NCBI RefSeq assembly: GCF_021533195.1
Contig: NZ_JAJNKB010000005.1
Coordinates: forward strand, 1-64,000
Direction of reading: 5' to 3'
Source: Portibacter marinus
GTDB lineage: Bacteria > Bacteroidota > Bacteroidia > Chitinophagales > Saprospiraceae
DNA: 64,000 bases
Shown: positions 1 through 64,000 of the stretch, one piece after another
Numbering within the stretch: the stretch's first letter is position 1
Layout: each line of letters starts with the position of its first letter
Translations under genes and position numbers: made by a program
The notes under the pieces: model-generated
Told to the model about the DNA's origin: nothing
Databases searched by the model: none
The model's input: only the letters and a program-made list of their open reading frames with translations

Positions 1-70
1 TGGAGCCAGCTCGTTTCCTTTCCATCCAACCTTTGAAGAGGTCTTTCATCTCAATTACAACTTGTTCCAT
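1..70 (-). CDS. possible 5' end of a gene leaving the left edge
   Basis: Reading the minus strand from an ATG at position 70, 23 codons stay open to the edge of the window, giving a charged start (MEQVVIEMKDLF...). No family can be recognised from so short a piece, and 23 open codons can occur by chance, so this is only a possible gene. Confidence 0.2.
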   Translation of the reverse strand, partial: MEQVVIEMKDLFKGWMERKRAGS

Positions 71-341
71 CTATTTCCATTAACCACTTTTGATTAACTT
101 AGTACCCGATGGAACTTCAGGGCACACAACAGAAGATAACAAGCCATGAAGAATGAAGAACTCCTATCGTCATTCCTCATCTTATGGCAAAACCTTTGGC
201 GGTAATGAAGAAAGACCCACTCAGACATAATCACGCTTGACTAAAAAGAGAATTTTTAAAAAGTTTTGTCACACTTGACAAGTTCTGTTGTTTCAATAGT
301 AATTCCTCACAAAGTGGAAGGACTAAAAAAAAAGAAACAAT
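71..341. other. non-coding stretch upstream of the first operon
   Basis: No convincing gene is seen here. An imperfect hairpin can be drawn between 143-156 and 170-188 (GCCATGAAGAATGA against the complement of TCATTCCTCATCTTATGGC). It has no following T-run, so it is not a clear terminator. The promoter of the 342-2347 operon should lie here, but no clear TTTG/TAnnTTTG pair was found. Confidence 0.4.
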
Positions 342-632
342 ATGAACAGATTAATCAGGGGAATAACATATTCCTACAACAGAAACATTGGTTGGCAAGA
401 CCGAACTGTAAGAACCATTGTTGGCATTGGGGCGACAGTTGGAGCTATTTACTTTTTCAGTAGTAACATTACATATTTCATTCTATTTGGAGTCTTAGCG
501 ATTGCACAATTTGGGACAGTCCTTTCTGCCCGTTGCTTCATTTGCTATTTCACAGGTCAATGCACCATTGACAGCAAGGAGAGACAAAATCTCGAATCAA
601 AAGGAATCAAATACGAAACTCAAAAAAAATAA
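342..632 (+). CDS. DUF2892-type (YgaP-like) small membrane protein
   Basis: This 96-residue protein carries the DUF2892 signature: an N-terminal stretch NIGWQDRTVRTIVGIG (about residues 15-30) followed by two adjacent hydrophobic segments (about 27-45 and 46-62). In the YgaP-like family this domain is a short membrane anchor of unknown function, often beside rhodanese or redox proteins. A cysteine pair in the second half (ARCFICYF) could be redox-active or bind metal, which is inference. It is the first gene of a four-gene set. The next gene starts 4 bases after its stop, so the genes are very likely co-transcribed. The tail after the membrane segments is short and basic and ends in several lysines. 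Confidence 0.7.
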   Translation: MNRLIRGITYSYNRNIGWQDRTVRTIVGIGATVGAIYFFSSNITYFILFGVLAIAQFGTVLSARCFICYFTGQCTIDSKERQNLESKGIKYETQKK

Positions 633-636
633 TCCG

Positions 637-1044
637 ATGAAAAAGATAATTTCAACAATGCACACTATCAAAGCACCATCAGAAAATGTATGGGCTAATA
701 TTAGCAAAGCAACAGGAGTTAATGAATGGCTTCCAGTTATTACCGCTTGTCAATTAGACGGAGACAAAAGGGTGTGTTTAACCGAACAAGGAGAAATGAA
801 CGAAACGATTTTGAAAGTGGATAACACAAACCAAGTATTCCAATACTCAATCGACTCTCAACCCTTACTTCCAATTGAAAATGTAGTTGGCACAATGAAA
901 GTCAATGAAAAAGGAGAGCAAACTCAACTTCAATGGGATTTAGAATTTACCATAAAAGACGAATCACTCTTTGAAATGGTAAAGCAAGCTGTTGAAAGTA
1001 TGTATGGGGAAGGTGCTAATGGTCTTGAAAAAATATCAAAATGA
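637..1044 (+). CDS. SRPBCC-fold (polyketide cyclase/START-like) protein
   Basis: The product is 135 residues. The start at 637 was chosen because it lies 4 bases after the preceding stop; the same frame is open further upstream, but that part overlaps the DUF2892 gene. The sequence has the order expected for SRPBCC proteins: a first strand with TIKAPSENVWANISK (about 10-24), NEWLPVI (about 29-35), then alternating strands and a long C-terminal helix (about 112-133, FEMVKQAVESMYGEG). Such proteins bind hydrophobic ligands in a deep pocket; the ligand here is unknown. No signal peptide is seen, so it is probably cytoplasmic. Its stop overlaps the next start (ATGA). Confidence 0.65.
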   Translation: MKKIISTMHTIKAPSENVWANISKATGVNEWLPVITACQLDGDKRVCLTEQGEMNETILKVDNTNQVFQYSIDSQPLLPIENVVGTMKVNEKGEQTQLQWDLEFTIKDESLFEMVKQAVESMYGEGANGLEKISK

Positions 1045-1454
1045 AAAAATTCATTTACATCATAGGTTTGATTTTCATTGGTTGTAATTCAAATGCACAA
1101 AATAATATGATACAAAAGGAATTCGCATCTATTTTCATCAAAGATTTTGCAAACTACAAAATGGACATTCAAGCAGCAGGGATTGCAAGAATCCCTGCTG
1201 CTACTTTTGATAATAATGAATTGATGATTGAATATGGCTACTTTTCCGAAGGTGAAAACCGTAAAGGAAAAATGACGCTCACTTTAAATGTACATGCCAA
1301 TCGTTTTGAAGGCAATTGGCAAACCAATGCAGATAACGGAAATATCTATAAGGGAAGTCTGTTTTTCATCTTCAATGAAAAAGGCGAAGCAAACGGAAAG
1401 TATAAATTTGGTGGTAGTAATTACAAAATCTCGATATTTAAGGCTTCAAAATGA
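1041..1454 (+). CDS. small secreted lipoprotein, function unknown
   Basis: This 137-residue protein starts with a lipoprotein-type signal (MKKFIYIIGLIFIGCNSNAQ), with a lipobox cysteine at about residue 15. An alternative reading is ordinary signal peptidase cleavage after NAQ. The rest is predicted beta-rich, with regular alternating strands (MTLTLNVHANRFEGNWQTN, YKGSLFFIF) that recall small lipocalin or bacterial beta-sandwich folds. No family is recognised. It overlaps both neighbours by the ATGA arrangement, so its synthesis is probably coupled to that of the SRPBCC protein and the sigma factor. Confidence 0.6.
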   Translation: MKKFIYIIGLIFIGCNSNAQNNMIQKEFASIFIKDFANYKMDIQAAGIARIPAATFDNNELMIEYGYFSEGENRKGKMTLTLNVHANRFEGNWQTNADNGNIYKGSLFFIFNEKGEANGKYKFGGSNYKISIFKASK

Positions 1455-2347
1455 AAGTAAAAGAAAATCCATTTAGCGGTAAAAATTATTCAGACGATTA
1501 CGACCAAATCTTGATTGCCAAGGCAACAAATGGTGACCGTAATAGTTTGAGTGAATTGGTTATAAGACATCAACAATACATTTTCAACATTGCAATGAAA
1601 ATGATTAATAATGTCGAAGATGCAGAAGATGTAACCCAAGAGATTTTAGTAAAATTAGTAACAAGTTTAGCCAAATACGACCCGTCCAAAGGCAAATTCA
1701 GAACTTGGCTATACCGCATAACTTTCAATCATTTCTTGAACATTAAAAAACAAAGCTACGAGAAAGTGGTAACAAGTTTTGACATATTCTTTGATTACAT
1801 TGATGGTTCGCCAAATATTGCCCTATCAGAAATGGAAGAAAAGGAAATGCAACTTGAGATAGAAGAAAGTAAAGTTGCTTGTATGGCCGGTATGCTGATG
1901 TGTTTGGACAGAGAGCAACGACTAACCTACATAGTAGGCGAAGTTTTTGAAATAGACCATCAATTGGCAAGTGAAATATTTGAAATCACCCCTGATAATT
2001 TTCGACAAAAACTTTCCCGTGCAAGGAAAGACCTGCATCAATGGATGCACAATCGTTGTGGATTAGTCAATACTGCGAACCCTTGCAGGTGTCCAAAAAA
2101 GACGAAGGGTTTTATTAAAAACGGTTGGGTAAGTCCTGAAAATATGAAATGGCACAGCAACTATTCTCAAAAAATAAAAGACCTATCGGAAACTAAAATT
2201 GAAGTAGTACTGACAGAAGTAGATGACATCTATGCCAAACTTTACAAAGAACATCCGTTTAAGATTGCAAAGAAAAGCGAAGATATTATTGGAGCCATCA
2301 TTAATAATGATAATCTACGGAATTGTTTTAAATTAAAGGAAGAATGA
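1451..2347 (+). CDS. ECF-type RNA polymerase sigma factor with Cys-containing C-terminal extension
   Basis: The 298-residue protein has a sigma region 2 (about residues 29-100, with NNVEDAEDVTQEILVKL and the FRTWLYRITFNHFLN core) and a region 4 helix-turn-helix (about 140-198, ending in LSRARKDLHQWM). A further 100 residues follow, beginning with a cysteine-containing segment, CGLVNTANPCRCPKK (about 203-217). Ordinary ECF factors are about 160-200 residues, so the extension is extra. Cysteine-rich tails like this occur in some ECF families and may sense redox state or a metal; that is inference. No anti-sigma factor adjoins it; the upstream DUF2892, SRPBCC and lipoprotein genes are the likely functional partners. 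Its start overlaps the preceding stop. Confidence 0.8.
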   Translation: MKVKENPFSGKNYSDDYDQILIAKATNGDRNSLSELVIRHQQYIFNIAMKMINNVEDAEDVTQEILVKLVTSLAKYDPSKGKFRTWLYRITFNHFLNIKKQSYEKVVTSFDIFFDYIDGSPNIALSEMEEKEMQLEIEESKVACMAGMLMCLDREQRLTYIVGEVFEIDHQLASEIFEITPDNFRQKLSRARKDLHQWMHNRCGLVNTANPCRCPKKTKGFIKNGWVSPENMKWHSNYSQKIKDLSETKIEVVLTEVDDIYAKLYKEHPFKIAKKSEDIIGAIINNDNLRNCFKLKEE

Positions 2348-2357
2348 AAGCACATAC

Positions 2358-2488
2358 CGCCAACAATGTATATAAAAAATAGGCGAATAATTGCTAAAGT
2401 CAAGGCTTTTGGCTCGTATCAAACTTTGTGCTTAACCGAAAGTTGCGAGCTTCGAAATCGCCTACTTTTCATATACTAACCGTTATCA
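2358..2488 (+). repeat. attC-like imperfect palindrome
   Basis: An element of about 130 bases begins 10 bases after the sigma-factor stop. It opens with CGCCAACAATGTATAT, has AAAAAATAGGCGA on the left arm, and closes with TCGCCTACTTTTCATATAC followed by TAACCGTTATCA. The two arms pair through TAGGCGA/TCGCCTA and GTATAT/ATATAC, with a long divergent middle. The outer ends resemble integron R-boxes (a CAAC-type end on the left and GTTATCA on the right). Elements of this shape are common after genes in Bacteroidota. No integrase gene is visible in the window. Confidence 0.5.
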
Positions 2489-2577
2489 TCGAACAGGTAC
2501 AATCAAATGCATCACTAACACTATGGATAAGATTTTCTGAGATAAGCTAAAATTTTGATTTATCCCTATATTGCAAC

Positions 2578-2898
2578 ATGCAAAACGTTATTGAAAAATT
2601 AAAGGCCTTCCGAGATGAACGCAACTGGGCACAATTTCATAATGCCAAAGACCTGGCGTTAGCTCTGGGCATCGAATCGAGTGAATTATTAGAATGCTTT
2701 CTTTGGAAGTCAGCCGAGGAAGGAAACGTAGATATGATCAAAGAGGAATTGGCCGATGTTCTCGCTTACGCTCTACTCCTGGCTGATAAATATGATTTCG
2801 ATGTAGAGGAAATCGTTATTGAGAAAATCAAAAAGAATGCTGTGAAATATCCGGTAGAAAAATCAAAAAACGTAGCGACCAAATACAATGAGCTATGA
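2578..2898 (+). CDS. MazG-like nucleotide pyrophosphohydrolase
   Basis: The 106-residue product is an all-alpha NTP pyrophosphohydrolase of the short MazG-like/dCTPase-like type. Visible metal-binding helices are IESSELLECFLW (about 33-44, the ExxE pair of the family) and KEELADVLAYALLLADK (about 58-74, the ExxD pair). It would hydrolyse (d)NTPs to monophosphate and pyrophosphate; the substrate cannot be told. Its stop overlaps the start of the following GIY-YIG/helicase gene by 4 bases. In other bacteria such enzymes also sit beside DUF2075-type helicases, so the pair was probably a functional unit before the helicase was broken. Confidence 0.85.
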   Translation: MQNVIEKLKAFRDERNWAQFHNAKDLALALGIESSELLECFLWKSAEEGNVDMIKEELADVLAYALLLADKYDFDVEEIVIEKIKKNAVKYPVEKSKNVATKYNEL

Positions 2899-3644
2899 GG
2901 GCAGGGTATGAGCTGTCTATCGAAGTTTCTGAACCCTACCCATTTGATAAAAAAAACCTGCCCCAGATTGTCGACAATAAATGGGTTAAAAATCAGTGGC
3001 CCATCGTCTATTTTATCAACAGTAATGAGACGAAAAAGGCCTATGTCGGTGAATCCACCAATTTCTCACAACGTGTCAAAAATCATCTCAAAAATAAAGA
3101 AAAGTCCAGTCTAAACATGCTGTCCATCATCGGTTCAGACAAATTCAATAAATCAGCAACACTTGACATTGAATCTAAACTCATTCAATATCTCTCGGGT
3201 GAAGGAAGCTTCGAATTGCTCAACGGTAATTTTGGACTGATCAATCACAATTACTATCAACAGGATATTTATGCAAACCTCTTTTCTGAGATCTGGAATA
3301 AGCTTTTAGAAAAGAAGGTGGTAAGTAAGACACTTGAGGAAATCGAAAACAGCGAGCTTTTCAAATATTCTCCGTACAAGTCGCTTTCTGAAGATCAATA
3401 TTATTCCGTTATAGAACTATTGGAACACCTCACACATCATCCCGAAACGACCATTGTTGTTAAAGGAAGTACCGGAACTGGTAAGACGATTCTCGCCAGT
3501 TATCTGCTGAAGCTTTTATACACTAATGTGGCCTTAATGGAAGAGGAAACATTGAATGAAAGCGAAAAATATGAGTTGGAATTGATTTAAAGATTTCAAG
3601 CGAAATATCCCAATCCAAGGTTTGGCTTCGTTCAAGTAAGGTAA
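2895..3644 (+). pseudogene. truncated GIY-YIG / DUF2075-type helicase gene
   Basis: An open frame of 231 codons (to the TAA at 3588-3590) encodes a GIY-YIG-like segment (about 35-100, PIVYFINSN...KAYVGESTN) followed by the start of a superfamily 1 helicase domain with Walker A motif GSTGTGKT (about 194-201). The family normally continues for several hundred residues with Walker B and later motifs, all missing. After the TAA the same frame reads a further 17 codons that still look like this family (RFQAKYPNPRFGFV) before a second stop at 3642-3644. This points to a nonsense mutation plus loss of the 3' two-thirds. The product cannot be an active helicase. Confidence 0.75.
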
Positions 3645-4028
3645 ATCCAACGAGGCATGCCACTTTGTAGCCATTAGATCGTTCCATTTATCCTCATCAA
3701 TGTGGCCGTACCAACGATCCATACTTCCCCTGACTTTATGAGCTGCTGCGATTTTTAAATGGCCAGGAACAGTCCTATTATCAGCTTCCTGATATTTAAG
3801 TTCTAAGTAATCCTTAGTGGTCAATTTTTCAGATGTTCTCTTGTGCGAGGGATACCAAATCTGAACAGTGATAGGACGATTGTGAAGTTTGGACCTCCTG
3901 GTATGGTCTTCTATTTTCAGTATTTTTACACCTACTTCATAGGATCCATACTCAAGTTCGGTGAAATTCTGAGCTGAAAAGATTCCACTGTAGAAAATTA
4001 AAGTTACTGCCGATAAAAGTATTTTCAT
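3534..4028 (-). pseudogene. 5' fragment of a secreted alpha/beta-hydrolase gene
   Basis: Read on the minus strand from 4028, the protein starts with a signal peptide (MKILLSAVTLIFYSGIFSAQ) and then a stretch typical of the N-terminal part of secreted esterase/dienelactone-hydrolase-like proteins (YGSYEVGVKILKIEDHTRR, then RPITVQIWYPSHKR at about 52-65). The hydrolase core, with its nucleophile elbow and catalytic His, is absent. The frame runs into sequence that belongs to the convergent helicase fragment, so the last 20 or more residues are probably not native. It looks like the upstream half of a gene cut by the same rearrangement that truncated the helicase. Confidence 0.6.
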
Positions 4029-4256
4029 TCTAATTATTGTTTACATTTTATTGATAATTATGTTGAAGATGCTGATGCTTAATCTACAAAACGAAATGAC
4101 TCTACCTATGAGCAAGTACGCAGTAAATTATTTTAAATATTAACTATTAATCCACAATATGTCGATACACCATTTATTGCGTATTCTGCATCTATCAAAG
4201 AATAATTAATCTTAATAGTGTTGATATTAAGCACTGGTGAATCTTAAAATATACAA

Positions 4257-5678
4257 ATGAATATTAAATATTTTTTGGCGGTAAGCATGTCTGTAATCGT
4301 AGCTATTTCATTTGCGCAACCAGCAAAGAACTGGACAATTATGTACTATGCCGCTGGATCTAATTCCTCTGAAATCGACCTGCTAAGTGATGTAGAAGAA
4401 ATGAAAAAGGGGAAGCAGTCAGATGAATATAATCTGATTTTGTTAATAGATAGAATTGAAGGTTTTTCGGAAGACTCTACCACACTTGAAGAAAACTTTA
4501 CAGACACTAGGCTTTTTGAGATAGGGCACGACAAAAGCACAACCTTAGAAGGTAATCATTACTATCCGAAGATCGGCCCTGGTAAAACCTTTGACGCCAA
4601 TATGGGAGACGCCGAAACCCTCAAAAAGTTTATTCAATATTGTAAGCATTATTATCCAGCAGAACACTATCTGCTGGTCTTGCGATCACATGGAAATGGA
4701 ATGGGTATGTGTGCTGACTCAGAAGTGGAGGACAATGATCGACTTTATCCAGCCGAACTTACTAAGATATTGACAAAGGAAGAATCAGTGGATATATTTG
4801 GTTTGGATGTATGTTCTATGGCTGGCCTTGAAAATTTATATCAGTGGCGTCCGGAAAGTCCCACTTTTTCGGCAGATTATGTGATCGCTTCATCTCCACT
4901 TTCAGGTGCGTGGGCGTATGATAAGATTCTCGAGCGTTTGAATTCTGATTCCGGTTCTCAACTGGAGTTGGATACAAATTTCTTCGAAGGAGGGACCGAG
5001 AAGACTATAGATCCTGCCAGTATGAGTCCAGAAGCATTTTCAAAATTGATTTTTGAAGAAATTTATGATCAACAAAGATGGGCATCTTGGGCTTTATTCG
5101 ACAATTCAAAAATTGACGGATTAAAGTCTGCAATTGATCATGTTGCAAGACTTCTGATTGCTGAAGATAAGTGGCTTACTCAGGAGATCGTAGAGAACTC
5201 CCTTGGTTATTACCATAATACCTCTGAAGACATTGAAATCGCTCAATTGACTTTTCCCTACGTAGATGCATATCACTTCTGGGATCAGGTCAGATTGAAT
5301 CAAGATTTCGATGATAGAATTCGGAAAGGAGCTGCCAAGGTTGTTGAATTAATAGACGAACTGGTCATACATTCGTACTATGGCAGCGGCTACCTACCAG
5401 AAACCGATGACTTTGTTAACGGAAAGTATGGCGTTTACCAAATCATTCCACGAGGCCATCAAATTTTTTCACAGTCGAATAGGTCTTTCTGGAGCCATTG
5501 CACTTGGTATCACCCAGATGACAAATCCAGTGAGAGAGGGTCTTACGGTCTTTATGACTGGTGTATAGATGGAGCCAGTAGTGGAAATGGAAGGGTAGAG
5601 AATTTCTTTGAGTTCCTCGATTTCCTTTTTGATGAGAGCAACGATGAAAACGGAGGGGTGAATGGCTATCGGTGGTAG
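4257..5678 (+). CDS. clostripain-family (C11) cysteine peptidase, secreted
   Basis: The 473-residue protein begins with a signal peptide (about 1-20) and then the typical opening of the family, NWTIMYYAAGSN (about 25-36). The catalytic dyad is visible: His145 in LRSHGNGMG and Cys186 in GLDVCSMAG, each at the end of a hydrophobic strand as in caspase-like folds. The family cleaves after basic residues and is usually self-activating. The protein is probably exported to the periplasm or surface; no sorting tail is seen at its C-terminus. It stands alone, with 228 non-coding bases upstream and the next gene about 190 bases downstream. Confidence 0.88.
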   Translation: MNIKYFLAVSMSVIVAISFAQPAKNWTIMYYAAGSNSSEIDLLSDVEEMKKGKQSDEYNLILLIDRIEGFSEDSTTLEENFTDTRLFEIGHDKSTTLEGNHYYPKIGPGKTFDANMGDAETLKKFIQYCKHYYPAEHYLLVLRSHGNGMGMCADSEVEDNDRLYPAELTKILTKEESVDIFGLDVCSMAGLENLYQWRPESPTFSADYVIASSPLSGAWAYDKILERLNSDSGSQLELDTNFFEGGTEKTIDPASMSPEAFSKLIFEEIYDQQRWASWALFDNSKIDGLKSAIDHVARLLIAEDKWLTQEIVENSLGYYHNTSEDIEIAQLTFPYVDAYHFWDQVRLNQDFDDRIRKGAAKVVELIDELVIHSYYGSGYLPETDDFVNGKYGVYQIIPRGHQIFSQSNRSFWSHCTWYHPDDKSSERGSYGLYDWCIDGASSGNGRVENFFEFLDFLFDESNDENGGVNGYRW

Positions 5679-5867
5679 CCCACGCTTTTCTACAATTCTT
5701 TCTGATTCAAAATTCGTTTCTTTTGTGTAGCCATAATGATTCAGCGGTGTGCCGAAGAATTTGTGAATAGGTTCGAAGAAATGCAAAAACTTGTAACCTA
5801 TTAAAAAGTAATCTTGTCCAATGAATGTGCATGCACCCAACTACATTCAATAATTAAAATTAACAAG

Positions 5868-6980
5868 ATGAAATTTTTGATACCTTTTTTAAAAATACTA
5901 ACTATTACCATATTCGCTTTGACTACAACAGCGACCTTTGCACAATTCAAATACATCCAAACACTAGATGGCAAAACCATTTCTATTTCCAGCTTAGACA
6001 GCGCTATTGAAAAAGCAATGGAAAAGTCTGATATGCCTGGACTTTCCGTAGCTGTTATCAACGAGAAAAAGATGGTTTACCACCAAGTATTCGGAGTGGC
6101 TAATGCTGATTCAAAGGAGCCATTGAACAAAAAGAGCATGTTCGAAGGTGCTTCATTATCAAAACCGATTTTTGCATATTTTGTGATGAAAATGGTTGAG
6201 AATGGGACGATCGAATTAGATAAACCTCTGCACGAATACTTACCCCATCCCGGAATTTCACCTGAATCGCAAGAAGATTACAAATTAATAACTGCACGAA
6301 TGGTTTTAGCACATCAAACAGGCTTTCCCAATCATGCTTATGATAAAAAAATAAAACTTGCCTTCAAGCCAGGCACAGATTTTATGTATTCAGGCGAAGC
6401 CTACCAGTATTTGGCTGCAGTAATCGGAATGAAACTAGGTGTTGGCTTTAAAGAAGGGCTAAATCAATTGTTCCAGGAAAAAGTAACTCAACATTTAAAG
6501 ATGCCTCATACCACTTTTGTGTGGGATGAATATTTAGAATCGAATAAAGTCTTCGGTCATGACAATGAAGGTCAGCCCACACAAAACAAACCAGGAGATG
6601 GTCGATGGAGTGGAAAAACCTTTAACTCATATTCAAGTATTCATAGCGAAGCGTCAGAATATTCCAATTTTATTATTGCCATGCTGGAAAGAGAAGGGTT
6701 AAGCGAAGATTCCTTTCGTGAAATGTTATTTGAAGAAACACATTTCAGAGACGATAATCCAATTAAGTTAGAAACAGGACAAACAGGTTGGGGACTTGGT
6801 TTTGCCCAGAAACCTACACAAAACGGTATCATACATCTGCATACTGGCAACAATCACGATTTCCAGTCATATTCCATGTTTGTTCCAGCAAAAGGATTCG
6901 GTTTAGTGTTGTTCACTAACAGTGGAAAAATGCTTCCATTTTTAGAGGAAATTTCTAAAACTTTGGGGGAAGTGTTTTAA
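5868..6980 (+). CDS. serine hydrolase of the beta-lactamase/class C family, secreted
   Basis: The start at 5868 gives a clean signal peptide (MKFLIPFLKILTITIFALTT, cleavage after FAQ). The frame is open 54 bases further upstream, but that adds a hydrophilic leader. The mature protein has the three beta-lactamase-fold motifs: SxxK as SLSK (about residue 96), the YxG/YxN-type motif as YSGEAY (about 178), and HTG near the C-terminus (LHTGNNHD, about 326). At 370 residues it fits class C-like esterases and D-aminopeptidases. The substrate cannot be told; esterase or peptidase activity is as likely as beta-lactam hydrolysis. Confidence 0.85.
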   Translation: MKFLIPFLKILTITIFALTTTATFAQFKYIQTLDGKTISISSLDSAIEKAMEKSDMPGLSVAVINEKKMVYHQVFGVANADSKEPLNKKSMFEGASLSKPIFAYFVMKMVENGTIELDKPLHEYLPHPGISPESQEDYKLITARMVLAHQTGFPNHAYDKKIKLAFKPGTDFMYSGEAYQYLAAVIGMKLGVGFKEGLNQLFQEKVTQHLKMPHTTFVWDEYLESNKVFGHDNEGQPTQNKPGDGRWSGKTFNSYSSIHSEASEYSNFIIAMLEREGLSEDSFREMLFEETHFRDDNPIKLETGQTGWGLGFAQKPTQNGIIHLHTGNNHDFQSYSMFVPAKGFGLVLFTNSGKMLPFLEEISKTLGEVF

Positions 6981-7042
6981 CCAAAGAATTGTTTTAAATG
7001 AATTACTATGATAATATTTCTCAAGGATAAAAGTGAATCAAT

Positions 7043-7369
7043 ATGAAAGATATGCAGGAAGCACTAGGAGCGCTATTTTTAATGGCAGGGGTAGTTACAA
7101 TAATTTATATTATTGCACGGTATAGCTACCTAATTAAAAAAGAATTGATTAAAAAGGGATTGGCTAATCCAGAATCATCTGTAAAAATGCTTTACCAAGA
7201 TTTTGGATGTATTTTATTGTCGCTTGGTATAGGACTTATGGTTTCTACCATTTTCACTACGATGGACCTGACTGAAGATACAGCTGATTTATTGATTTGG
7301 GGAACCATCCTTGTCTTTGGGGCCTTCGGTCTTTTGGCTGCAGATAGGTTACGTAAAAGAAAAAAGTGA
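7043..7369 (+). CDS. small membrane protein, DUF6249-like
   Basis: The 108-residue protein has three hydrophobic segments (about 8-26, 53-71 and 83-99) and a basic C-terminus (DRLRKRKK). Its size, topology and place directly before a sigma factor match DUF6249-type proteins of Bacteroidota, whose function is unknown. Its stop overlaps the GTG start of the sigma-factor gene (GTGA), so the two are translationally coupled. A role in controlling or sensing for that sigma factor is inferred from position only. Confidence 0.6.
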   Translation: MKDMQEALGALFLMAGVVTIIYIIARYSYLIKKELIKKGLANPESSVKMLYQDFGCILLSLGIGLMVSTIFTTMDLTEDTADLLIWGTILVFGAFGLLAADRLRKRKK

Positions 7370-7941
7370 GTCGAAACACAACGTTAGACGATGAGCTTTT
7401 ACAACGCTGCAAGGAGGGGGATACATCCGCATTTAGAGCCTTGGTCAATACCTATAAAGATGCGTCTTTCACCTTGGCCAGTTCTGTGCTAAAAGATTCA
7501 AGTCTGGCTGAAGATGCTGTTCAAACTGCATTTATTAAAGTCTTTGAAAAATTAGATTCCTTTAGACATGATTCAAAATTTTCAACATGGTTGTTCCGAA
7601 TTGTAATCAATACTGCTTATAACATGGCCAAGCAACAGAAAAAACACATGCCAATGGAGGTGCTTTCAGATTCCCCTATAGAAACTGATGTAGATGCTGA
7701 ACTAAAAAGATTAAAGGAAGATGATCAAAAAAAATATATCAATTTGGCATTGAATAGGATGAAATCAGATGAAGCATTAATATTACGCTTGTTCTATTTA
7801 TACGAATATACGATCGTTGAAATAAAAGAAATAACAGGCTTTACTAAGTCGAAAATTAAAGTAGATTTACATAGAGGTCGAAAAAATATGCAACTACAAA
7901 TTCACAAAATTTTAGGCAATGAAACAACACAATTATTATGA
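7366..7941 (+). CDS. ECF-type RNA polymerase sigma factor
   Basis: The 191-residue protein shows sigma region 2 (about 11-85: DTSAFRALVNTYKDASFTLA, LAEDAVQTAFIKVFEKL, FSTWLFRIVINTAYN) and region 4 (about 121-178: LNRMKSDEALILRLFYLYEY, then ITGFTKSKIKVDLHRGRKNM). The start is GTG, overlapping the stop of the upstream membrane protein; the next gene again overlaps by ATGA. The downstream two-helix membrane protein is the obvious candidate anti-sigma factor. This is the standard ECF layout of Bacteroidota, but it is unrelated in detail to the factor at 1451-2347. Confidence 0.88.
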   Translation: MSRNTTLDDELLQRCKEGDTSAFRALVNTYKDASFTLASSVLKDSSLAEDAVQTAFIKVFEKLDSFRHDSKFSTWLFRIVINTAYNMAKQQKKHMPMEVLSDSPIETDVDAELKRLKEDDQKKYINLALNRMKSDEALILRLFYLYEYTIVEIKEITGFTKSKIKVDLHRGRKNMQLQIHKILGNETTQLL

Positions 7942-8291
7942 ATGAAGATCGAGCCAAAGTACTTTTAAAACAAAGTGGATTAACTACTACAGAAAATTTT
8001 ACAGATGTTTTGATGGAGAAAATTGAAGCTAAATCGGCGGTTAGAGTTCAACTTGCTTTTACTTCAATAAAAAAAGCTTTATTTTTCATTGCTGCGATAT
8101 TGTTGTTGTTGTCAATATATATTTTCTACAGTAGATTTTCATCTTTTTCAGAAATAGTAATTATAGGTGACCTTCATCGTACAAAATTATTTGCAGTCTT
8201 ACTAATTACGGTATTATTAGCAGTCAATTATTTATTGAAAATGCAGCATATTTATAACAACTATTCTGATGATGTAACCTCTACTGCTTAA
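7938..8291 (+). CDS. putative membrane anti-sigma factor
   Basis: The 117-residue product has a short hydrophilic N-terminal region (about 1-45) and two membrane segments (about 48-66 and 80-100). It has no recognisable zinc-binding anti-sigma motif. Its place, overlapping the ECF sigma gene by ATGA, suggests that it holds the sigma factor at the membrane. The last codons overlap the start of a decayed fragment of a minus-strand surface-protein gene at 8281, so the natural C-terminus may have been altered by that junction. Confidence 0.55.
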   Translation: MNEDRAKVLLKQSGLTTTENFTDVLMEKIEAKSAVRVQLAFTSIKKALFFIAAILLLLSIYIFYSRFSSFSEIVIIGDLHRTKLFAVLLITVLLAVNYLLKMQHIYNNYSDDVTSTA

Positions 8292-8365
8292 TTTCAAGAA
8301 CAATAAATCTCTCTCGTAAACCTCGAAATTGCCACCTGCGCTGAAGTTGGATCCGGCGTATTTGT
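8281..8365 (-). pseudogene. 3' remnant of a VGIGTNTP-type surface protein gene
   Basis: The sequence CTACTGCTTAATTT at 8281 is identical to that at 12468, the 3' end of the intact minus-strand surface-protein gene 12468-13454, and similarity continues for about 80 bases (AAATCTCTCT, GTAAAC, TCGAAA). Translated, the remnant reads GGNFEVYERDL against GTFDVYQRDL in the intact gene. One base is missing near the end of the frame, so it no longer reads to the proper stop. Nothing of the upstream part remains. Confidence 0.6.
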
Positions 8366-8405
8366 TCACTCATGGTGTCTGAGACTTATCACCAAGATAT
8401 AATTA

Positions 8406-8600
8406 ATGAAAAAAATATCAATTTTGTTGTTATACTTCACAGCTCTGATTTGTTTCACGAACTGCAGTTCTAACAAGTCAGTAAATTCGGGCGTAATGAG
8501 AAGAGAGTTTAGTCACGATGGGATGAACAGAGAATATATTTTTTATTTACCGAAGGGTTTAAGCATCAATGCTCCTTTAGTAGTTGTATTACATGGATTT
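8406..8600 (+). pseudogene. 5' fragment of a depolymerase/esterase lipoprotein gene
   Basis: The frame opens with a lipoprotein signal (about 1-20, FTNCSS lipobox) and then matches the start of polyhydroxybutyrate-depolymerase-like (LpqC-type) esterases: REYIFYLPKG followed by APLVVVLHGF (about 55-64), the oxyanion-hole strand of the alpha/beta-hydrolase fold. It then breaks at about 8600, continues out of family, and stops at 8657. The nucleophile, acid and histidine are all missing. The break joins it directly to a DUF6090 3' fragment. Confidence 0.6.
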
Positions 8601-8952
8601 ATTCGAAAGCGAAGAACTGAAAAACAACCTTTCATCCTGGAGCGGTGTAATCTATAAAGTGCGATTTCAAGAACAAGAGTTATTTAGATTGAGATATCAG
8701 ATTATTGACATCGGACAAAATCTAGGCAACACCAGAAACCTTTTCGTTAGGCTTAATCCAGATTTTAAAGAACTCGCTTCCTCAAATTTTAACGCTTCTA
8801 ATCTTGATATGCTAAGGAATGTTAACTTTGAAAATGAAGTCATAGCATACGTGGCCACAATCAATTATGCTAACCAGAACTACTATCCTAATGTTAAAGA
8901 TAAGATCGATGCGATTTTGGCACTCATTGACAATAATTTAGGAGTGGAATAA
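8590..8952 (+). pseudogene. 3' fragment of a DUF6090-family gene
   Basis: From about 8590 a frame reads DLFESEELKNNLSSW and on to a stop at 8952 (about 118 residues). The segment resembles the C-terminal half of DUF6090 proteins, which normally begin with MIKFFRKIR and a membrane helix; both are missing. An ATG happens to fall at 8584 (and 8593), so a protein could still be made, but as a fragment without its membrane anchor. It lies directly at the break of the depolymerase fragment, so a deletion or recombination joined the two. Assignment rests on the shared ExLKNxLSSW-type pattern and is moderate. Confidence 0.5.
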
Positions 8953-8984
8953 GTTAAAATTAAAAGCCTGATCAAAATAGACTG

Positions 8985-9752
8985 ATGCATTTTTTTAATA
9001 CTCTATTGATGCTTTTATTATTCAGCGCAGTAAATGAGTGTAAGCAATCTACCACAAGTCGTATCCAAATTATCGAACCATCAATTGAGCAGGAAGCAAC
9101 ATCGATTTGGCGTACCATCAACGATATCACCTTCCTCGAAAGCCAAGGCTATACCATCCACCTACCTGATGACCCATTGATCGACAACCTGATCAATAAG
9201 TCAAAAGAGGGAAACTTTGGTAACGATGATTACGCTGAGATTTATCGTTTGTTAGAAGCGAAAATTTATGATCGATCAAAGTACAAGAACGCCATTCAGA
9301 AAGTAGAAGGTCAATTGGCACTACTGAATCGAATGATGGATAAAGTTGAAGTTAAACTAAGCGGCTGGAATTGGAATTTCAAAACCTTTGACCAATATAA
9401 AATTCAATTCACCCTATATGGAACGGGTGGGAGCTATGACCCGGATGAAGGCGTAATCACCCTATGGACGAATCAGCAAGGCGAATTCATGAATTATAAT
9501 AACCCTGCCAATACCATCATCCACGAAATTACCCACATAGGCATGGAAGAATCATTGGTCCACAAATATGACCTTCCCCATGGCCTGAAAGAACGAACGG
9601 TGGATCGCTTTGTGTATTTGTTGTTTAAAGAAGATTTGCCGGAATACAGGATTCAGGAAATGGGAGATGCACGTCTGGACGAATTGCTCAATGATAAGGA
9701 AGCGATAAAGCACATCGATGAAATTTTGTTAGAAATACTGGATGAACAATAA
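8985..9752 (+). CDS. secreted protein with HExxH zinc-peptidase-like motif
   Basis: The 255-residue protein begins with a signal sequence (about 1-19, possibly lipoprotein type with ...NECKQS). A clear HEITH motif stands at about residues 180-184 in NTIIHEITHIGMEESLV, the pattern of a zincin active site, and a possible third ligand lies in LKERTVDRF about 25 residues later. It is preceded by a helical region and a beta-rich segment (LYGTGGSYDPDEGVITLW). No named family is recognised. The next gene starts 12 bases downstream. It may be a periplasmic metallopeptidase, which is inference from the motif. Confidence 0.6.
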   Translation: MHFFNTLLMLLLFSAVNECKQSTTSRIQIIEPSIEQEATSIWRTINDITFLESQGYTIHLPDDPLIDNLINKSKEGNFGNDDYAEIYRLLEAKIYDRSKYKNAIQKVEGQLALLNRMMDKVEVKLSGWNWNFKTFDQYKIQFTLYGTGGSYDPDEGVITLWTNQQGEFMNYNNPANTIIHEITHIGMEESLVHKYDLPHGLKERTVDRFVYLLFKEDLPEYRIQEMGDARLDELLNDKEAIKHIDEILLEILDEQ

Positions 9753-9763
9753 AAAAAAAAGAT

Positions 9764-10711
9764 ATGATTATTAAGATTTTTGCCGCTATTATCCTATTGC
9801 TAATTATATTGGCTGGAATCGCTTATTTATACGTAGACCGCGTAGGACAAGGCAGTCAAGAAGGTAGTTTGCCAGACGGTTATCGCCTGATAGAAGCAAA
9901 TGGATTTGAATTTTCAACTAAAATTAGCGGAGATGAAAATGACATCCCGGTCATACTCTTACATGGCTTCCCTGAATCTTCTATTATCTACAAGAGGTTG
10001 ATGGCAGATCTAAACAAGGAAGGTTATTATACTATTGCTCCAGATCAAAGAGGATATAGTTTTAAGGCCAGACCTCATGAAACCGATCAATATCATATTT
10101 CGTATTTAGCTGAAGATGTTATGGCCATAGCAGATGCATTAAATCTCGATACTTTTCACCTGATCGGTCACGATTGGGGCAGTGGAGTGGGCTGGGTGGT
10201 GGCAGCTCATCATCCGGAAAGACTGCATAGCTTTACTTCTCTTTCCGTTCCTCATTTGGCTGCCTTTTCCAGAGCTTACCAGGAAGATAGTCTACAATAC
10301 AAGGCTAGCGACTATATTAGAAACTTCCAGACCAAAAAAATGCCGGAATTTATGATGGCCAGAAATGACTTTAAAATGCTGAAGACCATTTGGTCTGAAC
10401 ATAGCGAGGAGGAGGTCGAAGCTTATGTAAATATCTTAAGTCAGAAGAAGGCATTGACGTCTGCTATAAATTGGTACAGAGCCAATTACAATGGCTTTGT
10501 TAAAGGTTTTGATAAGGACATGATAGATATTCCCACCCTCTTCATTTGGGGAAAAAATGATAAAGCGCTAAGTCGATCCGGTGTTGAGTGGACTGAAGAT
10601 TACGTCACAGATTATTATAAGTTTGTTGAATTAGATGCAGGACATTGGTTGTTGCAAGAAGCTTATGATGAAGTGAAAGCGGAAATTCTATTGCACTTGA
10701 AAAAGTTTTGA
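9764..10711 (+). CDS. alpha/beta hydrolase, epoxide-hydrolase-like, membrane-anchored
   Basis: The 315-residue enzyme has an N-terminal hydrophobic anchor (about 1-24), the oxyanion-hole motif HGFPES (about 67-72), and the nucleophile elbow GHDWGS with Asp137. An aspartate nucleophile is the mark of epoxide hydrolases and haloalkane dehalogenases. The acid is in WGKNDKAL (about 267) and the histidine in DAGHWLLQE (about 295). A cap domain lies between. The N-terminal anchor suggests that it acts at the periplasmic face or is exported. The substrate is unknown. An AraC-type regulator follows on the same strand and could control it. Confidence 0.82.
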   Translation: MIIKIFAAIILLLIILAGIAYLYVDRVGQGSQEGSLPDGYRLIEANGFEFSTKISGDENDIPVILLHGFPESSIIYKRLMADLNKEGYYTIAPDQRGYSFKARPHETDQYHISYLAEDVMAIADALNLDTFHLIGHDWGSGVGWVVAAHHPERLHSFTSLSVPHLAAFSRAYQEDSLQYKASDYIRNFQTKKMPEFMMARNDFKMLKTIWSEHSEEEVEAYVNILSQKKALTSAINWYRANYNGFVKGFDKDMIDIPTLFIWGKNDKALSRSGVEWTEDYVTDYYKFVELDAGHWLLQEAYDEVKAEILLHLKKF

Positions 10712-10833
10712 TTAATATTCGTAGATCTTTAGTTCTTATTGCAAGCTTTCCACAAAGCCAAAAAATCTAAGCTATAGGAGTAATATGATGTATTTTTGAA
10801 ACCAAGCAAATCACAACTTTAAACGGAAATACA

Positions 10834-11670
10834 TTGACACAAAACTTTATCATTCATCAGCAAGCAAAGCAGTATCAATGGTCTGGGGAATGCTTCTTGT
10901 CCATCAAATCTTTCTACGGAGGGAGTGCTGATTATCAGGTCAAACAGCGTGAATATAAGGTAGACCAATCTAATTTTCTTATTCTTAATGAATGCACCAA
11001 TTATCGTTTGACGATTGATAGCACCGAGAAAACGGAATCCTTTTGCGTATTTTTCTCGCCTAAATTTGTTGAGAAGGTAGTAGCAGATAATAGTGCTACA
11101 GACGAAGAATTAATAGATTTCAGAGTAAAAGAACAATCAGGACTTAGAATATTTGAAAGGAATTATGTCCATCAAGGAAAAGTATCAGAGCTACTAAAAA
11201 TGGGCAGGAAAAAAACTTCTGCAGGACAAGAAGCACTTGAGAAAGATGAGTTTTACCATGAATTGTTGAATGCAATATTAGAACAGAATAGAAATGCGCT
11301 TTTGGACGCCAGGAGATTGCATACAGTAAAGAAAGCCACTAGGGAAGAACTCTATCAAAGGATTTGGTATGTAAAGGACTTTTTGGACTGCAACTATCAT
11401 AGAAGCTTAAGATTAAAGGAACTAGCAAACATAGGCCTCCTATCGGAAAATCACTTATTGCGAAATTTTAAGAAGCTTTTTGGTATTTCACCATTCCATT
11501 ATATTTCCACCAAAAGAATCCAAGAAGCAAGACGTCAGCTCTTGGAGACAGACAAATCTATTCAGGATATTGCCTTTGATATCGGTTATTCAAGTATGGG
11601 CAATTTTAGCAGTTATTTTAAAAGTCTGGTAGGACAGTCTCCCAGTGCTTTTCGAAAAGGTGATATATAG
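10834..11670 (+). CDS. AraC-family transcriptional regulator
   Basis: The 278-residue protein (TTG start at 10834; no in-frame ATG lies close by) has a cupin-like N-terminal sensor region (about 1-120, SGECFLSIKSFYGG...) and a C-terminal pair of helix-turn-helices (about 185-278). The second helix-turn-helix carries the AraC signature: IQDIAFDIGYSSMGNFSSYFK followed by GQSPSAFRK. The first contains LRLKELANIGLLSENHLLRNFKK. Regulators of this type bind direct repeats beside the target promoter. The target is not visible; the upstream hydrolase is a candidate. Confidence 0.88.
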   Translation: MTQNFIIHQQAKQYQWSGECFLSIKSFYGGSADYQVKQREYKVDQSNFLILNECTNYRLTIDSTEKTESFCVFFSPKFVEKVVADNSATDEELIDFRVKEQSGLRIFERNYVHQGKVSELLKMGRKKTSAGQEALEKDEFYHELLNAILEQNRNALLDARRLHTVKKATREELYQRIWYVKDFLDCNYHRSLRLKELANIGLLSENHLLRNFKKLFGISPFHYISTKRIQEARRQLLETDKSIQDIAFDIGYSSMGNFSSYFKSLVGQSPSAFRKGDI

Positions 11671-11717
11671 TAATGCTATATTTTAAATTCTGTCGTCATT
11701 CGTAGAAATTTAAAAGG

Positions 11718-12440
11718 ATGAAAATACTCTTACTATTACTTGTTTCGATATCAACTTATCTGACGCCACAACAACAAAATATGATTGAACTATTAAAAAC
11801 GCATATTAAAAACAAAGATGCTGAACAGATTATTATGCTGATTAATAAGTATCCTGAGGTGTTGAATATTACAGATGAGAATGGAAGCTCTGGTTTACTA
11901 CTTATAGCTTATAGCGGACTTCATGAGCCATTGGAGGAAGCCATAAAGCTTAAAGCATCTTTTACGTTTCATGAAGCTATTGTCTGCGGTCAAATGAACA
12001 TAGTAAACGACTATTTAAATAATCCTGAGGTTGATTTGAAGAATACGCATTCAAAGGATGGATTCTCACCGCTATCCCTTGCCGCTTTTTTTGATCAGAC
12101 GGAAATCGCAAAATTATTGATTCAATTTGGGGCTGACCCTAACCTTTCTGCCACCAATCCATCGAAAGTAAATGCTTTACACTCCGCGATTGCAAAGGAG
12201 AATTATGAACTTTGCAAATTGTTTATTGAAAAGGGAGTAAATGTCAATGCCACTCAGACACAAAATGTTACCGCCTTACATTCAGCAGCCCATAGAGGAA
12301 ATCTTGCTTTAGTTCAGTTATTGGTCGATCATAACGCATCCATAAATATAAAAATGGACAATGGAGACAACGCTTTATTGATTGCCCAGCGTGAAGGTCA
12401 TAGCGAAGTTGCTGATTATCTGAAAGAACAGGGAAATTGA
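11718..12440 (+). CDS. ankyrin-repeat protein with signal peptide
   Basis: The 240-residue protein has an N-terminal signal peptide (about 1-16) and at least four ankyrin repeats. The clearest are DGFSPLSLAAFFDQTEIAK (about 114-132), NALHSAIAKENYELCKLF (about 153-170), TALHSAAHRGNLALVQLL (about 189-206) and NALLIAQREGHSEVADYL (about 219-236). Ankyrin repeats mediate protein binding; no enzymatic domain is present. Its export suggests a periplasmic interaction partner. It stands alone between an AraC gene and a convergent surface-protein gene. Confidence 0.85.
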   Translation: MKILLLLLVSISTYLTPQQQNMIELLKTHIKNKDAEQIIMLINKYPEVLNITDENGSSGLLLIAYSGLHEPLEEAIKLKASFTFHEAIVCGQMNIVNDYLNNPEVDLKNTHSKDGFSPLSLAAFFDQTEIAKLLIQFGADPNLSATNPSKVNALHSAIAKENYELCKLFIEKGVNVNATQTQNVTALHSAAHRGNLALVQLLVDHNASINIKMDNGDNALLIAQREGHSEVADYLKEQGN

Positions 12441-12467
12441 CAACCTTCGTAGGTTTGAAAGCCGAAA

Positions 12468-13454
12468 CTACTGCTTAATTTGAAGCACTACTAAATCTCT
12501 CTGGTAAACATCGAAAGTACCGGCATTAATTCCCACTGAGTTCGGATAGAATACAAGGCGATAATAATAGGTTTGACCAGCCGTAAGTTCGCTGTCTAAG
12601 TAGGAAATATGACCACCACCTTGAAAACCAATAGAAGCACTTGATCCTCCATTCGGAGTTTCTATGTAACATGCACCACCTGTATAGGTAAGAATCGAAG
12701 GTGTAGAGAATGAAGGATCGGTGTCGCGTTGTAAAATGAGAAAATAACTACCAACAGAAGTACTTGAACCATTTAGGTTTCCACCAAATACTCGTGCAAA
12801 ACCTGTGATAAATACGGCCGAATTAGTGACACCGGAACCATCTGTAACCGTAATACTCACATCGGTCCCAGTAAGTGGAGTGAGGACAAGATTAGTAAAT
12901 GGAACTTCTTGAACAGTACCGGAGTGCGCACCCAGTGCTTGTTGATTGACAAAATCTCCATTGAAAAGCACACTGCCGTTCACTTCTAATGTATTGGAAG
13001 GGTCGTTTTCACCTATGCCAACATTTCCAGCATTATCAATTCTAATGGCTTCGGTGTTATTGGTTCTGATGCTCAGGTCCTGGTCATCTGTGGTTCCGAT
13101 AAAATCTGTAGAAGGATCAGTTCCAGCATTCCCTGAAGTCGTCCAGACGTCTGATAAGACTGTCGAAGTGATCAACTTTTCCCAAACTGAGCCAGTCCAA
13201 TAATAATAACCGCTCCCACTTCCACCCGTAACTGATCCATTCGTATTGTAAACCAAAAGACTGACTGCAGGATTGCTAATCGGTGCATTGTTGTCACTTA
13301 CATCGGTCAATGCCACACGAGGAATCAAAAGCCCGGAGTTAGAAGCTTCAATGTCTAAAGCTGATGTTGCGTTCGGTGTGTTGGTGCCAATGCCTACTTG
13401 AGAAAACAATGTTGCTGAAGATAAAAGGGCCAGACAAATTAAATATCTTTTCAT
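12468..13454 (-). CDS. secreted surface protein of the VGIGTNTP type
   Basis: The 328-residue protein has a signal peptide (about 1-18) followed by VGIGTNTPNATSALDIEASN and LLIPRVAL, the N-terminal pattern of a large group of Bacteroidota surface proteins with phage-tail-like or adhesin-like repeats. The middle has a second copy of the pattern (NVGIGENDPSNTLEVNGS, about 147-164). The remainder is Ser/Thr/Gly-rich beta structure. The function is probably cell-surface or fibre-like. It is convergent with the ankyrin gene (27 bases apart), and a decayed copy of its 3' end lies at 8281-8365. Confidence 0.75.
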   Translation of the reverse strand: MKRYLICLALLSSATLFSQVGIGTNTPNATSALDIEASNSGLLIPRVALTDVSDNNAPISNPAVSLLVYNTNGSVTGGSGSGYYYWTGSVWEKLITSTVLSDVWTTSGNAGTDPSTDFIGTTDDQDLSIRTNNTEAIRIDNAGNVGIGENDPSNTLEVNGSVLFNGDFVNQQALGAHSGTVQEVPFTNLVLTPLTGTDVSITVTDGSGVTNSAVFITGFARVFGGNLNGSSTSVGSYFLILQRDTDPSFSTPSILTYTGGACYIETPNGGSSASIGFQGGGHISYLDSELTAGQTYYYRLVFYPNSVGINAGTFDVYQRDLVVLQIKQ

Positions 13455-13667
13455 GCTTGCTAAATTTTAAAAGACCGATTGAAAGTGATTAGATCCAAAT
13501 GGACGCATGACCTGAAATGGTCAAAGATGATGCCTAAAAAAACTGGAATACGAAAGCTCAGATGATTTACATCATAAGAAAATCAGACTTTTTCTGGTAT
13601 TACCATTTTTGCAACCTTTCATATTTTTTGCCGTCTTAGTAGTATAATGATCATTTAAAATTCAAAT

Positions 13668-15341
13668 ATGAAAACAGCAATTGCTTGTCTTCTGGCGATC
13701 ATCTCTTGCCAGCTACTAGCCCAATACGATTTAACAAAAGATCAATGGGAACAAGATCTACGATTTATTCAAGAAACCGTACACACCGACTATCCATTTC
13801 TAGTCAAGAAAACCACAGCCGAAGAATTTGACAAGGCAGTAGAAGAACTCAGCGAGGAAATTCCCAATTTAGAATCGCACGAAATCGTAGTGGGATTGGC
13901 ACGACTCATATCTTCATTTAAGTATGGACATACCGCATTGGGATTCAGACACCACAATAGTATTTTTCGACAGTTACCTGTCAACTTCTATCTATTTAAA
14001 GACGGGCTTTACATTCAAGGTGCCCACAAGGATTACGAAGAATTGGTCGGTGCGAAGGTGATTCAAATTGGCTCGATGAAAACAGCGGATGCTTTAGAAG
14101 CTATTTATCCAGTGCCGCCGAACGAAAATGATCAATATTTTAAAGCATATGGACTGCGCTATTTGTCCATGCCGGCGGTATTGCATGCACAGAAAGTCAT
14201 CCCGGAGTTATCGGACGATGTGGAAATCATTTTTGAAAAAGAAGGCAAGACCTTTACTTCTACTATTGAGGCATTGCCCTCAGGTGAAACTATGGATACC
14301 AAATATGGCTTTGTCACGCAGTCAGAAGATTGGGTGGATGCACGTGATCAATCTAAAACACCTTACTACCTGAAAAATCTGGATAAAATTTACTACTATG
14401 AATACTTGCCGGAAGAAAAAACGGTATACGTAAGACAAAGTCAAATTCAGGATGATCCGGAAGAGAATATTCCTGCTTTTTATGAGAAGGTCTTCGAATT
14501 TATTGAAGACAATGAAGTTGAGCGACTAGTACTCGACGTTAGGCTGAATGGAGGGGGAAATAATTATAAGAATAAAGCGGTGGTAACCGGAGTCATAGAG
14601 ACTGAAAAAATCAATCAGGTCGGTAAGTTTATCGTGATTATAGGGCGTCGAACCTTCTCCGCATGTCAAAACCTGATCAATGAATTAGACAATTATACCA
14701 ATGTAGTCTTCGTAGGAGAACCTTCCTCTGAGAACGTTAACTTTTATGGAGACAATAATCGTCTAGAATTGCCGAATAGTAAAATCCCTGTATTTCTCTC
14801 CTTTGCATGGTGGCAAGACAAACCGCAATGGGAGGGAGCAAAGTGGACTGCTCCTCATGTTGCAGTGGACATGACCTTTGAAGAGTACAAAAATAACGAT
14901 GATCCGGCACTTAAGGCAGCACTTAATTTTGAAGGTGACAATTTCGTTCTCGATCCTATGGGATATCTAACGGACCTGTTTATTAAGGGCGATATGGAGA
15001 AAGTCCAGTCCGAGGCTGCTAGAATGGTGAATAATCCTCAGTATCAATTTTTTAATTTTGAAGGTGAATTTAACAAAGTAGGGTACCGCCTTTTAAATCA
15101 GGGAAGAAGCCAAGAGGCTGTTTTTGTGTTTCAAATGAATACCCAACTTTTCCCAGACTCTGCTAATACTTGGGACAGTCTGGCAGAGGCTTATTTAAAA
15201 GCGGGAGATAAGGACAAGGCGATTGAGCTTTACAACAAAGCACTTAAGATGGATCCTGAAGGGGTGACGGGAGAGAACGCCAAAAGGATGTTGGAAATGA
15301 TAGAAAGTCACCCTGAAAAATCTAATAAGGAGAAGAAGTAG
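13668..15341 (+). CDS. S41-like (C-terminal processing) peptidase with TPR tail, secreted
   Basis: The 557-residue protein starts with a signal peptide (about 1-18) and then an N-terminal helical domain as in tricorn/S41 proteins (WEQDLRFIQETVHTDYPF). The S41 core is at about 280-420: the strand LVLDVRLNGGGNN, then GRRTFSACQNL with the probable nucleophile Ser331, and GEPSSENVNFYGD. No clear PDZ domain is seen. The C-terminal part (about 465-550) holds two TPR-like helical pairs, one with TWDSLAEAYLKAGDKDKAIELYNKAL. The combination suggests an exported peptidase with a protein-binding tail. It is a single-gene unit. Confidence 0.82.
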   Translation: MKTAIACLLAIISCQLLAQYDLTKDQWEQDLRFIQETVHTDYPFLVKKTTAEEFDKAVEELSEEIPNLESHEIVVGLARLISSFKYGHTALGFRHHNSIFRQLPVNFYLFKDGLYIQGAHKDYEELVGAKVIQIGSMKTADALEAIYPVPPNENDQYFKAYGLRYLSMPAVLHAQKVIPELSDDVEIIFEKEGKTFTSTIEALPSGETMDTKYGFVTQSEDWVDARDQSKTPYYLKNLDKIYYYEYLPEEKTVYVRQSQIQDDPEENIPAFYEKVFEFIEDNEVERLVLDVRLNGGGNNYKNKAVVTGVIETEKINQVGKFIVIIGRRTFSACQNLINELDNYTNVVFVGEPSSENVNFYGDNNRLELPNSKIPVFLSFAWWQDKPQWEGAKWTAPHVAVDMTFEEYKNNDDPALKAALNFEGDNFVLDPMGYLTDLFIKGDMEKVQSEAARMVNNPQYQFFNFEGEFNKVGYRLLNQGRSQEAVFVFQMNTQLFPDSANTWDSLAEAYLKAGDKDKAIELYNKALKMDPEGVTGENAKRMLEMIESHPEKSNKEKK

Positions 15342-15627
15342 GGAGATTAGTTGGCAAATGCCTTTTGCAATGTATAATCGAATGACACCTTCTTCGAATT
15401 TCATGGAATGTTGATTTTTAGGTAGATAGGCCAGAGAAGGCTGGTGGTAGTGTATTTTTGCGGTAGAGGTTGAATAGTGATATCTGATGGATGTGATAAG
15501 TGTACTAGCTGAGTTAGTAGGTCTCAGAACAGTTTTATGTAATTTAGTAGATTTTGCGCATTTTCTAATGTGTATTTATCTTAGTAAAGAAGATAACATT
15601 TAACTTATCGGGCATAAAAACTGATGA

Positions 15628-16881
15628 ATGAAACGCTTATTGTTTATTGCTATTACTTTGCTGAGCATTACCTGCAACACTAAAAATAAAGATTATGAAA
15701 AGTTAGATTTTGTGGAGTTTGACTTTCATTTTGATACAGAGTCCAATGAGAGGCCATATAATTTTTCTTCATATTGGGATACCTTTCCTACAATTGTCGA
15801 TAGAACAGCATGGGAATTTGCTAAAATCGGAAACATAGAAAGGATGCATGAGATCTGGGATAGGAGGGAATCAATTGAAATTGGACTTACTCAGGAACAA
15901 CGAGATAGTTTTGGCCACTACAAAGCAATGGATGCAATAGATTACATATTGAATAAAGCTGAAGAGCACCAAGTAGTTATTATAAATGAAGCTCATCAAA
16001 TGCCCCAACATCGAATTTTTACCACTCGACTACTTGAAGGACTCAAAAAAAGAGGGTTTAAGCACCTAGGAATGGAAGGATATTTTAATACCCCTCAAGC
16101 AGATTCAATTATGCAAGCCAATGGTTATCCTATTCTTGATTCTGGATATTTTACACAAGAACCTCAATTTGGCAATTTAATAAGAACTGCCTTTGATATG
16201 GGTTTCAATATATTTGGATACGAAAGCAGTGGACATGCTAACGGGAAGGAGAGAGAAATTAATCAAGCCCGGAATATTGAATCTTATCTAAATCTATACC
16301 CTAACGAAAAGATATTAATTCATTGTGGTTTTGATCATGTGTACGAAGGCGCTATGCCTAATAATTCCATGGGTTGGGGAAAGGCGATGGCAGGGAGATT
16401 GACGGAATTTACAGGAATTGACCCATTAACCATAAGTCAGACTATTTATTCTGAAAAGGGTCAAAGGGATTACGAAAACTCGTATTATCAGATTACAGAT
16501 TTAGAAAGACCTAGTGTTTTTGTCAATGAATCTGGTGAGCTATTTGGTCAGCAACGAAAGCAAACCTCTCTTGATTTACCTCCTATGGGCACATTCAGGT
16601 ATGACATAGCAGTTTTCCATCCAAGAAGTAAAAAGTACGATCGTCCCCAATGGATGGTGTATGGTGATCATAAAGAAGTGGAACTATCATTTGTTGAAGA
16701 AAATATCCAGTGCCCATGTTTGGTGCTTGCCTACAAAAAAGGTGAGAAAGTCGGCAAAGCCGTTCCTTATGATATACAAGAGACGGATGATAAAAAGGTT
16801 ACTTTAGTTTTGGATAAATCCGCCTTTGAAATTGTCATATTGAATCAGAAGAATGTTGCCCTAAAAGCTCACTTTAATTAG
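15628..16881 (+). CDS. EreA/ChaN-like lipoprotein
   Basis: The 417-residue protein begins with a lipoprotein signal (MKRLLFIAITLLSITCNTK, Cys at about residue 16). The core resembles the EreA/ChaN-like hydrolase fold: VVIINEAHQMPQHRIFTTRLL (from about 113) with its Glu and His residues, KHLGMEGYFN (about 147), and ILIHCGFDHVYEG (about 230). Erythromycin esterases use such conserved Glu/His residues; ChaN-like proteins bind haem. Neither activity can be claimed here. The lipoprotein signal places it in the envelope. The spacing to both neighbours suggests its own transcript. Confidence 0.6.
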   Translation: MKRLLFIAITLLSITCNTKNKDYEKLDFVEFDFHFDTESNERPYNFSSYWDTFPTIVDRTAWEFAKIGNIERMHEIWDRRESIEIGLTQEQRDSFGHYKAMDAIDYILNKAEEHQVVIINEAHQMPQHRIFTTRLLEGLKKRGFKHLGMEGYFNTPQADSIMQANGYPILDSGYFTQEPQFGNLIRTAFDMGFNIFGYESSGHANGKEREINQARNIESYLNLYPNEKILIHCGFDHVYEGAMPNNSMGWGKAMAGRLTEFTGIDPLTISQTIYSEKGQRDYENSYYQITDLERPSVFVNESGELFGQQRKQTSLDLPPMGTFRYDIAVFHPRSKKYDRPQWMVYGDHKEVELSFVEENIQCPCLVLAYKKGEKVGKAVPYDIQETDDKKVTLVLDKSAFEIVILNQKNVALKAHFN

Positions 16882-17148
16882 GCATCATAGCAAAACTTTA
16901 TTTTTAAAAATATAACCAAAAGAATGTCATGGGATGGGAGATGTGGTAGAATAGAGTGATCAGAGCATAAAAACCTTAATAAAATCAGCATTTTGATTAT
17001 AAAGCACTTCATCAATGATCACAGACGTGTAATCAAACCTTTGCAATCCTACAATTCATGACAGTCTACTTGCACTTAATATCTATATATTAGGGGTTAG
17101 TTTTTAGACAGACTGCCGTCGAGCTTCATTATAACCCACCGCTAAAAA

Positions 17149-17910
17149 ATGATAAAATTCTTTAGAAAAATTCGCCAAAGATTGCTTGCCGAAAACAAGG
17201 TGAGCAAATACTTATTATACGCCATCGGAGAAATTTTTCTTGTCGTCATTGGAATCCTGATTGCTTTGCAAATAAATAATTGGAATGAATCCAAAAAAGA
17301 AAAGGCTTCGATCAGGACATCACTCACTTCATTGAAAGTGAATTTAAATGAAGATATTAAAGACCTGAACAGGCAAATTGAACATACTAAAACGCTGCTA
17401 AAACATATTGATTTCACATTTAAAATCATTGCATCACCTGATTATGAGAATAAACCGCTTTCAGTTTTTGCCGACAGTATAGGTGATCTGGCTTCAGAAA
17501 GAACATTTTTACCTAACAACACTACTTTCAAGTCAATGGAGTCAGGGTCGCATTTTCAATGGATTAAAGACCAGGAATTCAAAGAGTCTATTTATAGATA
17601 CTATGTTTTTTTAGATAAAATTTCCAGCGTAGTAGAACAAAACAATATGTTTGTAAAGCTACGGGTTGAGGATTTCATATATAATAGAATGGAGCTGGGA
17701 ACTTACTTTCCCGAGTTGAATCGCCATTCACGAAATAGAGATTTAAGTTTGGATAACACCAATCTCTTTTGAGACGATCCAAATATTGAAAATGTGCTGA
17801 TTGGAAGAATGCTTCGAGGTAATGGCGAAATTGATATGTCGCAGCAAGCTATTTTGGAAGCAAATAAGTTGATAGGAATTATTGACAATTATCTTAAAGT
17901 GAATTTGTAA
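17149..17910 (+). pseudogene. DUF6090-family gene interrupted by one nonsense codon
   Basis: The frame starts as MIKFFRKIRQRLL with the membrane segment AIGEIFLVVIGILIALQINNWNE (about 24-46), as in all DUF6090 proteins. It is nearly the same as the intact gene 28475-29242, with long identical DNA stretches. At 17770-17772 there is a TGA where the intact copy has CGA (NLF-R-ED). After it the frame continues to match for 45 codons and ends at 17910 at the expected place. A single C-to-T change thus truncates the protein at 207 residues. The first 207 residues, including the anchor, may still be made. Confidence 0.85.
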
Positions 17911-17931
17911 AAATTTCTTTAGTAATCTAAC

Positions 17932-18371
17932 ATGATAAAACCAGTTCTAACTTTCTTCCCTTTGCTTATTATTAATCACTATCTCTTTTTCTCAGGAGGT
18001 CCTCTTTAATATTGGAGTAAAGGTTTATTCGTCATATTTGCGTTTCTGAAAAATCCGGAATTATTTGACCATTCCATTGGCACTAGTGCAGGATGGTTTG
18101 AAGACATGAATCCTTACTTTGAGACATTGATTGCGGAGTCATTCGAGCACAAGCAAGCATACCACGGCAAGAAATTATTTGTGGCCAATTCATTACATGA
18201 CCCTTACGATCCTCAGCAAGAAGTTCATCAATCCATGCACGAATTGTCAGCAAAGATCAACGATGAAATGAGGAAAAAAAGAAATTCCTCTACAAGACAT
18301 ATGAGGATTATGGACATGTACCCTATCCAAGTTTTTATGATGGATTGAAATTTATTTTAGAAGAGGATTAA
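17932..18371 (+). pseudogene. esterase (alpha/beta-hydrolase) gene with internal deletion and frameshifts
   Basis: An ATG at 17932 opens a signal peptide that becomes regular (LLIITISFSQ) if one base is skipped near 17960. After a large internal loss, the sequence resumes at about 18020 with a pattern of secreted esterase-D-like hydrolases: GLFVIFAFLKNPELFDHSIG followed by TSAGWFEDMNPYF. A further frameshift at about 18275 leads to the conserved C-terminus YEDYGHVPYPSFYDGLKF (18297-18350), ending at 18371. The same C-terminal block survives alone at 29882-30019. The gene cannot make an active enzyme. Confidence 0.7.
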
Positions 18372-18408
18372 TGTAATAGCGAGCACATAGTAACCTGGAA
18401 TTTGCATG

Positions 18409-18416
18409 TACTTTTG
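18409..18416 (+). promoter_or_regulatory. possible -7 box (TAnnTTTG)
   Basis: TACTTTTG stands 24 bases before the ATG of the beta-helix gene and fits the Bacteroidota -7 consensus TAnnTTTG. No TTTG at the expected -33 distance was found, so the call is weak. Confidence 0.3.
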
Positions 18417-18439
18417 CTGAGTCACTAACACTCATTGAT

Positions 18440-19933
18440 ATGATTAGGATATACATGGTTATTCTAGGCGCAATGCTTAGTCAATATTTGAGTAATGCCC
18501 AAGTCATTACCATAGGTGCGACCGGTGACTTTAGTAACCTGGAGGCGGCAGAGAGTTCTGTTATGCCAGGTGATACCTTGTTGTTGCAATCGCAAGTCTT
18601 TCAGGATGGCACTCAGTTTCTAACATTGAATGGTACTGAATCAAAGCCGATCGTGATCAAGGCTGAGGTGCAGCACCAGAGTATTTTTCGTGGCGGAACG
18701 GAGGCCATACATCTGATAAACTGCTCTCATCTCATCCTCGATGGTTTGGTCATCGAGCAGCAAACGGGCAACGGTATCAATATTGACGATGGTGGTGACT
18801 ATTCTTCTCCATCCAAATTTATCACCATCCGTAACTGTATCTTTCGAGATATAGCAGCAACTGGAAATAACGACCTGCTGAAAATGTCAGGGGTCGATAG
18901 TTTTTTAATAGAGCGTTGCAGTTTTATCAATGGTGGCAGCGGAGGGAGTGGTGTTGATTTTGTAGGATGCCATTGGGGCACTGTGCAGGATTGTTTCTTT
19001 GATCATTCGGGGACCAGCGGCATCCAAAACAAAGGGGGCACTCAGTTTATCAGAATTCAGCGAAACACCTTCAAGAATATTGCTCAAAGAGCTCTGAATC
19101 TGGGTGGAAGTACAGGATTGCAATTTTTTAGACCGCCACTGCCGGATCCTATTGTAGAAGCTTTCGAAGCTGCAGACCTCGAAGTGTTTTCGAATGTATT
19201 CATTGGTTGTCGGGCGCCAGTAGCCTTCGTGGGCTGTATTCGTGCCAAAGTGTACCATAACACTTTCTATAACCCGGACAACTGGGTGATGCGTATTCTG
19301 CAAGAAACGACTGAACCTGGATTCCTGCCTTGTGGCGACAATGAATTTAGCAACAATATCGTCCATTTAGAAAGTGATTTGACAGAAGTGAATATCGGAT
19401 CCAATACGGCTCCGGAAACTTTCACATTCAGCCATAACCTGTGGTATAATCGAAGCAGCAATACCTGGTCGCCTAACTTGCCCGTCACAGATGCGAATCA
19501 GCTGATAGCAGATCCACAATTCGTGGATGTTAGCACAGAAAATTATAGAATACCTCCTTCCAGTCCGGCAGTAGGAACAGGACTGATGGTCGAGGAACCT
19601 ACCAGAGATTTCGATCAGAATCTATTTGATCAGCCTCCATCGAGAGGTGCATTCGAAGGAAGTGAGAGGGCAAATCAAGCCCACATAGAGGTGGATGATG
19701 GCTACATAGAGGTCTTTCCGAATCCGTCGAGCAATACAGTGAAAATCGAAGGCAACTTCGCCAATGCGACGATTCAACTGCTCAATATCAATGGACAAGT
19801 TCTGCAAGATTACTCGAACACCAATTCTCCCCTGATCATCAACATAGAAGATCTACCCAGTGGTCCCATTTTTATCTTGATCCAATGTGACCTCTTCGAG
19901 CAACTTTGTTTGAAGAAGTTGATTAAGATTTAA
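18440..19933 (+). CDS. parallel beta-helix protein with type IX sorting tail
   Basis: The 497-residue protein has a signal peptide (about 1-20) and then a right-handed beta-helix region (about 40-385) with the rung pattern typical of pectate-lyase-like proteins (LILDGLVIEQQTGNGI, FITIRNCIFRD, FLIERCSFING, GTVQDCFFDHSG, FIRIQRNTFKN). The last 80 residues form a type A sorting domain: VFPNPSSNTVKIEG, then IQLLNINGQVL and the end LKKLIKI. Such tails direct secretion by the type IX system. Many proteins with this fold bind or cleave acidic polysaccharides; no catalytic residues can be assigned. It is convergent with the S74 gene. Confidence 0.82.
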   Translation: MIRIYMVILGAMLSQYLSNAQVITIGATGDFSNLEAAESSVMPGDTLLLQSQVFQDGTQFLTLNGTESKPIVIKAEVQHQSIFRGGTEAIHLINCSHLILDGLVIEQQTGNGINIDDGGDYSSPSKFITIRNCIFRDIAATGNNDLLKMSGVDSFLIERCSFINGGSGGSGVDFVGCHWGTVQDCFFDHSGTSGIQNKGGTQFIRIQRNTFKNIAQRALNLGGSTGLQFFRPPLPDPIVEAFEAADLEVFSNVFIGCRAPVAFVGCIRAKVYHNTFYNPDNWVMRILQETTEPGFLPCGDNEFSNNIVHLESDLTEVNIGSNTAPETFTFSHNLWYNRSSNTWSPNLPVTDANQLIADPQFVDVSTENYRIPPSSPAVGTGLMVEEPTRDFDQNLFDQPPSRGAFEGSERANQAHIEVDDGYIEVFPNPSSNTVKIEGNFANATIQLLNINGQVLQDYSNTNSPLIINIEDLPSGPIFILIQCDLFEQLCLKKLIKI

Positions 19934-19959
19934 GACCGCGAGAGCTAACCTCTCCTCTC

Positions 19960-19979
19960 AAGAATAAACCCTTATTCTT
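19960..19979. terminator. possible hairpin between convergent genes
   Basis: AAGAATAA and TTATTCTT form an 8-base stem with the loop ACCC. It sits between the convergent beta-helix and S74 genes and overlaps the stop codon of the latter. There is no strong T-run on either side and the stem is A+T-rich, so a terminator role is uncertain. Confidence 0.25.
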
Positions 19980-22900
19980 CCCTTTGATCACTAAGCTCTA
20001 CTTGCTTTTGTTCTGCTACACTTGCTTTTTGGCTATTCAATAGCTTTTCGAGAAGCAAGCTTTGACGTTCTATGAGTGCTTGCTGGCTGGCAACCATATC
20101 TTTTAGTTTGCTAATCTCCTTATCGTGCTGCTTCACTATCTCGTTCGTATAAAGCACGATTTTGTCGTAAAAGATTCCCTCGATGACGCCTTCTTCCGAA
20201 CGAACAACCAGTTCATGAAGTCCGAGGCTATCCATCTCTTCAGCAATATAGCCTATCTCTTTTATCTCGGGAGAATGAGGGCGATTATACCGTCGGGGCT
20301 GGACGCCCAAAACCTTGTTAAAATCGACTTCGAAATCCTCGATATTTCTCTTATCACGTCGTGTCGATGTGTTGCGAACCAACTTGCCACTAGCAGTAAT
20401 ATTCACAGGATTTCCAGTACCAGTAGCCATTGCAGGCATAGCAATCGATTTGTCTTCGCCGACAACGAGAACTTGTGTCATGGCAGCATTGGTAACTTCG
20501 AAAATATTCTTCGATGCGTTTCGGTTGTAAATTTTAACGGAACCGTTCAGTTTGAGTCGATCCGTACCAAAATCCCCGAAGATTAGAGCGTCGTTTTCAC
20601 CAGCACTTGTAGGTTCGATATACAATCTATTTCCATTTACCTCATTTTTTCCTGCTGCAGTTCCTATAAAAATACTTCCGCTGCCAATAGTCGATGAACC
20701 TGCCGAAGCACCCACCGCTACGTTAGAGTTGCCAATTGTATTTGCGAAAAGTGCAGTTGGTCCGATACCCACATTGCTATTAGCTGTGGTATTAGAATTG
20801 AGTGCAGCACGGCCTATTGCAACATTGCTACCTCCCGAAGTATTTGACATCAACGCACCATCACCTATACCTACATTTCCACCAAAAATCAAATCGTCAA
20901 CCAAACCGGCATCTTTTCCAATAAATACGGATCCTGCGTCGTTCAAGAAATCAAGTCTACCTTTACGCATAATGAAACGCTCTTCACCGGCAATATCGAA
21001 CCGAATAATATCATCGTCGAGGCCTTCTTCTACCTGGATTTTTGTGTCTTTGTCCCCATCACTAAATCCATTACGTATACTTAAGTGTCCATTCACGCGA
21101 AGATAGTCGTTATCAAATTCACCATAGATCAGCGCATTATTTGCGTCAGCTGACGAATTCTCAATATATAAACGATTACTTTGTGTTTCGTTAAAACCAG
21201 CTGAAAATCCGAGGAATATGCCTCCGGATCCAGTAGCATTATGACCTGCAGAGGCTCCTATGGAGACATTAGACGAACCCGTTGTATTGCTAAAGAGCGA
21301 TCGATTTCCAACGGATACGTTATTGGAGCCATTTGTATTATTTCCCGACCCTGAACCTACTGCAGTATTGAAAATCCCACCTGTTACTGAAGACAGTGCG
21401 CCGATGCCGACTGCAGTATTATTGTGACCGGTCGTATTAACCAGTAATGCATTAAGACCTAAGGCTGAATTGTTGAAACCACTGGTATTAGCGGACATTG
21501 CACGATATCCTAATGCAACATTTTGTCCACCAATCGTATTCGCTTTTCCGGATTCAAAACCTACAAAAACATTTTTATTAGAGGTGAGGTCATCTAACAT
21601 TCCGGCGTCTTGACCGATGAAGACGGACTCCCCCGTATTCAAGACGTTGATTCGACCTTCGTCCATTACAAAATATTCTATACCATTGAGGTCGAAACGT
21701 ATCTGATCTTCATCTGCGATTTCCTCAACTTGTATTTTGGTATCATTATCGATATCAGTTATTGCACCTGTTAAAACCTGATCTGTCCAATTCGCATTTC
21801 CTGCTCCATCTGTAGTTAAGATTTGCCCTATACTTCCATCTGTTTGAGGCAAATTATAGGCGCTATTAATATTAAGCGTCCCATTCACTCGCAACAAATC
21901 ATTGTCAAATTCACCGTAGATTAGGGCATTCGTTTCGTCAGCTGGTGAGTTTTCGATATAAAGTCGATGCCCGGCAGTCTCGTTCCTACCTGCAGTAATC
22001 CCGATAAAAACGCTACTATCGCCAAGTACATTAAAACCAGCCTCGGATCCTAATGCAGTATTGCCATTGCCAGTTTGATTTCTGTAAAGAGCATTGTGAC
22101 CCAATGCGCTGTTTCGGTTTCCGCTTCTATTGCTACGCATAACATGATCTCCTACAGCGGTGTTACTGCTTCCATTGACATTCAGATACATGGCTTCATA
22201 TCCTGCTGCTATGTTGGAATTTCCATCTCTGTTGGACCACAGTCCGTAAGCTCCTAATGCAAGATTATTAGCTCCTGTAGTATTCACAACTAGCGACTGC
22301 ATTCCCAGGGCTGAATTGGCAATTCCTGTTGAATTTAAAACAAGTGATTGTGTGCCTATAGCGGTATTCTGATTGTTTGACAGGTCATCTGACGCGCCGG
22401 TACCGAAACCTAAAAAAACAGAATTACCCGTATTTACTACATCGATTCGACCCCTGTCAAATATAAAATACTCCGTACCACCAAGATCTATACGCAATCG
22501 GTCCTCATCGTTACTTTCTTCTACTTGAATCTTGGTGTCGTTATCAAGATCCACTAAAATTGACTCTGGTGTGGGGTCCGTCCAGTTCGCGCTACCCGCA
22601 CCGTCTGTTGCTAGTATCTGTCCGGCAGAACCATCGATTTCCGGCATCTTGTATGCTCCATTTACATCTAAGGTGCCATTGATTCGTAAGAAGTTAGTTT
22701 CAAAGTTACCGAAGATAAGCGCCGCTGTAGAATCGGCTTCTGAATTTTCAATGTAAAGGCGATTGCTTCTTATTTCATTCATCCCTGCTTTGTATCCAAT
22801 GAAGACTCCACCACCTCCTATCGTATTTTCACCTGCAAATGTTCCGATGGCAGTGTTTCCATTTCCTGCTGTATTCTGGTACAACGAATAGTTACCTAAG

Positions 22901-23592
22901 GCAACATTAGACGAACCGTTCAAATTACTGAATAGCGTTCCGGTACCCAATCCTGTATTGTAACCTCCTACTATATTGTTATATAGGGAAACAGCTCCCA
23001 CAGCAGTGTTTCGTTGGCCACTTTCGTTATTACGCAAACTATAACTTCCTACCGCAATGTTTCCAATACCGGTTGTATTCAAATGAAGCGCTTCTTCGCC
23101 GACTGCTATATTATCGTTCATTGTAAAATCGTCGTTCGCTCCTGCTCCATTACCGATAAATACTGAATTACCGGTATTAACAACATTGATTCGCCCTTCG
23201 TCGATGTTAAGGTATTCCGTTCCACCAAGATCTATTCGCAAAATGTCCTCGTCAGCAGACTCTTCAACCTGTAATTTGGTATCATTGTCTGTATCTGAAA
23301 CCAGGACGGCACGGTCGCCAAGCCTATACCACTGAGCACCAAAGCAATAGTAAAAGCTATGGTCTTCGGTTACATACACCAGTAATCCATCTGTAGGGGA
23401 ACTAATCGCATCTCTTTGAGCAGCGGTCATTCGCGGTATAAGAATGCCGGATGTATCACTGTTAAGTTCCAGGATGGCTGATGGATGAGGACTATTCGTT
23501 CCGATTCCAACGTTTTGGCCGGAAGCGGAGAAAGAAATAATGAGTATTAGAAAGAAAATTGCGCTTTGAATAGCAGCTTTAAATATTTGCAT
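19972..23592 (-). CDS. large repeat surface protein with C-terminal S74 chaperone domain
   Basis: The 1206-residue protein starts with a signal peptide (about 1-25) and VGIGTNSPHPSAILELNSD plus LLIPRMTAAQRDA. Four modules of about 240-260 residues follow. Each has a DNDTK(I/L)QVEE opening, a NTGxSVFIG segment, a run of YadA-head-like repeats of about 22 residues (NTAVGxxAL...NTTG), and a closing RLYIEN...ALIYGEFD...LRVNG; the last module is shorter. The C-terminus (about 1090-1160) is a Peptidase_S74 intramolecular chaperone (DKRNIEDFEVDFNKVL, then PEIKEIGYIAEEMD) followed by a coiled coil (about 1150-1190). Such chaperones trimerise fibres and cleave themselves off. It is probably a long trimeric surface fibre. 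Confidence 0.85.
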   Translation of the reverse strand: MQIFKAAIQSAIFFLILIISFSASGQNVGIGTNSPHPSAILELNSDTSGILIPRMTAAQRDAISSPTDGLLVYVTEDHSFYYCFGAQWYRLGDRAVLVSDTDNDTKLQVEESADEDILRIDLGGTEYLNIDEGRINVVNTGNSVFIGNGAGANDDFTMNDNIAVGEEALHLNTTGIGNIAVGSYSLRNNESGQRNTAVGAVSLYNNIVGGYNTGLGTGTLFSNLNGSSNVALGNYSLYQNTAGNGNTAIGTFAGENTIGGGGVFIGYKAGMNEIRSNRLYIENSEADSTAALIFGNFETNFLRINGTLDVNGAYKMPEIDGSAGQILATDGAGSANWTDPTPESILVDLDNDTKIQVEESNDEDRLRIDLGGTEYFIFDRGRIDVVNTGNSVFLGFGTGASDDLSNNQNTAIGTQSLVLNSTGIANSALGMQSLVVNTTGANNLALGAYGLWSNRDGNSNIAAGYEAMYLNVNGSSNTAVGDHVMRSNRSGNRNSALGHNALYRNQTGNGNTALGSEAGFNVLGDSSVFIGITAGRNETAGHRLYIENSPADETNALIYGEFDNDLLRVNGTLNINSAYNLPQTDGSIGQILTTDGAGNANWTDQVLTGAITDIDNDTKIQVEEIADEDQIRFDLNGIEYFVMDEGRINVLNTGESVFIGQDAGMLDDLTSNKNVFVGFESGKANTIGGQNVALGYRAMSANTSGFNNSALGLNALLVNTTGHNNTAVGIGALSSVTGGIFNTAVGSGSGNNTNGSNNVSVGNRSLFSNTTGSSNVSIGASAGHNATGSGGIFLGFSAGFNETQSNRLYIENSSADANNALIYGEFDNDYLRVNGHLSIRNGFSDGDKDTKIQVEEGLDDDIIRFDIAGEERFIMRKGRLDFLNDAGSVFIGKDAGLVDDLIFGGNVGIGDGALMSNTSGGSNVAIGRAALNSNTTANSNVGIGPTALFANTIGNSNVAVGASAGSSTIGSGSIFIGTAAGKNEVNGNRLYIEPTSAGENDALIFGDFGTDRLKLNGSVKIYNRNASKNIFEVTNAAMTQVLVVGEDKSIAMPAMATGTGNPVNITASGKLVRNTSTRRDKRNIEDFEVDFNKVLGVQPRRYNRPHSPEIKEIGYIAEEMDSLGLHELVVRSEEGVIEGIFYDKIVLYTNEIVKQHDKEISKLKDMVASQQALIERQSLLLEKLLNSQKASVAEQKQVELSDQREE
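20880..23300 (-). repeat. four tandem modules within the S74 fibre gene
   Basis: On the minus strand the module opening that encodes DNDTK(I/L)QVEE recurs at about 23270-23300, 22515-22555, 21725-21755 and 21030-21055, a spacing of roughly 700-790 bases. The DNA copies have diverged, so they are old duplications, but enough identity remains that recombination between modules could change fibre length. The short inner repeats (about 66 bases) encode the head-like units. Confidence 0.65.
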
Positions 23593-23751
23593 GATCTTGT
23601 AGATTTTGATATTTCAGAGCTTTAAGTTCTCATGCATTGCCTTAAAGATTGGGGAATATTATACGAAAAAGGTGGAAAATTCTCCGATTCGTTTGCTGAG
23701 CTGAAGGATTGAGTCTTTTTTCTTCCACCATATACTAGTACAGGAGGAGAT

Positions 23752-24462
23752 TCACGCCTCCCGCGCCGTATTCCACACCGCCATGCCCAGAAAATAAAAG
23801 CCGCAAACCACAGCCAGCCAGGACAGAAAGACATATTCAACCGGCCAGAAATAAATGACCGTTAGCATTGTTCCCATTAAGAGGGCGCTGATTGCCAGGT
23901 CCAACTTCTGGTAACGCGAAGGTCGGCTGGGATAGGGGAACTTAAGGGGTACAAAATGCAGAATGGACAATACTACGATGAGAATTGCATTGAGGATCAG
24001 GTAATCACTAAAAACGAAGATGCAAAAAAAGGCGACGACATTCCACAGTACAGGGAAGCCTATAAAGTATTTTTCCTCGTAGACCATGCCTTCCTTTCCA
24101 TAGTACGAGGCGGAGGTCAATAAGATCAAAGCCGCCAAATACAGGCCAAGCGATTCCGGTAAGATGCCCGCCTTGTAAATCATATAGGTGGGCACGACCG
24201 CATAGTTGGTGAAGTCTACCACGGTATCGATCATGCTGCCGTTGATCTTTGGCAACACTTCTTTTACACGGAAGCGCCTCGCCAGGGTACCGTCCACACC
24301 ATCAATGACCGCTGCAACGATCAGATAGAACATGGCCGTCCGAAAATCTGCTTCATTGGTGGCGAGGATGGCCAAAAATCCGAAAACGATACCCGTTGCC
24401 GTGAAAAGATGGACCAGCCATGCCAGTGCAATGGATTGGAATTTGTTTTTGGCTTGACTCAT
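23752..24462 (-). CDS. pcs: phosphatidylcholine synthase (Pcs-type CDP-alcohol phosphatidyltransferase)
   Basis: The 236-residue membrane protein carries the CDP-alcohol phosphatidyltransferase motif in the form known for Pcs: Asp57-Gly58-x2-Ala61-Arg62-x12-Gly75-x3-Asp79-x3-Asp83, with an additional Asp54. The opening AWLVHLFTATG and the segment VDFTNYAVVPTYMIYKAG are also typical of Pcs rather than of PssA or PgsA. About seven membrane segments are seen. The enzyme would join choline to CDP-diacylglycerol to give phosphatidylcholine and CMP in the inner membrane. The divergent neighbour is a choline-type symporter, which supports the call. The gene is richer in G+C than most of the window. 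Confidence 0.85.
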   Translation of the reverse strand: MSQAKNKFQSIALAWLVHLFTATGIVFGFLAILATNEADFRTAMFYLIVAAVIDGVDGTLARRFRVKEVLPKINGSMIDTVVDFTNYAVVPTYMIYKAGILPESLGLYLAALILLTSASYYGKEGMVYEEKYFIGFPVLWNVVAFFCIFVFSDYLILNAILIVVLSILHFVPLKFPYPSRPSRYQKLDLAISALLMGTMLTVIYFWPVEYVFLSWLAVVCGFYFLGMAVWNTAREA

Positions 24463-24561
24463 GTTTCACAGTTTTTAGGACGATCTTCCCAATATAGAAT
24501 ATTTATAAAAAATTATCGCATCTTTCCGGTCGAAGAAAGCCAAGCGAAAAGTTTAATAACC

Positions 24562-26172
24562 TTGAGAAGAATTTTTTTAGCGCCCATCATCCTTGTTCTC
24601 TTACTGAGCGTGCAAGGTGTCATCCTCTACTTTTTTACCGACGCCGATGTGCTTTGGAGCGGTTACATCTCAATGGTCTTTTTCTTCTTCCTCATTTTCC
24701 TGATTGGAACCTATGCAGCCCAAAGAAACCAGGCCAATGATTACAATCAATTGCTGCTGGCCGGTCGTTCCATTCCCCTCTATGTTGCCGTCTTTACCAT
24801 GACGGCTACCTGGGTAGGAGGGGGATACATCAATGGAACGGCGGAGAATACTTACAGCAGTAATTATGGATTGGTATGGGTGCAGGCGCCCTGGGGATAT
24901 GCCATGAGCCTGATTCTGGGTGGCTTGCTTTTTGCGCGAAAAATGCGTCGTTTCGAGTTTAAGACAATGTTGGACCCGCTCAAACAGAAGTTTGGAAAGA
25001 AAATGTCAGCCGTGCTTTTTGTTCCTGCACTAACGGGTGAGTTGTTTTGGACCGCGGCGATTTTGACCGCGCTGGGTATTACCTTTTCTACCTTGTTGGG
25101 CCTCGATATGCAACTTTCCATCATTTTCTCTGCCATCATTGCCATTGCCTATACGGCCATTGGTGGTTTGTGGGCAGTGGCCTTGACTGATGTTTTTCAA
25201 ATGATCATTTTGATGGTCGGTTTGATCATTGTTGTTCCTGTAGCCCTTGCTCATGTGGGAGATGCGGACACCGTATGGGCAATGTACAAATCTCAAAAAG
25301 GAGCGGCAGCAACCTTGCTACCTTCCAGGGCGGCCCTGGGGGATTATTATTGGGTGTGGTGGGATTATGCCTTATTGTTGATGCTGGGCGGAATACCATG
25401 GCAGGTCTATTTCCAAAGGGTGCTTTCTGCTAAAAATGAAGGCGTCGCTGTCAGACTTTCGATATTCGCCGGATTTCTATGCCTGATTGCTGCTATCCCC
25501 TCGGTGATGATCGGTGTGATTGGCTCTTTTGCCGACTGGACGGCTATGGGTTTGCCGGAGCCTGAGAATGCGGCTGCTATTTTACCCCATGTCATTCGCT
25601 ATCTGACCAATCCCTGGGTGGCTACCATTGGCCTGGGTGCTATCGCGGCAGCGGTCATGTCGTCGGTGGATTCTTCCATTTTGTCTGCTTCCTCCATGTT
25701 GACCTGGAACATATACAAACCCATCGTCAAGCCTCATGCTACTTCTGCAAATCTGGTTGCTGTAGCCAAAAAGTCGATTTGGATTATTGGTATCGCGGCT
25801 ACTTTGGTGGCACTAAGGGTAGAGAGTGTGTACCAACTCTGGTTTCTCTGCAGCGACTTTGTCTATTGTCTTTTGTTTCCGGCACTTTTTTGTGCTTTCA
25901 ATGATGAAAAGTCTAATATTTATGGTGCGCTTGCGGGTTTTACCGTGGCATTGATCTTGCGATTGGGTGGGGGAGAAGCAAGCCTTGGAATTCCTGCATT
26001 TTTGCCTTATCCGGGCACTGCCGGCGGTGAGGTCATTTTTCCTTTTCGTTCTCTGTCAATGTTTGTTGGATTACTGACCATCTTCACCGTTTCCAGATTG
26101 ACGCAGGGTAGAAGGTCAGGAAAAGGTCTTGGTAGAATGGTAATGCAGGATCATGAAGATGCATTAGACTAA
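24562..26172 (+). CDS. sodium-dependent choline symporter of the SSS family (CHT1-like)
   Basis: This SSS-family transporter has about 12-13 membrane segments. Long stretches resemble the animal high-affinity choline transporter CHT1: TATWVGGGYINGTAE, YGLVWVQAPWGY, LLLMLGGIPWQVYFQRVLS, AAVMSSVDSSILSASSM, and a glutamate in LRLGGGEASLG. The frame is open upstream to an ATG at 24409, but that would overlap the divergent pcs gene. The TTG at 24562 gives a basic start before the first hydrophobic segment and was chosen; an ATG at 24673 is a further alternative. It should import choline with Na+ for the adjacent Pcs. The gene is also G+C-rich, like pcs. Confidence 0.82.
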   Translation: MRRIFLAPIILVLLLSVQGVILYFFTDADVLWSGYISMVFFFFLIFLIGTYAAQRNQANDYNQLLLAGRSIPLYVAVFTMTATWVGGGYINGTAENTYSSNYGLVWVQAPWGYAMSLILGGLLFARKMRRFEFKTMLDPLKQKFGKKMSAVLFVPALTGELFWTAAILTALGITFSTLLGLDMQLSIIFSAIIAIAYTAIGGLWAVALTDVFQMIILMVGLIIVVPVALAHVGDADTVWAMYKSQKGAAATLLPSRAALGDYYWVWWDYALLLMLGGIPWQVYFQRVLSAKNEGVAVRLSIFAGFLCLIAAIPSVMIGVIGSFADWTAMGLPEPENAAAILPHVIRYLTNPWVATIGLGAIAAAVMSSVDSSILSASSMLTWNIYKPIVKPHATSANLVAVAKKSIWIIGIAATLVALRVESVYQLWFLCSDFVYCLLFPALFCAFNDEKSNIYGALAGFTVALILRLGGGEASLGIPAFLPYPGTAGGEVIFPFRSLSMFVGLLTIFTVSRLTQGRRSGKGLGRMVMQDHEDALD

Positions 26173-26214
26173 TTGCTAATTATTAGTAAATTTAAAGCTT
26201 GTAAATCCTCAATT

Positions 26215-26631
26215 GTGACAGAGCCCATTGACCTGCAATACATAGACCATGTGGCCATTAGAGTCAAAGATCTCGGCGAATCTGCAAAATGGTATTCCAA
26301 AGTACTTGGTCTAAAAAAAGTTCAACCACCAGAATGGGGAGCATTTCCTGTTTTCATGATGTCGAAAGGGTTTGGTGTAGCACTTTTTCCGGCCAATCTG
26401 GATCATGACTCCTTGAATCCTGCATCCAAAAATGTCAAGATAGATCACTTTGCATTCCACGTCAACCGGCATAATTTTGAAAAGGCCATTGAAAAATACA
26501 AGGATTTAGGATTGAGCTACCAAATTCAGGATCATTACTATTTCGACTCCATTTATACCAAAGATCCCGATGGACATACCGTAGAATTAACCACCATAAA
26601 AGTAGATGCGGGCGAATTTTATAAGTTATAG
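26215..26631 (+). CDS. VOC-family (glyoxalase/dioxygenase-like) protein
   Basis: The 138-residue protein (GTG start at 26215; the frame opens further back at a TTG directly after the symporter stop) has two beta-alpha-beta-beta-beta modules of the vicinal oxygen chelate fold. Likely metal ligands are His in IDHVAIRV (about residue 11), His in IDHFAFHV (about 78) and Glu in TVELTTI (about 126), the order seen in glyoxalase and ring-cleaving dioxygenase families. The substrate is unknown. It follows the choline symporter by 42 bases and may share its transcript, but its base composition is that of the ordinary genes. Confidence 0.8.
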   Translation: MTEPIDLQYIDHVAIRVKDLGESAKWYSKVLGLKKVQPPEWGAFPVFMMSKGFGVALFPANLDHDSLNPASKNVKIDHFAFHVNRHNFEKAIEKYKDLGLSYQIQDHYYFDSIYTKDPDGHTVELTTIKVDAGEFYKL

Positions 26632-26717
26632 ATCAATGTGTGTTCATTATTCATTTTATCGATTAAATTCGCAGGGTAGGGAAGTGGTGTCCCTGTATAA
26701 CCTATAAACCCAACTTT

Positions 26718-27629
26718 ATGAGACCCATCAATTATGCGCTGACTTTCTTTCTTTTGCCTCTAATATTGTCAGCCCAGGAGAATGCTAAAGATACTTTCAG
26801 ACTTTTTTACTTAGGTGGTCAATCCAATATGGATGGATTTGGACTTGTCGAGGAAGTGCCGGATTCTATTCATTCAAATCTCGGAGAATCATGGATCTTC
26901 CACGGTCATCCCGCTCCTGATGGGGATGAAAGCGGGGGATTGGGCATCTGGGCCAAACTACTTCCCGGGCAAGGCTGGGAATTTTCAGCGACCGAAAAGG
27001 AAAATAATTTGTCCGGTTTTTTCGGACCAGAACTTTCATTCGCAAAGAAACTCCAGGAATACTATCCTAATGATAAAATAGCCATCATCAAATATTCAAG
27101 AGGTGGAACTTCGATAGACAGTGTCGCTGCCGGAAGATATGGCTCTTGGGAACCTGATTTTAAAGGACAAAATGGGATCAATCAATACGACCACTTTCTG
27201 AAAACGCTGCAAGAGGCGATGAAAGTGAAGGACATTGATGGAAATGGTGTTGAGGATGTTTTGATTCCATCGGGCATACTTTGGATGCAGGGGGAAAGTG
27301 ATGCCTATAGGGAAGAAGTGGCGTTGAGGTATTATGACAATTTAAAACGTCTCATGGATTTGGTGCGTGCTGCATTGAGGGTCGATGATCTGCCGCTTGT
27401 CATTGGAAAGATTACGGATTCAGGCAAAAATGATGCTGGAAAAGTATTTAGATACAGCGAACTGGTACAATATGCGCAGGAAAAATATGCACGAACAGAA
27501 CAAAAGGTGGCGATTGTGCGAAGCACGCAAAACTATGGTTACTATGACGCTTATCACTATGACAGTAGTGGCTACATTGACCTGGGAGAAAAATTTGCGG
27601 AAGCGATTTATAAGTTAAATCGTAAATAA
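26718..27629 (+). CDS. SASA-family carbohydrate esterase, secreted
   Basis: The 303-residue protein has a signal peptide (about 1-19) and the hallmark block YLGGQSNMDGFG, in which Ser36 is the nucleophile of the sialate-O-acetylesterase/CE6-like family. The second block, GILWMQGESDA (about 193-203), carries the conserved Gln-Gly-Glu-Ser-Asp, and the C-terminal DAYHYDSSGYIDLG (about 275-288) holds the catalytic Asp/His. Such enzymes remove acetyl groups from glycans such as acetylxylan. This fits with the GH16 gene 2.5 kb downstream, but no operon links them. Confidence 0.85.
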   Translation: MRPINYALTFFLLPLILSAQENAKDTFRLFYLGGQSNMDGFGLVEEVPDSIHSNLGESWIFHGHPAPDGDESGGLGIWAKLLPGQGWEFSATEKENNLSGFFGPELSFAKKLQEYYPNDKIAIIKYSRGGTSIDSVAAGRYGSWEPDFKGQNGINQYDHFLKTLQEAMKVKDIDGNGVEDVLIPSGILWMQGESDAYREEVALRYYDNLKRLMDLVRAALRVDDLPLVIGKITDSGKNDAGKVFRYSELVQYAQEKYARTEQKVAIVRSTQNYGYYDAYHYDSSGYIDLGEKFAEAIYKLNRK

Positions 27630-27676
27630 AAGTTCGTTTGAGGTGAAACGCTTCGATACGAATATCAACTAAACTC

Positions 27677-28459
27677 ATGATTAAATTTTTTCGAAAGATT
27701 CGACGACGGTTGCTTTCAGCAGGTGAAACTGGACGATACCTAAAATATGCCATTGGAGAAATTGCACTGGTTGCTATTGGCATTCTGTTGGCTTTCCAAT
27801 TAAATGAATGGAATGACCATCGTAAGAAAGTAAAGCTGGAGAAGGAATACTATTGCCGTTTACTAGATGACGTAAAATTAGACCAGGAACAAATTCAAAA
27901 CTTATTGAGATTGGCTGAACAGCGGTTGGTCTCTTCCAATGAATCGGTCCGCTTACTATTAGATGATCGCTCAGCAAAAATTGACATTGGCACACAGGTT
28001 TCTAATGCGACGAAGGCTGTTTATTCTGACTTTGAGCCCAATAATTCAGCGTATGAAGATCTGAAATCAGGAGCCAATCTGAATATCATCAACGATAAAT
28101 CGATCATCAAAGCGCTTAATCACTATTTTAACAGAGTGGAAGAATTGAAGAGCATCATCATGATCAATGGGCAACATGCGGTGGATATTTCGTTTGCTCA
28201 TGATGATTATTTTGAAAATGGTACTGTGCTGGCTTCCTTGGATGAAGGTCGATTGACGGTGGGTTTGGATGAGGAATTAAAGGAGGCTGTTCTTTCCTTA
28301 GACGATAACAGACTATCCAGGGAAATGAGAAACAGACTACTCAATGAATCCTTAGAGTTCGTTGGCGTCAATACCAGACAAATCGAACTGTACAACTTAC
28401 TGCTGCAGGAAATCGAACAGTTAAAAGGTAAATTGGGAGCCAAGTGTGAAGCCGGCTAA
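27677..28459 (+). CDS. DUF6090-family membrane-anchored protein
   Basis: The 260-residue protein has the family start MIKFFRKIRRRLL and a single membrane helix, AIGEIALVAIGILLAFQLNEW (about 31-51). A mostly helical, charged domain follows (about 52-255) that is likely to lie in the periplasm. The family is abundant in Bacteroidota and has no known function. It is followed 16 bases later by a second member, so the two are a tandem operon. The two differ clearly in their C-terminal domains, so this is not a recent duplication. Confidence 0.8.
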   Translation: MIKFFRKIRRRLLSAGETGRYLKYAIGEIALVAIGILLAFQLNEWNDHRKKVKLEKEYYCRLLDDVKLDQEQIQNLLRLAEQRLVSSNESVRLLLDDRSAKIDIGTQVSNATKAVYSDFEPNNSAYEDLKSGANLNIINDKSIIKALNHYFNRVEELKSIIMINGQHAVDISFAHDDYFENGTVLASLDEGRLTVGLDEELKEAVLSLDDNRLSREMRNRLLNESLEFVGVNTRQIELYNLLLQEIEQLKGKLGAKCEAG

Positions 28460-28474
28460 AAAAATCGCAAACCA

Positions 28475-29242
28475 ATGATTAAATTCTTTCGCAAAATTCG
28501 ACAACGATTAATTACAGAAAATAAGGTGAGTAAATACCTGTTATACGCCATTGGCGAAATTGTGCTTGTCGTCATTGGAATCCTGATCGCGTTGCAAATC
28601 AATAATTGGAATGAAACCAAGAAAGAAAAGGCTTCGATCAGGACATCACTCACTTCGTTGAAGGTCAATTTAAATGAAGATATTAAAGATTTGAATAAGC
28701 AAATTGACCATAACCAGAGACTTCTCAAACATATTGATTTCACATTTAAAGTCATTGCATCACCTGAATTTGAGAATAAACCGCTTTCAGTTCTTGCTGA
28801 CAGTATTGGTGATCTGGCTTCAGAAAGAACATTTTTACCTAACAATACCACTTTTAAGTCTATGGAGTCAGGGTCACACTTTCAGTGGATCACTGACCAG
28901 GAATTCAAAGAGTCTATTTACAGATACTATGTTCTTCTAGATAAAATTTCCAGTATAATAGAACAAAATAACATGTTTGTAAAGCTACGGGTTGAGGATT
29001 TTATCTATAATAAAATGGAGCTGGGAACTTACTTTCCTGAGTTGAACCGCCATTCGGAGAATAGGGATTTAAGTTTGGACAACACCAATCTTTTTCGAGA
29101 GGATCCGGCACTGGAAAATGCGCTGATTGGACGAGCGTTTCGTGCTAATGGAGAAATTAATATGTCCCAGGAAGCGATTGTGGAAGCCAATAAACTGATA
29201 AAAATAATTGACAATTATCTTAAAATGAATCAATTGAAATAG
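28475..29242 (+). CDS. DUF6090-family membrane-anchored protein
   Basis: The 255-residue protein opens with MIKFFRKIRQRLI, has its membrane helix at about 24-45 (AIGEIVLVVIGILIALQINNW), and a helical periplasmic domain. It is the intact sister of the broken copy at 17149-17910, with very high DNA similarity over the whole length, including shared stretches of about 30 bases near 28630. The recent duplication contrasts with the more distant neighbour at 27677-28459. The function is unknown. Confidence 0.82.
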   Translation: MIKFFRKIRQRLITENKVSKYLLYAIGEIVLVVIGILIALQINNWNETKKEKASIRTSLTSLKVNLNEDIKDLNKQIDHNQRLLKHIDFTFKVIASPEFENKPLSVLADSIGDLASERTFLPNNTTFKSMESGSHFQWITDQEFKESIYRYYVLLDKISSIIEQNNMFVKLRVEDFIYNKMELGTYFPELNRHSENRDLSLDNTNLFREDPALENALIGRAFRANGEINMSQEAIVEANKLIKIIDNYLKMNQLK

Positions 29243-29367
29243 TAGGGTGAGAGACAGTTAGATAAAAGCAAAAAAAACTTGCAAAATAGATTTATATTGA
29301 CCTTAAATACAAAGAACAGGGCCGCTGAAAACTGAATAGAGTAGGCTACAACCTCAAAAAATTAAAA

Positions 29368-29859
29368 ATGAATAAATTGATTTCCGTCTTGCCGTTGATT
29401 GCGGCAATTTTGATCTTAAGTGGTGTTCAACTATCTGCCCAGACGGCAACTGATACTTTAGAGATTAAAGAAACCGTCCTGAATTACCTCGAAGGACTGG
29501 AAACCAACTCTCCAGAGAGGGTTGAAAAAGCCATGCATCCTGATCTGGCGAAGCGCATCATTGAAAAAAACGAAGACGATGTGGATTATCCTTCAGATAT
29601 GACCGCTGCAAGTTTGATCGGTTTTTCCAAAAAATTTGATTTTACATTGTTTTACAAAGCGGACGTTGACGTGGATGCTCCTATGCAGACCGATATTCAG
29701 ATTTATGATGTGTCTGAAGGAATAGCGACGGTAAAAGCGGAGACCAATAAGTTTGAATTCATCGACTACATCCACCTCGGAAAATTTGATGGAGAGTGGA
29801 AGATCGTAAATATTCTTTGGGCCTGGACGGGAAGTACCAATAAATGGATGAACAAATAA
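29368..29859 (+). CDS. NTF2-like (putative lumazine-binding type) secreted protein
   Basis: The 163-residue protein has a signal peptide (about 1-25) and a compact alpha+beta domain typical of NTF2-like proteins: the first helix (LEIKETVLNYLEGLETNSPERV), a middle beta region (IQIYDVSEGIATVKAET), and the closing strand GKFDGEWKIVNILWAW. Members of this group are secreted, often bind small ligands, and are mostly uncharacterised. It is directly followed by the C-terminal scrap of an esterase gene. Confidence 0.75.
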   Translation: MNKLISVLPLIAAILILSGVQLSAQTATDTLEIKETVLNYLEGLETNSPERVEKAMHPDLAKRIIEKNEDDVDYPSDMTAASLIGFSKKFDFTLFYKADVDVDAPMQTDIQIYDVSEGIATVKAETNKFEFIDYIHLGKFDGEWKIVNILWAWTGSTNKWMNK

Positions 29860-29881
29860 TGTGAAAAAACCATAATAATCC

Positions 29882-30019
29882 ATACTTAATCTGGCAAAAA
29901 GGATGGAGGAAGAATTTGGAGACAAATTGCACATTAAATACAAGACTTTTGAGAATTACGGGCATGTTCCGTTTCCAAGCTTCTACGACGGTTTGAAATT
30001 TGTAATAGAAAAGGATTAA
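29882..30019 (+). pseudogene. 3' remnant of an esterase gene
   Basis: A frame ending at 30019 reads NLAKRMEEEFGDKLH and then YKTFENYGHVPFPSFYDG and LKFVIEKD. It matches the C-terminal end of the broken esterase at 18282-18371, YEDYGHVPYPSFYDGLKF. Nothing of the catalytic domain remains. An ATG at 29903 would permit a 38-residue peptide, but this is most simply the tail of a lost gene. Confidence 0.65.
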
Positions 30020-30112
30020 GGAAAGCATAATTCGGAATAAGCAAGACTATTAATTTCTAATTCAAGATTTATTATGTACTTTCAAAAGCTAAATCTATAA
30101 ATACAATTCATC

Positions 30113-31012
30113 ATGAAAAATCATCTTCTTGCTATCATTTTCGTCGTTCCCTTAATTTTCAGCGGATGCAACAAAGAAAGCATGCTCAGTCAGAACGAAG
30201 CGTTTTCTGAATTTTCCAAAATGGGTAAGCCTGACAAAGGGGGAGGAGATGATCCGCAGCCAACGGGAGCCTGGAATTTGATTTTCGAAGATGAGTTTAA
30301 TAGTGATTTTTCGGCTTGGAATATATGGGAAGGAGGAGCGTTCAATGAGGAAATTCAGCTTTACCGGGGAGAGCAATTAGAGCTTTCTAATGGAACACTG
30401 AAGATCAACATTCAGAGGGAGGCCGTCACCGGACCCACCAATATCTATGACAGTACTCCAAAGGATTTCGAATACGTATCAGGCAGAATAGAAACCAAAG
30501 CCTTATTCGGTCCTTCTGCAGTTTCCGGAGAGCGCGAATATCGCTTTGAAGCACGAATTAAGTTGCCGTCTGGTCATGGAATGTGGCCCGCATTCTGGTC
30601 ATATGGAGATCCCTGGCCCACACAGGGTGAAATAGATATTTTAGAAGCAAGGGGTGGAGAACCCACAGAGTATCAGTCTAATATATTCTATGGTCGACGA
30701 CCTAATCGGAATATTAACAGAAACACGGAAGTACATTACTCGCCGGGAGTAGACCTTACGGCTGACTTTCACGTCTATGAAATGAGATGGCGTTCGAATG
30801 AGATAGATATTCTTTTTGACGGTCAGGTTTTACATACATACGTGGCAAACCGGGACAATAACATTGCCAGTATATTTGGAAAGAAGGAAAAAGTGGTGTT
30901 GAATACGGCAGTTGGAGGACTATTCTTTCAGGATAGGAATTCTGCTAATTACGCTGATAATGCTCAGATGGAAATTGACTGGGTGCGAGTCTACAATAGG
31001 GCAGATGAGTAA
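30113..31012 (+). CDS. GH16-family glycoside hydrolase, lipoprotein
   Basis: The 299-residue protein begins with a lipoprotein signal (FSGCNK, Cys at about 20), a Gly/Asp-rich linker (about 40-50), and then a GH16 domain from about residue 55 (WNLIFEDEFN). The catalytic motif is Glu173-Ile-Asp175-Ile-Leu-Glu178, with Glu173 the expected nucleophile and Glu178 the acid/base. Substrate-binding aromatics are present in GMWPAFWSYGD. GH16 enzymes cut beta-1,3/1,4-glucans, agarose, carrageenan and similar polymers; the sequence does not decide which, though the overall form is laminarinase-like. It acts at the cell envelope. Confidence 0.87.
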   Translation: MKNHLLAIIFVVPLIFSGCNKESMLSQNEAFSEFSKMGKPDKGGGDDPQPTGAWNLIFEDEFNSDFSAWNIWEGGAFNEEIQLYRGEQLELSNGTLKINIQREAVTGPTNIYDSTPKDFEYVSGRIETKALFGPSAVSGEREYRFEARIKLPSGHGMWPAFWSYGDPWPTQGEIDILEARGGEPTEYQSNIFYGRRPNRNINRNTEVHYSPGVDLTADFHVYEMRWRSNEIDILFDGQVLHTYVANRDNNIASIFGKKEKVVLNTAVGGLFFQDRNSANYADNAQMEIDWVRVYNRADE

Positions 31013-31042
31013 TCCTTCTCTTTTTTAGGTCAATGGTATTTC

Positions 31043-31903
31043 ATGAGGAGCGAAAAGCAAATATTTGCACTAATTAAAGCGGTGGCTCAGGCTGATCAAC
31101 GCATCAGGGCTGTCATCCTCAATGGTTCGAGAGCAAACAACAGGATTACCCCAGACCGATTCCAAGATTATGACATCACCTTTGTGGTCAAAGATCTGGA
31201 TTCCTTTAGAGCGGAGCCGGATTGGATCGATGTATTTGGTCAACGCATCATCATGCAAATGCCCAATAGTATGAAGTTGGACGAAGAAGATCGTTCAGAG
31301 GAGCAAAATAGCATGGTCTATCTGATGCTTTTTGAAGATCATAATAGAATCGATCTTACCTTGATACCAGTGGATGACATGGAGGAGTATAGCGACAGTT
31401 TGACAAAGGTTCTATTGGATAAGGATGCATTTTTTGATTCCTCGATAGAAGCGACCGAAAAGGATTATTGGGTTCGAAGGCCAACTGAAAAGGATTTTCT
31501 GGACTGTTGCAATGAATTTTGGTGGGTGAGTACGTATGTAATCAAAGGATTAATGCGAAGAGAAGTTTATTACGCTAAAGACATGTTGGAAGGTCCTGTC
31601 AGAAAAATGTTTTCACGAATGTTGAAGTGGTATGCAGGGGCTAAATATGACTTCGAAATCAATGTCGGAAAAAGCAATCGGTTCTTGAAAAAATACATTG
31701 ATCATGATACCTATCGCAAAGTATTGAAAACATATCCGGATGCAGAGGTCGAAAGTATTTGGTCTAGCATAGAGGTTATGATGGATCTTTTTAATCAATT
31801 GAGTGCAGAAATTGCAGACCGTTTAGGATTCTCTTATCTTGCTGAAGAGGGTAAAAATGTGAAAGATTATTTTGAGCATCAAAAGAAACTTAGTGAGCAA
31901 TAG
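31043..31903 (+). CDS. ANT(6)-like aminoglycoside adenylyltransferase homologue
   Basis: The 286-residue protein shows the nucleotidyltransferase signature of the AadE/AadK group: VILNGSRANNR (about 26-36), then DRFQDYDITFVV (about 40-51) with the metal-binding Asp pair, and a third acidic site in RIDLTLIPVDD. The C-terminal part (WWVSTYVIKGLMRREVYYAKD) is also typical of ANT(6). Chromosomal members of this family are widespread and often do not confer resistance. No mobile element is adjacent. Confidence 0.85.
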   Translation: MRSEKQIFALIKAVAQADQRIRAVILNGSRANNRITPDRFQDYDITFVVKDLDSFRAEPDWIDVFGQRIIMQMPNSMKLDEEDRSEEQNSMVYLMLFEDHNRIDLTLIPVDDMEEYSDSLTKVLLDKDAFFDSSIEATEKDYWVRRPTEKDFLDCCNEFWWVSTYVIKGLMRREVYYAKDMLEGPVRKMFSRMLKWYAGAKYDFEINVGKSNRFLKKYIDHDTYRKVLKTYPDAEVESIWSSIEVMMDLFNQLSAEIADRLGFSYLAEEGKNVKDYFEHQKKLSEQ

Positions 31904-31951
31904 ATAAAGGTTGGGATCATTAGATGAAATTGGAATCAAAACTCAAATAAA

Positions 31952-32245
31952 ATGGATCTTCGGACAGTTGGGATTTTGTCATTCTTTATCATGGCAAGTT
32001 GGGGAGCATTTTCGCAGAACGATAGGGCTCATCATTTCATAGGGATAAATCCCAGTGTTACCGTAGAGCATTATTATGAAGCGGGGGAATGGGATATCAA
32101 TATTTTGCCATTGGTCTATCAAAAAACCCTTTCTAAGAGATGGGATTTAAGACTGAACAGCATTATCAATTATGGCTTAAGAAAAGAAAAGAATCTGATC
32201 AGTCATGTAGGATTGGAATTAGTAATCTTCGGAAAATGGATCTAG
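31952..32245 (+). CDS. short secreted protein, possibly truncated outer-membrane protein
   Basis: The 97-residue product has a signal peptide (about 1-22) and then amphipathic beta-strand-like segments (WDINILPLVYQKTL, WDLRLNSIINYGL, VGLELVIFGKW). These look like the first strands of a beta-barrel of about 170-200 residues. The frame stops at 32245 and overlaps the start of the next gene by 10 bases, so the 3' half may be lost. No family is recognised. Confidence 0.45.
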   Translation: MDLRTVGILSFFIMASWGAFSQNDRAHHFIGINPSVTVEHYYEAGEWDINILPLVYQKTLSKRWDLRLNSIINYGLRKEKNLISHVGLELVIFGKWI

Positions 32246-33168
32246 TTCAATCTCGTAATACTGCAACCGCAGAAAGACCTACTCTCATCACACATTCTTG
32301 TCGAGGATTATTATTTGCGATACTGACTTGTACGCTTTTTTGTGAATGTGTTAGCCATAAAACCATTGGTGAAGGAAGTCAGACTATAAATAACCAAAAG
32401 GTTTACAAGGTCTATACGTATGATCATGAAGGTCCTGATTTTTACAAAGGCGAAATCCAGGCTGAGTATGAAACAGTTTATATTCTTCCTCCTGAAAAAT
32501 ATAAACAAAAGCGACTTGATAAGGGAAGAAGAATTTCACAAATCGGTTATAAAAGAAGCCCTGTTTGGAACAAAAAAGGAGATAAAGTTGCCTACTTTTC
32601 CTTCTCGGTTCGTGACTCTATGAACAATTCCAAAGGGCAGATCATGATCCGGGACATCACAACTGGCCAAACCAGGATCATAGATGATATTAACCCTTGT
32701 GGATGCGGTCTTTCATGGGATGAAACTGGGACTCTTCTGGCTTTTGGAGAAAGGGATTCTACCATTACAATATATGATTTGAATGAAAATAGGAAAATAT
32801 CACAGGCTAAATATCAGGGAAGAGCGGAAGGAATGACCATGTCCCCAGATGGAAGTCATATCATTTTTTTTACAAGAGACGGCACTACTCCCAATGATGC
32901 TGATGGATGGAGACCAAATTTACTTTCCGTAAAAGAAAAGCGCATAACCAAAATTGGTCTGACTACAGATCAATTCGGGGTTTTAAGTGATTTTTACTGG
33001 CACAAAAACGCTCAGAAAGTCATTTTTCCTGGATTTTTCCTGGACGAAAATAAGCAAAGAACTTATGAGTTTTGGGAGTACGATCTCAGGTCACAAGAAA
33101 TGAAACCTTTCAAAGGTGACTTTATGGCCATACAAGATCAATCTTTTCGCTACTGGCAGCGAAAGTAA
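32236..33168 (+). CDS. beta-propeller (TolB/WD40-like) lipoprotein
   Basis: The 310-residue protein starts at ATG 32236, with a somewhat long leader before the hydrophobic signal (LLFAILTCTLFCECVSHK, Cys at about 38-40). The rest contains repeated blades of the TolB/WD40-like kind: SPVWNKKGDKVAYFSFS, GLSWDETGTLLAFGE, GMTMSPDGSHIIFFTRDG, FYWHKNAQKVIFPGF. The role is likely to be protein or glycan binding in the envelope. The start overlaps the stop of the upstream gene, which may be a result of truncation of that gene. Confidence 0.65.
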   Translation: MDLVQSRNTATAERPTLITHSCRGLLFAILTCTLFCECVSHKTIGEGSQTINNQKVYKVYTYDHEGPDFYKGEIQAEYETVYILPPEKYKQKRLDKGRRISQIGYKRSPVWNKKGDKVAYFSFSVRDSMNNSKGQIMIRDITTGQTRIIDDINPCGCGLSWDETGTLLAFGERDSTITIYDLNENRKISQAKYQGRAEGMTMSPDGSHIIFFTRDGTTPNDADGWRPNLLSVKEKRITKIGLTTDQFGVLSDFYWHKNAQKVIFPGFFLDENKQRTYEFWEYDLRSQEMKPFKGDFMAIQDQSFRYWQRK

Positions 33169-33426
33169 ACAGGCATCTTGTTTAGTCCCCACCGATCCTT
33201 GAATCAAGTTATAGATTGTGTTCTCATCTTTGAATATGCGCACAGCAATAAAAGTCAACTACTTTACATTTCTGAAATACAACAAAATTATTACTAAAAA
33301 ATATTGCATTAGACGATAGTATTTTTGCTTTTATTTTGTAGATTCGATATATCTAAATAATAATATGGTCTGTCCTTATTATGACCTTTCATTAGTTGGG
33401 TAATTTTAAACCTTAAAACTAAAATT

Positions 33427-34935
33427 ATGAACCTCATTAAAACCGGCCCCAGGGCTGCGGGGATGTTTTTCCTATCCCTCACTTTTCTCCTTATTTTCCT
33501 CGTTTTTTCCTGTGAAAAAGAAAGTATCGAAACACTGAACTTAGAACATGATGTAATGGTGTCTCAGGATCTTGATCGTAACAGTGGCCAATTGCCAAAA
33601 GTGGACATCTGTCACATCGATGACGAAGGTGGATCACGGATTATTAATGTGAATGGCAACGCATGGCCAGATCACGAATTACACGGAGACGCAATAGATC
33701 AAGATGGTGACGGCTTATTTGACCGTGAAAACGACTGTAGTATTACGGATTGTAACGATGAAGATCCGGTCAATTTATCAGGCAAATATTGTGGATTGGT
33801 CTATGGTTATTTTAATGGTGAATATATCGGTAACCTCGGTTATGTGATCACTGTGGAAGAAGGTGGTTGTGCCATCACTGTAGAAGCGGGCTACTGCTTT
33901 GAAGGCATAGAGTGGACACTTACGGAAGCGAATGGTAATGTATATACCTACATGGAATCTGACCCATGTGCAATCGATGGCTGCATGATTACCCTGGTCA
34001 ATAACGGTAATGATGTTCATGTCAGCTTTGATTGCGGGGAATTGTTCCCACCAGGGTTTGAAATCGAAGGAACTTTTAAAAGGTATGAAGGTGAAACCAA
34101 TTTTCAGGAATATTTGCTTTTAGTCGACCAAGATGGAGACAATTGGTATGACGTTGCTGATAATGCTTTTAGCTCTTGTCAACCGGAGGGGTATACTTCA
34201 TTGGCTGACTTGGGTAATTTTCAAATTGGGGATTGTGACGATATGGATCCCACGGTTAACCCCGGAGCCAATGAAGCATGTGATCTAATTGATAAAAATT
34301 GTGATAATATAGCTAATTACCCGATAGGGCTAGTGAATGGTGTCGAGGGGACAGGAGCAACTTTCGGCCCTAGCAATGCTGCTATAACAGCTCCATGGAC
34401 CAATGTTGAACCTACTACCGCTTGTTTCTTTTTAGAACCTGAAGAAAATCCAATTGTCAACGATTTAAGCGGGAAAATTGCTGTCATTGATCGTGGACTT
34501 TGTTTTTTCGACAAAAAAGTAAAGTTTGCAGAGGAAAAAGGTGCCGTCGCAGCTATTATCTGTAATGAATTTGATGAATTAGAAGTCATGAGAGCTTCAG
34601 GAGTAATTGAAGAACCAACCATACCTTCCATTTTTGTTAGCTCTTCACATTGTCAACTAATACGTAGCAATCCGGACGGCTTATTGAATTTCGAAGTGAT
34701 ATGTGGACTGGAATTACAATCCAATCTAGCGAGAAGTGTTAATCAGCCCGAGTCACTCCACTCATTAGAAGATAATGTGCTCAGTCGTAACTTGAAGAAA
34801 CAAATAACAGGATCCAGCAAATTTGAGCTGCTCTATAACAGGCAAAAGACGAATCAGGAAAAAAAGGTGATCTTTTACAATGGCCGAAATGATACCTCAT
34901 CAAGCCTATCCAATGCCAAAGCATTATTAGAATAA
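33427..34935 (+). CDS. lipoprotein with Ca2+-binding repeats, MopE-like motif and PA domain
   Basis: The 502-residue protein has a lipoprotein signal (VFSCEKES, Cys at about 29). Next come a thrombospondin type 3-like Ca2+-binding element (DQDGDGLFDRENDC, about 91-104) and a Cys-rich beta region (about 110-225). A MopE-type element follows: CDDMDPTVNPGANEACD (about 274-290), then DKNCD. A protease-associated (PA) domain spans about 300-430 (LSGKIAVIDRGLCFFDKK). The PA domain usually sits on peptidases, but no catalytic domain is present here. The last 70 residues are low-complexity and do not look like a type IX sorting tail. A terminator follows the stop. Confidence 0.7.
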   Translation: MNLIKTGPRAAGMFFLSLTFLLIFLVFSCEKESIETLNLEHDVMVSQDLDRNSGQLPKVDICHIDDEGGSRIINVNGNAWPDHELHGDAIDQDGDGLFDRENDCSITDCNDEDPVNLSGKYCGLVYGYFNGEYIGNLGYVITVEEGGCAITVEAGYCFEGIEWTLTEANGNVYTYMESDPCAIDGCMITLVNNGNDVHVSFDCGELFPPGFEIEGTFKRYEGETNFQEYLLLVDQDGDNWYDVADNAFSSCQPEGYTSLADLGNFQIGDCDDMDPTVNPGANEACDLIDKNCDNIANYPIGLVNGVEGTGATFGPSNAAITAPWTNVEPTTACFFLEPEENPIVNDLSGKIAVIDRGLCFFDKKVKFAEEKGAVAAIICNEFDELEVMRASGVIEEPTIPSIFVSSSHCQLIRSNPDGLLNFEVICGLELQSNLARSVNQPESLHSLEDNVLSRNLKKQITGSSKFELLYNRQKTNQEKKVIFYNGRNDTSSSLSNAKALLE

Positions 34936-34964
34936 ACATTTTCCGTTTAGGAAACCAAAGGAAG

Positions 34965-35000
34965 ATCCCGCTATGATTATAATGGCGGGATTTCTTTTTT
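34965..35000 (+). terminator. rho-independent terminator
   Basis: ATCCCGCTAT and AATGGCGGGAT form a stable stem with a short A+T loop, followed by TTCTTTTTT. It lies 30 bases after the stop of the PA-domain lipoprotein gene and separates it from the export locus that begins at 35156. Confidence 0.85.
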
Positions 35001-35155
35001 CAGTCATGAAACCAGGGCGTCTGGTATGATGATCTAAATATGTAGTGCGCTACACTGGTCGACCCCCTACCTTTACTCATCTAAAAATCTGAACCATAGC
35101 GCCACATTCCGATCTTACTTACTAAATTGGCGTATAAACTAACTTCTACTACTAG

Positions 35156-36055
35156 ATGAACATCTCTATTCAGAACCTTTCAAAAAGGTATCCGAATGGG
35201 AACCAGGCACTAAATAATGTCAATCTTGAAATCAAGGAAGGCATGTTTGGTCTATTGGGACCCAATGGCGCAGGGAAATCAAGCTTGATTCGAATCCTCG
35301 TTACTTTAATGAAACAAAGTAGTGGCCAGATCTACGTTAATGGAAAGGAGGCTTCCCAAAACAGAGCCTATGTTCGGAGTATGTTGGGATACCTTCCGCA
35401 GGATTTTAGTTTTTTTTCCAATTTGAAGACCTATGAATTTCTGGATTACGCTGCTCGGCTAGCAGGCATGACCAGCAGAAAGAAGAGAAAAGCAGCAGTA
35501 GATCAACTGCTAGAGGATGTCGGTCTTTTTGACGTCAGAAGTAGAAAAGCCAGCAAGCTTTCCGGTGGAATGAAACGCCGCTTGGGCATCGCCCAGGCCC
35601 TAATCAATGAGCCGCAGATCATTATCGTGGATGAACCCACTACAGGGTTGGATCCCGAAGAGCGTATCAGGTTCCGAAACCTCCTGGCCAGGCTTGGTAA
35701 TAAGGATGTCAGCATCATCTTATCCACTCATATAGTAGCGGATATCTCCAGCATATGCGAGCACATGGCCCTTCTTAATAAGGGAGAAATTGCTTTTTCA
35801 GGCCCACCAACTGAGTTGATCAGTCAAGCGGAGGGAAAAGTTTGGAACATCTATGCAACAGAACAGGAGTATCAAAAAGTGACCACTCAATTCGATGTTG
35901 TGGCCACAGTCATGATCAAAGAAGGGTGGAAAATTACAGTGGTTGCTGATGAAGTGGTGGGTTATGAAGCGGAGCGGGTCAAGCCTAATCTGGAACATGC
36001 CTATGTCTACTTTGTGGAACATACGCTAAAAAATAAAATATTATTTACATCATAA
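35156..36055 (+). CDS. ABC transporter ATP-binding protein
   Basis: The 299-residue protein has all ABC ATPase motifs: Walker A GPNGAGKSS (Gly35-Ser43), signature LSGGMKRR (Ser136), Walker B IIIVDEP (Asp159-Glu160), and the H-loop STHIV (about 187). The C-terminal 80 residues (KVWNIYATEQEYQKV...) form a small regulatory domain typical of ABC-2-type exporters. It begins a seven-gene locus, and the next gene, a permease, starts 25 bases after its stop. Its closest relative in the window is the ATPase domain fused to the RND protein at 45096-49805 (both share LDPxERIRFRNLL). It probably energises the permease at 36081-39356. Confidence 0.9.
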   Translation: MNISIQNLSKRYPNGNQALNNVNLEIKEGMFGLLGPNGAGKSSLIRILVTLMKQSSGQIYVNGKEASQNRAYVRSMLGYLPQDFSFFSNLKTYEFLDYAARLAGMTSRKKRKAAVDQLLEDVGLFDVRSRKASKLSGGMKRRLGIAQALINEPQIIIVDEPTTGLDPEERIRFRNLLARLGNKDVSIILSTHIVADISSICEHMALLNKGEIAFSGPPTELISQAEGKVWNIYATEQEYQKVTTQFDVVATVMIKEGWKITVVADEVVGYEAERVKPNLEHAYVYFVEHTLKNKILFTS

Positions 36056-36080
36056 AATCTGATACGCAACCAAAACAGAA

Positions 36081-39000
36081 ATGAACCTAACTTTTTTAAC
36101 CATAGCCAAATACGAACGTAAAGTACTGCTGCGAAGTTGGTTCTTTCGCATCTTTTCGTTCCTGACCTTATTCATGATCTTCATCTTTAATATGGCGGAA
36201 GTTTCATCGGTAGGTGATGGTACATGGTTTTATCGTGCAGTCCCTGCCAACATGCCTTTATTGGCGATTTACCTGCTGAACATCGGACAAGCCATCATCG
36301 CAGTATTTCTCTCCTCTGAATTCATCAAAAGAGATCGCAAACAGGACACTGCCGAGGTATTTTATGTGCGATCAATGAGCAATGCCAGCTATGTGCTGGG
36401 AAAAGCGTGGAGTATTCTCTCCTTATTTTTAATTGTCAATGTCATTGCGCTACTGTTGGCTCTGATTTTCAATGCATTGGCAGCTGATACTTCAATCGAT
36501 TGGAAAGCCTATATCTACTATCCGGTGTTGATCTCTATACCTACTTTGGTATTCATCATTGGGTTATCATCAATGATGATGAGCATTATCAGAAACCAGG
36601 CACTGGTTTTTGTTTTGCTATTGGGATACATACTTTCCAGCCTTATCTATCTGCAAACTTCCTTCAACTACCTTTTTGACTACATGGCTTTTCATTTGCC
36701 TATGTTTCACTCTTTAATCACCGGTTTTACGGATTGGGAGACCATCTGGACATTACGCCTGATGTACACCTGCTTTGGTTTGTCCTTCATTTTTATCTCC
36801 ATACTTTTACTGAAACGATTGCCTCAGTCCAGATTCCAAAATATATTATCACTGTTTCTGGCACTTGGATTCTTAGCGGCAGGCACCTTCTTAGGTTGGA
36901 AACACATCGAACGATACCAACGGAGTATCTCTCTGCCACAAGAAATGATTGCCTTGAACAATGCTCACCTTTTCACTTCCACCATTGACATAGATAAAAA
37001 TCACATCCAACTGACACAGCTTACAGAAGGTATATCCATAGAAGCTGAAATATCTGGATCTGGCGCAAAAACCAGTAAGGAATTCGTTTTTCGTCTAAAT
37101 CCGGGTCTGAAAATCGATAAAATCCTTGCCAATGGCGAACCTGTTCCATTCGAAAGGCAACTGCAATTGGTCTTCCTGAAGTTCAAAGATTCCATTCCGG
37201 CCGGAAGTTCCGTAGACTTCATGATCTCTTACCAAGGCAACATTGACAAGAATGCACTATACATAGATATTGATGAAGACCGGAAATATAAGCGTTCTGA
37301 TCGCTTTTTGTACGACATGGGAAAGGAGGTCGCGTTTCTTGATGAGCATTACCTGCTGCTGACACCAGAATCAGACTGGTATCTGCAAAGTGGGGTAGGA
37401 TATAGTTCGGAGAGTGCTTCCTGGTACCGCAAAGACTTGATAGACTACAAGATAGAGGTAACTACTTTACCAGATCTGACACCGGTATCAGTAGGTCAAG
37501 TGGACTTGATAGGAAAGGATCATTATGTGATACAGGCCGGCTTTGCACAGCCACATTTATCGTTGGCTATTGGTCGATATGAAAAGAAGAGCTGGCAGAC
37601 GGACAGTATTGAACTGGCGGTTTATCACATTCAGGGTCATGACTACTTTAAAGATGCTTTTCCAGACATCAGAGATACACTTCCTTCTATTATTGTAGAA
37701 CGCCTGAGGGATTATGAACGAAAAATTGGGCTGAAATATCCCTTCGAATCTTTCGCCATTGTAGAAGTCCCCGGACCTTTCACATCATATGATCGCACCT
37801 GGACTTCGATCCACCAGCACCATCAACCAGGCATGGTTTATTTTCCTGAAAAAGGATTGTTCAGCAGAAGAAATGACTTTAAAAGAGAGGTCAAGAGGCA
37901 ACGACGGTGGGGATCGAACCGCAATAAGACCAAAGAAGAATTACAGATCTCGGTGCTGAATCGTTTCCTTGAGCGCTTTTATGAATTTAAGGATGTAGAT
38001 ACAAAGAACAGTTCGCAGGGTACGGTGGTAGAGGAATCCATCAACCCGTACTACCAGTTTGTTCAGTTTTATGAGATGTGTAATAATCTGGATTCAGATC
38101 AATGGCCTATTCTCAATCGTATATTTGAATCATATCTGAGGGGTTCACAAAATGAGGGGCCGGATTGGGTGCGGAGAAATAGTGGAAGTACGCAGAATGA
38201 GTTAGCCAATATGATATTGCAGGAAAAGAGCTTTGCAGAAGTACTTAGGCTGAAAGAACATAAAGAACTGGTAGACAATGTCATCGAACTGAAAGGAGAG
38301 ACACTTTTTTCATTGATTGAAGCCAAGACTGATTCAGACCAATTCAGAGATTTTGTAACGGAGCTTTTGGAAATTCGAAGATTTGAAAATTTCCCATTTG
38401 AGGATTTTGTCCAAAAGGTTGACGAGCGATTTGGAATAGACATTACTGCGCAGATGGATCCCTGGTTTAATGAAATACAGCTCGCAAAATATGCCTTCTC
38501 AAACCCAATCGCTCAGAAAGTGTTTTCTGGTAACCGCGAAATGGTGCAGGTCAGTTTTAAAGTGTCCAATCACGGTGATGGCGAAGGAGTCATCAAGGCA
38601 AAATTGACTCCTGGTGAACAGGCAGAAGACCTCATCTATATGAAGCCGGATCAACGCAAGGAAATATATTACCTAACCAGCACTGACCCTACGAGTATTC
38701 AATTTAACACATTGATCTCTGGCAATCTGCCCAATCAGATCGAGTACAATTTTGAACAAATAGAAAAGACAACAAGGCAGGGCGCGGCAGAACGGGAGGT
38801 TATCCTGGAAGATGTAGTTGAGATCCTGGATGACCGTGAATTGGTTTTCGATAACGAAGATCCTGCCTTTGAATTCACCCGTTTTGAAGAGGTCAGCAGA
38901 TTGAGGAAGTGGCTGAAACCACAAGATGGAGAGCGATTTAAATACCAGGGGACCAAAGTTTGGAGGCCGCCTTTAAATTGGACAGCAACAACGAATGATG

Positions 39001-39356
39001 AATTCTACGGAGACTTTATTCGGTCTGCATTTTACATCAAGGCGGGAGAAGGTGATAAAGTGGCGACCTGGAACATACCTCTGGAAGAACCGGGTCGATA
39101 CAACTTATTTTACCATGTCTATAAAGACGAATCCTTTAATTGGGATAGCAATATTCGCGGCACTTATACATTCACAGTACCGCACCAGAACGGTGTGGAT
39201 CATCCCGTCATAGAATTAAAAAGGAATACACCAGGAGGTTGGATGGCACTGGGGGATTACACTTTCTCGAATGATACCATCAGTATCAGTTTGACCAATG
39301 AAAGTAAATTGAGAGCGATTTTCGCAGATGCCATCAAACTGGTTAAACTGGATTGA
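36081..39356 (+). CDS. ABC-2-type permease fused to a degenerate M1-peptidase-like region and a golvesin-like domain
   Basis: The 1091-residue protein has about seven membrane segments in its first 280 residues, of the kind seen in ABC-2 permeases (YERKVLLRSWFFRIF start). A long extracytoplasmic region follows. Residues about 310-560 have the beta-rich pattern of the N-terminal M1-aminopeptidase domain, and about 560-850 look like its helical part, but no HExxH zinc motif is present where it is expected (after GMVYFPEKG). The last 140 residues match golvesin/Xly-type domains (GGWMALGDYTFS, then IFADAIKLVKL). ABC permeases fused to active M1 domains are known; here the peptidase appears to be dead. 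It is paired with the ATPase directly upstream. Confidence 0.75.
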   Translation: MNLTFLTIAKYERKVLLRSWFFRIFSFLTLFMIFIFNMAEVSSVGDGTWFYRAVPANMPLLAIYLLNIGQAIIAVFLSSEFIKRDRKQDTAEVFYVRSMSNASYVLGKAWSILSLFLIVNVIALLLALIFNALAADTSIDWKAYIYYPVLISIPTLVFIIGLSSMMMSIIRNQALVFVLLLGYILSSLIYLQTSFNYLFDYMAFHLPMFHSLITGFTDWETIWTLRLMYTCFGLSFIFISILLLKRLPQSRFQNILSLFLALGFLAAGTFLGWKHIERYQRSISLPQEMIALNNAHLFTSTIDIDKNHIQLTQLTEGISIEAEISGSGAKTSKEFVFRLNPGLKIDKILANGEPVPFERQLQLVFLKFKDSIPAGSSVDFMISYQGNIDKNALYIDIDEDRKYKRSDRFLYDMGKEVAFLDEHYLLLTPESDWYLQSGVGYSSESASWYRKDLIDYKIEVTTLPDLTPVSVGQVDLIGKDHYVIQAGFAQPHLSLAIGRYEKKSWQTDSIELAVYHIQGHDYFKDAFPDIRDTLPSIIVERLRDYERKIGLKYPFESFAIVEVPGPFTSYDRTWTSIHQHHQPGMVYFPEKGLFSRRNDFKREVKRQRRWGSNRNKTKEELQISVLNRFLERFYEFKDVDTKNSSQGTVVEESINPYYQFVQFYEMCNNLDSDQWPILNRIFESYLRGSQNEGPDWVRRNSGSTQNELANMILQEKSFAEVLRLKEHKELVDNVIELKGETLFSLIEAKTDSDQFRDFVTELLEIRRFENFPFEDFVQKVDERFGIDITAQMDPWFNEIQLAKYAFSNPIAQKVFSGNREMVQVSFKVSNHGDGEGVIKAKLTPGEQAEDLIYMKPDQRKEIYYLTSTDPTSIQFNTLISGNLPNQIEYNFEQIEKTTRQGAAEREVILEDVVEILDDRELVFDNEDPAFEFTRFEEVSRLRKWLKPQDGERFKYQGTKVWRPPLNWTATTNDEFYGDFIRSAFYIKAGEGDKVATWNIPLEEPGRYNLFYHVYKDESFNWDSNIRGTYTFTVPHQNGVDHPVIELKRNTPGGWMALGDYTFSNDTISISLTNESKLRAIFADAIKLVKLD

Positions 39357-39358
39357 AC

Positions 39359-40879
39359 ATGAACTTAAAAATGAAAGAAATGAACAGATTCATGCAAAGA
39401 AATTTAATGGTAAAGCTTTCGCTCTATCTTACGTGCATCATGTTTTTCCTGACTCCTGCGCTTAGTGGTCAGTTGCCCATCACCTTGCAAAAGGCACTTG
39501 AAATCGCAGAAACGGGAAGTCCAAATGTTCAGAGATCATTGCTCACGGTGGAACAGTTTCAGCACAATCTCAATGCTGAAAGGGCTTCTCTGAAGTCGCG
39601 TTTTTCACTGACCCTGGAGCCATACAGCTTTAGCAACAACAGAATATTTGATAACCAGTTTTCGCAGTGGTTTACCAATACGGAAACCTTTTCTCGAGGT
39701 ACTTTTCAAGTGGAACAACCGATTTTGCAGACTGGTGGATCGGTGGGTCTGTTCAATACCTTCGGATGGCGAAACAACAGATCTGCAATCGCCAACTTCA
39801 GTGAAAATTCTAATAAGGCCTTTTTTAACAACCTTTATCTGGCGATCAATCAACCTCTGTTTACCTACAATAGGAGACAAATGGCGTTGGATGAACTAAG
39901 CCTAAGTTACGAAAATGCCAATTTGGAATATGCCATCCAGCGTCTCACTCTTGAAAAAACCATCACCAGTCAGTTTTTTGATGTCTATCTCGCCCAGCTT
40001 AACCTGGATATTTCCAGAGACGAGTTGGCCAATACCTCTCAAAACTATGAAATTGTGAAAATCAAAGTTGAGGCCAATCTACTGGCCAGAGAGGAGCTAT
40101 ATCAGGCAGAATTGAATTTTGCCAATGCTCAGCTATCGGTTCAGGACAGTGAGCTTTCACTGGCCAACACGAAAGAATTGTTCAAGCGTGAAATCGGGAT
40201 GAGCCTGGATGAAGATATTCGCTTAATCTCAGAACTGGATGTACAAGAAGTGATGGTAGACCTTGACCGAGCCATTGATCTGGCTTTGAATTCAAGGCTT
40301 GAATTAAGACAAAGAAGAATTGACATCGAAAAATCTTTTTTCGAGTTGACCAGAACAAAGGCGCTGAATGAATTTAGAGCTGATGTACAATTGACACTTG
40401 GTATCTTTGGAGACAATGAATCTTTTGGTGATGTCTACAGTTCGCCGACCAGTAATCCCAGTATCGGCATCTCCATGAACATTCCTATTTGGGACTGGGG
40501 AGAGCGTAACCAGCGGGTTCAGGCTGTGGAAGTATCGATGAAAAGTCAGCAACTGGACCTCAGAGAAGAAGAAAAACAAATTGCCCTGGACATCAGACGT
40601 GTGTATCGAAGCATACAAACCCAGATGCCTAGAATAGAAATTGCCCGTAAAAACGTCGAGAATGCGGAACGCACCTATGAAATCAATCTGGAGCGATACC
40701 GAAATGGAGACTTGTCCGGTATCGACCTGAATCAATTTCAAACTCAGCTGTCCAACAAAAAAATCGATCTGGCAAGGGCACTCATTAATTATAAAAACCA
40801 ACTCCTTGATCTGAAGATCTTAACCCTGTATGACTGGGAAAAGCAGGAGCCTGTTGCATTGGCACTATTGAAAAACTAA
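39359..40879 (+). CDS. TolC-family outer-membrane efflux protein
   Basis: The product is about 506 residues from the ATG at 39359, the first ATG after the upstream stop; several in-frame ATGs follow and the exact start is uncertain. A signal peptide (ending near TPALSG) leads into two internal repeats of long coiled-coil helices with short beta segments, the TolC plan: repeat 1 at about 45-270 (LQKALEIAETGSPNVQRS...), repeat 2 at about 280-490 (LDRAIDLALNSRLELRQR, then IGISMNIPIWDWGERNQRV). It should form the trimeric outer-membrane channel of the export machine and contact the adaptor encoded next. Confidence 0.88.
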   Translation: MNLKMKEMNRFMQRNLMVKLSLYLTCIMFFLTPALSGQLPITLQKALEIAETGSPNVQRSLLTVEQFQHNLNAERASLKSRFSLTLEPYSFSNNRIFDNQFSQWFTNTETFSRGTFQVEQPILQTGGSVGLFNTFGWRNNRSAIANFSENSNKAFFNNLYLAINQPLFTYNRRQMALDELSLSYENANLEYAIQRLTLEKTITSQFFDVYLAQLNLDISRDELANTSQNYEIVKIKVEANLLAREELYQAELNFANAQLSVQDSELSLANTKELFKREIGMSLDEDIRLISELDVQEVMVDLDRAIDLALNSRLELRQRRIDIEKSFFELTRTKALNEFRADVQLTLGIFGDNESFGDVYSSPTSNPSIGISMNIPIWDWGERNQRVQAVEVSMKSQQLDLREEEKQIALDIRRVYRSIQTQMPRIEIARKNVENAERTYEINLERYRNGDLSGIDLNQFQTQLSNKKIDLARALINYKNQLLDLKILTLYDWEKQEPVALALLKN

Positions 40880-40882
40880 AGA

Positions 40883-41989
40883 ATGAGCTTAAAAATATTT
40901 CTGAAAATGACCATCGAAACAAACGCTATGTTAGTAAAGTCCTATCTGCTGCTTTTATTTTTGATCGCAGCTTTGTTAACCAGTTGTGACCAGTCGGAAG
41001 ATGAAAGCCCAAGTATTGAAATCGCTGCTCCGGTTTCTGTCATTCAGGTGGAGACGGACCAACTTTCCCGCCATACCATTGCCACAGGTAATGCCATGGC
41101 TGATAAAGAAATGGAGATGAAGGCCCCTTTAAGTGGTGAATTCCATTTGCTCAATCATCCGTCCTACAACAGACCTTATAAATTAGGAGACTATGTTAAA
41201 GAGGGTCAGCCTTTTATGGAAATAATCGATGAGGAGTATGTCAATGGCATCGCTTTGGAAACCAAGAGAATGAACTTGCAATTGGCTGAAAAAACATATG
41301 ACCGTCAAAAGTCAGTCTACGAAAAAGGTGGAGTTACAGAGCGAGAACTTCAGGATGCTGAGCTACAGGTGACCACTGCCAAAAATGATCTTGAAAATGC
41401 ACAGTTGAGACTGAAAAAAATGAAGATGAGCATTCCCATTTCAGGGGTCATCGTAGAATTTCCCAATTATACACCCAATAGCATCATTGAACAAGGGGCA
41501 CCTCTAGGGAAAATCATGAATTATTATCAAATGTACATTGACGTCAACCTCCCTGAAAGCACCATCAACGAAATCAAAATCGGGCAGCCGGTACAACTCA
41601 CGAATTACAGTATTCCGGACGATACCCTCACAGGAAGGATCACTGAAATCTCACCAGCCATTGACGTAGAAACCAGAACTTACCTGGCAAAAGTGAGATT
41701 TAGTAATCCTAAATTATTGATCCGCCCTGGAATGTTCGTCAAAACTTTAATTAAGGTCAATGAAAAGAGAGACATCATCACCATACCTAAAGAAATAATT
41801 ATATCTGATCAGAAAGGGAAGAGGGTCTTTGTTGTGGAAGACAATACTGCCTTTGAGCGATTGATAGAAACCGGAATGGAGAATGAAGATCAGATAGAAG
41901 TGGTCAGCGGGTTAGAAGTAAATGATAGACTGGTGGTCAAGGGTTTTGAAACACTAAGAGACAAGTCTAAAGTGAAAATCCTGCAATGA
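40883..41989 (+). CDS. periplasmic adaptor (HlyD/RND membrane-fusion protein), lipoprotein
   Basis: The product is 368 residues from 40883, or 353 from the in-frame ATG at 40928, which gives a more ordinary lipoprotein signal (LLTSCDQ). The order of domains is typical: a lipoyl/barrel-sandwich half (about 60-110), a coiled-coil hairpin (about 115-185, NLQLAEKTYDRQKS...), the second lipoyl half (about 185-215), a beta-barrel (LPESTINEIKIGQPVQL) and a C-terminal membrane-proximal domain. It should bridge the RND subunits and the TolC-like channel. Its stop overlaps the start of the first RND gene (ATGA). Confidence 0.88.
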   Translation: MSLKIFLKMTIETNAMLVKSYLLLLFLIAALLTSCDQSEDESPSIEIAAPVSVIQVETDQLSRHTIATGNAMADKEMEMKAPLSGEFHLLNHPSYNRPYKLGDYVKEGQPFMEIIDEEYVNGIALETKRMNLQLAEKTYDRQKSVYEKGGVTERELQDAELQVTTAKNDLENAQLRLKKMKMSIPISGVIVEFPNYTPNSIIEQGAPLGKIMNYYQMYIDVNLPESTINEIKIGQPVQLTNYSIPDDTLTGRITEISPAIDVETRTYLAKVRFSNPKLLIRPGMFVKTLIKVNEKRDIITIPKEIIISDQKGKRVFVVEDNTAFERLIETGMENEDQIEVVSGLEVNDRLVVKGFETLRDKSKVKILQ

Positions 41990-44900
41990 AAAGACTGATT
42001 ACGTTTTCGGTAAACTACCCAGTGACCATTCTGATGGCCATTTTGGGAATTTGTATTCTCGGCTACATTTCATATTCGAGACTGGGCGTGGACTTATTTC
42101 CAGATCTCAATTCTCCACGTTTGTTTGTGGAAATTACAGCTGGTGAGAAAGCACCGGAAGAAATTGAGAAGCAATACATTGAGCAGATCGAATCCCTGAC
42201 CATGAGGCAACAGGGGGTGTCACAGGTTTCCTCTGTTGTGCAAATTGGCTCTGCGCAATTGACCGTAGAGTACATATGGGGAAAAGATATGGATGAAGCC
42301 TTCCTCGATCTGCAGAAGTCACTGAATGATTTTAATCAGGGGGGACAATTAGACAGAATAACAGTGACGCAGTACGATCCGAACAGTGCTCCTATTATGT
42401 TGATCGGTATTAGCCATCCTGAGATTACGGACTTGAATGAATTGAGAAAAATCGGAGATAATTATCTGACCAATAAGTTGATCAGATTAGAAGGGGTAGC
42501 ACAAGTGGCTCTTTCCGGTGAATTGGAGCAAGAAGTCCTCATTCAACCAGTGCCCTATAAAATGGAGGCCTTTCAGGTGACCATCAACGACATTGCTCAA
42601 AAAATTCAAAGCTACAATCAAAATATTTCAGGAGGAAACGTTGAAGATCTGGGCTTAAACTATACCATCAAAGGTGCGGGAATGCTCAAAACTGAAGATG
42701 ATTTTAACCGCCTGATCATCGGATATCAGCAAGGCAACACCTCCGGAAGAAATGGTGAAGCAACCAATCCTCAAGATGTTTCCAATCAGGGAGGAAGTAA
42801 TGCACCTGTTTACCTGCAAGATGTTGCTGTGACTCAATTTACAAATAAGGAGCCTCAAAATATGGTGCGGATCAATGGTCAGCGCTCACTGGGACTATCC
42901 ATCTACAAGGAAAACAGCTACAACACGGTAAAAGCAGTAGAAGAAATACTGGTCGAATTAGATGAGATCAAAGCCGCTTTGCCGGGATATCAATTTGATG
43001 TCATCTCTAATCAGGGAACATTTATTAAGAATGCAGTAGACGAAGTAAAGGAAACGGCGTTGATTGGGATAGGTCTGGCCATAGTGGTACTTTTCTTTTT
43101 TCTTCATCGCCTGGGCACCACCTTAATTATCAGTATTGCCATTCCCATTTCAATCATAGCCACTTTTACCTTGATGTATTTCAATGGATTGACCGTGAAC
43201 ATCATGACCCTGGGCGGCTTGGCATTAGGAGCGGGTATGTTGGTCGACAATGCCATTGTGGTGCTTGAAAGTATATTTCGGAACCATGAGACGGGAATGG
43301 ATGCCAAGAGCGCAGCCATCACGGGGACATCTGAAGTGGGTGGCGCCATCACTGCTTCAACGCTGACCACCATCATCGTCTTTCTGCCCCTCATTTACAT
43401 GCAGGATGCCGCTGGCGAACTGTTCAAGGATCAGGCATGGACCGTTGCTTTCTCACTATTGTCCTCGTTGTTTGTCGCGATTTTTGTTATTCCGATGTTG
43501 TATCACCAATTTTATCGGAACAGAAGCCTTCCTGCCAAGGCCAGATCATTCCAGCTTACTGGGTATAGCAGATTTTTGAGACAAATTTTGAAGTGGAGAT
43601 GGATAGTCATTTTACTGGCAGCAGGCTTAATTGCAATGGCCGCTTATATTTATCCTCAGGTAGGCACTGAATTCATGCCAAGTGCCAGCACGCACAAGTT
43701 TACCATGGACATTCAGATGCCTGAAGGCACTATATTGGAAAGGACCGCAGCAACCGTTGCCAATATAGAAGAGATCATTCAAGATGGCTTAGGCGAGGAC
43801 ATCGATTTCATTTACAGTCATATTGGCGCCAAAACCAATCCAGGTGAATTAAAGAATAATGTCTTCAGGGGTGAGCATAGGGCCACACTGGAAGTCGGAC
43901 TGGTAGACAGCACTGCACTTGGCACCAGTAAAGTCATTGCTGCGCTTGACCAGGCTATCAGTGGTATTCCTGGTATTCAAATTTCATTTGCCCCTGAAGC
44001 ATCTTCTTTAGATGAAATATTGAGGACGGAAGAAGCACCCCTGGTTGTGGAGATCAAAGGAGAAAATTTAGAGGTGATCCGTGAAATGACCATGCTGGTA
44101 AAGGCTGAGATGGAAACCATAACTTCTTTACTGAATGTCAGAACATCCATAGAGGAAGGGGCACCTGAAGTGGAAGTCCTTTTTGATCGTTTTAAGTTGG
44201 GCTTGTATGAATTAGACATGAATTCGGTTGTTACTCAGATTCAGGACCATTTGCAGGGCAAGGAGGTCGGAAGATTGGAGCGAGCTGGGGAGATGCTGGA
44301 TATCAGGCTCGTTCTTCCGGAGCAAGGAATTCAGGATTTTAAAGAAATGGTCATCAAAGGTGGACAAAGGGAATTTCGGTTGGCAGAAATTGCCCGTTTG
44401 AACACGACCACAGCTGCCCGTGAAATCCATCGAAGGAATCAAAATAGAATAGGAAAAGTTTATGCTCAATCCGTTGAAGACCAACCTTTGGAGTTCGTTG
44501 CTCAACAAATTAGGAAGCAATTAGCAACATTGGAAATACCACCTGGTTACAGCATCAGTGTTGAAGGTGATGAAATGCGCAGACAGGAATCTTTAAAAAG
44601 CCTGGGATTCTCACTGCTGCTTTCGATCATTTTGGTATATATGGTGATGGCTTCTCAATTTGAGTCGTTGCTTCATCCTTTTACCATTCTATTGACCATT
44701 CCTCTGGCAGTGGTAGGGACCATCGGCACTTTCTATGCCTTAGATATGCCTCTAAATATTATGGCAGTGATTGGAGTCATTATGCTGGTGGGCATAGCGG
44801 TAAACGACGCGATCATATTTGTCGATAGGATTAATCAGTTGAGAAGAAGTGGTGCTGAAAAGTGGGATGCAATTGTAGAGGCAGGTCAACAGAGAATTCG

Positions 44901-45099
44901 ACCTATCTTGATGACCAGCATGACTACAGTTCTGGCTTTGCTACCACTGACTTTCGGATTTGGTGAAAGTGCATCTCTCAGGGCACCCATGGCATGGGCA
45001 GTTGTAGGTGGACTGATTACTTCTACATTCCTAACCCTCATTGTCATTCCTTGCGTTTATGCGATTATTGATAGGGGCGAAAAGAAAACTGCAAGATGA
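41986..45099 (+). CDS. RND-family efflux pump subunit
   Basis: The 1037-residue protein has the standard RND plan: membrane helix 1 (about 13-32), a first porter/docking region (about 35-335), helices 2-6 (about 336-560), a second porter region (about 565-865), and helices 8-12. The proton-relay aspartate of helix 4 is present as Asp421 in GMLVDNAIVV. The helix 10 region reads VGIAVNDAIIFVDR. It is of the multidrug/metal type (HAE-1-like). The gene overlaps both neighbours by 4 bases and is followed by a second RND gene, so a mixed trimer like that of MdtB/MdtC is possible. Confidence 0.92.
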   Translation: MKRLITFSVNYPVTILMAILGICILGYISYSRLGVDLFPDLNSPRLFVEITAGEKAPEEIEKQYIEQIESLTMRQQGVSQVSSVVQIGSAQLTVEYIWGKDMDEAFLDLQKSLNDFNQGGQLDRITVTQYDPNSAPIMLIGISHPEITDLNELRKIGDNYLTNKLIRLEGVAQVALSGELEQEVLIQPVPYKMEAFQVTINDIAQKIQSYNQNISGGNVEDLGLNYTIKGAGMLKTEDDFNRLIIGYQQGNTSGRNGEATNPQDVSNQGGSNAPVYLQDVAVTQFTNKEPQNMVRINGQRSLGLSIYKENSYNTVKAVEEILVELDEIKAALPGYQFDVISNQGTFIKNAVDEVKETALIGIGLAIVVLFFFLHRLGTTLIISIAIPISIIATFTLMYFNGLTVNIMTLGGLALGAGMLVDNAIVVLESIFRNHETGMDAKSAAITGTSEVGGAITASTLTTIIVFLPLIYMQDAAGELFKDQAWTVAFSLLSSLFVAIFVIPMLYHQFYRNRSLPAKARSFQLTGYSRFLRQILKWRWIVILLAAGLIAMAAYIYPQVGTEFMPSASTHKFTMDIQMPEGTILERTAATVANIEEIIQDGLGEDIDFIYSHIGAKTNPGELKNNVFRGEHRATLEVGLVDSTALGTSKVIAALDQAISGIPGIQISFAPEASSLDEILRTEEAPLVVEIKGENLEVIREMTMLVKAEMETITSLLNVRTSIEEGAPEVEVLFDRFKLGLYELDMNSVVTQIQDHLQGKEVGRLERAGEMLDIRLVLPEQGIQDFKEMVIKGGQREFRLAEIARLNTTTAAREIHRRNQNRIGKVYAQSVEDQPLEFVAQQIRKQLATLEIPPGYSISVEGDEMRRQESLKSLGFSLLLSIILVYMVMASQFESLLHPFTILLTIPLAVVGTIGTFYALDMPLNIMAVIGVIMLVGIAVNDAIIFVDRINQLRRSGAEKWDAIVEAGQQRIRPILMTSMTTVLALLPLTFGFGESASLRAPMAWAVVGGLITSTFLTLIVIPCVYAIIDRGEKKTAR

Positions 45100-48000
45100 C
45101 GGTACTTCTTCAAAGGAAGATAACGACTTGTATGATCTTTTTAGGTCTGAGTTTATTGGGTTATATCTCTTATGATCGATTGGCAGTAGAATTGCTTCCC
45201 AATGCTGAATTACCGATGCTATTCGTTCAGGTGGCTACATCATCGGCCTCCAGTCCTGAATATATAGAGCAGCAAGGTGTTATCCCTGTGGAGGGTGCAA
45301 TTGGAAGCCTGGAAGGGGTTGAGGAAATCGACAGCCGAATCGGCGCTAATCAAGCATTTATACAGGTGAGTTTCAAGCAAGACGTGGCCTTTAAGTATGC
45401 ATTTCTCGACTTGCAGCAAAAGATAGATGCCATTAAGACTGAGCTGCCGGATGATATTTTTGTCAATGTTTCCAAGATAGATCTGCAGCAATTCACCAAT
45501 CAATTTTTAGAGCTGCAAATTCGTGGAAGTGGTGGAACTGACCGATTGCGAACCATTACGGAACAGGAAATTCGTCCGGCCTTTGAAAACTTGAGTGGGA
45601 TCGCATCCATCAACGTATTTGGCGGACGACAAAAAAGCTTGGAAATCATCCTGGATAAAGAGGCCAGTGAGCCTCTGGACATCACCGTTGAATCGGTACG
45701 GTCAAAGATCAACCAGAACTCTGGAGACAGAACATTAGCAGGTTATGTGTATGAGGGGAAGAGAAGGTATTTCATTCGAACCGCTACTGAACTAACATCT
45801 GTCGCTGAGATCGAAAATCTGGTAATGGCTCCCGGGCCTATTTTACTGAAGGATGTTGCCCAGGTTTCATTTGGTGTGGAAGAAAGTACTTCCATCAGCA
45901 GAGTGAACGGGAAAGATGCCATTTCAGTTACACTCACCAAGGCTTCCCAGGCTAATATTATTGACCTTTCTCATCAATGTCAGGATTTGATCAAAGCGTT
46001 GAACAAGCAATTGCTTTCCAAAGATGTACAGATTGCCATTCAACAGAATATGGCCGATGACATGGAGAATAACATTAATCAAATCATCAGATTGGCGCTT
46101 ATCGGTGGGTTATTGGCTATTCTGGTTTTGTGGATTTTCCTCAAAGACCTACGTTTAATTTCCATCATTGCAGTGTCCATACCTGTTAGCGTACTTTCAG
46201 CTTTCAATTGGTTTTATGGGGCAGGTATCAGCATCAACAGTCTGACTCTGATAGGAATGGCTTTGGCGGTAGGTATGTTGCTGGACAACAGCATTGTGGT
46301 ATTAGAGAACATTTACCGCTTGCTGTCAGAAGGAAAGTCAAAGGAAAAGTCGATCATCACCGGTGTTAAAGAAGTAGCCAAAGCCATTTTAGCAGCTACT
46401 TTGACGACTGCAACTGTATTTTTACCCTTTGTTTTCTTTGGCAATTATCTATTGAGCCTTATTGGTAAAAATATTGGCGTTTCCATTATTTCTACTTTGC
46501 TCATGTCCCTTCTGGTGGCCCTTTTCCTGATTCCCGTTTTGGCAGCACTGGTTTTGAGAAAGAATGCTGGATCGAAGAAATCAGCTTTTGATGTGTCAAA
46601 AGGAAATAATAAAACTGAGCGGATTTACATGGTGCTTTTGAAGAGTAGTCTTCGAAATCCTACCAGAGTGATCATTGGAGGATTGTTGCTCTTCTTTTTA
46701 ACTGCTTTTGCAGTATTGGCCCTCAATATCAATGCGCTGGAAGAAGTGGAATCGGATCAGATCGATATATATGTGACTATGGCAAAAGGCAGCACCCTTG
46801 AAAAAACTGACATTGTGGTTCAGGAAGTGGAGTCAGTGCTTGAAGAAATTAAGGAAAAAGCGGACATCTATAGTAAAGTCAATGCTGAAGATGGAGTAGT
46901 GACCATTAAGCTTCAGGAAGAACACGAAGAAGTCGATGGTCGGGGTTTCAACGAAATCAAGGAGGATATAGAGGGTATCATTCAAAGAGTAGGTGGAGGA
47001 ACAATCAGTACCAACCCTGCACCAGGGAGTGCCACAGGTGGTGGTGACTTCGGTGGAGGTGGAATGGGAGATATGGGTGCGCTATTGGGATTCGGCAATA
47101 CTCAGGAAAGAATATTGATCAAGGGTGAAGATTATGAATTAATCCAAAGGGTGGGACAGGATTTGCTATATTTTGTTCAAAACCTTAGTGAAACGAGAAG
47201 CGCGAATCTCAGTACAAGAGGAAGTCGTCCTGAAGCCCGATTGGATTTTGATCCGCTAACCATGGCCAGAAACAATATCATCCCTGAAAATATAGCGCTG
47301 GCCCTTCGTGATTTCGGCCAGACTTCTACTTCGGAAACCCAATTTAAATATGGAAACGAAGGTTATAATATCATCATCAGAGAAAGTGAGTCTCCGACGA
47401 TAGAAGAAGAAGCCAAAACAATGGACGACTTGAGAACACTTGAGATCAGAGATCAGGTAGGTGGTCGTCACCAGTTGACTGATATTTCTTCCATTACGAA
47501 AACGCAGGGTTCCGAGGACATCCGTCGAATCAATCAACAAAAGCAGATTGAACTGACCTATGCACCTACCCGACAGGCTGAACAATCACGTGACTTACTG
47601 GAAAGCTATAAATCGAATATTTCGGATCTGATCGCCAATTATCAGATTCCTCCAGGGGTTGCAATCGAGCTGGTTGACGCTCAGGATCAACTCAAGGATT
47701 TCAAACCACTGGTAGGGGCAGCGTTCTTATTGATATTCATCATTCTGGCCTCTTCCTTTGAATCGCTTACTGCTCCCTTTGTGCTGGGCTTTTCAGTTCC
47801 CTTAGCAGCTACCGGAGCGCTCTTAGGATTGGCCATTACGGGTAATTCGTTGATGAATGCCAATACATTGACCGGTTTTTTGATTCTGCTCGGTGTCATT
47901 GTCAACAATGGCATTATCCTCATTGATTATGTGAATACTTTAAGACGCAAAGGATTTCGAAAAACCAGAGCATTAATGACTGCTGGGCTTCATCGCCTCA

Positions 48001-49805
48001 GGCCCATTATGATAACAGCAATTACCACCATTGTCGCAATGTTTCCGTTGGCCCTGGGTACCGAAGAGTATGTGGGTGTCATAGGAGCTCCTTTTGCAGT
48101 GACCGTTATAGGGGGGCTGGCTTTAGGCACTGTTCTTACACTGATCCTCATCCCGACGGTGTATTTGGGTATGGAAAATGCGATCAGCTGGTTTCGCGAC
48201 TTACCGCTATGGATAAAAATCGTCAACATTGCCTTGTTCATTGGTGGGTCATTGCTGGTCTATTTCAGGGTGGATGCACTGCTGTGGCAGTTTGCCAATA
48301 TCCTCCTCTTGTTTTTCATCATTCCAGGCATCACCTACTTTATTATGGAAAGTCTCAAAAAGGCAAGTGAAGAAATCATTTCTGGTGATGTTGCTCCTCA
48401 CATTGTCGTTCAGAATCTTGTCAAGATCTACAATCGACCAGGTCGGTTCGCCCGAGAGTGGGGTGGAAGTGAAAACCTGGCCTCATCTCGAAAAAGTGTA
48501 GTCCAAGAGTTTGGGTGGAAGACTTTCTTAAAGGATTTACTATGGCAGCTTCCCTTACTGATTTTTATGATCTGGTTCTGTTTTTGGTATCTGGAAAACG
48601 GTTTTTGGATGACCGTTATGGCCATATCGATTTATCTTCTGGTCTTAGAAATCGGTAGACCTGTAAGTGAATACCTTCAAATTGGAAACGGCCACATGAT
48701 CATAAGGGTTTTGTCTTTTTTAGGAAAATTAATTTTTTGGGTTTTGCCTTTTTTGTTAGTACTTGCGCTTTATGCACAATGGGAAGGCGTAGGTCATGCA
48801 GCCGTGATTGGTGTGGTTTGGTATTTAATTTTGTTTGTTCAGCGCTCATCCCATTATTTCTATCGAAAGGGTTTAAAAATTGAAAGGGTCAAATGGAGGA
48901 TCAGAAGATTTTACTACCGTACGATTCTCAGTATACCATACATTGGCAAAAAGAAATTGCCCTTTAAAGCTTTAAGCGGCATCTCCCTTGAAATTGGTAC
49001 AGGAATGTATGGATTGCTGGGACCAAATGGAGCTGGTAAGTCCACTTTGATGCGAATCATCAGTGGTATCTTTGACCAAAGCTATGGCAAGATTTGGATC
49101 AATGGTTTTGACACGCAGGAGAAAAGAGAAGAACTGCAAGGTTTGATTGGTTACCTGCCACAGGCCTTTGGCAGTTATGATGACATGTCTGCCTGGAGCT
49201 ATCTGGATTATCAGGCCATACTCAAGGGGATCACTCAACATACAGAAAGAAAGCAACGGCTTGAGTACGTTCTTGAAGCCGTAAATATGTTGGATCGAAA
49301 AAATGAAAAAATTTCTTCCTTTTCCGGAGGCATGAAACAACGAATTGGGATCGCACAAATCCTCTTACACCTACCCAGAATTCTTATTGTAGATGAACCT
49401 ACTGCTGGCTTGGATCCACGAGAGCGAATTCGCTTCAGGAACCTGCTGGTTCAGTTGAGCAGAGAAAGGATCGTATTGTTCTCTACCCACATTATCGAAG
49501 ATATTGCAAGCTCTTGTAACCAGTTAGCTGTCATAGATAAGGGAGAAGTCAAGTATCAGGGTTCGCCTTTGGATATGGTACATTTGGCCAATGGGCTGAT
49601 CTGGGAATATTTGATTCCAGCGAACCAATTCACGCAGGAGGATGAGGCACATGTGATCGTAAACCATATTCGGGAAGGAGAAAATATTAAAGTAAGGTGC
49701 ATTTCGAATACCAGGCCTAATGAAAATGCTTACCCCATAGAACCCGTTCTGGAGGATGCGTATTTATGCTTATTAAAGAACATTCAAATAAAAGAAAATG
49801 ACTAG
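45096..49805 (+). CDS. RND efflux subunit fused to an ABC ATPase domain
   Basis: The 1569-residue protein starts as an ordinary RND subunit (about 1-1030; helix 4 Asp397 in GMLLDNSIVV; two porter regions, the second with a Gly-rich loop at about 648-665). Beyond the usual end lie two further membrane segments (about 1035-1085), then what looks like the first strand of an ABC ATPase domain (HIVVQNLVKIYN, about 1102-1113). A section with about four membrane helices (about 1145-1265) follows, and then the rest of the ATPase: LPFKALSGISLEIG, Walker A Gly1309-Thr1317, signature from Ser1410, Walker B Asp1433-Glu1434, and the H-loop STHII. All ATPase motifs are intact. There is no stop or frameshift between the parts. 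It is co-transcribed with the ABC-2 permease that follows. Confidence 0.9.
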   Translation: MTVLLQRKITTCMIFLGLSLLGYISYDRLAVELLPNAELPMLFVQVATSSASSPEYIEQQGVIPVEGAIGSLEGVEEIDSRIGANQAFIQVSFKQDVAFKYAFLDLQQKIDAIKTELPDDIFVNVSKIDLQQFTNQFLELQIRGSGGTDRLRTITEQEIRPAFENLSGIASINVFGGRQKSLEIILDKEASEPLDITVESVRSKINQNSGDRTLAGYVYEGKRRYFIRTATELTSVAEIENLVMAPGPILLKDVAQVSFGVEESTSISRVNGKDAISVTLTKASQANIIDLSHQCQDLIKALNKQLLSKDVQIAIQQNMADDMENNINQIIRLALIGGLLAILVLWIFLKDLRLISIIAVSIPVSVLSAFNWFYGAGISINSLTLIGMALAVGMLLDNSIVVLENIYRLLSEGKSKEKSIITGVKEVAKAILAATLTTATVFLPFVFFGNYLLSLIGKNIGVSIISTLLMSLLVALFLIPVLAALVLRKNAGSKKSAFDVSKGNNKTERIYMVLLKSSLRNPTRVIIGGLLLFFLTAFAVLALNINALEEVESDQIDIYVTMAKGSTLEKTDIVVQEVESVLEEIKEKADIYSKVNAEDGVVTIKLQEEHEEVDGRGFNEIKEDIEGIIQRVGGGTISTNPAPGSATGGGDFGGGGMGDMGALLGFGNTQERILIKGEDYELIQRVGQDLLYFVQNLSETRSANLSTRGSRPEARLDFDPLTMARNNIIPENIALALRDFGQTSTSETQFKYGNEGYNIIIRESESPTIEEEAKTMDDLRTLEIRDQVGGRHQLTDISSITKTQGSEDIRRINQQKQIELTYAPTRQAEQSRDLLESYKSNISDLIANYQIPPGVAIELVDAQDQLKDFKPLVGAAFLLIFIILASSFESLTAPFVLGFSVPLAATGALLGLAITGNSLMNANTLTGFLILLGVIVNNGIILIDYVNTLRRKGFRKTRALMTAGLHRLRPIMITAITTIVAMFPLALGTEEYVGVIGAPFAVTVIGGLALGTVLTLILIPTVYLGMENAISWFRDLPLWIKIVNIALFIGGSLLVYFRVDALLWQFANILLLFFIIPGITYFIMESLKKASEEIISGDVAPHIVVQNLVKIYNRPGRFAREWGGSENLASSRKSVVQEFGWKTFLKDLLWQLPLLIFMIWFCFWYLENGFWMTVMAISIYLLVLEIGRPVSEYLQIGNGHMIIRVLSFLGKLIFWVLPFLLVLALYAQWEGVGHAAVIGVVWYLILFVQRSSHYFYRKGLKIERVKWRIRRFYYRTILSIPYIGKKKLPFKALSGISLEIGTGMYGLLGPNGAGKSTLMRIISGIFDQSYGKIWINGFDTQEKREELQGLIGYLPQAFGSYDDMSAWSYLDYQAILKGITQHTERKQRLEYVLEAVNMLDRKNEKISSFSGGMKQRIGIAQILLHLPRILIVDEPTAGLDPRERIRFRNLLVQLSRERIVLFSTHIIEDIASSCNQLAVIDKGEVKYQGSPLDMVHLANGLIWEYLIPANQFTQEDEAHVIVNHIREGENIKVRCISNTRPNENAYPIEPVLEDAYLCLLKNIQIKEND

Positions 49806-50499
49806 TTCGCTAATACTTATACTCCAGGTCATACGCTATAATCTAAAGGTGGTCTTCGCCGGAAGATTTATACTATTCTTATTGGCAGCAATTGCATTCT
49901 ATATATTTTTTATGATTGTAAGCGTGTTCGATAACGTGGACTTCAATCTCAGCGTCATGTACGAAATCACTTTTCTGCCTGCATTGCTATTGATTTTCTA
50001 TCCCGTAGTATTTGGTATTCAGAGAGATGATGACGCAAGAATGCTTGAAATACTTTTTGGTATTCCTGACTACAGATATAAGGTCTGGCTGGTCAGAATC
50101 ATATTGATATTTGTGCTCGTTTTTTTGATGTTAATATTATTTTCAGCATTGGGTTCTTACTTATTATATCCGATCAATCCTATCCTCCTTTCCTATCAGC
50201 TGATGTATCCAGTTAGCTTCCTGGGAAGCCTGGCATTTCTGCTTTCTACCAGAATCAAAAATGGCAATGCAACCGCTGTTGTGATGGTCATTTTAGGATT
50301 CTTTCTTAGCATTTTTAGTGAAATCTTTGATGATACCATGTGGAACATTTTCATGAACCCTTTCGGTAGCTCTCGTGAATTGACCCAAGTGGCATACCAA
50401 CAAATCGTGTGGAAAAATCGTATTTTCTTAATGGTGGGAAGTGTGATTTTTATTTTGGGTTCTCTATTAAACTTGCAGAACAGGGAGCGCTATATTTAA
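49798..50499 (+). CDS. ABC-2-type permease subunit
   Basis: The 233-residue membrane protein has six hydrophobic segments (about 22-42, 57-75, 98-122, 132-150, 158-176 and 205-222) and the general plan of short ABC-2 permeases (VFGIQRDDDARMLEILFGIP between helices 2 and 3). Its start overlaps the end of the RND-ABC fusion by 8 bases, so it is the natural membrane partner of the fused ATPase domain. It has no periplasmic extension, unlike the permease at 36081-39356. It ends the locus; no strong terminator was seen after it. Confidence 0.8.
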   Translation: MTSSLILILQVIRYNLKVVFAGRFILFLLAAIAFYIFFMIVSVFDNVDFNLSVMYEITFLPALLLIFYPVVFGIQRDDDARMLEILFGIPDYRYKVWLVRIILIFVLVFLMLILFSALGSYLLYPINPILLSYQLMYPVSFLGSLAFLLSTRIKNGNATAVVMVILGFFLSIFSEIFDDTMWNIFMNPFGSSRELTQVAYQQIVWKNRIFLMVGSVIFILGSLLNLQNRERYI

Positions 50500-50623
50500 G
50501 ACCATCTTGTTCCAAGTTTTTATTTCCTCAATGGATGGATGTCAGTCTGACTTGCTTTCTGACAAAAAAGATGGCGAATAGAAATTTTTTCTGTATCATG
50601 AATAAATTTTTAAAATCAACATA

Positions 50624-53600
50624 ATGAAAGCAATGATACTTGCCATGCTGATGGCCCTTTCCTTTACCTGGTCGACTCAATCTACAGCACAACAAGAGAT
50701 TGATCCCACTTTTTACGAAACCATGGAATGGCGTAACATTGGGCCCTATCGTGGTGGACGATGCCTGGGTGTCGCAGGTTCTCCCGGAAGACCATTAGAG
50801 TATTATTTCGGTGCAACCGGAGGAGGATTATGGAAAACTGTAGATGGCGGGAATGAATGGTTTCCGGTCACCGATGGCCAAATCACCAGCTCTTCTGTAG
50901 GTGCAGTGGCAGTCGCTGAAACCAATCCTGATATCGTATACATCGGTATGGGTGAAGTCCAATTAAGAGGAAGTATTACGCAAGGTGACGGCGTCTACAA
51001 GTCAAAAGATGGTGGAAAAACCTGGCGACACCTGGGACTGGAAGAAACACAAGCAATAGCCAGGATCCGTGTTCATCCTACAAATCCGGACATCGTCTAT
51101 GTAGCTGCGCTTGGACATCCATATGGGGATAATGAAGAACGTGGTGTTTTTAAATCTGTAGACGGCGGAAATACCTGGAAGAAGGTATTGTATGAAAGTC
51201 CCAAAGCTGGCGCTGTAGATCTTATTATTGACCGAACCAACCCGGATGTATTGTATGCCAGCACTTGGCAAGTCTACAGAAAAGCCTGGAAAATGTGGGG
51301 TGGAGGAGAATATTGTAAGCTATGGAAATCTGTAGATGGTGGTGAGAATTGGATAGAATTAACTAAAAATCCAGGCATGCCTGAAGGACCATTGGGTAAA
51401 ATAGGCGTGACTGTTTCTCCGAAAAATCCCAACAGAGTTTGGGCTATTGTGGAGGCCAATGAAGGAGGTGTGTTCCGATCTGATGATGGTGGCTGGACGT
51501 GGAAGAAAACCAATGACGAGAGGAAGTTGAGGCAAAGAGCTTTCTATTATTCAAGAATTTACGCAGATCCATGGGATGAAAATACCGTTTATGGGTTGAA
51601 TACGGGAATGTATAAATCCACAGATGGGGGAAAAACCTTTGACATTGTCATCAGACCTCCGCATGGTGATCAACACGACCTATGGATTGATCCTAATGAT
51701 CCTGATCGCATGATCAATGGTAATGACGGAGGTGGAAATGTCAGTGCAAATGGAGGTAAAACATGGACGGAGCAGGACTACATTACTTCACAGTTTTATC
51801 ATGTGATGACCACCAGCGATGTCCCCTATCATGTGGCTGGTGCTCAGCAGGACAACAGCACATTGGCCATGCCGAGCGATGGTTGGGATCACAAAATGGC
51901 ACGCGGACCCGGACACGGATGGGCCTACCCAGTGGGTGGAGGTGAAAGTGGGTACATTACCCAGCATCCCAGTAAACCGGATATTTTTTATGCCGGAAGT
52001 CAGGGCGCCTTGCTGACTCGATACGACAGAAGCAATGGGCAAATAAGAGATATTCAGGTCTACCCCAGGTTCTTCTCTGGCCAACCCTCCAGCGATTTAC
52101 TCGAGCGGTGGCAATGGACTTTTCCAATTGTGTTCAGCAAGCAGGATGATAATATCATGTACACCTGTTCACAGCATGTATGGAAAACGACCAACGACGG
52201 TCAAACCTGGGAAAAAGTAAGTCCTGATTTGACCTATGCCGATCCGGAAACTCTGGGACCTACAGGTGGGATCATTACCAAAGATATGAACGGACCAGAA
52301 ATTTATGCAACGGTATTTGCTTTAACCACTTCCCATCACGACAACAATACTTTGTGGGCCGGATCTGATGATGGATTGGTGCACATTACACGAAATGGTG
52401 GCAAAACCTGGGACAATATTACCCCCAAGGATCTTCCTAAGTACAGTCGCGTAAGTATCATAGAAGAATCGATGCACTCTCCGGGAACTGCCTTTATTGC
52501 TGCGAATCGGTATCAGGTTGACGACAGGGAACCCTATATATATCGGACCACCGATTATGGTAAGACATGGAAAAAGATCATCGAAGGAGTAGAAGCAGGT
52601 CATTTTGTCAGAGTAGTGAGAGAAGATCATGTTCGTAAGGGCTTGCTGGTTTTAGGTACTGAACATGGCGTATATATTTCTTTTGATAACGGGGATCATT
52701 GGCAACCGCTTCAATTAAATCTGCCGGATACACCGATTCGTGACCTTCAAATCAAAAATGATGATGTGGTCCTTGGTACCCATGGACGGGGATTTTGGAT
52801 TTTGGATGACATCAATCCACTTCGGGAAGTGACAACGAAATCATTGGCAGCAGACGCCTTACTTTTTAAACCGAGTGACCCCATACGTGGCGTGTATGAT
52901 GGCATTTTTCAATACTATTTGAAAGAAGAAGCAGACTCGGTAGTCTTTGAGATTTTGGATGATGATGGGAATCTTGTAGACACCTTTGTAGGCAAAGAAA
53001 AAGAAAATAAAGTGGACCCGAATATTCCATGGTGGAGAAGAGGCGGATCCAGCAAACCTACAACTGCATCCGGCATCAATGAATTCAAATGGGATCTTAG
53101 ATATCCGGGAGCAACCGTATTTGATGGTATGATCATATGGAGTGCCAGGCCGGCTAGTGGACCAAAGGCACCTTTAGGAAACTACACCGTGCGGATGAAA
53201 GCTGGCGATTACGTCAAGGAATATCCATTTGAGATCCTGATGGATCCTAATCTGAAAGGCATTACTGCAGAAGATCTCCAGGAGCAATTTGAGCTTGCGA
53301 TGAAAATTAGAGACAAGACCTCTGAGGCCAACGAGGCGGTCATCGCCATTCGAAAAGTGCGCTCTGAATTGGAAGAGCAGGCAGGAGGTGCCGATAATCT
53401 GGATGAAGAAACCAGGGAGTTTATACAGAAGATGACCCATATAGAAGAGCAACTATATCAGGTGCAGAATCAAAGCGGTCAGGATCCATTGAATTTCCCG
53501 ATCATGCTGAATAATAAGCTGGCTTCTCTCAGAAGAAGTGTAGAAAATGGAGATGCAAGGCCTACAGATGGTGCATACAAAGTGTATGAAGAATTGTCAG

Positions 53601-53677
53601 CAGAACTAAAGGCTTTGTTGGATCCTCTTGAAAGACTGATGGAGGATGATTATGAAAAATTGAATGACGACGATTGA
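50624..53677 (+). CDS. Asp-box beta-propeller (sortilin/VPS10-like) protein, secreted
   Basis: The 1017-residue protein has a signal peptide (about 1-23) and about nine Asp-box motifs of the form S-x-D-G-G-x-T-W (SKDGGKTWRH, SVDGGNTWKK, SDDGGWTWKK, TRNGGKTWDN, TTDYGKTWKK and others), spread over about 60-700. The overall sequence (MEWRNIGPYRGGR start) belongs to a widespread Bacteroidota group annotated as VPS10/sortilin-like or glycosyl-hydrolase-like. Beta-propellers of this kind bind proteins or sugars. The C-terminal 300 residues include a beta-sandwich segment and a helical region (about 870-1000). The next gene follows after 33 bases. Confidence 0.82.
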   Translation: MKAMILAMLMALSFTWSTQSTAQQEIDPTFYETMEWRNIGPYRGGRCLGVAGSPGRPLEYYFGATGGGLWKTVDGGNEWFPVTDGQITSSSVGAVAVAETNPDIVYIGMGEVQLRGSITQGDGVYKSKDGGKTWRHLGLEETQAIARIRVHPTNPDIVYVAALGHPYGDNEERGVFKSVDGGNTWKKVLYESPKAGAVDLIIDRTNPDVLYASTWQVYRKAWKMWGGGEYCKLWKSVDGGENWIELTKNPGMPEGPLGKIGVTVSPKNPNRVWAIVEANEGGVFRSDDGGWTWKKTNDERKLRQRAFYYSRIYADPWDENTVYGLNTGMYKSTDGGKTFDIVIRPPHGDQHDLWIDPNDPDRMINGNDGGGNVSANGGKTWTEQDYITSQFYHVMTTSDVPYHVAGAQQDNSTLAMPSDGWDHKMARGPGHGWAYPVGGGESGYITQHPSKPDIFYAGSQGALLTRYDRSNGQIRDIQVYPRFFSGQPSSDLLERWQWTFPIVFSKQDDNIMYTCSQHVWKTTNDGQTWEKVSPDLTYADPETLGPTGGIITKDMNGPEIYATVFALTTSHHDNNTLWAGSDDGLVHITRNGGKTWDNITPKDLPKYSRVSIIEESMHSPGTAFIAANRYQVDDREPYIYRTTDYGKTWKKIIEGVEAGHFVRVVREDHVRKGLLVLGTEHGVYISFDNGDHWQPLQLNLPDTPIRDLQIKNDDVVLGTHGRGFWILDDINPLREVTTKSLAADALLFKPSDPIRGVYDGIFQYYLKEEADSVVFEILDDDGNLVDTFVGKEKENKVDPNIPWWRRGGSSKPTTASGINEFKWDLRYPGATVFDGMIIWSARPASGPKAPLGNYTVRMKAGDYVKEYPFEILMDPNLKGITAEDLQEQFELAMKIRDKTSEANEAVIAIRKVRSELEEQAGGADNLDEETREFIQKMTHIEEQLYQVQNQSGQDPLNFPIMLNNKLASLRRSVENGDARPTDGAYKVYEELSAELKALLDPLERLMEDDYEKLNDDD

Positions 53678-53710
53678 TAAGATCAAGTTAATGATGAATA
53701 GCGTAATGTC

Positions 53711-54802
53711 ATGAAAAGAAGACCCTTCCTTAAGGCGGTAAGCTTAAGTGCATTGGCTCCCATTCCCATTATCAAGGGAGTGACGCAAACCCAATGGTCT
53801 CGAATGTCAGAGTATGCTTATGATGAATCTATCGTAATAGATGGATTGATCATTACGCGCAACTGGGACGAAGCATCTTTTGAGGCCCTGGAACAGACTG
53901 GTTATTCAGGTTTTAATGCTTCTCTTGATTCGGCAACCATGCAACGGGCATTACTTTCATTGTCGGAGTGGCAGGAAAGGATAAAGTCCAATCCTGAAAA
54001 ATTGCTACTGGCTACAGCTTCCAGACATTTCCGACAAGCAAAATCAGAAGGTAAAACAGCTGTGTTATTAGGATTTCAGAACTCCAGGATGATTGACAAT
54101 GATTTGGAAAATCTGGACATTCTTTACACTGCTGGAACCAGATGGATGCAACTTACCTACAATGAAAGAAATTTAATCGGTGACGGATGTACAGAAAGAA
54201 CAAATGCTGGTCTATCTGATTACGGAATCCAGGTAGTGGAGCGTATGAATGAATTGGGAATTGTGATCGATCTTTCGCATTGTGGCAGGCAAACGACTGA
54301 TGACGGCATCAAATTCAGCAAATATGGCGCCATGATCAATCATTCCATGTGTGAGGCACTGCATCAAAACCATCCCAGAGCCAAAACAGACCGACAAATT
54401 AAAGCGATGGCTGACAAGGGTGGAGTCATTGGTATCATCAGTCTGGGATACATGATAGGTCCCAAAATAGGAGTGGAAACCACGCTGGACACCTATGTTA
54501 ATCACATCAAACATGCAGTAAAGGTAGGAGGGATTGACCATGTAGGACTGGCAGCTGACTTTGCCATACAGGGGCTACAAGCATCAGGTGCTACCCGCGA
54601 AAATTGGTATGTGCCTCGCCTGACTCGATTTAAGCCTTCCTATAAAGTTCAGTGGCCACCGTGGATTCCGGAGCTGGACTCGACAGATCGATATCGATTG
54701 GTAGCGGAACGTCTGCAAAGCAGTGGTTTTAAGCCTGGAGAGATTGATAAAATTTTAGGACTGAATTGGATCAGATATTATGAAGGAATTTTAGATGACT
54801 AA
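53711..54802 (+). CDS. M19 membrane-dipeptidase homologue with altered metal site
   Basis: The 363-residue protein starts with a twin-arginine-like signal (MKRRPFLKAVSLSAL). The TIM-barrel pattern of M19 dipeptidases is clear: TRWMQLTYNERNLIGDGC (from about 143), VIDLSHCG (about 184-191), the HPRAKTDRQIKAMADKGGVIGI block, and HVGLAADF (about 277). The family's first metal-binding motif (H-x-D near the N-terminus) is replaced by VIDGLIITRN, and the bridging Glu appears as Gln-Asn in LLGFQNSRM. The enzyme may therefore be inactive or use a different metal site. It lies between the propeller gene and the amidohydrolase fusion in a close cluster. Confidence 0.8.
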   Translation: MKRRPFLKAVSLSALAPIPIIKGVTQTQWSRMSEYAYDESIVIDGLIITRNWDEASFEALEQTGYSGFNASLDSATMQRALLSLSEWQERIKSNPEKLLLATASRHFRQAKSEGKTAVLLGFQNSRMIDNDLENLDILYTAGTRWMQLTYNERNLIGDGCTERTNAGLSDYGIQVVERMNELGIVIDLSHCGRQTTDDGIKFSKYGAMINHSMCEALHQNHPRAKTDRQIKAMADKGGVIGIISLGYMIGPKIGVETTLDTYVNHIKHAVKVGGIDHVGLAADFAIQGLQASGATRENWYVPRLTRFKPSYKVQWPPWIPELDSTDRYRLVAERLQSSGFKPGEIDKILGLNWIRYYEGILDD

Positions 54803-54818
54803 AAGATAAAAGGATCAA

Positions 54819-57800
54819 ATGACCAAATGGCTTATAACTACACTTCTTCTACTCCCCATCTTATTGTACTCCCAAAGCGTTAATTTTACAACAAGCAACA
54901 GACTGATTTTTGGCACACATCAGGAAAGGACTGCTTCAGCCGGATTAGGAGATTTGGATCAAGATGGCGACATAGATGTTGTGCTTGCCAATGGTCGTCA
55001 TTGGCCAGGACAGAACCGCATATTTATCAATAATGGCAGTGGCAAATTCTCCCTTTCCAAACCTTTGGGAGACGAAAGGACAACCAGTTACTCGACTGAG
55101 CTGGCTGACTTTGATGGAGATGGAGACCTGGATATAGCTGTAGGTAATGACATGGCGCCTAACAGTATTTTCATCAATGATGGTAATGGCCATTTTACAA
55201 AGTCAGGAAGTTTTGGAAAGGAATATGCTCCGACACGCAATATTGTGGTCACTGATATAGACAAGGATGGAGATATAGACATTCTCATCACCAATCGCGG
55301 TCAACAAAATGAAATTTGCCTGAATGATGGAAAAGGAAACTTTAATGAGAGCATAGGTTTCGGAACAAGAGACGACTCAACCATAGATGTAGAGGTAGCA
55401 GACATGGACAAAGACGGTGATTTAGATCTGGTATTATCCAATCGCGATGGTCAACCCAACTATATCTATTTAAACAATGGCCGACTCAACTTTTCATCAC
55501 AAGTAGCATACGGAAGTGGAAAAGACAACACCAGGTCGGTAGCAGTTTCAGATTTTGACAATGATGGTTTTGTGGACATTGCCACCGCCAACGTTGGGGA
55601 ACCCAATGCGATCTATTTTGGAGATGAAGCATTGAGTTTTGAACGAAAAGTCATTTTCGATCAGGACTCCAGCCAGTCTTCCTCTATATCAGTAGCAGAT
55701 TTCAATTTAGATGGTTTAGCTGACCTGGTCGTAGGTAATTTTATGGAACCTAATTTTGTGTACATTAATAAGGATCACGCTAAGAGGTGGGAAGCCATTC
55801 CACTTTCCGACCGGGAGTCATTTACCTATGATATTTTGACAGCTGACCTGAATAAGGATGGGAAACCCGATATCGTTGAAAGTAATTCGGATGAAGTCAA
55901 TCGTTACTATTTCAATACCTACATTGAAAGTGCCTTAAAGAACATTGACATCAAGGGAAATTACCTGATATACCGGCGCCAGTCTCTCATAGGTGAGGAA
56001 AGTTTTCAAGTGAGAACGACGAAAGATTCCATCATACTGGAAACCCTTCAAGGTGAAAATGAAAGAGGGCGGATAACCGGCGTTCAATCCGTACTTTACA
56101 TGGACAAAGAAGATTTGACGCCCCATCTGTATAGCTCAATCAGAAGGTCAGGAGGAAGCACATCCAATATTTTGAAAATGTCTACAGTCAATGACAGTCT
56201 GTTGATTTGGGAGAAACACTTTGATGTCGAACGATTTAAAAAACCTGCTCAATTATTTCCCTTGCACAGTAATCTGTCCGCAGGAACGGAAATGCTGCTT
56301 TATCATTACTACTTTAGAAATTACACAGTGGGACAGTCTATGAAGACATTTCCCAGAGGTGAATTAACCATCGTACACCGTGGACAGGATTTGGTTAAAG
56401 TGCGTGGAAAGGAGCAAGTTCTTGATCGCTATGTTGTAGAGGGTATCAATTGGGGTGGCAGAACCATCTGGCTAGATGAACACAAGAACCTGATCGCTAT
56501 TGTAAAAGCAAATACGCAAATTCGGGAGGTCATCAGGGAAGAATATGCAGCATCACTACCCGTTTTTGTTGCAGGAAATGTGGAGGAGCAAATGGCTGCC
56601 TTAGAGGAGTATACCCATAAATTGAAAGCAAACCAACCTCAGCATTTGGTGTTAAAGGGAGCTGAATTAATTGATGGCATCACAAATACAACACAGAAAA
56701 GGAAGGTCGTCGTCATTCGTGATGGACGTATAATTGAAATTGGCAATGAGGGAGAAGTGGTGATTCCTGATGCTGCACGAGTGTTGGATCTCGAAGGTAA
56801 AACCATCATGCCGGGCTTATGGGATATGCACGCCCATTCTAATCAGGTACAATGGGCTCCCGCTTACTTAGCGGGTGGAATCACGACCATTCGTGACAAT
56901 GGAAATGAAGTGGAATTGGCTACAGCCTTTAGAGATGCCATTGCAAAGAAAGGAATGTTGGGTCCGGATATTCTACTGGCGGGAATGACAGATGGTCCCG
57001 GGAATAAAGGGAATGGAATCATAAGAGCCACGACTCCGGAAGAAGCTCGGGAGGTGGTAAAAATGTACAGTGATCTGGGGTATCGACAAATCAAAATCTA
57101 CAACTCTGTAGAACCTGAAATTCTAAGAGTTTTAGCGGAAGAAGCACATGCCAGAGGTCTTACAGTGACTGGTCATGTTCCGGATTTAGTGGGTACCATT
57201 CATCAATCTGTGGAACTGGGAATGAACATGTTTAGTCATGATCGGGCTATTGCCTCTGTGTTGTATCCTGAAAAAAGTAAAAGTGAAATAGGTGACTTAA
57301 TGAAAGATGATCAGGAACTGGAGCCCTTCCGGGTAAAGCAAGCGATTGACTTCTTGTTGGAAAACGATATTGCGCTTGATCCTACTATGAATTTGAGGTT
57401 GGTTTTGGCGATGCCAATGGGCTCGAAAATAGAAGAAATAGAGCCTGATGCCTATCGAATAGCTTATGAATTATGGGAAGGTAAAAGGTTTCGAAAGGGC
57501 ATCAGTGCAGATGAATCAGAAAAACAAGTCCATAGATACCGAAAAATATTGAAAGCCATAAGCGATTTTTATCGTGCCGGGGTGCCAATAGTGGCAGGAA
57601 CAGACAATTTTATTCCTGTTTTTGGTCTCTACCTGGAACTGGAGTCCTATCAAAAATATGCAAAATTGACGCCATTCGAAGTGATCCAAACGGCAACCAT
57701 TATACCGGCCAGGGTCATGGGAATGGAATCCCAGACAGGAAGCATCGAAGTTGGAAAAGAAGCCGACATCATTATTTTGGACAAAAATCCGCTGGAAGAC

Positions 57801-57914
57801 ATAAAGCACGTACGAACTGTAACGGCAACCATTACCAATGGGAATTACTACAAGAGTGATGACCTGTGGAAAGCGGCTGATTTCTTACCTCGTAAAAATG
57901 GATATGATGATTGA
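54819..57914 (+). CDS. FG-GAP beta-propeller fused to an amidohydrolase
   Basis: The 1031-residue protein has a signal peptide (about 1-18) and seven FG-GAP/VCBS-type repeats with Ca2+-binding loops (DLDQDGDIDVV, DFDGDGDLDIA, DIDKDGDIDIL, DMDKDGDLDLV, DFDNDGFVDIA and others; about 35-365). A linking beta region of about 230 residues (380-605) follows. The C-terminal part is a full amidohydrolase (about 610-1015): His671-x-His673 in WDMHAHSN, a candidate carboxylated Lys in QIKIYN, His in TGHVPD, His in FSHDRA, and Asp in AGTDNF. The domain resembles prolidase- or imidazolonepropionase-like secreted enzymes. The RidA gene follows after 4 bases. Confidence 0.85.
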   Translation: MTKWLITTLLLLPILLYSQSVNFTTSNRLIFGTHQERTASAGLGDLDQDGDIDVVLANGRHWPGQNRIFINNGSGKFSLSKPLGDERTTSYSTELADFDGDGDLDIAVGNDMAPNSIFINDGNGHFTKSGSFGKEYAPTRNIVVTDIDKDGDIDILITNRGQQNEICLNDGKGNFNESIGFGTRDDSTIDVEVADMDKDGDLDLVLSNRDGQPNYIYLNNGRLNFSSQVAYGSGKDNTRSVAVSDFDNDGFVDIATANVGEPNAIYFGDEALSFERKVIFDQDSSQSSSISVADFNLDGLADLVVGNFMEPNFVYINKDHAKRWEAIPLSDRESFTYDILTADLNKDGKPDIVESNSDEVNRYYFNTYIESALKNIDIKGNYLIYRRQSLIGEESFQVRTTKDSIILETLQGENERGRITGVQSVLYMDKEDLTPHLYSSIRRSGGSTSNILKMSTVNDSLLIWEKHFDVERFKKPAQLFPLHSNLSAGTEMLLYHYYFRNYTVGQSMKTFPRGELTIVHRGQDLVKVRGKEQVLDRYVVEGINWGGRTIWLDEHKNLIAIVKANTQIREVIREEYAASLPVFVAGNVEEQMAALEEYTHKLKANQPQHLVLKGAELIDGITNTTQKRKVVVIRDGRIIEIGNEGEVVIPDAARVLDLEGKTIMPGLWDMHAHSNQVQWAPAYLAGGITTIRDNGNEVELATAFRDAIAKKGMLGPDILLAGMTDGPGNKGNGIIRATTPEEAREVVKMYSDLGYRQIKIYNSVEPEILRVLAEEAHARGLTVTGHVPDLVGTIHQSVELGMNMFSHDRAIASVLYPEKSKSEIGDLMKDDQELEPFRVKQAIDFLLENDIALDPTMNLRLVLAMPMGSKIEEIEPDAYRIAYELWEGKRFRKGISADESEKQVHRYRKILKAISDFYRAGVPIVAGTDNFIPVFGLYLELESYQKYAKLTPFEVIQTATIIPARVMGMESQTGSIEVGKEADIIILDKNPLEDIKHVRTVTATITNGNYYKSDDLWKAADFLPRKNGYDD

Positions 57915-57918
57915 ATCT

Positions 57919-58455
57919 ATGAAAACCACCTTGTTCTTCTTAGTCCTGACTCTTGCATTTGCAAGTTGTGAGCAGGCAGAGAAACCTGAAGCAAATTATG
58001 ATCCTGAAGCCAGGTTAGAGGCATTGGGCATTACACTGCCTTCACCTCCACAGCCTGTGGCGAATTATGTCAATGGTGTGCAAGCAGGAAATCTAATTTT
58101 TCTGGCCGGTAAAGGTCCGAGATATGCGGATGGACGGGAAATCACGGGGAAAGTGGGTCAGGATGTCAGTATTGAGCAAGGATATGAAGGCGCGCGACTT
58201 ACAGCTATTAACCAACTTGCGGTGCTGAAGTCGATGCTGGGCAATCTAAACAGAGTAAAGAGAATTGTGAAAGTGTTGGGTATGGTCAATTGTGACTCAT
58301 CCTTTGTGGAACAACCCAAGGTGATCAATGGATTTTCAGATTTAATGGTGGAGGTTTTTGGTGAAAGAGGAAAACATGCAAGGGCCGCAGTGGGCATGGC
58401 ATCTCTACCACGAGGTCAGGCTGTGGAAATTGAGCTGGTGGTGGAGGTTTATTAG
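57919..58455 (+). CDS. RidA-family lipoprotein
   Basis: The product is 178 residues from the ATG at 57919, which lies 4 bases after the amidohydrolase stop and opens a lipoprotein signal (LAFASCEQ, Cys at about 18). The frame is open further upstream but would overlap the previous gene. The rest is a YjgF/YER057c-like (RidA) domain: a strand with AGNLIFLAGKGP (about 57-68), the helix LTAINQLAVLKSMLG, and the conserved end HARAAVGMASLPRGQAVEIE with the Arg of the family's active site. RidA enzymes hydrolyse reactive imines. An exported RidA beside an amidohydrolase may deal with a breakdown product; this is inference. Confidence 0.85.
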   Translation: MKTTLFFLVLTLAFASCEQAEKPEANYDPEARLEALGITLPSPPQPVANYVNGVQAGNLIFLAGKGPRYADGREITGKVGQDVSIEQGYEGARLTAINQLAVLKSMLGNLNRVKRIVKVLGMVNCDSSFVEQPKVINGFSDLMVEVFGERGKHARAAVGMASLPRGQAVEIELVVEVY

Positions 58456-58506
58456 TATGAAATCAAGACGATTTTGGAAAACTTTGTCAGCCAGAATGTA
58501 TCTAAC

Positions 58507-58542
58507 TAAAAAAAAGTGCGACTATTAGAGAATAGACGCACT
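58507..58542 (-). terminator. rho-independent terminator for the minus-strand surface protein gene
   Basis: On the minus strand AGTGCGTCTATT and AATAGTCGCACT form a strong hairpin with the loop CTCT, followed by a run of eight T. It lies about 60 bases past the stop of the surface protein gene 58600-59361. On the plus strand there is no T-run, so it does not serve the RidA gene. Confidence 0.85.
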
Positions 58543-58599
58543 ATGGTGGATTTACATCCGATTAACAGTGAAACTTATTTTAAATATCAGGGGTTAATA

Positions 58600-59361
58600 T
58601 TATCGAGCCTTATGTGTTCTTGTAATGACGAATCTTATGTCGTATATTTCTACCGCATCAGTAGATATTACCCGAACCTGTCCTCCATTGGCTTCCCAAG
58701 TTCCTAATGTGTATCCGGAAAAGGAGGTGAGGAAATGGTGTTCTACACCCTGGCCTTTACTTAGAATAAAATCTCTAATATATATTTCTCCAACCGCCCC
58801 ACCTATGTCAATGGCTGATGTAATTCTGGTTGATGAGGCGGTAGTGGGTTTTACTTTAAATTCGACAACAATATTAATTCCATCTCCATTCCTTCCAGTA
58901 ATTATTGAGTTATCTTTATCATAAAAAGTGGGCACATCCAATGGCTTTTGAAAGTCAACAATTTTTTCTGCATTATTAGGCAAAGTGACCTTGACTCCAC
59001 CAGCCAATGCAAAAGGACTGGACTCTTTATAAGTTGTATCGGCATAGTCAGCCCATCCTGATAGATCACTCACTGTATTGCTATTAGATAGTCTGATCCA
59101 CTCTGATCCACTATAATAATTAAACTGATTGGTTGTCGTATTGTAAACCAAAAGACCGGAAGCGGGACTGGCTATGGCGTCTCGCTGTGCTGTAGTCATT
59201 CTTGGTATCAATAGACCACTGTCCGTAGAAGAAATATCCAACATGGCAGACGAAGACGGAGCTGATCCATCAGCATTAATAGCCATATGTTGGCCTGATA
59301 AATTCAATGTAATGAGGCCCATACATAGGACCATTAAAATCTGTCGTAAATAAATAACCAT
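58600..59361 (-). CDS. secreted surface protein of the VGIGTNTP-related type
   Basis: The 253-residue protein begins with a signal peptide (about 1-23). It has the shared N-terminal block of the group ([20 protein letters not shown], then [19 protein letters not shown] and [12 protein letters not shown]), as in the S74 fibre protein and the protein at 12468-13454. The C-terminal 150 residues are a beta-rich domain ([19 protein letters not shown], then [19 protein letters not shown]) without a recognised family. No S74 domain is present. It has its own terminator and is convergent with the operon at 50624-58455. Confidence 0.75.
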
Positions 59362-59702
59362 TTTACCTTTTATTAATATTTAATTTTGAGTAGAAGCAAA
59401 TTTTAAATACAGTCTAAGCGCATAGTCTGAATCGTAAATATTGACTTCATTATTAAATCTGGAAGCTCGGGGAAACTTATAAAAGGGTGTTATTTAGGAT
59501 GGTGCACAAATCAATGACACAACATTTATACTTGTCACCTATCCCGGATATGAAATTATCAAAATTCGACGAGGGGCCTATTGTGAGATCGCTTTTTGCT
59601 TTCGTTTGCGACAATTATTACTTCCTTTTGTGCATCGGTCGCTCCATTCATGGAAAAATGATGAACGCTCATAGAGAAATCAGACACCTTTGTCATTTTA
59701 AA
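59362..59702. other. non-coding stretch between divergent units
   Basis: This stretch separates the minus-strand surface protein gene from the BlaI/BlaR-type pair. A frame of 82 codons (59487-59735) lies in it but has no family resemblance, overlaps the operator and promoter of the next unit, and is rejected as a gene. The promoter for the surface protein gene should lie near 59370-59430; no clear consensus was found. Confidence 0.45.
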
Positions 59703-59718
59703 TACGAAAGATTTCGTA
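59703..59718. promoter_or_regulatory. BlaI-type operator O1
   Basis: TACGAAAGATTTCGTA is a near-perfect 16-base palindrome (TACGAAA/TTTCGTA). It lies just upstream of the -33 element of the blaI-like promoter, and a second copy with the same arms lies downstream at 59758. Confidence 0.75.
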
Positions 59719-59723
59719 TAATC

Positions 59724-59754
59724 TTTGTTATTTAAAATTCTTTGTATAAATTTG
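59724..59754 (+). promoter_or_regulatory. Bacteroidota-type promoter of the BlaI/BlaR-like operon
   Basis: TTTG at 59724-59727, a 19-base spacer, and TAAATTTG at 59747-59754 fit the consensus TTTG-N19-21-TAnnTTTG. Transcription should start a few bases later, within or near the downstream operator, so a repressor bound to both palindromes would block it. Confidence 0.75.
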
Positions 59755-59757
59755 AAG

Positions 59758-59773
59758 TACGAACTGTTTCGTA
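59758..59773. promoter_or_regulatory. BlaI-type operator O2
   Basis: TACGAACTGTTTCGTA repeats the arms of O1 (TACGAA/TTTCGTA) and lies between the -7 box and the ATG at 59788. The two operators are 55 bases apart, centre to centre, about five helical turns, so repressor dimers would sit on the same face of the DNA. Confidence 0.75.
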
Positions 59774-59787
59774 ATAAATATAATCAC

Positions 59788-60156
59788 ATGATTCACCCAA
59801 CAGATTCAGAATTAGAAATACTCAAGGTCTTGTGGAAAGAAGGGGAGTGTTCAGTGCGAAAAGTCAACAATATTCTTTCTCAAAACAAAGACATTGGCTA
59901 TACTACCACTTTAAAGCTAATGCAGATTATGCATGAAAAAGGGCTGGTTGATCGGGACACGAGCCAACGTTCTCATATCTATATAGCGTTGGTAAAAGAA
60001 AGTGATACCAAGGAAAATTTATTGAGTTCATTTATGAAAACCACATTTGAGGGTTCTGCGTCTCAACTCATCATGCAAGCTTTGGGCAATAACAAGATGT
60101 CAGAAGCTGAACTGAAGGAAATTAAAGACCTAATTGATAAAATAGAAAACAAGTAA
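59788..60156 (+). CDS. BlaI/MecI-family repressor
   Basis: The 122-residue protein has the winged helix-turn-helix of the family (about 4-75: DSELEILKVLWKEGECSVRK, then YTTTLKLMQIMHEKGLVDRD) and a C-terminal dimerisation region (about 80-120, ending in LKEIKDLIDKIENK). The start at 59788 was chosen because the frame upstream runs through the operator and promoter. It is followed one base later by an M56 peptidase gene, as in the bla/mec systems, and is expected to repress its own operon through the two palindromes and to be cleaved on induction. The other targets are not in the window. Confidence 0.9.
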   Translation: MIHPTDSELEILKVLWKEGECSVRKVNNILSQNKDIGYTTTLKLMQIMHEKGLVDRDTSQRSHIYIALVKESDTKENLLSSFMKTTFEGSASQLIMQALGNNKMSEAELKEIKDLIDKIENK

Positions 60157-60157
60157 G

Positions 60158-62146
60158 ATGGACTTGGTCAATATAGCATTCATAAAAGCATTGGGAATTA
60201 CATTATTTCACAGCATCTGGCAGGCTACACTAATTGCACTGGTCATGTCAATAGTGTTAAGTGTTATTAAAAAGAAGTATGCAAAGGAAAGATACCTGAT
60301 TGCTCTTTCATCTTTGTTCGTGCTGTTTATCACTTCCATTTATACTTTTTCGATTACTTATCAGTCGACACTGGCCAATGGTATTCTCACTGAAGACAGT
60401 CAGTTTTCTGAATCTTTTGCGACCGTAATCATGCTTTATAGTGAAGAAGGATTAGTGGAATGGTTAAAAAACCTGATGATGAAAAACATCCAGTGGATCA
60501 CGCTCCTCTGGTGCATCGGTTTATTCTTTTTCCTATTCAAAATAATTTATGGATTACAACATACTCGGAACATCGAATCTTCAGCCAGAGAAATTAAAGT
60601 TCAATGGTTGACCAACATGTTGGAAGACTTGAAAGGCAAAGCCAAAGTGGATATGGTGATTAAGGTCAAGGAGTCCATCAAAATTCTCCAACCATCAGTC
60701 ATTGGAATTATAAAACCTGCCATTTATTTCCCAATTGGCCTCGTTAATTCCATTGATCCAAGAGAAGCAGAAGCCATATTGGCTCACGAATTGGCTCACA
60801 TTATTCGAAATGATTTTTTGATCAATATTGTACAGAGCATCATCGAAACATTTTATTATTTCCATCCGGCAGTATGGTGGATCTCTGCGAATATCAGATG
60901 TGAAAGAGAAAATGCTTGCGATGATCTGGCCATTGACATCATTGGAGACAAAGTACAGTACGCTAAATCTCTTTTGGTGTTACAAGCTTTAGAAACCAAT
61001 GTAAATCCGGGTTTGGCCATGACATTGACCTCCAAGAACACACCGCTTTTTGACAGAATGAAAAGAATATTAAATCAACCATACAACAAACATGAAATGA
61101 AGCAGAAAATATTTGCAACCATTATATTGATGTCCTCGATCATATGGATATCTGCAACAGAGTCACCCGTTTTAGACGATCATCAAGAACAAGTCAGCGA
61201 GGAAACATTGACTTTAATTCAGGATGAACTTCCTCCAGTAAGATTTGTCAACAATGACATAGAAGCTGATACCATTCCGAAAGATTCCACTAAATCTAAA
61301 TCGATGATCGTAGAAGTGGAGGATGGAGAAATCAAACGACTAAATATTGACGGAAAAGAAATTCCTGAGGAAGAATTTGATGATCATTCAATCATCGTAG
61401 ACGAATTGGGTTCCAAAAATACGTGGCACTTTAATTCCAATGACATGAGCGAATGGATCAATCTTGAAAATATTGATGAGATGAAAGCCAGAATGCACAT
61501 CTATCACGATTCTATATGGCCTTCCTTAAGCCAAAACTTTCAATTCCACAAGTTAGGAGAGGATGATCACAACTACATTTTTTTCAACGGGGAAGACTCA
61601 GATTCCAGTTGGAATGAAATAAGATTTCCGCATGGAAATTACCAATTTCAATTCGACCGACTGGATACTTTAAGGTTGGACATGGATAGTTTGAGATCCA
61701 AAATGGGCAAACTTAAAATTCACTTGGGTGAGGTCGGTGAGAGATTTGAATTCATGATGGATTCAATTGATTTCCCTCGTATGGGATCTGAATTCAAGTT
61801 TCGATTTGATTCCCTCGACTTTAGTCACATCCATGAGTCCTTTAAGCATCTGGATACCTTCCGTTTTCCAGACTTTGATCATAGTTTCTCCTATTTACAC
61901 CCCGGTAATCTTCAGCACACGCTCTTGCAACAGTTAAAGAAGGACGGGCTGTACAAAGAGGGTGGAAACGAAATAAAGCTGTCTTACGACCGTCTGGAAA
62001 TCAATGGAGAAAAGCAGTCCGAGACCCTATTAAAAAAATACAAGCAGCTCTATGAGAAACGTACAGGTGTCGACTTTCTTCAAGGTACAAGTTTGAATAT
62101 TGTAATAAGCAAAGATTCGGAAAATCAAGAGATCAAGCGCCTGTAA
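60158..62146 (+). CDS. BlaR1/MecR1-like M56 membrane metallopeptidase
   Basis: The 662-residue protein has four membrane segments (about 13-30, 40-62, 105-128 and 310-327) and the zinc site LAHELAHIIRND with His210, Glu211 and His214. The M56 domain (about 1-300) should cleave the BlaI-like repressor. The last 330 residues lie outside the membrane and are acidic, with several similar stretches of charged, aromatic-rich helix (FEFMMDSIDFPRMGSEFKF, then FDSLDFSHIHESFKHLDTF). They have no penicillin-binding domain (no SxxK/KTG set), so the inducing signal is not a covalently bound beta-lactam. The gene ends before a terminator. Confidence 0.85.
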   Translation: MDLVNIAFIKALGITLFHSIWQATLIALVMSIVLSVIKKKYAKERYLIALSSLFVLFITSIYTFSITYQSTLANGILTEDSQFSESFATVIMLYSEEGLVEWLKNLMMKNIQWITLLWCIGLFFFLFKIIYGLQHTRNIESSAREIKVQWLTNMLEDLKGKAKVDMVIKVKESIKILQPSVIGIIKPAIYFPIGLVNSIDPREAEAILAHELAHIIRNDFLINIVQSIIETFYYFHPAVWWISANIRCERENACDDLAIDIIGDKVQYAKSLLVLQALETNVNPGLAMTLTSKNTPLFDRMKRILNQPYNKHEMKQKIFATIILMSSIIWISATESPVLDDHQEQVSEETLTLIQDELPPVRFVNNDIEADTIPKDSTKSKSMIVEVEDGEIKRLNIDGKEIPEEEFDDHSIIVDELGSKNTWHFNSNDMSEWINLENIDEMKARMHIYHDSIWPSLSQNFQFHKLGEDDHNYIFFNGEDSDSSWNEIRFPHGNYQFQFDRLDTLRLDMDSLRSKMGKLKIHLGEVGERFEFMMDSIDFPRMGSEFKFRFDSLDFSHIHESFKHLDTFRFPDFDHSFSYLHPGNLQHTLLQQLKKDGLYKEGGNEIKLSYDRLEINGEKQSETLLKKYKQLYEKRTGVDFLQGTSLNIVISKDSENQEIKRL

Positions 62147-62158
62147 AGAAAATGAAAT

Positions 62159-62199
62159 GGCGATCATCGCAAGTAAGTTGATCGCCGCTATTATTATTT
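62159..62199 (+). terminator. rho-independent terminator
   Basis: GGCGATCA (62159-62166) and TGATCGCC (62179-62186) form an 8-base stem with a 12-base loop, followed by an A/T-rich tract with several T. It lies 12 bases after the stop of the M56 peptidase gene. Confidence 0.7.
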
Positions 62200-62412
62200 G
62201 AACGACCTATGGTTTAAGTACGTTATCACTAACTATATATAAGCCTCTTCTGCATGTCCATCACTGCTTAATATTTTGGCCCTTTACTTTGTGTGTATAT
62301 TTCTTCAGTTTTTAAGAGGAATAAGCGCAATTGCTTATGTCAATTTAGCTCGATTCGTTAAATTGCTCTAATTAATGTGTTCGACCCGACCAACAGTCAT
62401 TAATTGGATCCT

Positions 62413-63213
62413 ATGATAATTCAGACTAAAAGGATGATGGCTATGGCCATGACAATCTTCACTTTGCAAATCAATTCTGTCGTTTGCCAGGAAGGAATGA
62501 ATTTGAAAAACATTGAATTGGAATATGGAGGAATCGTTAGAGGGGATAAAAGTAAAAAAGAATTAGCTCTTGTCTTTACAGGAGGAGATTATGGTGAAGG
62601 TGGTAACACCATATTGTCTACTCTATCTAAGTATCAGATCAAGGCCTCATTTTTCTTTACTGGAGATTTCTACAGCAATACTGTCAATCAACAATTGATT
62701 CAGAACTTGATTTCTGAACAACATTATCTGGGAGCACATTCAGATAAACATATTCTATATTGTGATTGGTATGAAAGGGATAGTTTATTAGTGACCAAAG
62801 ATGAATTCACCGATGACTTGCTTGAAAATTTCTTAAAGATGCAGCAATTTGGGATCAAGCAAGATGCAGCGAGATTTTTTATACCACCCTATGAGTGGTA
62901 TAATGATTCGATAAGTTCTTGGAGTAAGGACATAGGATTATATCTTGTCAACTACACCAAAGGTACATTATCGAATGCCGACTACACCACTCCAGACTTA
63001 AGGAATTATAGAAACAGTCAAGAAATCTACCAAAGTATTTTAGATTTTGAAGAAAACAGTGAATATGGTTTGAATGGGTATATACTTCTAATGCACATTG
63101 GCACTCATCCAGACCGAACTGATAAATTTTATAACAAATTGGATGTCCTAATAGAAGAATTGCAGAAAAAAGGGTATTCATTTATGAGAATAGATCATTT
63201 ATTGTCCACATAA
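62413..63213 (+). CDS. polysaccharide deacetylase-like (NodB-fold) protein, secreted
   Basis: The protein is about 266 residues from the ATG at 62413; a TTG 9 bases earlier is in frame. A short signal peptide (ending VVCQ) is followed by a NodB-type barrel. Motif 1 reads LVFTGGDYGEGG in place of the usual TFDDG, so the first catalytic Asp is replaced and one Asp remains. Motif 2 is AHSDKH, with both metal-binding His. Motif 3 is FFIPPYEWYN. This altered form is known in Bacteroidota proteins found next to glycoside hydrolases. The GH9 gene follows after 12 bases, so the two form a unit. Confidence 0.8.
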   Translation: MIIQTKRMMAMAMTIFTLQINSVVCQEGMNLKNIELEYGGIVRGDKSKKELALVFTGGDYGEGGNTILSTLSKYQIKASFFFTGDFYSNTVNQQLIQNLISEQHYLGAHSDKHILYCDWYERDSLLVTKDEFTDDLLENFLKMQQFGIKQDAARFFIPPYEWYNDSISSWSKDIGLYLVNYTKGTLSNADYTTPDLRNYRNSQEIYQSILDFEENSEYGLNGYILLMHIGTHPDRTDKFYNKLDVLIEELQKKGYSFMRIDHLLST

Positions 63214-63225
63214 TAAAAAGTGAGA

Positions 63226-64000
63226 ATGAGGTTGATGGCCATTTTAGTTTTGTTGATTAGTACTCAAGTGAATTCTAATGCTAGACAAGGAGATTCGATT
63301 TATTTTCGCATTAACCAGGTAGGATATAAACCACTAGATGTAAAAAAAGCAATCATATTCAGCAATTCGGAATTGAATGAAAAGATTTTTATAGCTGATG
63401 TAAATTCAGGGGAGCAGGTTGAGGAATTGACTAAAGTGGTTTTGAAAGACGAAGTTTGGGGCAATTTTCAATATTACTATGAAGTTGATTTTTCTAATTT
63501 TGAGTCCCGGGGTACTTTTCAATTAGAATCGGAAAGTTCAGGTTATCATTCTTCGCAGTTCAATATTTCTGCGACTATTTATCAATTTCAAGCTGACCGA
63601 TTGCTAGAATTTATGCAACAACAACGATGCGGATATAATCCATTTTTTGAAGTGCACTGTCATCAAAAGGATGGTGTAGTATTTTATGGGGAGGTCACAC
63701 CAGATAGCAGCTTTGTGGATGCGACGGGTGGTTGGCATGACGCCGGGGATATGTTAAAATATTTGATTACGAGTAGTTATGCAACAGCCCATATGCTTAT
63801 GTCATTTGAACTCTACCCAGATGCTTTTTCGGATAAAGTTGACGCATTTGGGCGGTCAGGCTCTAATGGACTACCGGACATTCTCGATGAGGCAAAATGG
63901 GGACTGGATTGGATTCTAAAACTGCATCCAAACAGCAAGGAACTAATTCACCAGGTGGCAGATGACCGCGATCATATTGGCTATAAATTTCCTGATAAAG
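63226..64000 (+). CDS. GH9-family glycoside hydrolase, 5' part
   Basis: An open frame runs from the ATG at 63226 to the edge of the window (258 codons). After a signal peptide (about 1-20) comes the immunoglobulin-like N-terminal domain of GH9 cellulases (about 23-105, FRINQVGYKPLDVKKAIIFS), then the start of the (alpha/alpha)6 barrel, with VDATGGWHDAGDMLKYL (about 165-181) carrying the two catalytic-base Asp residues of the DAGD motif, and GLPDILDEAKWGLDWILKL. The acid Glu would lie beyond the edge. GH9 enzymes cut beta-1,4-glucans and, in some groups, exo-type substrates. Confidence 0.88.
   Translation, partial: MRLMAILVLLISTQVNSNARQGDSIYFRINQVGYKPLDVKKAIIFSNSELNEKIFIADVNSGEQVEELTKVVLKDEVWGNFQYYYEVDFSNFESRGTFQLESESSGYHSSQFNISATIYQFQADRLLEFMQQQRCGYNPFFEVHCHQKDGVVFYGEVTPDSSFVDATGGWHDAGDMLKYLITSSYATAHMLMSFELYPDAFSDKVDAFGRSGSNGLPDILDEAKWGLDWILKLHPNSKELIHQVADDRDHIGYKFPDK

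Follow-up and report, generated by a model that had tools for sequence, protein, structure and literature searches.

What function is served by a gene for a phosphatidylcholine synthase (Pcs) and a gene for a relative of the neuronal choline transporter that stand back to back in a member of the Saprospiraceae? Both reading frames were found, in divergent orientation, by an ORF check of the window, the 64,000-nucleotide stretch of the Portibacter marinus genome (assembly size 5.19 Mb) that was analysed here (Table 1). The first-pass annotation had read the two genes as a route by which choline is imported and phosphatidylcholine produced, and the trees, the co-occurrence and the adjacency described below lend substance to that proposal. 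Judged from sequence comparisons, the pair very probably constitutes a two-gene scavenging module, with choline going in and phosphatidylcholine coming out. The CHT-type symporter would move choline across the inner membrane, driven by the Na+ gradient, and Pcs, located in the same membrane, would convert CDP-diacylglycerol and choline to phosphatidylcholine and CMP. The transport and synthase activities, the Na+ coupling of the window symporter and a shared regulation of both genes are thus predictions, as is the presence of phosphatidylcholine in the cell membrane when choline is available.

Table 1. Features of the pcs-CHT locus (window coordinates).
Feature	Position	Strand	Remarks
pcs, phosphatidylcholine synthase (predicted)	23752-24462	-	236 aa; motif, NCBIfam, tree
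Divergent intergenic region, presumed shared promoters	24463-24561		GC 0.333
CHT-type Na+/choline symporter (SLC5A7-like; predicted)	24562-26172	+	TTG is the probable start; the ORF list gives ATG 24409; sfCHT identity, tree
VOC/glyoxalase-fold protein	26215-26631	+	start GTG 26215, deduced from sequence; PF00903, 53 bits

As listed, the symporter ORF begins inside pcs, which it overlaps by 54 bases. The best matches in 25 of 33 other Saprospiraceae genomes start only at residue 47-60 of this ORF (two of the remaining matches start later and six earlier), and because most homologues start there and a TTG codon lies in frame, translation likely begins at TTG 24562, which leaves 99 bases between the two genes. 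A sigma-70 scan of positions 23600-26800 returned four sites against a mean of 5.8 in shuffled sequence, i.e. no excess, so the promoters of pcs and CHT are presumed ones; a search for Rfam families in 23000-27000 gave no match. The VOC/glyoxalase-fold gene is possibly co-transcribed after CHT, and it lies outside the conserved pcs-CHT module, as it does not recur at other pcs-CHT pairs.

The association of the two genes was surveyed in 100 Saprospiraceae genomes from 99 genera. Pcs scores separate cleanly: 37 genomes have E values of at most 5.3e-50, and the others have either no match or one no better than 3.7e-8. With a CHT threshold of 1e-60, 34 genomes contain CHT, 37 contain Pcs, 34 contain both and 63 neither (Fisher p 1.3e-23, a value that overstates independence because the counted genomes share ancestry); Pcs is consequently found in all 34 genomes with CHT versus 3 of the 66 without it. 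The matches of both proteins are far beyond chance. How often the genes adjoin, a check suggested with the initial annotation, can also be answered: they lie within 2 kb of each other in 24 of the 34 CHT genomes and are divergent in every one of these 24, while in the other ten they are on different contigs (nine genomes) or 12 kb apart on the same strand (one genome). A scan with one protein and six patterns, one of them taken from the doubtful N-terminal extension, found four close relatives on Saprospiraceae MAG contigs, all of which carry pcs on the other side of CHT (one is probably the same contig as that of genome G016). The genes around the pair vary between genomes and the pair stays: among 25 stretches (the window, 20 genome regions and the 4 MAG contigs), no gene family besides these two is common to more than five. 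Three genomes (G001, G009 and G079) contain Pcs without a CHT match that passes the threshold used, and no transporter domain that might replace CHT is reported among the four ORFs neighbouring their pcs genes; in G009, the pcs gene is close to the end of its contig, and the missing partner may therefore be an assembly effect.

This distribution also bears on the best surviving alternative, which is nevertheless quite improbable, namely that choline taken up by the symporter goes chiefly into glycine betaine for osmoprotection, pcs being a neighbour of incidental or secondary importance. A precedent for such an arrangement exists on the Priestia megaterium plasmid p2_CACC119 (L119), where a CHT homologue with 54.9% identity to the window symporter is likewise divergent to choline-related enzyme genes, although its partners are annotated as a betaine-aldehyde dehydrogenase (betB) and an iron-containing alcohol dehydrogenase rather than a lipid synthase. 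Genes of these two types make glycine betaine from choline in Bacillus. On the strength of this one Bacillota locus, members of the CHT family seem to be combined with more than one kind of choline user. In the P. marinus genome, five aldehyde dehydrogenase loci match the betaine-aldehyde dehydrogenase model, but the best of them, at 352 bits, falls well below the 668.6-bit cut-off, and no betA match was found. Moreover, CHT tracks Pcs and not betA-like genes (E below 1e-100; none above the curated cut-off) in the Saprospiraceae: the latter occur in 31 of the 100 genomes, in 14 of 34 with CHT versus 17 of 66 without it (p 0.17). On the basis of this control and of the betA and BADH searches in the P. 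marinus genome, betA-linked osmoprotection was rejected as the main role of the symporter, and a function in phosphatidylcholine synthesis is preferred.

The identity of the synthase is supported by its signature sequence. A scripted search recovered a single CDP-alcohol motif, DG-x2-AR-x12-G-x3-D-x3-D, at residues 57-83 (D57-D83), in full agreement with the initial description of a complete and exactly spaced Pcs motif from Asp57 to Asp83. The window motif likewise agrees with the longer version given for Legionella Pcs, DGX2ARX8PX3GX3DX3D (PMC7867332). In a review on the lipids of Agrobacterium, the Pcs motif has the X12 spacing, with a G at the position of the penultimate D of the other forms (PMC3972451). 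The five top-scoring NCBIfam models are all phosphatidylcholine synthases (133-157 bits), followed by pssA at 49.5 bits. None of the five scores reaches its curated equivalog cut-off (300-440 bits); since these models, to judge from the labels Ps, Leg, Agro, Borr and Brdy in their names, read as lineage-specific, this shortfall limits the equivalog label rather than the motif-based family assignment. With this qualification, the window synthase is most probably of the Pcs type.

The same assignment emerges from a tree of 61 rows, consisting of 7 Saprospiraceae PssA and 54 Pcs-type sequences, the latter comprising 32 from Saprospiraceae, 16 from family f24, two of six from family f36 and four of eight plasmid hits. 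The 32 Saprospiraceae Pcs rows represent 31 of the 37 genomes with Pcs, as one of the 31 has two copies; the six genomes without a locus were omitted. The PssA rows are split from all Pcs-type rows with support of 100/100, and the window Pcs falls on the Pcs side; together with the pssA score of only 49.5 bits, this split led to the rejection of PssA as an identity for the window synthase. The two groups differ in spacing as well, with x8 in all seven PssA rows and x12 in 53 of 54 Pcs-type rows (in the remaining one, L083, the search found no motif), including all four proteobacterial Pcs rows. These four, Sinorhizobium among them, group with the f36 sequences and the second type of f24, and a branch with support of 100/97 divides this group from the Saprospiraceae Pcs; because of this separation the window Pcs belongs to a sister set and is not nested among the characterised lineages. 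Its own branch is longish (0.93). A hydropathy script predicts six transmembrane segments, where about eight are expected for Pcs; an AlphaFold model of low confidence (4 rows, pLDDT 60) has eight helices of at least 15 residues, and a PDB fold search with this model gave no match at E 0.001 or better. The P. marinus genome contains one Pcs and no PF04191 (PEMT-type) methyltransferase, in a search for which the control was positive in 6 of 14 genomes.

Two further sets of Pcs-type proteins were observed. Genome G079, in which no CHT passes the threshold used, carries tandem pcs paralogues (L026, contig C194, 791-1453 and 1501-2163, both on the minus strand) that share 39% and 45% identity with the window Pcs; a functional split between them is possible. 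In family f24, 14 rows (L083-L096, 133-150 bits) form a second Bacteroidota Pcs-type clade, supported by 99/93 in the tree, and 11 of the 14 genomes concerned lack CHT.

The best sequence matches of the symporter in the PDB are sfCHT (614 bits; 9rws/9rwt) and human CHT1 (SLC5A7; 421 bits), versus 65 bits for the next carrier, a sodium/glucose cotransporter, which bears out the first-pass observation of a resemblance to the animal high-affinity choline transporter. The sfCHT protein from Salimicrobium flavidum, an organism outside the Bacteroidota, is a Na+-dependent choline transporter inhibited by hemicholinium-3, as established by proteoliposome assays and cryo-EM (PMC13220886, 2026). The window symporter is 58.4% identical to it (291 of 498 aligned residues in a phmmer alignment), and all 21 checked positions, taken from those that the sfCHT paper discusses, are identical in the two proteins. 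The conserved positions (sfCHT numbering) include the choline-site residues W99, Y126, W176, W298 and W445, the Na+-site residues A97, T98, V100 and Q226 and the residues of the cytoplasmic exit, R84, Q303, R304, S307 and A220. Alanine variants of W99, W176, W298, W445, Q303, R304 and R84 in sfCHT have lost or lowered transport (PMC13220886). In an alignment of 14 Saprospiraceae rows (A2), 11 of 14 checked positions are invariant, with all five choline-site residues kept in every row; variation is confined to V100 (V in 11, I in 3), A220 (A in 13) and S307 (S in 9, A in 5).

A tree of 45 rows was calculated for the symporter with 30 of the 34 Saprospiraceae CHT genomes, the other four being without a locus, and with three of the five other SSS hits of the P. 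marinus genome (of the other two, the first was too short to be used and the second was not entered). A clade with support of 100/97 unites the Saprospiraceae, f24 and Priestia sequences with sfCHT and human CHT1 and leaves the three SSS paralogues outside, in a tree whose outgroup branches are long and whose bootstrap was flagged as unsettled by a warning of the tool. Human CHT1 is 47.9% identical to the window symporter over 474 residues; it is about equally far from every bacterial CHT row (43-48% identity) and sits on a long branch, and for these reasons its position within the clade is unsettled. The phylogenies proposed with the initial annotation were thus carried out in part, with the SSS paralogues of the same genome and the Saprospiraceae PssA as comparison, and by placing the symporter in the CHT clade and Pcs apart from PssA they do not refute the proposed route.

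Conservation of the choline site is also the point on which a second alternative turns, that of a Pcs-like enzyme which attaches a related alcohol, for instance a methylated ethanolamine, imported by the symporter. The Pcs scores below the curated equivalog cut-offs, the supported branch between Saprospiraceae and proteobacterial Pcs rows and a report that some Pcs homologues may lack activity (PMC10434233) are all compatible with it; the x12 spacing and the separation from PssA speak against it on the side of the enzyme, as does, on the side of the transporter, the retention of all choline-site aromatics and gate residues, and it appears marginally less probable still than a main role in betaine synthesis. 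The idea that the symporter is an ordinary proline- or sugar-type SSS carrier, beside pcs by chance, draws on a Pfam search that returned only SSF (126.7 bits) and on the absence of a passing NCBIfam model (sss 156.3 bits against a cut-off of 184, PutP 113.3 against 515.5), and was rejected as scarcely credible because the PDB scores and the exclusion of the three SSS paralogues from the CHT clade strongly contradict it.

Compared with known systems, the proposed choline-to-phosphatidylcholine module combines familiar parts in an unfamiliar way. In Sinorhizobium, Agrobacterium and Brucella, high-affinity choline import by the ABC importer ChoXWV feeds Pcs (PMC3972451, PMC8371380). The window pair resembles this route in that choline import is predicted to feed Pcs, and differs from it in the importer, which is a CHT1-family Na+ symporter divergently linked to pcs; as the linked importer belongs to the SSS family, the ABC importer that characterises the ChoXWV-Pcs route is not what is found at the locus. 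Human CHT1 belongs to the same family of solved structures as the window symporter, but feeds acetylcholine synthesis in neurons and not a lipid synthase. For sfCHT, which shares the CHT clade with the window protein, no link to Pcs is drawn in the main text of its paper, where the single occurrence of 'phosphatidylcholine' is among the references and the term 'genomic context' is absent (PMC13220886). A search of openly licensed full texts, as far as their accessible parts extend, likewise found no link between an SSS or CHT carrier and Pcs. The protein families and the feeding of Pcs by choline import are therefore known, and what is new in this well-supported module is the combination of CHT with Pcs and their co-inheritance.

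Beyond the Saprospiraceae survey, CHT was found in 7 of 395 Bacteroidota genomes, namely that of P. marinus, another of the Saprospiraceae and five of genus g191 (family f24). Pcs-type proteins are present in 24 of the 395, including all seven with CHT; the other 17 are without it. Two of the five g191 genomes (G206 and G298) have the pair in the divergent arrangement of the window, with a Saprospiraceae-type Pcs, and the remaining three (G217, G267 and G431) have a Pcs of the second type that is located elsewhere. Among 28 genomes of g191, CHT occurs in nine (one a partial match), with a divergent pcs beside it in three (G206, G298 and G507) and no pcs within a flank of about 1.5 kb, less at contig ends, in the other six. 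In the Pcs tree, the G206 and G298 sequences nest inside the Saprospiraceae beside genome G098 (100/97); in the CHT tree, they again nest inside the Saprospiraceae beside G098 (88/87), within a five-row Saprospiraceae-f24 group supported by 100/96. This congruence rests on G206 and G298, G507 not being among the tree rows. Because both genes nest beside the same genome, the pair seems to be transferred in one piece, and pcs and CHT would accordingly be inherited, and apparently also exchanged, together. At the CHT genes of G217, G267 and G431 (L101, L102 and L103), a large protein, F4, is encoded nearby in all three cases and another family, F6, in two; by its look, the large protein near the f24 CHT genes may be SusC/SusD-like.

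A further reading, which is put forward tentatively and with somewhat less than even confidence, is that pcs-CHT is a compact (~2.4 kb), self-sufficient and horizontally moving cassette that gives its host a phosphatidylcholine membrane when choline is around, the CHT gene being re-wired to each choline user by divergent pairing. The placement beside G098 in both trees is one of three points behind it. The second is base composition: Pcs (GC 0.489, GC3 0.616) and CHT (0.480, 0.512) have the highest values among 38 chosen window ORFs, the other 36 of which have a mean GC3 of 0.396 (SD 0.050, maximum 0.475). The third is the absence of the pair from G080, the sole genome of the same genus in the sample, in which CHT is missing at the threshold used and the Pcs match is only at the level of PssA. 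Matches of G080 to the window flanks are scattered, the three longest lying on three contigs and one of them hitting a gene family with several copies, and they give no clean junction that would show an empty site. If the cassette reading is true, bacterial CHT1-type transporters would be general choline feeders, serving lipid synthesis in Bacteroidota and betaine synthesis in Bacillota.

Phosphatidylcholine itself has been reported in this phylum and its relatives. It is the major polar lipid of Cyclobacterium halophilum (PMC7232363), a species that also appears in the list of CHT homologues in the sfCHT paper (PMC13220886), a major lipid of Algoriphagus halophytocola (PMC11532033) and a main lipid of [Bizionia] echini (PMC12843772), and it has been reported in Balneolaeota and relatives of Salinibacter (PMC5167729). 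For the Saprospiraceae, the search of openly licensed full texts, within their accessible parts, found no report of this lipid. With three such species and pcs in 37 of 100 Saprospiraceae genomes, the first-pass statement that phosphatidylcholine is not a usual lipid in Bacteroidota was too strong, and its suggestion that the two genes may signal life alongside a eukaryotic host or an algal choline source is unsupported, the data speaking neither for nor against it. With the proposed module, the bacterial relatives of the neuronal choline transporter, which have only recently been characterised, would gain a definite function in cell physiology. It also predicts an ability to produce phosphatidylcholine from scavenged choline in 37 of the 99 Saprospiraceae genera sampled, or more than one third. 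The pair would also be a minimal two-gene set for putting this lipid into a laboratory bacterium, and the Saprospiraceae CHTs could serve as a natural panel of variants for the mechanism of the human transporter.

The surroundings of the pair in the window contain several other features. Small paralogous proteins that start with MIKFFRKIRxRL are encoded on the plus strand at 17149-17772, 27677-28459 and 28475-29242, and they form one cluster in the comparison of gene families across the 25 stretches. This family is multi-copy in G080, as 16 of the 21 listed flank matches of that genome hit the first or third paralogue, mostly at the protein start. On the minus strand, positions 19972-23592 encode a repeat-rich protein of 1206 residues with a signal-like start, for which a Pfam search gave no match at the threshold used, and the plus-strand gene at 31043-31903 encodes, by sequence, a protein of the streptomycin adenylyltransferase family (PF04439, 365 bits, residues 1-279).
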